From: a virus
Strand: one strand, 5' to 3'
Virus record (IMG/VR): IMGVR_UViG_3300031227_000508
Coordinates: 1-21,494 of that record
Length of the DNA stretch: 21,494 nucleotides
The position numbers and the translations under genes are program-made. A model generated the notes under the pieces. The model had not been told where the DNA came from and did not search any database. It saw only the letters and a list, made by a program, of their open reading frames with translations. Below are positions 1 to 21,494 of this stretch, piece by piece; positions within the stretch are counted from its first letter, which is position 1; each line of letters starts with the position of its first letter.

Positions 1-145
1 GGCAACTGCTTCACAGCTCCAACGTTATCGCGGTCTATCATCTCCAGCGTGATACCAACGTAGTTACCCTTCTTGATAAAGGTACTCGTCTCTTCGTTGT
101 CACTCCACGCCTTCTCAGTGTAGGCAGCCCCTTCCGTCACCGTGT
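1..145. repeat. Terminal direct repeat, left copy
   Basis: It matches 21350-21494 at 143 of 145 positions. The mismatches are at 15 (A versus C) and 123 (G versus A). Both fall in the third position of alanine codons of the capsid gene. The simplest reading is the overlap of a circular or circularly permuted genome of 21,349 bp, with two variants in the sampled population. Confidence 0.9.
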
Positions 146-1424
146 CCAGATCAGCGATACCACCGAGGCTAATCCAGGTAATATCGTTCAGAGTGGTAAA
201 GTCCTCTTCGTATGCGATCGGAGCCCACCACTGAGGACGCATGTTGTAGGACTTGAGCAGTACTTTGTTCAGAGCATTTTTCACCACCGAGGTCATGGTA
301 GAGGTGGTGACTTCACACGTCAACTGGACGCGATCGGGATTGAACCGGCCGTACATTTCGTGGTCACCGGTCAGCATCAGATACAACTCGCGGATCCCAG
401 ACAGCCTGGGCAAGTCCGAATGTTCGCTCGGAATCTCCAGCCCCATCAGTCGGTCACACGCCATCTGCACACGATCCATCGTATCCCACATGCCACGAAC
501 GCGAGGAAGCGACAAACGATCCCCTGCAGGGGATCCATCACTCCCCGTACCCATCCCCTGAATCACACTCGACTCCTGGAGATCAGCCCACGCCTTGCGA
601 ATGGCCGTCACTTCCTTCTGGAGATCAGCAGCATCGAAGATGCCACCCTTGAACCGCTCCTCCAGAAGAGTAGCCATAGAAGCCGGCAAGTCCGAGTTCG
701 CAGCCATCACCGACCCCAACACCGCAGCACACTGCACTCGCCGCAGCTCCACTATTTCCATCCCTTGAGCCGCAGCCGTTACCAAAGCCTCATCATTCGT
801 ACTTCCCCCCTGTTCTGTCCCACGGGGGGGATTAAGGGGGGGCTGTACCTGCTTCCTCACCTCACCCACACCCACACTTACAGACTCAACTACTTTCTCA
901 CCCATCTTGCCACCTCCATGGCCACCATGTACACTATTCAACACCCGCTCAAAACTTCCACCCGCGGCAGGATCAAAAACTATATCGACACTATTCACCC
1001 GCCGAATCTCCTCGACATTCACCCCCTTCCTCCGGATATACAAATCCGCACTCAACCCCACCCGAGGCACCGCCAGACCACGTTCACGATCAGACACCAA
1101 TTGGCGCAGGAACCCTTCCAACCAACTGGAGGGAGTCATCAGCCGCAGCCGGCCTGCTATCCCCTTCTCAGCCTGGTATCGCACCTGAGTGATCACTCCC
1201 GCGAGATCTCCCACGCTCCTGCCACTATCAAAGAACCCGCTATGATCCACAAACACATTCGCATTCTCGAACAGACCGACCGCGTCTTGAAGAACACCAG
1301 GCGAGAACTCTACCCCGTTTGCTTCACCAGGTCGTATACAAACCACGTCAAACAACCCACCATCCGACACTGGATCCAAATTGCCCAACTGTACTCTTAC
1401 ATCTTGCTGTATTTCTTCACTCAC
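1..1424 (-). CDS. Fused prohead protease-major capsid protein, N-terminal part (gene split by the window ends)
   Basis: This is the first 474 codons of a gene that continues without a break at 21349 once the window is closed into a circle (668 aa in total). The GTG start at 1422-1424 has a GAGGAG Shine-Dalgarno six bases upstream, and a TGA lies just above it in frame. Residues about 20-160 look like an HK97/S78-type prohead protease: His61 in NVFVDHSG, Ser125 in RVGLSAD, then NSVDIVFDPAAGG (144-156), matching the family's C-terminal core strand. A Gly/Pro-rich linker (about 165-230) leads into the capsid subunit. The protease would process the head, and the rest would form the shell. Families of both kinds exist as separate genes and occasionally as fusions. 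The exact capsid family is not identified. It is downstream of portal and terminase, as expected for a head module. Confidence 0.85.
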   Translation of the reverse strand, partial: MSEEIQQDVRVQLGNLDPVSDGGLFDVVCIRPGEANGVEFSPGVLQDAVGLFENANVFVDHSGFFDSGRSVGDLAGVITQVRYQAEKGIAGRLRLMTPSSWLEGFLRQLVSDRERGLAVPRVGLSADLYIRRKGVNVEEIRRVNSVDIVFDPAAGGSFERVLNSVHGGHGGGKMGEKVVESVSVGVGEVRKQVQPPLNPPRGTEQGGSTNDEALVTAAAQGMEIVELRRVQCAAVLGSVMAANSDLPASMATLLEERFKGGIFDAADLQKEVTAIRKAWADLQESSVIQGMGTGSDGSPAGDRLSLPRVRGMWDTMDRVQMACDRLMGLEIPSEHSDLPRLSGIRELYLMLTGDHEMYGRFNPDRVQLTCEVTTSTMTSVVKNALNKVLLKSYNMRPQWWAPIAYEEDFTTLNDITWISLGGIADLDTVTEGAAYTEKAWSDNEETSTFIKKGNYVGITLEMIDRDNVGAVKQL

Positions 1425-1504
1425 GCTCCGCTCCTCTCATAGCCTTCACCTTGCCCGTGCCCTTAGCTAACCCACGAACACTCCCACACTCCCCGTTCCC
1501 ACCC

Positions 1505-1553
1505 AATCTGTGTACTCCGCGTACTCTGCGGAGCATCTGCGTAATCTGCGGAT
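1505..1553. repeat. CGCAGATTACGCAGAT-type short-period repeat, copy 1
   Basis: On the plus strand this reads as short steps built on TCTGCG and TACTCTGCG, with CATCTGCGTAATCTGCGGAT at its right end. The same motif occurs at 4116-4157. It lies between the small membrane gene and the capsid gene. Similar elements are scattered between genes in several bacterial phyla and are often mistranslated as peptides such as NPQITQITQM. Function is unknown. Confidence 0.6.
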
Positions 1554-1795
1554 CACCTCTCCCCCCGTCTAGCCATGCACAACGCCGCCAACCCCAACAA
1601 CAACAGCAACCCCGCAAACCCGTTATACTCCTGGCCAACTCCGACCGCTCCAGCCGTCACAATGTCTGCACCCATACCGACGCTCAGCGAGATAGACCAC
1701 AGCACCAGCCCCAACGCCAGAATCCCCAGCAACCACCCACACCCAGTACCACCAGCAGCAGCGCCACCGTGGTCGTCACCTTTACCCCCACTCAC
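1553..1795 (-). CDS. Small two-helix membrane protein, holin-like
   Basis: An 80-aa protein that starts at GTG 1793-1795, with an AAGGAGG ribosome site five bases upstream. An ATG overlapping the GTG is followed at once by a stop, so it is not used. A Gly/Ala-rich N-terminus is followed by two hydrophobic segments, WLLGILALGLVLWSISLSV (about 21-39) and FAGLLLLLGLAALCM (about 60-74), and a basic tail ARRGER. The size and two-helix layout resemble small holins or other phage membrane proteins, but no family is recognised. It lies between portal and capsid. An upstream start would only add low-complexity sequence over the iteron repeats. Confidence 0.55.
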   Translation of the reverse strand: MSGGKGDDHGGAAAGGTGCGWLLGILALGLVLWSISLSVGMGADIVTAGAVGVGQEYNGFAGLLLLLGLAALCMARRGER

Positions 1796-1810
1796 ATTGC
1801 CCTCCTTTGG

Positions 1811-1885
1811 CCGGATAATAAGCACAACATCAAAACCGGATGATAAGAACAAGGTCCAAACCGGATGATAAGGGCAACTACACAC
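1811..1885. repeat. 25-bp iteron-like tandem repeat, cluster 1 (three units)
   Basis: Three head-to-tail 25-bp units begin at 1811, 1836 and 1861. The conserved half is CCGGATGATAAG (CCGGATAATAAG in the first unit), followed by a looser A/C-rich half. The unit length is not a multiple of three. Related clusters lie at 6237-6347 and 14057-14168. The cluster overlaps the last bases of the portal gene and the ribosome site region of the next gene. The repeats could bind a replication, partition or late-gene protein. Confidence 0.7.
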
Positions 1886-3272
1886 CCTCACTCCCATCTT
1901 CACCTTCACTCTCCTCCACACTTCCCGGGCCAGGCCCCGTCGCCGCACCCTTCGGATCCATCGTCCCCATCCGCCGCATCATCTCATTCACGTCGACCAG
2001 CTCACCCGCGAAACGATAAGCTATCCTCATCGCCGTCTCATCGTCGACCCAACCCTGCTCCTTCATCACCGCCAGAGCTTCCACGATTGTCTTGCCGGCA
2101 TTGGCCAACTTCTCGTTATCATCCTTCGTCAAGTCCTGGACTTCATAGCTCAGCTTCAAATCCTGCCAACCCCACCCGCGACCAACGGCCCTTGCTCTAC
2201 CTACACACACTCTGACCATATCCATCAGCATTTCACAGAAGAACAACTGCCGGTGAATGTAATGGCGAAACGTGGGATCACCCATTTCTGCAGCCGTGGC
2301 TTTAGTTGCACTCTCACCTTCACTCAGGAAGTGGAGCGGAACCCCAGCCCCCACTGCAACCATCAGCCGGATTGCATGCCCATCACTGGCCGCGTCCCAG
2401 CCCTGGAGCTCGGGTTGAACTGTAACCCACTCCTCGTTCTCGTCTGTGATTAAGATACTGCCTGGGGACGGAGGCCTCGCGTACTGTGACCGCTTGGCAG
2501 CTATCTGGTCTCTGGTCGCATTCTTCAACGTCACCTGCCACAGGAAAGCGTTCTTGTACTTGTTGGCCCTGACCCGATCCTCGACCCAGCTCTTGTAATG
2601 GCTCAGCCACTCCAAAATCGAAGCGAGATCCCCCTGGCCACGGACACACCCGATGGGACGATTGATAGCGTAGTGAACCATTACCTGCTTAACAGCCACC
2701 GCACCCGGAGCTTCTGCAGCCGTCCACCAACGCCCCTCTAAGCCGACCTCCTCTTTGTTCTGGCCGGTAGGTGACCTCATTTCGTGATAGCGTAGCTCTA
2801 GCTCATAGTCATTCGGATCAGTCTCGACCTTGTCTATCCTCGAGGCCGGCACCTCGCGGATATAACTCAATCCATCCACTGTATTCGTCGACAACACCAG
2901 GAACAACTCTCCCGACCTGGTCAACTCGTCACACCAGCGGTACACACGCATGTCTAGCCGATTTCGCCTATGCTCCCACATAGAGTCGATGAAGTCCTGT
3001 ACCCAGGGAACTCCGGAGAGGAGTCGCACTCCTGAACCCACAACGTAATCTGTCATCAGCGACACAATCCGGTTTGCCATCGGGTTCGTACGCCATGCCT
3101 CGAGTGCATCCGAGAGCTGAGCCTGCTTCTCATGCCACTGCACATCATGGGGACCAACTGCACCGGCGATCTGCGCCCACCACTTGTCATCAATCACCTT
3201 TACAGCAGCTTGCACCCGACCATCGATCACGTCTCCGAACAGAGCCTGAGCTATTCTAGACCTTATCCCCAT
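1878..3272 (-). CDS. Portal protein
   Basis: A 464-aa protein of normal portal length. The ring of portal subunits forms the vertex through which DNA is packaged and to which the tail attaches. Portal-like features are the N-terminal amphipathic region, RIVSLMTDYVVGSGVRL, the long middle region with ELFLVLSTNTVDGLSYIREVPASRIDKVETDPND, and LASILEWLSHYKSWVEDRVRANKYKNAFLWQVTL. The C-terminal 40 residues are Gly/Pro/Glu-rich and probably disordered. The ATG at 3270-3272 has AGGAG seven bases upstream and starts three bases after the previous gene's stop, so the two are co-translated. Position after terminase and before protease-capsid supports the call. Confidence 0.88.
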   Translation of the reverse strand: MGIRSRIAQALFGDVIDGRVQAAVKVIDDKWWAQIAGAVGPHDVQWHEKQAQLSDALEAWRTNPMANRIVSLMTDYVVGSGVRLLSGVPWVQDFIDSMWEHRRNRLDMRVYRWCDELTRSGELFLVLSTNTVDGLSYIREVPASRIDKVETDPNDYELELRYHEMRSPTGQNKEEVGLEGRWWTAAEAPGAVAVKQVMVHYAINRPIGCVRGQGDLASILEWLSHYKSWVEDRVRANKYKNAFLWQVTLKNATRDQIAAKRSQYARPPSPGSILITDENEEWVTVQPELQGWDAASDGHAIRLMVAVGAGVPLHFLSEGESATKATAAEMGDPTFRHYIHRQLFFCEMLMDMVRVCVGRARAVGRGWGWQDLKLSYEVQDLTKDDNEKLANAGKTIVEALAVMKEQGWVDDETAMRIAYRFAGELVDVNEMMRRMGTMDPKGAATGPGPGSVEESEGEDGSEGV

Positions 3273-3275
3273 CTA

Positions 3276-4118
3276 TCAACTCCTGTCCTTCCACTTGATT
3301 ATGTTCTGGGCTACACCCAGCCCCGCCACAGCAGCCACAATATAAGTCCAGAGCCGCAACAGATTAACAGCATACACTGCTACGGTGACGATCTGTTCTT
3401 GACGCTCGTTACAGGTTGCAGCCGGCGTCATCCTCAACGCCGGAGGCACAACCAGGTAGAATGCCCCTGTTGGCATAGGAGATGGGACTGGAGTCGGAGA
3501 TGGGACTGGAGTCGACGTAGGCACGTGCGTTAGAGATGGGACTGGAGTCAGCGTGGGCACGTGCGTCGGAGATGGGACTGGAGTCGACGTAGGGAGGGAT
3601 GTCGGCGTAACAGTGTGCTTTACGGGCGACACTTCACAAGTCGCCTTCCACAAAATCGGACCGCACATCGCCGGTGGATTCGGCCAATGTACCACCTCTA
3701 ACCCCCAGGAACCCACCGGAGATGTCACCCCCCAGGCCTCGCAACCAACCGGGTAAATGACGTAAATCCTCAACGCCTCCACAGGTCCAGCGACACAGAT
3801 CCGATATTCACCAGCAGCATCACTCAACGCTGCACCTGCACCAGTCTGCCCACCACCCGCAATCCGATTCACCCGAACCTCTGCCCCCTCGAGAGGAACA
3901 TCTTCACCAACTGTCACCCGACCATACACAGTGTACTCCAGCACAGCCTCCGGACATGGAATCCCCCACTCCTCTGGACCCGTAATCTCACTCGGCCAAA
4001 ACGTCGGTTCTGGATTACAGGTCACCGTCGCCACTGGCATAGCCATGGCCATGGCCACCAGCAAGAGCACTATCACCACCAACACTCTCACACTCCCCCC
4101 ACTTACACCTTGCCTCAT
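3276..4118 (-). CDS. Secreted or membrane-anchored protein with Ig-like domain and Thr/Pro-rich repeats
   Basis: About 280 aa when started at ATG 4116-4118; a GTG at 4083-4085 with GGGAG upstream is an alternative. A strongly hydrophobic signal segment (LVVIVLLLVAMAMAMPVA) is followed by a beta-sandwich-like domain. Its YTVYGRVTVGEDVPLEGAEV and SDAAGEYRICV resemble carboxypeptidase-regulatory or Ig-like folds. Next come about 12-residue Thr/Pro repeats (TPVPSPTHVPTL type) and a C-terminal hydrophobic segment (LWTYIVAAVAGLGVAQNII) with a basic end. This is the layout of a bacterial surface protein with a stalk, and such stalks are common in Chloroflexota. It sits between terminase and portal, where a virion gene would be expected. 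It could be a virion decoration, a lysis spanin-like protein or a host-surface protein. Function unknown. Confidence 0.6.
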   Translation of the reverse strand: MRQGVSGGSVRVLVVIVLLLVAMAMAMPVATVTCNPEPTFWPSEITGPEEWGIPCPEAVLEYTVYGRVTVGEDVPLEGAEVRVNRIAGGGQTGAGAALSDAAGEYRICVAGPVEALRIYVIYPVGCEAWGVTSPVGSWGLEVVHWPNPPAMCGPILWKATCEVSPVKHTVTPTSLPTSTPVPSPTHVPTLTPVPSLTHVPTSTPVPSPTPVPSPMPTGAFYLVVPPALRMTPAATCNERQEQIVTVAVYAVNLLRLWTYIVAAVAGLGVAQNIIKWKDRS

Positions 4119-4157
4119 CTGCGTCCGCATCTGCGTAATCTGCGTAATCTGCGGATT
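4116..4157. repeat. CGCAGATTACGCAGAT-type short-period repeat, copy 2
   Basis: The plus strand carries CATCTGCGTCCG followed by CATCTGCGTAATCTGCG and a further AATCTGCGGATTC. On the minus strand it would encode NPQITQITQMRTQ just before the chosen start of the Thr/Pro-rich gene. It immediately follows the terminase stop. It matches the motif at 1505-1553. Confidence 0.65.
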
Positions 4158-5647
4158 CACAGAACATCCTCCGCCTCCACTACCGCACTCTCGACATAGA
4201 CTCCTGCGGCCTCGTCTAAGAGAGAACAAAGACTGGCGCTGATCAGAAGGTCATCATGTACCAACGGATCCCACACACCCCACCGCATTCGCTTCCCAGG
4301 GCCATCGAGAATCTCATAGTCAGCCTCGCCTACCTCGCGCCAGAACTGAGCATACTCCGGAGAGCCGTCATCCTGGTGATCCTTGAAGCGCCCCGTGTCA
4401 CAGACAGCCAGAAAAGCCCACCCCAGATCTGATTTGCTCTTGCTGCTGAAAACAAAGGGCATCACCCTCCCTGGCATCGTAGCTTCCAGGAAAGACGCCA
4501 TGCCTGCACCAACTCCCGTGGCATCACAGACCACCCAATGAGCCTTCCAAACGCTATTCGCCAAGTCCACGATCTTGGCATAGAGCCGCACGTGCTTTGT
4601 CCCACGCCACCAGTACCGATCCACCACACGATAAGAAGGAGCACCAATCAGAACATCATCACAGGTCGAACGATCCACCTCTACCACCGTCACCGCCGTG
4701 AAGTCTCGGCGGCCAAGCCCCTGCAGGGGCGATAGCGCCTCCATATCCTCGACTTCCTCATCCTCACCGGCGACGTCCACCAGCAGAGCATACTCCCGGC
4801 CTGGGACTCCAGCATCGATCCGCTCATGATCACCCCGCATCTGAGCTTGACGATCCCTGGGAAACATCCCACCCTCACCATCGATGTCCTCCAGAAAGTA
4901 CTGAGTTTTCACCAGGGGATGATTGCGACCGAGGCGCTGTATCTCTCCACGCACGTACTCACCGTAAGCCGGGACCTCCTCTGCAACCCGCTCCCATGGC
5001 ACCAAAAAGACCCGCTTCTGCCCGTCCTGCTGCTCCAGCCTTCGAAGGGCCGCTATGGTCCGAGCCAACAACGTTGTGCTAGTCCATGCCGTGCCCCACA
5101 ACACCGTCACTGCGTTCGTGGAAGCCCCCATCGGTCTGAAATCCTTGCTCCACTTCGATTCCAGCACCTCCTGGGCCTCGTCACACTCCAGGAGGATGTT
5201 GGCCGTGGCACCGACTACGTTAGCTCCTGGCTGAGCGGAGAAGAACACACAACGAGCATTACCCAACCTGGTCATGTAACCTTTCTCTCTGTGATACCGG
5301 CCTCCGTTCCAGCGATTATCCAAGCACGTGTCAAGACGCATGATACTATTGATAGTCTGTGGCTTGAACGTAGGCGAGGCCTTCACGATGAACCCGCCAA
5401 CTCTCTGGAACACGTTCAGGAGATAGGCCTCGAGCTGAGCTGCTGTTTCGTTCTTGCCTGCCTGGCGGCTCATCATCACAGCATAAGTTCCACCACGTTT
5501 ACCCAGCACTGCCCGCGCAACCTCCTGCGCCACCTCGACCTGGTAACCACGCAATGGTCGCTCTATCACGTACCTGCTAAACCGTCCTACATCCGACAAC
5601 CACGCACACGCCAACTTAACGAATCCCCCGCGCCGATCATCACTCAA
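4157..5647 (-). CDS. terL: Terminase large subunit (packaging ATPase-nuclease)
   Basis: A 496-aa protein of usual TerL length. It pumps DNA through the portal and cuts it. The N-terminal ATPase has a Walker A variant MSRQAGKNET (59-68), Walker B ILLECDEAQE (151-160, with the catalytic Glu) and a coupling motif VLWGTAWTSTT (182-192). The C-terminal RNase-H-like nuclease shows three acidic sites: YALLVDVAGE (Asp291), WVVCDATGVG (Asp375) and HDDLLIS (Asp465/466). The ATG at 5645-5647 overlaps the TerS-like stop by four bases, indicating coupled translation. The packaging strategy (cos or pac) cannot be told from the sequence. Confidence 0.93.
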   Translation of the reverse strand: MSDDRRGGFVKLACAWLSDVGRFSRYVIERPLRGYQVEVAQEVARAVLGKRGGTYAVMMSRQAGKNETAAQLEAYLLNVFQRVGGFIVKASPTFKPQTINSIMRLDTCLDNRWNGGRYHREKGYMTRLGNARCVFFSAQPGANVVGATANILLECDEAQEVLESKWSKDFRPMGASTNAVTVLWGTAWTSTTLLARTIAALRRLEQQDGQKRVFLVPWERVAEEVPAYGEYVRGEIQRLGRNHPLVKTQYFLEDIDGEGGMFPRDRQAQMRGDHERIDAGVPGREYALLVDVAGEDEEVEDMEALSPLQGLGRRDFTAVTVVEVDRSTCDDVLIGAPSYRVVDRYWWRGTKHVRLYAKIVDLANSVWKAHWVVCDATGVGAGMASFLEATMPGRVMPFVFSSKSKSDLGWAFLAVCDTGRFKDHQDDGSPEYAQFWREVGEADYEILDGPGKRMRWGVWDPLVHDDLLISASLCSLLDEAAGVYVESAVVEAEDVL

Positions 5648-6078
5648 ATCTTAACCTCGACCTGGCCATCAAGCAGATCCAACACTTCGCTAAATAGCCC
5701 CTCAATCACGTCACCGCTGCCACCCAGAGCATCCCTCGTCTTCAACATCCGAGCGATTCGACTACCGATCTCCCCAATCAACGCCAGATACTTGAGTACA
5801 TCCACCTCCTCACCGGCATCCAACCTCGCCATCATCCAGCGATCCACAGCATCCCGTCTTGAAGCCAACAACGCGATCTCATCATCCAGCGTAGGGACAT
5901 CTCGAACTTCCACTTTGCCGCCCACACCGTAGAACCCATGCTTAACTGCGTTTGTGTTTGCCATGGGGGCACCGACCTGACCTTGTCTGGAATGTGATGC
6001 GCACAGGTCCCCGCCCCTCTTTGCCCATGCCTTGCACCCGGGGTACACACAACGCTTCTTGTCTGGATTTCGCGCCAT
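5644..6078 (-). CDS. terS: Terminase small subunit-like protein with N-terminal zinc finger
   Basis: 144 aa. The N-terminus has CVYPGCKAWAKRGGDLCASH (about 11-30), a Cys4/His-type metal site. It is followed by NTNAVKHGFYG (42-52), close to the 'GNKNALKHG' signature common in TerS-like proteins. The rest is helical and acidic. TerS recognises viral DNA and regulates TerL. The ATG has GGGGGAG five bases upstream, and the stop overlaps the TerL start. As first gene of the late operon, it lies about 90 bases below a good promoter. A metal-binding N-terminus may mean the DNA-recognition role lies there. The assignment rests on context and the KHGFY motif. Confidence 0.72.
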   Translation of the reverse strand: MARNPDKKRCVYPGCKAWAKRGGDLCASHSRQGQVGAPMANTNAVKHGFYGVGGKVEVRDVPTLDDEIALLASRRDAVDRWMMARLDAGEEVDVLKYLALIGEIGSRIARMLKTRDALGGSGDVIEGLFSEVLDLLDGQVEVKI

Positions 6079-6127
6079 ACCATCTCCCCCACACTGCCCT
6101 CATCACTCCAAAAGCCAACTTGTACAC
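5942..6127 (-). CDS. Possible small overlapping ORF with a very strong ribosome site (doubtful)
   Basis: A 61-codon frame starts at GTG 6125-6127, five bases after GGGGAGGAGG, which is the strongest Shine-Dalgarno in the region. It overlaps most of the TerS-like N-terminus in another frame. The product (MYKLAFGVMRAVWG...) is Arg/Gly-rich and resembles nothing known. The ribosome site may instead load ribosomes for a leader peptide or help translation of the TerS-like gene. Real coding is uncertain. Confidence 0.25.
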   Translation of the reverse strand: MYKLAFGVMRAVWGRWYGAKSRQEALCVPRVQGMGKEGRGPVRITFQTRSGRCPHGKHKRS

Positions 6128-6173
6128 CGTCACCTCCTCCCCTAGAACTAACGTGCTATAGAACGTCTGTGCT

Positions 6174-6203
6174 AGCATACCATAAATCATACACAAAAGT
6201 CAA
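6174..6203 (-). promoter_or_regulatory. Late operon promoter
   Basis: On the minus strand, TTGACT (6203-6198), an 18-bp spacer and TATGCT (6179-6174) form a sigma70-type promoter. Transcription would begin near 6167 and run into the TerS, TerL, portal and capsid genes. The 25-bp repeats lie just upstream of it. Confidence 0.65.
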
Positions 6204-6236
6204 GGGTTCTTCCAGTCACTGCTCGGGAGGACGCTA

Positions 6237-6347
6237 CCGGATGATAACAACAACGTCAAAACCGGATGATAAGTGCAACGTCAACACCAGATGAGCCGCA
6301 GCCCGCTTAAACAACGTCAACACCGGATGATAAGTACAAGGTCAAGG
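6237..6347. repeat. 25-bp iteron-like repeat, cluster 2 (four units, one with an 11-bp insertion)
   Basis: Units begin at 6237, 6262, 6287 and 6323. Units 1, 2 and 4 are 25 bp with CCGGATGATAAG (or -AAC) then ACAACGTCAA-like bases. Unit 3 (6287-6322) has lost part of the core and is 36 bp long, that is 25 plus 11. An 11-bp change keeps the helical phase. The cluster is directly upstream of the late promoter, so it could be an operator array or an origin. Confidence 0.75.
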
Positions 6348-6663
6348 ACAGATCACACCAGCAGGCAACGGGTCCCGCCCACCCAAAAGCTAAAACCTAA
6401 GTACATGCCCTGCAAAGGCCTTTTCTTACCAGTCCAGCACCTAGTTTAACTAAGTTTTGTGGCGGGGTGCGCACTTCCGCCGCGCACTATCTTCTCGTCT
6501 CGTGGCCATGGGGTCCGGGCGCGGCGGTTGCGCGGGGGCCGGTCGGGGCCGGTCGTGAGGAAATCGCCCGTCCCCGCCCGTCCCCCGCGCGCTGTTGCAA
6601 ACCTGTGGTCGTTTCATCGTGCCTGATCCTCCACGGGGGGAAGTCTGTCTCATTCCGGGAAAA
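6348..6663. other. Gene-free stretch leading into the adenine-poor region
   Basis: No convincing gene is seen. The left part is mixed in composition, with a small palindrome TAGTTTAACTA near 6442-6452. From about 6460 rightward it becomes GC-rich with few A's on the plus strand. Open frames here lack good ribosome sites. It may contain the promoter of a transcript covering 6664-6843, but I could not identify one. Confidence 0.5.
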
Positions 6664-6843
6664 CCTTCCTGGGCGTGGGTCTGTCGCTCTCTCGTCCGGG
6701 TCCCGCGCCGGTGGGGGCTCGGGTCGGCTGCCGGTCGGCCTGGGTCTCGCCGGTGGGGGTTGGCCGGTCCGTGGGGGTCGGGCCTGGGCTTGTCCGGGCT
6801 GGTCCGTGTCGCTGTTGCTCTCCGCGCCGGCGTCGTTGGGGGC
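6664..6843. other. Adenine-free block 1 (180 bases with no A on the plus strand)
   Basis: Direct reading shows no A from 6664 to 6843. The next A (6844) belongs to the repeat-promoter element that starts at 6846. The block is G/C/T only and rich in runs such as GTGGGGG and GGTCGG. Open frames across it follow from the lack of stop codons. It resembles the larger block on the other side of the promoter but is not an obvious copy. Confidence 0.85.
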
Positions 6844-6845
6844 AA

Positions 6846-6900
6846 TGTCATAAAAATGTCATAACTTTGTCAAGATTCTGGGGCTTCCCTGTGGTATCAT
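6846..6900 (+). promoter_or_regulatory. Promoter A with three 11-bp-phased TGTCA repeats
   Basis: TGTCATAA at 6846 and 6857 and TGTCAAGAT at 6868 are spaced exactly 11 bp. A -10 box TATCAT lies at 6895-6900. With a start near 6907 the repeats centre around -61, -50 and -39, typical of an activator or repressor that takes over the -35 role. The same arrangement occurs at 7679-7733. The RNA would start at the first bases of the A-free tract. On the minus strand the repeats also read TTGACA and TTATGACAT, so minus-strand initiation is possible. Confidence 0.6.
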
Positions 6901-7511
6901 TGGGGTGTTCCTTTGGTTGTCCTGGTGGTTTTCCGGGGGGTGTCTCGTGGCTCTTGTTGGGTTCTGCGGTTCTCGTTCTCTCTCCTCCTCTTTCGCCGGC
7001 CTCGTCGGCTCCGTGGTCCGCTCGGTCCTCGCGTTCGGTCGTTCGGTCGCGGTCGGCTGCGCGGCTGGTGGTGATCTCCTTGTCCGTTCGGCGGCTCCCG
7101 GTGCTCGGGTCTTTCGGGTGTCCTCCTTCGCCGGCGGTGGTGGCCCTCCTCGGGCGGCCTTCGTTCGCCGCTCGGTCGCCCTCGTGCGCGCGGTGGCGGC
7201 CTCCGGCGCTGGTGCCGGGTTCGTCGGGTTCGTCGCTGTCGGCTGCCCTCGCTCCGTTGCTCCCTCCGCCTCCCCTTCGCGTTGCTTCTGTGGCGGCGGG
7301 TCCGGCTCGTGGGCCTCGCTCGCCCTCGCTGCCGGCCTTGGGGTGCCGGTGGTGGTGTTTCGCTGCGGTTCGGTCTCCGTCCCTGGCTTCCCCGCCTGCC
7401 CTCTCGGTCTCTCGCTGCCGTCGTGGTGGGGTGGCTCCTGGGCTCCTGCTGCCGCTTCGGGTCCCTGGTCTGGTGGCTTTCGCTGGTCTCCTCCGGCCGG
7501 GTCTGCCGTGC
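6900..7511 (+). other. Adenine-free block 2: putative long noncoding transcript with one A in 612 bases
   Basis: Direct reading gives a single A (7074) between 6900 and 7511; 7075-7511 is 437 bases with none. Only four more A's occur up to 7620. The block starts just past promoter A's -10 box, so the predicted RNA would be almost pure G, C and U. Such an RNA cannot contain AUG, any stop codon or an A-bearing Shine-Dalgarno, so it is effectively untranslatable. The frames open on both strands are products of composition. The minus frame 6848-7684 would give a disordered Arg/Glu/Gly/Pro chain and has no ribosome site. No RNA family is recognised. Near 7578 and 7635 a 14-base repeat, GGCGTGGGTATCGC, marks the 3' end region. 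It could be a structural RNA, an R-loop-forming origin or a DNA element. Confidence 0.5.
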
Positions 7512-7678
7512 AGGGGGCGTTGTTCTAGTGCGCTCCCTTCTGGTTTCCTGGGGGTTCGGTCTGGTGCGGGGTTCCGGCGTGGGTATCGCAGGGGCCGGCC
7601 CTCGTTTTCGTCGGGGCTTCTTCCGCGGTCATGGCGTGGGTATCGCGGAGATCGAAAAAGCATATTCGGCAAACTGAA

Positions 7679-7733
7679 TGTCATAATTATGTCATAAGAA
7701 TGTCAAGATCAGCGGGGAACTAGGTAGTATACT
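7679..7733 (+). promoter_or_regulatory. Promoter B of the early operon, paralogue of promoter A
   Basis: TGTCATAA at 7679 and 7690 and TGTCAAGATC at 7701 (11-bp steps) precede TATACT at 7728-7733, with the same distances as promoter A. GGGG, GTAT and GGGGT positions also match between the two. The -10 lies in a TAGTATACTA palindrome (7725-7734). The predicted start is near 7740, about 40 bases before the J-domain gene. Both promoters are probably controlled by the same protein. Confidence 0.7.
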
Positions 7734-7767
7734 AGGGGTAGAAACACGGGAAACATAGATTAAAAGG

Positions 7768-7779
7768 AGACCCGCCAAA
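7768..7779 (+). promoter_or_regulatory. Translation-start element AGACCCGCCAAA, copy 1 (predicted sRNA target)
   Basis: The 12-mer spans the end of the Shine-Dalgarno, the spacer and the first base of the AUG of the J-domain gene. It is the exact complement of UUUGGCGGGUCU in the predicted sRNA. Identical or near-identical copies occur at 8324-8335 and 8850-8860. Confidence 0.7.
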
Positions 7780-8273
7780 TGTTAGCTTACTTCGCAGGAT
7801 GCACGACCACCGCCAAAGCCAAGAGCCTTTATCGCGAGCTCGCCTTCGCCAACCATCCCGACCTCGGCGGCACTGAGGACGCAATGAAGGCGATCAACGA
7901 GGCTTATCACCAGCTCCTCCACAGCCTGAACGGCGAAACCCTCACCGGCACCGATGGGAAAGAGCACGTCTACCGCTACAGCCATGACGTAGAGCAGGCA
8001 GTAATGGACATGGTCCTAACCCTCGTCGCCCTGAGGATGCCAGCCGTCGAGATCGAGATTATAGGCCAATGGGTATGGGTACGAGGAGACACCCGCCCGC
8101 ACAAAGAGGATCTCAAGGCACTTAAGTGCCGATGGCACAACAAGCGCCAATGCTGGTACTGGCACCGCCCCAGCTATCGCCGAACCTATTCCAATATGTC
8201 CTGGTCTGAAATGCGTTGGGCATTCGGATCCCGGACAGTCGATGAACCAACACCCGCCCACGCATTAACCTAA
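7779..8273 (+). CDS. J-domain (DnaJ-like) protein
   Basis: 164 aa. Residues about 10-50 form a short J domain with the key HPD motif (26-28, in FANHPDLGG) and a following helix EDAMKAINEAYHQLL. The C-terminal half (VEIEIIGQWVWVRGDTRPHKEDLKALKCRWHNKRQCWYWHRP) matches a module often joined to J domains in phage and plasmid proteins. It would recruit the host Hsp70 (DnaK), perhaps to remodel replication complexes. It is the first gene after promoter B. Its ribosome site, AAGGAG, runs into ACCCGCCAAATG, the element repeated at the next two genes and complementary to the predicted sRNA at 13164-13235. Confidence 0.8.
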   Translation: MLAYFAGCTTTAKAKSLYRELAFANHPDLGGTEDAMKAINEAYHQLLHSLNGETLTGTDGKEHVYRYSHDVEQAVMDMVLTLVALRMPAVEIEIIGQWVWVRGDTRPHKEDLKALKCRWHNKRQCWYWHRPSYRRTYSNMSWSEMRWAFGSRTVDEPTPAHALT

Positions 8274-8288
8274 CCCAATATAGTTTAT

Positions 8289-8317
8289 ACCGGGCCTGGT
8301 CGGCGATCAGGCCCGGT
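8289..8317 (+). promoter_or_regulatory. Perfect 10-bp hairpin directly upstream of a ribosome site
   Basis: ACCGGGCCTG and CAGGCCCGGT pair with a 9-base loop. It lacks a U tract and is followed four bases later by the AGGAG of the next gene. It could stabilise a processed mRNA end or act with the start element below it. A very similar hairpin lies before the next gene. Confidence 0.7.
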
Positions 8318-8323
8318 GCAAGG

Positions 8324-8335
8324 AGACCCGCCAAA
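8324..8335 (+). promoter_or_regulatory. Translation-start element AGACCCGCCAAA, copy 2 (predicted sRNA target)
   Basis: Identical to copy 1, with the final A being the A of the ATG at 8335. Perfect 12-bp complement to the predicted sRNA. Confidence 0.7.
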
Positions 8336-8805
8336 TGTCGAACTACAGCTTTGCCGCACAAGTGAACTTTCACACGTGGCACATGGCACGCCTACGAGTG
8401 CCCGCTAACATGCTCGAGCACAGATTGGAATCTACAGCTATAGCAGCAGCAAACGCAATCTTAACAGAACTCGGCATCGAGACCGCGAAAAGCACTTTCT
8501 CGAATCGTTCGACACCGACTCTCTATGCTCTTATCGGGTGGTCCGCACGAGGACCGCACGATCCTTCAGCGACTCGTCAAGTCATCTCGGTATTACGCCA
8601 GAACGAGTGGAAAAATGGCCAGAGGTTGGAGGTGTCCGAATTCTCACGAGAGGCGGAATTGCACGGGTGGGACTACAGGGAGACGGCAGACATAAGCCGT
8701 AATTCACAAGCCGTAAAAACGGCACAGTCCAAAAAGTTTCTACGCGAGGGATCAACCATCAACCACTTTGCAATGATGCTATTCACACGAGGGACAGAAC
8801 ACTAG
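8335..8805 (+). CDS. Early protein of unknown function
   Basis: 156 aa, soluble and mildly basic, with no signal or membrane segment. No family is recognised. The N-terminus (MSNYSFAAQVNFHTWHMARLRVPANMLEHRL) is followed by a helical stretch and a C-terminal half rich in Ser/Arg/Glu. The ATG is chosen because it ends the conserved AAGGAGACCCGCCAAATG leader, which also starts the J-domain gene. The leader and the hairpin before it suggest shared post-transcriptional control with its neighbours. Position between a J-domain protein and a recombination-like protein suggests a role in early replication or takeover, but that is context only. Confidence 0.7.
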   Translation: MSNYSFAAQVNFHTWHMARLRVPANMLEHRLESTAIAAANAILTELGIETAKSTFSNRSTPTLYALIGWSARGPHDPSATRQVISVLRQNEWKNGQRLEVSEFSREAELHGWDYRETADISRNSQAVKTAQSKKFLREGSTINHFAMMLFTRGTEH

Positions 8806-8814
8806 ACACAAAAC

Positions 8815-8843
8815 GCCGGGCCTGATCAGCAGTCAGGCCCGGC
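8815..8843 (+). promoter_or_regulatory. Perfect 11-bp hairpin directly upstream of a ribosome site
   Basis: GCCGGGCCTGA and TCAGGCCCGGC pair with a 7-base loop, three bases before AAGGAG. It shares the GGGCCTG/CAGGCCC core with the hairpin at 8289-8317, so the hairpin plus leader behaves as a repeated cassette. No U tract follows, so it is not a classic terminator. Confidence 0.7.
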
Positions 8844-8849
8844 GAAAGG

Positions 8850-8860
8850 AGACCCGCCAA
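8850..8860 (+). promoter_or_regulatory. Translation-start element AGACCCGCCAA, copy 3 (predicted sRNA target)
   Basis: Eleven of the twelve bases of the element are kept; one A is missing, so the ATG follows directly. It gives 11 bp of pairing with the predicted sRNA. Confidence 0.65.
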
Positions 8861-9516
8861 TGCCTACCGCTACTACGATTCGAATGCTAGAAGGTGGAAT
8901 CTACAACCGAGGAGAGCAATACTCCCAAGACCGTCGATATATCGCCATATCGAAGACAACCGACGACTGGAAACAGATTGAGGAAATAAGGCCAACGCGA
9001 CACAAGCCAATTGACCACTTCATGGTAATGCATACCATACAGGAACGCTACCGGAATTGGATGAGAAACCACGACTACGACAACCCGACCACACAACGGG
9101 TCTTCTCCTCTAACCCGATCGTAAGACTATCAGCACAAGAAGGATGGCACCCGGCAGAGTACAACTATTGGAAAATCGAGACATGGAAAAGCAGTCCTAC
9201 ACAACTTTTACGGATGCTCGTCGAGGAGCTCCATTCATCTACGTCAAACCAAGTGGGCAGCTACTCCACCAGACTCCTGGCAGTACGACCACCGCACGCA
9301 GCATGGCAAATCGCAGACCCGCGCGCCAGCGGATGGGACGCTTTCGCGCACGAGTACGCCAACCTACGAGATCTCGGATGGACCATGAGGAGCAGGCAAA
9401 CCCTAGAACTAGATACCGAATATGGACGAGACAAGACATTGCTTACAGAACTCACGACCAACATCAGGTCGCACTACACCATATACGTTATGAAAAGAAA
9501 GGGAACAAACGAATGA
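8860..9516 (+). CDS. Early protein of unknown function
   Basis: 218 aa, soluble, rich in Arg, Thr and Trp. No family is recognised. Aromatic-rich patches (EYNYWKIETWKSS, HAAWQIADPRASGWDAFAHEY) suggest a compact fold. The ATG follows the third copy of the conserved GGAGACCCGCCAA leader. The stop overlaps the next start in ATGA (9513-9516), so the two are translationally coupled, which hints at a role linked to the Rad52-like protein. Not evidently a copy of the 8335 gene product. Confidence 0.72.
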   Translation: MPTATTIRMLEGGIYNRGEQYSQDRRYIAISKTTDDWKQIEEIRPTRHKPIDHFMVMHTIQERYRNWMRNHDYDNPTTQRVFSSNPIVRLSAQEGWHPAEYNYWKIETWKSSPTQLLRMLVEELHSSTSNQVGSYSTRLLAVRPPHAAWQIADPRASGWDAFAHEYANLRDLGWTMRSRQTLELDTEYGRDKTLLTELTTNIRSHYTIYVMKRKGTNE

Positions 9517-10145
9517 AAGCAGCAGAGATCATCACAGCACTACAAAAACCGACACCAGCAAGCGAGATCCGTTGGCTAACCACCGTCAAGAAAACCGACA
9601 AGTGGATGTGGACAGCTTACATCTCCGGTGATTACATGCGGCGTCAGATCCTCCAGGTATCGCCAGCACACGACATCCGAATCCTCAATACATGGATGGA
9701 TGGCGACTGCAAAATGATAAACGTGGAGATATGCCTGCACGGCGACGACCGCGATATCACAACCGCTGGCATCTCCGGAGTCGAACCGAAGAGGAACGTG
9801 TCCGCAGAGAAGCGATGGAAAGCCGCGAAAACTGGCGCCATGAAAAACGCCATGCTAGAACTCGGCCTGGGACTCGACATCCACAGCCGGAGTAAATGGA
9901 CAAAACCCGACCAGGAACCAAAGCAGAACCAGCGGCCAGCATCAACACCAACGCCAACGCCGGCCACAGCTCCCCGCCCCGAGGTCATCGAGGAACGCGA
10001 AACAATGACATCGACCGAATTCTGGACCGCGATCAGACGCATGAAAATCAGCCAGAGCCTCACGCGGGAAGTCCTGGCGAGGCACAACATGGACTTTACG
10101 GCCGCACTCTCAGAGCTCGCGACACTGGCCCCGCCCGCAGTATAA
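9513..10145 (+). CDS. Probable Rad52/Sak-like single-strand annealing protein
   Basis: 210 aa. The ATG at 9513 overlaps the previous stop. The central part (TAYISGDYMRRQILQVSPAHDIRILNTW, then NVSAEKRWKAAKTGAMKNAMLELGLGLDI) resembles the Rad52-family core. In these proteins a helix with 'A.K.A.T.A.K.A....G.G' follows the beta sheet that binds single-stranded DNA. A Pro/Thr linker (about 137-155) leads to a small helical tail (TSTEFWTAIRRMKISQSLTREVLARH), which in such proteins often binds partners. It would anneal complementary strands during phage recombination or replication. The family call is by motif only; ERF-type or an unrelated replication protein is possible. Confidence 0.5.
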   Translation: MKAAEIITALQKPTPASEIRWLTTVKKTDKWMWTAYISGDYMRRQILQVSPAHDIRILNTWMDGDCKMINVEICLHGDDRDITTAGISGVEPKRNVSAEKRWKAAKTGAMKNAMLELGLGLDIHSRSKWTKPDQEPKQNQRPASTPTPTPATAPRPEVIEERETMTSTEFWTAIRRMKISQSLTREVLARHNMDFTAALSELATLAPPAV

Positions 10146-10194
10146 ATTCACGCTGGGGGCCGCGCATCCAACCAACGCGGAGAAAGGTACCACA

Positions 10195-10545
10195 ATGTCA
10201 CCACGAGACACAAAGTCGATCTACGTCAAGCCAGAGACACACAAACGAGCCAAACTGCTAGCAGTCGAACTCAGCATCACCCTTGACGACGTGATCACCC
10301 ACGCACTGGATGCCCTCGAGGGCCAGATCCTCAGCGACAGCCTGAGCCGTGAACAACGTCAAACGATCGTACGTCAGATCGTCGGAAACACAGCAGCTAG
10401 GCTCCATGATCAGCTACTCGCAATCAAGAGCCCGCGCGAACGCCGGCAGAAACTACACGAGGAAATTATCCGCGCGGCCGGCGAACAACTCGGCACAGAC
10501 GACCGAGTCCTGGTCCGAAAGTTCGTAGATAAGCTCATCAGCTAA
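10195..10545 (+). CDS. Ribbon-helix-helix DNA-binding protein
   Basis: 116 aa. The N-terminus has a CopG/Arc-like pattern: short beta strand TKSIYVKPETHKRAKLLAVE, then the helices ELSITLDDVITHALDALEGQIL. The C-terminal 70 residues are helical and charged, probably for oligomerisation. The ATG follows GGAGAAAGG. RHH proteins bind repeated short operators, so the 11-bp repeats at promoters A and B or the palindrome at the promoter just downstream are candidate targets. It could regulate the lysis-lysogeny switch or copy number, or be a partition-type protein; that is inference. Confidence 0.65.
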   Translation: MSPRDTKSIYVKPETHKRAKLLAVELSITLDDVITHALDALEGQILSDSLSREQRQTIVRQIVGNTAARLHDQLLAIKSPRERRQKLHEEIIRAAGEQLGTDDRVLVRKFVDKLIS

Positions 10546-10551
10546 GCCCCC

Positions 10552-10586
10552 TTGACACCACCCTGCCAGTATGGTATACTATACCA
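10552..10586 (+). promoter_or_regulatory. Strong sigma70 promoter with palindromic operator
   Basis: TTGACA (10552-10557), a 17-bp spacer and TATACT (10575-10580). The -10 is inside the palindrome TGGTATACTATACCA (10572-10586). The bases TATACCAAACTATACT that follow recur as TATACCAAAGTATACT in the sRNA promoter at 13245-13260. It would drive the small membrane gene and the excisionase-like gene. Confidence 0.75.
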
Positions 10587-10610
10587 AACTATACTAACCA
10601 CAGGGACGCT

Positions 10611-10934
10611 ATGGAGGACTACAGGAGCTACGAGATTTACCAACTGGCTGATCCGGTCCTTTTCATAGCCGCCTTTCTGCTCCTCCTGGCCGCCGCCTCG
10701 TGGAGCGAAAAAAGGGGGGACAGGAATGCCGGCAGATCTCACAGTGAACCAAGCCGCGAAACGGTTGGGGATCTCTCGCAACACGCTATTCGGCTTGCTG
10801 CGAGATGGTTCCCTGGCCGGGTACAAAAAGCGCCCAGGGAAACTGACCAGCGCCTGGAGAGTACCGGAACAGAGCATCGAGGACTTCGAGAAGAAACGAC
10901 GCACGACCCGTTAACGAAAAACGGCGCGGACTAG
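10611..10934 (+). CDS. Small single-helix membrane protein, overlapping the excisionase-like gene
   Basis: 107 codons, the first gene after the promoter at 10552. The N-terminus MEDYRSYEIYQLADPVLFIAAFLLLLAAASW contains one clear membrane segment (about 15-31), followed by a basic polar tail. From 10726 to 10914 its frame runs across the excisionase-like gene in a different frame, so the composition of the tail is dictated by two readings. The ribosome site (AGGGA) is modest. The real product may be a short membrane peptide, with the tail being passive. Confidence is in the N-terminal half only. Confidence 0.42.
   Translation: MEDYRSYEIYQLADPVLFIAAFLLLLAAASWSEKRGDRNAGRSHSEPSRETVGDLSQHAIRLAARWFPGRVQKAPRETDQRLESTGTEHRGLREETTHDPLTKNGAD
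10726..10914 (+). CDS. Excisionase-like / MerR-type helix-turn-helix protein
   Basis: 62 aa. LTVNQAAKRLGISRNTLFGLLRDGSLAGYKKRPGKLTSAWRVPEQSIEDFEKKR is the classic small winged-helix 'helix_turn_helix_17' fold of excisionases. The ATG is preceded by GGGGGGACAGGA. It lies next to attP and the integrase, so it probably bends attachment-site DNA and directs excision, or represses the integrase. It is nested in another frame within the membrane-protein ORF. Confidence 0.75.
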   Translation: MPADLTVNQAAKRLGISRNTLFGLLRDGSLAGYKKRPGKLTSAWRVPEQSIEDFEKKRRTTR

Positions 10935-10947
10935 AGGAGTCCGCGCC
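10917..10947 (-). terminator. Intrinsic terminator of the integrase transcript
   Basis: A perfect 10-bp stem (GGCGCGGACT / AGTCCGCGCC, 5-base loop) is followed on the minus strand by GTTTTT. It ends integrase transcription after it has passed through attP. The plus side has no T tract after the stem. Confidence 0.85.
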
Positions 10948-10983
10948 TAACCTGGCCGCTTTCTCAGGGCATCGCCAGGTCGA

Positions 10984-11027
10984 CTGGGGGGCAGGGATTC
11001 GAACCCCGGTTAGCTGATACAGAGTAA
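10984..11027 (-). other. attP core: 3' end of a tRNA gene
   Basis: On the minus strand, CGGGG-TTCGAAT-CCCTG (11008-10992) is a T arm and CCCCCCAG (10991-10984) an acceptor end with discriminator G. Upstream bases include CAGCTAACC. No full tRNA is present, so this is the phage half that would restore a host tRNA after integration. It lies immediately downstream of the integrase stop. The U1-A72/G73 ends implied are like tRNA-Gln, but identity is not secure. The exact crossover length is unknown. Confidence 0.75.
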
Positions 11028-11045
11028 GATTACCGTTTTTCATGG

Positions 11046-11930
11046 TCAACTTACCCGAAAAATCGACAGCTGCCCGGGCCTCACACTGTCCACCGGCGAT
11101 GCCCCATTATGCACCTCCAGCACCTGTTCAAACGCAAGATCCACATAGATTGCCGACGTTGAAACATCCGAGTGGCCCAAGATTTTAGCCACCGTGATCT
11201 GATCACCTCCGTTAGCGATAAACAGCGTTGCTGAAGTGTGCCTCAAAAGATGGGGATACACATGGAAACCAGCTCTCATCCCAAGCCGTCTCAGCATCGA
11301 CCGTACAGCCTGAGGCTGCAATCGATCACCAGCACGCGACACAAAAACATACTCTCCAACACTGCCAAGCAACCACGTGGCCATCGCTCGAACCAAGGTC
11401 CTGCCCATCGGCACGTCTCTGTCCTTGCCTCCCTTGCCACTCCATATCTTGCAGCGCCGTTCCTGCAGGTAGACATCCTCACGCCGCAGATTACACAGCT
11501 CCGAAAGCCGCACGCCAGTGTCCAGGAAAAACAGCACGATCACACGATTCCTGCCTCGCGCGATCCCCAGAAGCTCCTCCACTTGGTGCACAGTCAACAC
11601 TCGCGGATGACGAGCCTGCTTCCGAGGCATTCGCAGACGAGCAGCGGGATCCCGATCAACCATCCCCTCCCGCCAGGCGAACCCACAAAACAACTTCAGC
11701 ACCCGAACCGCCCCGCGCATCGTGGCCCGCGACAAACCCCGTTGTCTCTCATGAGCAATGTAGCGCCGCAGATCGTCGATCGTGAGATCCTCAATCTGCC
11801 GGCGGCCATCTCCCACAAACGAGATCAGACCCCGCAACCGCCAAGCATACCAATCCATTGTTTTCTCGGCAAGACCGCGCGCATCACAATCCAAGAGGTA
11901 ACGGCTAACAGCAAAATCCAGAGTAGTCAT
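11046..11930 (-). CDS. int: Tyrosine recombinase (phage integrase)
   Basis: 294 aa from ATG 11928-11930 (AGG six bases upstream); a GTG 30 bases upstream is less likely. Residues 1-90 are a SAM-like core-binding domain (YLLDCDARGLAEKTMDWYAWRLRGL). The catalytic domain shows Arg141 (DTGVRLSEL), Lys166 (SGKGGKDRDVP), His227-x-x-Arg230 (PHLLRHTSA), His253 (ILGHSD) and Tyr262 (AIYVDL), the complete set. It catalyses site-specific recombination between attP, next to its 3' end, and a host tRNA. The short form resembles XerC/D-type phage integrases. Its mRNA starts with a strong hairpin (11966-12006). Confidence 0.93.
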   Translation of the reverse strand: MTTLDFAVSRYLLDCDARGLAEKTMDWYAWRLRGLISFVGDGRRQIEDLTIDDLRRYIAHERQRGLSRATMRGAVRVLKLFCGFAWREGMVDRDPAARLRMPRKQARHPRVLTVHQVEELLGIARGRNRVIVLFFLDTGVRLSELCNLRREDVYLQERRCKIWSGKGGKDRDVPMGRTLVRAMATWLLGSVGEYVFVSRAGDRLQPQAVRSMLRRLGMRAGFHVYPHLLRHTSATLFIANGGDQITVAKILGHSDVSTSAIYVDLAFEQVLEVHNGASPVDSVRPGQLSIFRVS

Positions 11931-11965
11931 AGACAACCTCGCATCAGTGATCTTGACCACTCCGC

Positions 11966-12006
11966 AGGGGCAACCGGGAGGCTGTGGAGGCGGACCGGTT
12001 GCCCCT
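11966..12006. promoter_or_regulatory. 12-bp inverted repeat at the integrase 5' end
   Basis: AGGGGCAACCGG and CCGGTTGCCCCT pair perfectly around a 17-base loop. Integrase transcription should start at about 12000, so most of the hairpin forms the mRNA leader. As DNA it lies between the divergent integrase and zinc-ribbon genes and could be an operator. No U tract follows. Confidence 0.6.
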
Positions 12007-12036
12007 ATTATAAAACCCCTTCGCGACCAATTGCAA
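12007..12036 (-). promoter_or_regulatory. Integrase promoter
   Basis: On the minus strand TTGCAA (12036-12031), an 18-bp spacer and a perfect TATAAT (12012-12007). The start is expected near 12000, within the inverted repeat. Confidence 0.6.
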
Positions 12037-12053
12037 CCAAGGAGATTTTGTCA

Positions 12054-12284
12054 ATGTTCAAATGCACCTTCTGCAGCAGGTCAGTATCACACATCGGAGA
12101 GAACGCAGTCCAGACCGGCTGGGGACGACTAGTAATGGGCAAAGGAGGCTGGCCCAAAAAAATCACCGTAGTTCATTGCCCTGATCACGTCGAAGAATAC
12201 GTCGACCTCGTGATCAGTCTCGCCCAGTCGCCGAGCGTAAAAGCAGCAAAACACCTCATCCAGGAGGCACAGCGTGACCGATAG
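12054..12284 (+). CDS. Small zinc-ribbon protein
   Basis: 76 aa. MFKCTFCSRS and VVHCPDH give a C-x2-C and a C-x2-H pair, a likely single zinc site, with a helical tail YVDLVISLAQSPSVKAAKHLIQEAQ. The ATG is nine bases after AAGGAG. Its last bases contain the ribosome site of the initiator gene, and the two overlap by 11 bases, so it is probably co-translated with it. Such small zinc proteins often assist replication or regulation, but the function is unknown. Confidence 0.68.
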   Translation: MFKCTFCSRSVSHIGENAVQTGWGRLVMGKGGWPKKITVVHCPDHVEEYVDLVISLAQSPSVKAAKHLIQEAQRDR

Positions 12285-13164
12285 TGAAACAAAACTCTTG
12301 CCCAGCAGCGATACATTCGTAGTAGATGGAATCGAAATAGACCCAACCCGCGACGGGTTTACATTCGTAGAATCTTACGGCTTGTATTTCTGGATGCCCC
12401 TTCTGGGAGTCAGGACATACGCCACATGGCTACTTCTCAAGTCGTTCTGTTGGGGATCTCGCACAAAATCATGGCCATCCATCAGCCGGCTAAGTCGCAT
12501 CCTATCCAACGGCCCCAACGCCAGAAACACCATTGCCGGCAGAGCCGGCCACCCAGGCACACTTGACCACTTGATAGAGGAGAGGATCATCTACACCACC
12601 ACTGAAGGTGACGGCCCAACCACCAAGCACACCTACCACGTGCTCCGGGTTCTACCGCTCCTAACACCAGAGCAACTAGCAAAGCTCACGCCAGCCCTGC
12701 AGCGAGATCATCGCTTGTTCCTCCAGCATTACCGGATTTCGCACCAACACTACCTGGAGGCAGTCTATGGAATCGACGACGACCCTGGTGCACCCAGCAC
12801 CACCCCCTGGTGCGCCCAGCAGCAGGGGGTGGGTACAGACGCAGCACGGGGTGCTGCGCCCAGCAGCACGAATCAACACAAAGAATCATCACAAAAAGCA
12901 GAAACAAAGAATCTTCCTGACTGGCCACAAATTTTAGTCGCGCTCGAGTTGAAGTTCCCAAAAGCCACTTACGACATGTGGCTCAAACACACGCGAGCCC
13001 TGGCATTGGATCAGAGCGGATTGCTCACTGTCAGTGTCACCAACCGATATGCAGCAGAGTGGCTACATCATCGGCTAAATCATATCATCCTAGACACCAT
13101 TCAAAAACATGCGCCACATGTGACCGCGATCCGATACATCGAAGAGCAACAGGAGCTATTCTGA
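12274..13164 (+). CDS. Replication initiator-like protein with winged helix and DnaA domain-I-like C-terminus
   Basis: 296 aa from GTG 12274 (AGGAGGCACAGC leader). Residues about 35-130 (YGLYFWMPLLGVRTYATWLLLKSF, then SWPSISRLSRILSNGPNARNT) look like a winged-helix domain used by phage and plasmid initiators. After a Gln/Ser/Ala-rich linker (170-212), residues about 217-290 (WPQILVALELKFPKATYDMWLKHTRALAL, then LLTVSVTNRYAAEWLHHRLNHII) match the N-terminal domain of DnaA, which recruits the helicase and binds partners. No AAA+ ATPase is present. It probably binds the phage origin and loads the host helicase. Its stop is at the 3' end of the antisense sRNA terminator. Confidence 0.72.
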   Translation: MTDSETKLLPSSDTFVVDGIEIDPTRDGFTFVESYGLYFWMPLLGVRTYATWLLLKSFCWGSRTKSWPSISRLSRILSNGPNARNTIAGRAGHPGTLDHLIEERIIYTTTEGDGPTTKHTYHVLRVLPLLTPEQLAKLTPALQRDHRLFLQHYRISHQHYLEAVYGIDDDPGAPSTTPWCAQQQGVGTDAARGAAPSSTNQHKESSQKAETKNLPDWPQILVALELKFPKATYDMWLKHTRALALDQSGLLTVSVTNRYAAEWLHHRLNHIILDTIQKHAPHVTAIRYIEEQQELF

Positions 13165-13207
13165 AAAAGAGCGAGGCCCCCGAGCTGAGCGCCCAGGAAG
13201 CCCCGCT
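13163..13207 (-). terminator. Intrinsic terminator of the predicted sRNA
   Basis: AGCGGGGCTTCC pairs with GGGGGCCTCGCT, with an inner GGGC/GCUC pairing in the loop, then CTTTTTC on the minus strand. On the plus strand no T run follows, so it is directional. It begins right at the stop codon of the initiator gene. Confidence 0.8.
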
Positions 13208-13235
13208 TAATCCGTGTAGACCCGCCAAAGTCTAC
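13164..13235 (-). ncRNA. Predicted antisense sRNA targeting three early translation starts
   Basis: A promoter (13242-13270) points leftward. The RNA would begin at about 13235 with a perfect hairpin, GUAGAC (13235-13230), loop UUUGGCGG, GUCUAC (13221-13216). A 12-bp terminator stem (13207-13196 with 13181-13170, three G-U pairs) and UUUUU (13168-13164) end it after about 72 nt. The loop and upper stem, UUUGGCGGGUCU, are the exact complement of AGACCCGCCAAA overlapping the ribosome sites and AUGs at 7779 and 8335, and match 11 of 12 at 8860. Pairing would block ribosome loading. The gene is antisense only to a gap, so it acts in trans. Homologues are not known to me. Confidence 0.7.
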
Positions 13236-13241
13236 GCGACC

Positions 13242-13270
13242 ATTATACCAAAGTATACTCACAATGTCAA
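13242..13270 (-). promoter_or_regulatory. Consensus sigma70 promoter of the predicted sRNA
   Basis: Minus strand TTGACA (13270-13265), 17-bp spacer, TATAAT (13247-13242): both boxes are perfect. TATACCAAAGTATACT on the plus strand (13245-13260) matches the operator region of the promoter at 10552 at 15 of 16 bases, suggesting common repression. Confidence 0.85.
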
Positions 13271-13394
13271 TCTCGCACTTAGAGACGTTCTAACGCACAA
13301 ATCGAGCACTTAGGTATTACCATATATCTTTGTGGCTACAAAACACACTAGCACGCACGTTCTATCACGCTAGAGCACAATCCTGGAGCCCGCC

Positions 13395-14063
13395 ATGCGG
13401 TACACTCGACGCCAGCCTACTTTCTCTGAGAATCTCGTGCCAGATCCGGTCAAAACCCCAATCGTTTTGCCATATATCCAGACGCTACTCGGATCTATCG
13501 TTTTCTCTGTCGCATCCGGCGCGATCCTCGCCGCTCTGGAAGTTATCCCACTTACCAGCTACGCCCCAGCAGCCGTCGTCATCACTTTCACACCAATAAG
13601 CCTCCTGGCAATGAGAAACGTTGTCAGCGCCTTCGTAGTCACGCATATCGAAACCAAGCTAATCCGCATGCGCGCCGAATACGCCCAGCAAACCATTGCC
13701 TACCGTGACACTACCCTCGACGAGATCATCCCTCGCGATCCTACAACGCCGGCAATGGCCATCGATGACCGTACAATCATCAACAACCGCACTGGACCAC
13801 GGTCCGACGAACAAATCTATCGCCAGGATTTACGTGAGTTCGCCCTCGATATTTGGCGCAAGGGAGGAGTAACCTCGAGAGATCAATTCCTGCAGCCTGG
13901 AAATCACTACCGATTTGCATCAGGCACCATCATGACACGCGCACTATATGAGCGGATGAAAGACGACCTGGTCAAATCCAACCACGCAGCAACACGACCA
14001 GACGGAGGCTGGATCCTAGTGAGCACACCGGCAACCATCCGCCAGTCGATCAAGACCCTATGA
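13395..14063 (+). CDS. Membrane protein with cytoplasmic C-terminal domain
   Basis: 222 aa. Two membrane segments close together (IVLPYIQTLLGSIVFSVASGAILAAL about 23-48 and SYAPAAVVITFTPISLLAM about 55-73), then a long soluble part. The C-terminal 100 residues (EQIYRQDLREFALDIWRKGGVTSRDQFLQ, then GTIMTRALYERMKDDLVKSN) have a winged-helix feel. The ATG follows GGAG by six bases (GGAGCCCGCCATG), weakly like the sRNA target. No family is recognised. A membrane-anchored DNA-binding protein for replication or regulation is one possibility. Its stop overlaps a small ORF (ATGA). Confidence 0.65.
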   Translation: MRYTRRQPTFSENLVPDPVKTPIVLPYIQTLLGSIVFSVASGAILAALEVIPLTSYAPAAVVITFTPISLLAMRNVVSAFVVTHIETKLIRMRAEYAQQTIAYRDTTLDEIIPRDPTTPAMAIDDRTIINNRTGPRSDEQIYRQDLREFALDIWRKGGVTSRDQFLQPGNHYRFASGTIMTRALYERMKDDLVKSNHAATRPDGGWILVSTPATIRQSIKTL

Positions 14064-14168
14064 TAACAAACCTAAAAGCAAAAGCGGATGATAAAAACAA
14101 GAGCAAAAGCGAGATGATAACAAACCAAGACCGAAGTACAAAACCTTATGATAAAAACAAAACCACCG
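14057..14168. repeat. Iteron-like repeat, cluster 3 (degenerate, about four units)
   Basis: TATGATAAC at 14059, CGGATGATAAAAACAAGAG at 14085, GAGATGATAACAAAC at 14111 and TTATGATAAAAACAA at 14146 share the ATGATAA-N-AACAA core of clusters 1 and 2. Spacing is irregular (about 25-36 bp). The second unit is the closest to the 25-bp consensus. Confidence 0.6.
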
Positions 14169-14182
14169 AAACCAGAAACTAG
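14060..14182 (+). CDS. Possible 40-aa hydrophilic peptide within the repeats (doubtful)
   Basis: An ATG overlapping the previous stop (ATGA) opens a frame for a 40-aa Lys/Asp/Asn-rich product (starting MITNLKAKADDKNKSKSEM) ending at TAG 14180-14182. The overlap would permit coupled translation. However, the sequence is made of the iteron-like repeats, whose 25-bp unit elsewhere cannot keep a frame, so coding may be accidental. Confidence 0.25.
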   Translation: MITNLKAKADDKNKSKSEMITNQDRSTKPYDKNKTTETRN

Positions 14183-14265
14183 GCAGGCAGGCATCGGCAG
14201 GCAGGCACAAGCAGGGACGAGGACGCAAAATCAGAGACAGACGCACCCTAGGGAAGGGAGGACCC

Positions 14266-14436
14266 TTGAAAAACAGACGCTGGCATGGCTACGAGCCAAC
14301 CAATTGCAGCGAATGTGGCAACCCCATCGAGCAACCAGAAACCGGTCGTACACGCGAGTACTGTTCCAACAAATGCAAACAGCGAGCTTACCGCAGACGC
14401 CACAGACTAATGCGGTCATACGTTACGAAACGTTGA
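14266..14436 (+). CDS. Small zinc-finger protein
   Basis: 56 aa from TTG 14266, five bases after AAGGGAGG. NCSECGNPI and REYCSNKCKQRAYRRRHR give C-x2-C and C-x3-C with a basic helix. This is a common architecture of small phage/plasmid zinc fingers ('YCS..C....R.RR'), and such proteins probably bind nucleic acid. A 10-bp inverted repeat covers its stop codon. The TTG start is set by the ribosome site; no ATG would keep the first Cys pair. Confidence 0.72.
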   Translation: MKNRRWHGYEPTNCSECGNPIEQPETGRTREYCSNKCKQRAYRRRHRLMRSYVTKR

Positions 14437-14457
14437 TGGCCATAAGAGTTTCGTAAC
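14422..14457 (+). promoter_or_regulatory. 10-bp inverted repeat over a stop codon
   Basis: GTTACGAAAC and GTTTCGTAAC are separated by 16 bases. The TGA of the zinc-finger gene is in the loop, and the next ribosome site follows ten bases later. It might act as an mRNA hairpin between co-transcribed genes or as a DNA operator. Confidence 0.5.
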
Positions 14458-14475
14458 ACACAGAGGAGGCACAGC

Positions 14476-14766
14476 ATGCTCATATTCGGAAGCCAAAAAG
14501 CGAACGAAATCAGAAAACAAGACAAACAGATAGAGACAGAAATAACAGAAGCCAGAATCGCAGGAATCGACAAGGATCTTCCCGTGAAATGCTGGCACGT
14601 CTCCGTGGAAGTTATGCGAGATGACTTTCACCTAATCGACGCCAGAACAGAAGACGAGGCAATAGCACTATGCGAGAAGAAATACGACGGAGACCCATAC
14701 GAGGCGCACGAAATCAAGGAAAATCGTCACTCCAGGAAGGAGGCACAGCATGACAAACAAACGTAA
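14476..14766 (+). CDS. Small early-region protein of unknown function
   Basis: 96 aa, charged. The N-terminal 30 residues are helical (QKANEIRKQDKQIETEITEARI). The middle part (VKCWHVSVEVMRDDFHLIDARTEDEAIALCEKKY) looks like a small alpha/beta domain. The ATG follows AGAGGAGGCACAGC, the same leader as the initiator gene and the next gene. The stop is 14 bases inside the next gene, so they are probably coupled. No family is recognised. Confidence 0.62.
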   Translation: MLIFGSQKANEIRKQDKQIETEITEARIAGIDKDLPVKCWHVSVEVMRDDFHLIDARTEDEAIALCEKKYDGDPYEAHEIKENRHSRKEAQHDKQT

Positions 14767-14860
14767 AGCCGCACGTGAGATCGAGGAAGCCTTGAAACAG
14801 AAAACAGGAAAGCAACCACCACCCCGAGTGGGTAAGTGGATCAGGAAAACACCCAAATGA
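14750..14860 (+). CDS. Very small basic protein
   Basis: 36 aa, Lys/Arg-rich, starting MTNKRKAAREIEEALKQKTG and ending in RKTPK. The ATG follows AAGGAGGCACAGC, an excellent ribosome site shared with two other genes. It ends at 14860, three bases before the stop of the convergent tail gene. Function unknown; the conserved leader is the main evidence that it is real. Confidence 0.55.
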   Translation: MTNKRKAAREIEEALKQKTGKQPPPRVGKWIRKTPK

Positions 14861-14862
14861 GC

Positions 14863-16923
14863 CTACGTTCCCTCTATCCGCAGCAGCGAGCTATACCGCC
14901 GCTTCACACTATTCCAGACCTCATACACCCCTGCCACCCGACGCTTCTCCGTCGAGTAACCTGTCCGCGCGTCTGTCACCGAGATGATGTCCCACAACTC
15001 GACTCCCGGATTCAAATGCACCTCCAGATAACCATCGTAAGCCCTTGCAACAGCATCATCCCAAAGACCCGTGGCCATCGCTCTACACTCAGTAGACGTA
15101 TCCAGATGCAGATCCACCGCAATGTCAATCAGCCTACGCCCCAGGTCCTGCCCATCAGAAAGGTGAGCCACCTGGTAACCCGTCCCATCTCCCATCACTC
15201 GTACCACGTTCGGAGTGATCACCGCTACAGCATACTCTCCCTTGATGATCTCCGAATTCGTACCATAGGTATACGTGGAAGTCGCCGATTGATTCGCCGG
15301 TATGATACATTGCAGCTTACCATCCTGATCCCACCAGCCGCGACCTCCAACCTTGCCAAACAACGAATTCACCGCGTGGATCGCCGTACCACCCCAACCC
15401 AACACAGGGACCTCCCGCTCCGTCTCTTTGGCTTCATGGTACATCAATCCCATCCAGCCCAGGGGGTTCAAGGCGAATTCGTCAATCACCGTGGCCCACT
15501 CAGTGGAGGCACCGAAGGCACACTCCAACCCACTGGACCTGGAGACGATCTCCGTTATCAGCCATTCGACCGTCTTACCGCTCCAGTGATAGCTCTGATC
15601 CGCTTCCCAGCGACCCATCAAACCCCATCCATCCACAGCTATCAGACGAAGGGACGGCCTACCGATCCCCACCCTGTGGGAGACCTTCACCAGGTAGAAG
15701 GGTTGGCTCGCAACATATTCATAACCCGCCGAGGTGCGATACCCACGCTCGATCACCACCTCGGAGAGAAGCTTCATCGCCTCGCCATCCTTGCCCGAGC
15801 TCCCAAAGTCATCGTATTTGTGACCCGGGTTGTGAACGTCAACATAGAGATAGCCATAACCATCCCCAATATCCTTCTGGTAGAACAGTACCTCAGTCGT
15901 GGTCATCTTCCGGCCATCGTCACTGGCATCATACTCAGGAGCTCCCACAACGTCTATGTCCATGGCCGCGTAGAGCTTCTCAGTGCTGGAATAGTAGACC
16001 ACGTTCGCCCGGGCCAACTCTTCCCAGGTCAGGTTCAGGCCACAGGCACAGCCCCAGTGTACCCAATCGCTCGACCGCATCACTACCACCATCGAATAAG
16101 CCGGAGTCCCCGCGTAGGTATCCAGGTAACAGAGATGATATACACCATCAATCAGCACAAGGGAAGGCCATCGAGGACGAAAGTCTGCTACAGGCAGACC
16201 TGGAGGAACTACGCCAGCCAGCGACGCAGACCACGTACCTCCCTCAGTCCATGTACCAGTTCGCAACCGACGATCATCAGTCCACTTGCCACACACCACC
16301 ACGTTATACTTCGACGAGGCCCCCGTGTACTCTATGGCCAGCCCGCTATCTTCAGCCAAGGTTCCACTCGCCGACCACGTAGACTCTCCGCTCCACGCCC
16401 CTCCAACATAGTCTTTAGACCTACCGCGCACCGCACTATCTCGCACGTAAAGCAAACTGCTCCTGGCAGCAGCCAGGGAACCGATCACCGTCGCAGTGGA
16501 GAGAACATCAGCCGGAGATCCCCACGAGGAGCCAGAATCAGAGCTAGACACACACCGCAGATAATACGTACCTGCATCCAGCTTCACGTAGAACACTCGT
16601 ACAGAATCATATCCGGCCCGATAGCTGATCGCCACGTCAGAAACCGACCTGGCATCGCTGGCTATCTCGGTCCAGGACGACTGCCACGAACTCCCCGTAT
16701 CAGGCGAGGACACCGTCTGCACCTGGACCTTGCCTGCTCCCGTGATCCGCGCCCGCAACAAAGACCCATCACCAATCACCCTGGCCGCCGTCTGCAAGGC
16801 GCTTCCCTCAGTTTCAAGAACCGAGGCCCACCGCCATTCCTTGTCCATCACCACAGCCCGCACACATGGCCTGCCCTGTCTGGATTGCATCGCATCAGTA
16901 ACCGTGGAGGTTAAACTTATCAT
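14863..16923 (-). CDS. Large tail/receptor-binding protein with BNR-like beta-propeller
   Basis: About 686 aa from ATG 16921-16923 (AGGTGAT just upstream). Two other in-frame starts lie within nine bases. Residues about 40-300 have repeated Ser/Gly/Trp-rich blades such as SPDTGSSWQSSWTEI, SSDSGSSWGSPADV and WTEGGTWSASLAG. These are Asp-box-like (S.D.G..W) motifs of sialidase-type propellers that bind sugars. The C-terminal part (about 400-686, with ELWDIISVTDARTGYSTEKRRVAGVYEVWNSVKRRYSSLLRIEG) resembles baseplate or tail-hub beta domains. It probably recognises the host surface. The structural operon appears to end before it, so it should have its own promoter. Confidence 0.65.
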   Translation of the reverse strand: MISLTSTVTDAMQSRQGRPCVRAVVMDKEWRWASVLETEGSALQTAARVIGDGSLLRARITGAGKVQVQTVSSPDTGSSWQSSWTEIASDARSVSDVAISYRAGYDSVRVFYVKLDAGTYYLRCVSSSDSGSSWGSPADVLSTATVIGSLAAARSSLLYVRDSAVRGRSKDYVGGAWSGESTWSASGTLAEDSGLAIEYTGASSKYNVVVCGKWTDDRRLRTGTWTEGGTWSASLAGVVPPGLPVADFRPRWPSLVLIDGVYHLCYLDTYAGTPAYSMVVVMRSSDWVHWGCACGLNLTWEELARANVVYYSSTEKLYAAMDIDVVGAPEYDASDDGRKMTTTEVLFYQKDIGDGYGYLYVDVHNPGHKYDDFGSSGKDGEAMKLLSEVVIERGYRTSAGYEYVASQPFYLVKVSHRVGIGRPSLRLIAVDGWGLMGRWEADQSYHWSGKTVEWLITEIVSRSSGLECAFGASTEWATVIDEFALNPLGWMGLMYHEAKETEREVPVLGWGGTAIHAVNSLFGKVGGRGWWDQDGKLQCIIPANQSATSTYTYGTNSEIIKGEYAVAVITPNVVRVMGDGTGYQVAHLSDGQDLGRRLIDIAVDLHLDTSTECRAMATGLWDDAVARAYDGYLEVHLNPGVELWDIISVTDARTGYSTEKRRVAGVYEVWNSVKRRYSSLLRIEGT

Positions 16924-17341
16924 GACCATCACCTATGCCCAAACAAATCTACCAACCAACACCACCATTGTTCCCGAGAATTCACCACCAAGACGAACAC
17001 ATCAAAAAAGCGCGTACGTTGGCCTAACCACTATCATCTGCGACGCCTATGACTGCAAGTGGAATTACGTCGGTGCCTGCAGCAAACGAAAAGTAGTCAT
17101 GCACGGGACCGGACCTACTTGCTCCAGCTACGTCGAGGATAAATATGTAACCATCACTGACCCCTTCCCCAAAAACTTTCCTGCCTCTAGCACTGACTAC
17201 GAAACTGAGGAAGATGCTCAAACTCGACTAAAGATTCAAGCCCTTCACGATAGACACATGGACGTTGCTCATGAACCCGATATCGACCCTTTCGATCTCG
17301 ACATGAGCCAGCAGATGTATGAAACCCACTGCAAGGGATAA
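16922..17341 (+). CDS. Cysteine-rich protein (DUF1540-like), opposite to the late genes
   Basis: About 139 aa from ATG 16922, with GGAGG 11 bases upstream. The start shares CATG with the minus-strand tail gene start, so the two genes diverge with no gap. IICDAYDCKWNYVGACSKRKVVMHGTGPTCSSYVED has four cysteines spaced as in DUF1540 (C-x4-C-x7-C-x12-C), a small metal-binding fold. The C-terminal part is acidic. It ends at a hairpin. It is a lone plus-strand gene between late genes and so may be a 'moron' expressed in the lysogen. Its true start may be downstream. Confidence 0.55.
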   Translation: MTITYAQTNLPTNTTIVPENSPPRRTHQKSAYVGLTTIICDAYDCKWNYVGACSKRKVVMHGTGPTCSSYVEDKYVTITDPFPKNFPASSTDYETEEDAQTRLKIQALHDRHMDVAHEPDIDPFDLDMSQQMYETHCKG

Positions 17342-17348
17342 AACCGAA

Positions 17349-17374
17349 GGGGAGAGTGCTCAAACACTCTCCCC
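17349..17374. terminator. Hairpin terminator between convergent genes
   Basis: GGGGAGAGTG and CACTCTCCCC (10 bp, 6-base loop). On the minus strand TTCGGTTTT follows, so it probably ends the late operon. On the plus strand it lies eight bases after the stop of the cysteine-rich gene. Confidence 0.7.
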
Positions 17375-17379
17375 ATCTA

Positions 17380-17616
17380 TCACCCATACACTGCCACCAC
17401 CACCGACTGAGCTGGATTATGCTCATCGAACATCACAACCAACACTTTCGCACCATCCGACATGTCACCGTCAGCAATCCCCTTCGCTACCGGTATACCA
17501 GCAATGCTACTCGTCAGCGACCCCACCATCTCCACTGTGGCCACCTTCGGAGGACCAGCTGCATATACCCGTACAATCCCACGACGAAGCTCAGCCCCAG
17601 CTAACCCGCGCATCAT
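17380..17616 (-). CDS. Small late protein, probable virion component
   Basis: 78 aa from ATG 17614-17616, after GGTGG. It overlaps the connector gene's end by 26 bases. The sequence (RRGIVRVYAAGPPKVATVEMVGSLTSSIAGIPVAKGIADGDMSDGAKVLVVMFDEHNPAQSVVVAVYG) is beta-rich with the look of a small structural protein. It is the last gene before the terminator hairpin. No family is recognised. Confidence 0.6.
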   Translation of the reverse strand: MMRGLAGAELRRGIVRVYAAGPPKVATVEMVGSLTSSIAGIPVAKGIADGDMSDGAKVLVVMFDEHNPAQSVVVAVYG

Positions 17617-18214
17617 CCACCATCCGTTCACTACTCGTGATCTGATCCAAGCCGTCGTAGAAATCCTTCATAAACGTGCGGCCCCAAGATTCCCAATCCC
17701 CCGTCACACTCGAGCTCACATTGATAGTATCTATCACCTCGCGCGCTTGGGACAACACAACTCGACCAGCCGCTCCCATAATCAGCAAAACACAACCCGC
17801 ATCATCGAGAGTCGTCTCCGTAGCAGAATCCAAATCTTTGATGGTATGACCCTTAGTGTAGAAGACCCTAATCACCTCAGTACCATCCGGCTCTGTGGGC
17901 ACGTCAAGGTAGAGAGTATCATCGTCTAACATAAACCACTTCACCCAGTTGGGAGGATGATCCGGATCGCTGGAATCATATGGCCACCAGACCCGAGTCA
18001 CCTGCAACAGGCCCGTCAATGTGGACAACGAATACTCGTATTGACCATCTACATCACTGATAACCCCCTTGCTTCGCTGTCGCACGCGATAAGAATATAT
18101 TGCCAATGCCCACTCTATTGCATCTTGGATCTCCGTAGTGCTGAAATAGGTATTGGAGGAATCCTTGAGCAGACATTCCACCGCATCTATCATCGTACTC
18201 AGAGTGTACGCCAT
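17591..18214 (-). CDS. Head-tail connector (adaptor)-like protein
   Basis: 207 aa. The N-terminal helices (MAYTLSTMIDAVECLLKDSSNTYFSTTEIQDAIEWALAIYS) and the following beta region (YEYSLSTLTGLLQVTRVWWPYD, then TLYLDVPTEPDGTEVIRVFYTKGHTI) match the adaptor proteins that bind under the portal. These often read '...F.d.el...in.A...y..' at this place. A long C-terminal helical part follows. The ATG follows GGGGGAGG by three bases and the stop of the small membrane gene immediately. Position in the late operon fits. Confidence 0.65.
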   Translation of the reverse strand: MAYTLSTMIDAVECLLKDSSNTYFSTTEIQDAIEWALAIYSYRVRQRSKGVISDVDGQYEYSLSTLTGLLQVTRVWWPYDSSDPDHPPNWVKWFMLDDDTLYLDVPTEPDGTEVIRVFYTKGHTIKDLDSATETTLDDAGCVLLIMGAAGRVVLSQAREVIDTINVSSSVTGDWESWGRTFMKDFYDGLDQITSSERMVDDARVSWG

Positions 18215-18355
18215 CTACCTCCCCCTCGACACTAGCATACAGATACCAACACACACAGCCACACATACCATCACTACCACCACCAACAACCCCAGGATCA
18301 GCCCGACTATACCATTGAGCATAGCGACACAAGCACTAAATAGCTCAGCTATCAC
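18215..18355 (-). CDS. Tiny membrane protein, possible holin
   Basis: 46 aa from GTG 18353-18355 (AGGGGG five bases upstream). MIAELFSACVAMLNGIVGL, LILGLLVVVVMVCVAVCVGICMLV and a basic SRGR end give one long, very hydrophobic segment, enough for one or two membrane passes. Its TAG abuts the connector ATG, so the two are co-translated. It could be a holin, antiholin or inhibitor. The Val/Cys-rich, Lys-free sequence is unusual. Confidence 0.5.
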   Translation of the reverse strand: MIAELFSACVAMLNGIVGLILGLLVVVVMVCVAVCVGICMLVSRGR

Positions 18356-18559
18356 CTATACCCCCTACTGTCCTCATCGAGGAGCAGATGGAGATCGAGC
18401 GGCTGCCGCTCCTGGTGAAAGACAGACCTACTACCTGTAGTATGTCAGCTCTCCGCCGGTCGTCTACCCCTGGACATGCCCAAAATCGGCCCTGACTTGT
18501 CCAACATACCCCATGGCGGTACGCAACAAACGAGATCTCTTTTGCAAGGCATCTGCGGA

Positions 18560-18832
18560 CTAAACGTACAGCACACTTGCACTCACACCAGTTCCAGTCA
18601 CCGCCGCATACATCCCCTTGCTGGCCACCACCGGGGCAGGGAAGAGTACACTCGTACTTGTCTCCTTCACAGCCGCCAACTTTACCAGCACAGTACCACT
18701 TCCGGCACTGGCATTGTCGTAGATGATTACCGAGGCAGTGTCCGACCCGGCAGCCAGTACCACTCCGGCCAACATGCCAGGGGAGGCCTTCACAACCCCA
18801 CTAGCTGCTTTGGTGGAGCTCGCAATTGCCAT
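18560..18832 (-). CDS. Small beta-rich virion protein (head/tail fibre or decoration type)
   Basis: 90 aa. ASSTKAASGVVKASPGMLAGVVLAAGSDTASVIIYDNASAGSGTVLVKLAAV is typical of small phage proteins with a jelly-roll-like fold that turn up beside structural genes ('YDNASAGSGTVL' is a frequent motif). It follows the coiled-coil gene by three bases, with AAGGGA upstream. The exact role (decoration or fibre base) is not shown. Confidence 0.65.
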   Translation of the reverse strand: MAIASSTKAASGVVKASPGMLAGVVLAAGSDTASVIIYDNASAGSGTVLVKLAAVKETSTSVLFPAPVVASKGMYAAVTGTGVSASVLYV

Positions 18833-18835
18833 GGC

Positions 18836-19018
18836 TCACTTTCCCTTCTTACTGGAGGCACTCTTCCTCTTGGGAGCACTCTTGCCAACAGGCCCAACCA
18901 GCTTCTCCAGCACTCGGATTCTCTCTTCCGAGGCCTTGATCTCACACCTTATCTCTTCAATCACACCAGCAACCATCTCCCTCAGTTCTCGCATCTCGCT
19001 ATTTCCACCACCAGCCAT
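18836..19018 (-). CDS. Small coiled-coil protein
   Basis: 60 aa from ATG 19016-19018 (GGAGG six bases upstream). Residues about 8-44 form a heptad-like helix (MRELREMVAGVIEEIRCEIKASEERIRVLEKLV). A Lys/Ser/Pro tail (SAPKRKSASSKKGK) follows. Similar small proteins occur near phage fibre or tail genes, perhaps as trimerising or chaperone-like parts. Function unknown. Confidence 0.6.
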   Translation of the reverse strand: MAGGGNSEMRELREMVAGVIEEIRCEIKASEERIRVLEKLVGPVGKSAPKRKSASSKKGK

Positions 19019-19181
19019 CACTATCCTCCAAATCTATGTAATCAATCCATGGGTGACGCATCCAGGAGAGAGAGAGGATGCGCCACCCAATGAGACGAGA
19101 CCGGAGAGCAACCACGAACTCCCATCCCGTAAGAGCCGGCTCACCGTCTATCTCGAATCTTCCCCCCGAACACTCGAGCAC
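18999..19181 (-). CDS. Possible 60-aa Trp-rich protein (doubtful)
   Basis: A frame from GTG 19179-19181 to TAG 18999-19001 fills the gap between two late genes. It overlaps the coiled-coil gene by 20 bases. The product is Trp-rich (GWRILSLSWMRHPWIDYIDLEDSDGWWWK). Its ribosome site is weak. A strong hairpin at 19047-19088 lies within it, so the interval may be a regulatory gap instead. Confidence 0.35.
   Translation of the reverse strand: MLECSGGRFEIDGEPALTGWEFVVALRSRLIGWRILSLSWMRHPWIDYIDLEDSDGWWWK
19047..19088. promoter_or_regulatory. Long imperfect hairpin in the late operon
   Basis: GGGTGACGCATCC and GGATGCGCCACCC pair at 12 of 13 positions around a 12-base GA-rich loop. There is no clear U tract on either side. 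It lies about 130 bases after the stop of the fibre-like gene and may protect or partly terminate the late mRNA. Confidence 0.5.
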
Positions 19182-19221
19182 ACCACATAGGCGTCACGTG
19201 AAAACCAGCCCGACAGAGACT

Positions 19222-20400
19222 TCAGTTAACATTCCGGCAGAGTTCAAGCCAATCCGAACCATCATTGATGATCACCAACGTATCTTCCACCCCCAAGGTC
19301 ACATCCCCATTCAGGTGACCAGCACCAGTATCCTGTATCAGAATGTCTCCATCACCGGACATGTTCTCAATTATCACAAACGTTCCTGCGCAAAAGGGAC
19401 CCTCAGCTACAAGCGTCACCGTCACCGCAGACTCAGCATAGATTCTACAGAACGTCGACGTCGGAGTGATAACACCTCCCTCGACCAACAGCATCCCAGC
19501 AGGTGGCTCGTAAAGAAGAAGACTCGTAATAGTCCACCAGCCATTTGCCGTTCCATCACCGGTAAACGTTTGATCCCCAGTCACCGTCAGATTACCACCA
19601 ACCGAGGCATCGTCAGTCACATCCAGATCATCAGTCGCCGTCAGATCAGCCGCATAGACTTCCGTAGAGCCTGTGACAACTCCAGTCACCGTCAGATCAC
19701 CACCAACCGAGGCAGTGTCAGTCACCGTCAAATCGTCAGCAACTGCCAGATCCGTGGCCGCCAAGTTCGAGAAAGTCGTAGTCCCAGTGCCATTCTCTCC
19801 GTACCCCAACTCGATCCAGTACGTACCGTCAGACCACAACTCCAGGGAATCATACTGCGCAAGCGCCCGGTTGGCCCCCAGCTTCAAACTACCCGTGTCT
19901 GTAATCGTGATGCTAGTGTCACTCGTGTTAATCAGCACCAGTCTATCACCGGCAGTACCAGTCACAATGTCACCACAACCCACGGTCCCCGCCGACTCCA
20001 AAGGCTGATAAGTACCAGTCGGAGTGATGGTACAGCCGTCAGTAACACTGATTGCTGTGACAGAAGCGATTCGAGCATATCCCGAAACTACCGTATCTCC
20101 TGTCACCGTAAGATCACCGCCAACGGAGGCAGCACCAGTCACCGTAAGATCACCGCCAACAGTCGTATCGTCAGTCACCGTCAGGTCATCGGTTACAGCC
20201 ACATCTTCAGCCGACAGATTGGAGAAATGAGTCGTCCCACCTCCAATGCCGGCAGTCATCACGCCACCACCATCACCACCACTGACACCCTCGCGGCCAT
20301 TCACCAGCACCGCACCGGCCACCATCACACAGACAAACGCCACCAGAAGGAACACGAGCCAACTGGTAGGAACCTTTTTCATCTTCTCGCCTGGACTCAC
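19222..20400 (-). CDS. Membrane-anchored beta-repeat fibre-like protein with internal duplication
   Basis: 392 aa from GTG 20398-20400 (GGGGAGG upstream); ATG 20380-20382 is an alternative. A basic N-terminus and one hydrophobic segment (SWLVFLLVAFVCVMVAGAVLV) make a signal anchor. Two similar modules follow. Each begins FSNL-x-A-x-D, continues with repeats such as VGGDLTVTG (four copies), and ends in a beta-rich head (LVLINTSDTSITITD and LVIINDGSDWLEL). The repeats resemble solenoid or fibre shafts of phage tails and surface adhesins. A signal anchor is unusual for a virion protein, so it may be displayed on the host envelope or be a tail fibre with a hydrophobic tip. Confidence 0.65.
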   Translation of the reverse strand: MSPGEKMKKVPTSWLVFLLVAFVCVMVAGAVLVNGREGVSGGDGGGVMTAGIGGGTTHFSNLSAEDVAVTDDLTVTDDTTVGGDLTVTGAASVGGDLTVTGDTVVSGYARIASVTAISVTDGCTITPTGTYQPLESAGTVGCGDIVTGTAGDRLVLINTSDTSITITDTGSLKLGANRALAQYDSLELWSDGTYWIELGYGENGTGTTTFSNLAATDLAVADDLTVTDTASVGGDLTVTGVVTGSTEVYAADLTATDDLDVTDDASVGGNLTVTGDQTFTGDGTANGWWTITSLLLYEPPAGMLLVEGGVITPTSTFCRIYAESAVTVTLVAEGPFCAGTFVIIENMSGDGDILIQDTGAGHLNGDVTLGVEDTLVIINDGSDWLELCRNVN

Positions 20401-20406
20401 TTTCCT

Positions 20407-20670
20407 TTACCTCCCCAACGTCGCTTTGGTCCCACTGTAGATACCGCAGGCCAACAGCCCAGCCACCGCACCCAGGACTACAACATCAAACCACGTCCCA
20501 ACCACCGGATACAACTGACTCACCTGGTTACCTACCGCGAAGACTATCCCCAACCCAACCGCCAACGCTGGAGCATACTGGCTATCTAACCCCAACGTCT
20601 GTTTCACCAACTCAACAAATCCAACAATCAGCGCCACCGCAGGCACGCCGGCAATCAACAAATCTGGCAT
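20407..20670 (-). CDS. Holin-like membrane protein
   Basis: 87 aa with three hydrophobic stretches (LIAGVPAVALIVGFVELV, YAPALAVGLGIVFAVG and VVVLGAVAGLLACGIYSG) and a short basic end. The LIVGFVELVKQTLGLDSQYAPALAVGLG pattern matches small holin-like phage proteins, which hole the cytoplasmic membrane at lysis. The ATG follows GGAGG by seven bases, and an inverted repeat sits directly above that site. No endolysin is recognised nearby. Confidence 0.65.
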   Translation of the reverse strand: MPDLLIAGVPAVALIVGFVELVKQTLGLDSQYAPALAVGLGIVFAVGNQVSQLYPVVGTWFDVVVLGAVAGLLACGIYSGTKATLGR

Positions 20671-20682
20671 TCCAACACCTCC

Positions 20683-20716
20683 AGTATTTTACTTATTCAG
20701 TGACAAGCAAAATACT
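20683..20716 (-). promoter_or_regulatory. 8-bp AT-rich inverted repeat upstream of the holin-like gene
   Basis: AGTATTTT and AAAATACT are separated by 18 bases in the 96-base gap after the capsid gene. On the minus strand the hairpin ends where GGAGG begins. It may act as a weak transcription pause, a processing site or a control of holin translation. Confidence 0.45.
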
Positions 20717-20766
20717 CTGATTATGTCTGCCACCACAGCACCGTGGCCGGAGCAACATGCCCCTAC

Positions 20767-21494
20767 TTACGCCACGTTGTTCTTATGCAACGCTCGCCAG
20801 TCACCGATCCCAACAGCATAGAAGAACCGCACCTTGATCCTCATCTCGTCATTGGTGAACATGCTACCAACAACATCAGAGTCAGCTACGAACATCTCAG
20901 GAGCTCGACCAAACCGATAGCCAACGCACACGCCCGGAAGGTCCAACGGACTGGCACACGCAGCCCAGTTGTTGGTATCCGTCCACTCCGGCACTGCTAT
21001 GACGTGCGCACTACCTTGCCGCACGTTCACATCGTTGTCGCCAGTCCCAGGTTCAAGAGGCGAATTGATGATTGTCAACGCCGTCTTTTCCAACTCGATG
21101 GGAACCAAGATTGTAGCCGGCCGTACTCCCATCCTCTTGCTACTCGTCACCTCCGCCTGCTTGAACATAGCCTGGATCACCGCATCCCATGCAGTCGTGC
21201 TCAGCGCCGCAGTGAGTAGGTTGTTGTGAGTACCCGAGTGGAACAGAGCAACCGCATCAGCCAAATCTGGCCCTGTACCTGCCTGGGCTGTGAAGAGAGC
21301 CGCTATGGCAGCGCTCAAAGTACGAGCGGCAGCCAGGCCCATCTTCTGGGGCAACTGCTTCACCGCTCCAACGTTATCGCGGTCTATCATCTCCAGCGTG
21401 ATACCAACGTAGTTACCCTTCTTGATAAAGGTACTCGTCTCTTCGTTGTCACTCCACGCCTTCTCAGTGTAAGCAGCCCCTTCCGTCACCGTGT
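20767..21494 (-). CDS. Fused prohead protease-major capsid protein, C-terminal part (gene split by the window ends)
   Basis: This is the C-terminal part of the protein that begins at 1424. The reading frame enters at 21494 and ends at TAA 20767-20769. The sequence has capsid-like character: NYVGITLEMIDRDNVGAVKQ, ARTLSAAIAALFTAQAG, ILVPIELEKTALTI and a C-terminal FFYAVGIGDWRALHKNN resemble Mu-type or related phage major head subunits. The segment at 21350-21494 repeats the first 145 bases of the window, so it appears twice on the linear sequence but once on the circle. The holin-like gene follows 96 bases downstream. There is no frameshift or stop at the junction. Confidence 0.85.
   Translation of the reverse strand, partial: TVTEGAAYTEKAWSDNEETSTFIKKGNYVGITLEMIDRDNVGAVKQLPQKMGLAAARTLSAAIAALFTAQAGTGPDLADAVALFHSGTHNNLLTAALSTTAWDAVIQAMFKQAEVTSSKRMGVRPATILVPIELEKTALTIINSPLEPGTGDNDVNVRQGSAHVIAVPEWTDTNNWAACASPLDLPGVCVGYRFGRAPEMFVADSDVVGSMFTNDEMRIKVRFFYAVGIGDWRALHKNNVA
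21350..21494. repeat. Terminal direct repeat, right copy
   Basis: This is the right-hand copy of the 145-base terminal overlap. Both differences from the left copy are synonymous in the capsid reading frame, as expected of two real variants rather than random sequencing error. Confidence 0.9.

Follow-up and report, generated by a model that had tools for sequence, protein, structure and literature searches.

The window, that is, the whole 21,494-base stretch of viral DNA analysed here, probably carries on its minus strand a gene for a ~73-nt trans-acting antisense RNA that would block the start of translation in the early operon of the phage. The RNA would be transcribed from a minus-strand promoter, and its single recognition hairpin would pair loop-first, through a UUGG of the YUNR type, with unstructured leaders. 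In each case the pairing site would be the same C-rich leader, ACCCGCC, which lies between the Shine-Dalgarno sequence and the AUG of J, g2 and g3; these three genes appear to open the early operon, and gene 13395 would perhaps be weakly hit as well. Once paired, the RNA would hide the ribosome site, block ribosome binding and repress translation. An earlier note on this DNA had proposed a complete RNA gene directed at three ribosome-binding sites; this still accounts best for the sequence, and no database family gives a better account of the locus, while the shut-down of the targets, also proposed there, is a step that we infer.

Because 143 of 145 bases agree where the two ends of the record (1-145 and 21350-21494) overlap, the genome is, as judged from this overlap, complete and terminally redundant or circular, at ~21.35 kb; the two end copies differ slightly in the assembled record. 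The late genes (TerL, portal, capsid, tail, holin) lie on the minus strand and the early block on the plus strand, in the order J (7779), g2 (8335), g3 (8860), a Rad52-like gene (9513), a ribbon-helix-helix (RHH)-like gene (10195) and an excisionase-like HTH gene (10726), beyond which come a tyrosine integrase gene (minus) and then, at 12274 (plus), a replication gene with a DnaA N-terminal domain. A Rep with a C-terminal DnaA N-domain is common to many elements of the Anaerolineae class (L035-L043, L021), often with its gene directly before a tail gene; the Rep and tail genes of the window are on opposite strands. A G+C-rich tract (6459-7684; ~1 kb at 70% G+C) separates the terminase genes from the early operon; its plus strand is almost free of A (AT skew -0.77), and it has low-complexity long frames on both strands, of which the 278-aa minus-strand frame has no family match. 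A tRNA T-arm-like stretch at 10988-11012, GGCAGGGATTCGAACCCC, adjoins the integrase gene and is possibly attP; ARAGORN found no full tRNA there. A relative of TerL occurs in an Anaerolineales assembly, and relatives of Rep occur in genomes of the class; both point to Anaerolineae-type bacteria as the host.

Promoter, hairpin and terminator of the predicted RNA

The promoter of the RNA, described in the earlier note as a perfect minus-strand one, does match the consensus at every position, and it is the sole perfect TTGACA-N16-18-TATAAT in the whole window, where 0.01 would be expected. The RNA is predicted to start near 13236, and the hairpin begins six bases past the promoter. The predicted length is close to the ~72 nt given before, and the whole predicted RNA folds at -37 to -38 kcal/mol (z = -4.7). 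The 5' hairpin with its 6-bp stem is present at 13235-13216; the folding program extends it by two weak G.U pairs, and its loop contains UUGG, a fit to the YUNR U-turn motif as defined previously (PMC4485353). Nine bases (13215-13207) link this hairpin to the terminator, for which a 12-bp stem followed by five U's had been claimed. The terminator is there, with UCUUUUU next to it, and its stem is stronger than claimed (13206-13171; 9+7 bp with one bulge). Every element named in the earlier note was found in its place.

Table 1. Coordinates of the predicted RNA gene, its candidate target leaders and the genes and control sequences discussed with them (positions in the window)
Feature	Position	Strand	Basis or remark
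Leader 1, AAGGAGACCCGCCAAATG, J-domain-like gene	7764..7781	+	12 nt predicted to pair with RNA
J, DnaJ-like gene	7779..8273	+	phrog_15863 E 3e-37; Pfam DnaJ E 0.003, below cut-off
Hairpin just 5' of leader 2	8290..8316	+	folds; no U-tract, plus strand; repeat D1, 87% to 8816-8860
Leader 2, AAGGAGACCCGCCAAATG, g2	8320..8337	+	12 nt predicted to pair with RNA
g2, no assigned function	8335..8805	+	
Hairpin just 5' of leader 3	8814..8844	+	folds
Leader 3, AAGGAGACCCGCCAATG, g3	8846..8862	+	11 nt predicted to pair, with extra pairs beyond AUG
g3, no assigned function	8860..9516	+	
Rad52-like gene	9513..10145	+	Pfam Rad52 E 0.003, below cut-off; ATG overlaps g3 stop (ATGA)
Ribbon-helix-helix-like gene	10195..10545	+	Pfam RHH E 0.014, below cut-off; candidate repressor
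Promoter TTGACA-17-TATACT with shared operator-like sequence	10552..10595	+	11/12 consensus
Replication-initiator-like gene	12274..13164	+	Pfam DnaA_N 2e-9; phrog_26369 1e-9; convergent with RNA gene
Antisense RNA, predicted ~73 nt	13164..13236	-	promoter spacing and fold
Intrinsic terminator hairpin and UCUUUUU tail	13165..13206	-	fold
5' recognition hairpin GUAGAC-UUUGGCGG-GUCUAC	13216..13235	-	fold and complementarity
Small RNA promoter TTGACA-17-TATAAT	13242..13270	-	12/12 consensus; TTGACA 13270-13265, 17-nt spacer, TATAAT 13247-13242
Operator-like sequence TATACCAAAGTATACT	13244..13259	+	overlaps -10 and spacer of RNA promoter
Probable weak fourth leader, GGAGCCCGCCATG, gene 13395	13385..13397	+	CCCGCCA predicted to pair with loop core

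Loop, leaders and controls for chance

The element AGACCCGCCAAA occurs exactly at 7768-7779, 8324-8335 and 13218-13229, and at 11 of 12 positions at 8850-8861. Sequence comparison confirmed that the hairpin loop region is antisense to it over 12 nt where J (7779) and g2 (8335) start and over 11 nt (8850-8860) where g3 (8860) does. Each of the three leaders is matched from the AG of its Shine-Dalgarno sequence, GGAG, through the A of AUG, which bears out the overlap with the Shine-Dalgarno end and the start codon reported before, and at g3 the one missing base is compensated by additional pairing beyond the start codon. The motif GGAG-N0-2-CCCGCC has four occurrences in the genome, every one just 5' of an ATG (J, g2, g3 and gene 13395), and the core common to the four leaders is the part read by the loop. 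The leader of gene 13395 is perhaps, and from its sequence probably, a weak fourth target; as a full target it was downgraded, 46 of 300 shuffled loops binding there as well as the real one. In the folds, the hairpins upstream of g2 and g3 leave the leader single-stranded.

Several controls show that this complementarity is greater than chance provides. A 12-nt antisense run to the J, g2 and g3 leaders arose in 6 of 20,000 dinucleotide shuffles of the 73-nt RNA, and when duplexes were ranked over 10,736 windows on both strands as distinct sites, g2 came second, g3 third and J fifth, the first place genome-wide going to the RNA's own complement. The predicted structure-aware binding gain was -6.6 kcal/mol at J (a value that varies with the flank length folded, from -14.4 to -6.4) and, with the upstream hairpins intact, -16.4 at g2 and -17.0 at g3 (-5.7 when the g3 hairpin was truncated). 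For 300 shuffled loops the mean gains were -0.6, -4.8 and -6.9 kcal/mol, and the real gain was matched by one shuffled loop at J and by none at g2 or g3. A scan of 27 records (336 kb) covered 189 terminator-like sites, and this hairpin alone matched three leaders; the terminator-site scan found no three-leader hairpin in the eight viral contigs that carry GGAGACCCGCCAAATG. The locus resembles a trans-acting base-pairing small RNA in this excess of complementarity to target start regions and in having its own promoter and terminator, with targets 4.4-5.5 kb away. Against the antisense reading, pairing requires the 6-bp stem to open, and possible start codons are also found at some of the GGAGACCCGCCAAATG sites of unrelated viral contigs. 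A 14-nt match in L004 (apparently coding) and the sole exact hairpin match in viral contigs (L044, inside a coding frame) were set aside as chance.

Relatives were sought among viral contigs with the J, g3, Rad52-like, Rep and tail proteins and among genome contigs with Rep and a TerL alignment. No relative with the early module of loop and leaders was found in either set, and the leader-loop match is, by these searches, a feature resting on one genome. The TerL alignment search yielded a relative at 48%, from an Anaerolineales assembly (L024), without this early region, and TerL relatives at 84-100% were fragments that do not reach the early region or have other DNA there. Neither the relatives of J (30-46%) nor those of Rep (about 28-40%) had the element. 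Two of the TerL relatives (L015 494-2797, L022 514-2814) encode a similar ~766-aa repeat protein with a Pro/Thr-rich tail, 5' of the small terminase gene, where the phage has its early region; this may be host flank or a cargo gene. Weak short DNA matches to mycobacteriophages, Ensifer plasmids and Anaerolineae genomes fell mostly within the GC-rich terminator; Rfam identified no ctRNA at the matched Ensifer locus.

The searches did return distant J operons in Anaerolineae-class genomes, L052 (8095-9460) and L053 (9480-10083), with repeated intergenic hairpins immediately 5' of the ribosome sites of early genes (GAACGGCCGTTC pairs; CCCCGCCGGTCGG...AAGGCCGGCA), each with its own, unrelated sequence. 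Judging by these operons, such hairpins are a wider habit of the elements and partly explain the recurrence of the leaders. It is unlikely, even so, that the leaders are a duplicated ribosome-site cassette to which the hairpin owes its match by coincidence or as a stray copy, the RNA, if made, doing something else. The L052 and L053 hairpins fit such an origin, as does the 45-nt block of hairpin plus leader duplicated between g2 and g3, but J has the leader without the upstream hairpin, the further copy of the 12-mer sits in the hairpin loop of a unit with the only perfect promoter of the genome, and shuffled RNAs match the leaders equally well as rarely as reported above.

Known antisense RNAs and the local surroundings

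No Rfam family reached threshold for the RNA, and the C4-type model gave no match even at E up to 10. The nearest family was ctRNA_p42d, at 23.7 bits against a gathering score of 50 and over the terminator only (E-value 0.003 for 181 bases, 0.96 for 59 kb). The faint likeness raises the question of a local role, in which a plasmid-type counter-transcribed RNA would control the adjacent rep or read-through into gene 13395 and the leader matches would be secondary. The position of the RNA gene, on the opposite strand between rep (end 13164) and gene 13395, would suit this, as would its perfect complementarity, over its whole length, to a read-through transcript into gene 13395 and the related leader carried by that gene. 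A local role is nonetheless quite improbable: the RNA gene lies downstream of rep and is no counter-transcript of the rep leader; unlike plasmid ctRNAs, it does not overlap the rep start; binding to the rep leader has a predicted gain of no more than about -4 kcal/mol; the Rfam resemblance stops at the terminator; and the three distant 11-12-nt leader matches are left unexplained. Least probable is a translational repressor protein that would bind AGACCCGCCAAA in the leaders and in a plus-strand hairpin copy (13216-13235, loop CCGCCAAA), for although that copy has the very sequence of the leaders and lies in the loop of a perfect hairpin, the J, g2 and g3 leaders do not fold into such a hairpin, and both the perfect promoter and the terminator are oriented for the minus strand.

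The antisense RNA that we favour most likely works like c4, P4 CI and plasmid antisense RNAs, as far as sequence can tell, and is a member of no family tested. The c4 RNA is encoded within the leader of the operon that it controls. The P4 CI RNA is likewise encoded within the leader of its operon (PMC4825925), whereas the phage RNA would start from a promoter of its own, ~4.4-5.5 kb away from the leaders. In P1/P7 c4, loops with complementary sequences pair around the ribosome-binding site, block translation and give immunity (PMC12197685). The phage RNA would share this kind of pairing, but c4 controls the antirepressor (ant) message, and the RNA described here has a distant promoter of its own and three matching leaders. 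P4 CI RNA pairs with two complementary sites and keeps the replication genes off in lysogens (PMC4825925), and so is likewise one phage RNA with more than one complementary site. It differs in being processed from the controlled transcript and in terminating transcription, at seqA/seqC, where the RNA of the window would act as a primary transcript on translation starts.

In P22, sar overlaps its single target, ant, and the RHH repressors Arc and Mnt are nearby. As an antisense RNA that blocks translation initiation of a phage gene (PMC12197685), sar is comparable in mode and, with an RHH-like gene in the window, in setting, but the targets of the phage RNA are distant and several. The CopG protein of plasmid pMV158 is also an RHH repressor. 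Its companion RNAII, a small RNA of simple hairpin architecture, controls the replicon (PMC4485353); the combination is like that found here, except that RNAII is a cis counter-transcript of repB mRNA, while the phage RNA would pair in trans and has no overlap with the rep start. In IS10, the loop of the stable RNA-OUT pairs with the ribosome site of the RNA-IN message, which, in contrast to the leaders considered here, is a single target overlapping the RNA gene. To our knowledge, most antisense RNAs reported from phages to date have a single target, as a rule one that they overlap or adjoin. The novelty claimed in the earlier note holds in part: antisense block of phage translation starts was already known, and the use on several cistrons through one repeated leader is unusual.

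Proposed control of the RNA and its possible role in the phage

The earlier note had the RNA act on several phage mRNAs. Since no promoter-like site was found before g2 or g3, however, the three target genes appear to form a single operon. The Rad52-like gene is probably translationally coupled to g3, because its ATG overlaps the g3 stop, and it would fall together with g3. A block at the J, g2 and g3 starts could, through this overlap, silence four genes. Early or replication functions might in this way be kept low in the prophage, or be timed during infection.

The RNA promoter and the 10552 promoter share an operator-like 16-mer, TATACCAAA[G/C]TATACT, which in its copy at the RNA promoter contains the inverted repeat TATAC-CAAA-GTATA; the second copy (10580-10595) has one G/C difference. 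The two are the only matches in the window at up to three mismatches, and none of 100 shuffles has two. This shared sequence suggests common transcriptional control of both promoters, on which a candidate repressor, possibly the RHH-like protein, may act. A single-sequence model of that protein is of low confidence and has two helices (13-26 and 30-42); its gene has an unrelated ribosome site without the leader element. No CI-like repressor was recognised among the ~20 proteins of the genome that were scanned, which leaves room for an RNA-based switch and is no proof of one. In a more speculative and rather unlikely extension, the RNA, rather than a CI-type protein, would be the main early-gene switch: it would silence J, g2 and g3 through the repeated leader, and with them the coupled Rad52-like gene, while the RHH-like protein, encoded at the end of the same operon behind a ribosome site that would escape the RNA, would repress the RNA promoter. 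An Anaerolineae phage would then have a double-negative switch between lysis and lysogeny.

What is new is the combination of a stand-alone RNA with several early-operon cistrons tagged by one short leader. No earlier report of a regulatory RNA for an Anaerolineae phage was found in the openly accessible literature, and this is apparently the first one proposed. Hfq scored above cut-off in 2 of 100 genomes of the Anaerolineae class; with Hfq this rare in the class, pairing of the predicted RNA may not need it, and a mostly Hfq-poor host class would make the RNA a case of chaperone-independent pairing. The recognition element, at 9-12 nt, is short enough for testing and reuse by simple reporter swaps. 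If true, a stand-alone RNA that reads one short leader before several early cistrons would amount to a compact translational switch for the whole operon.
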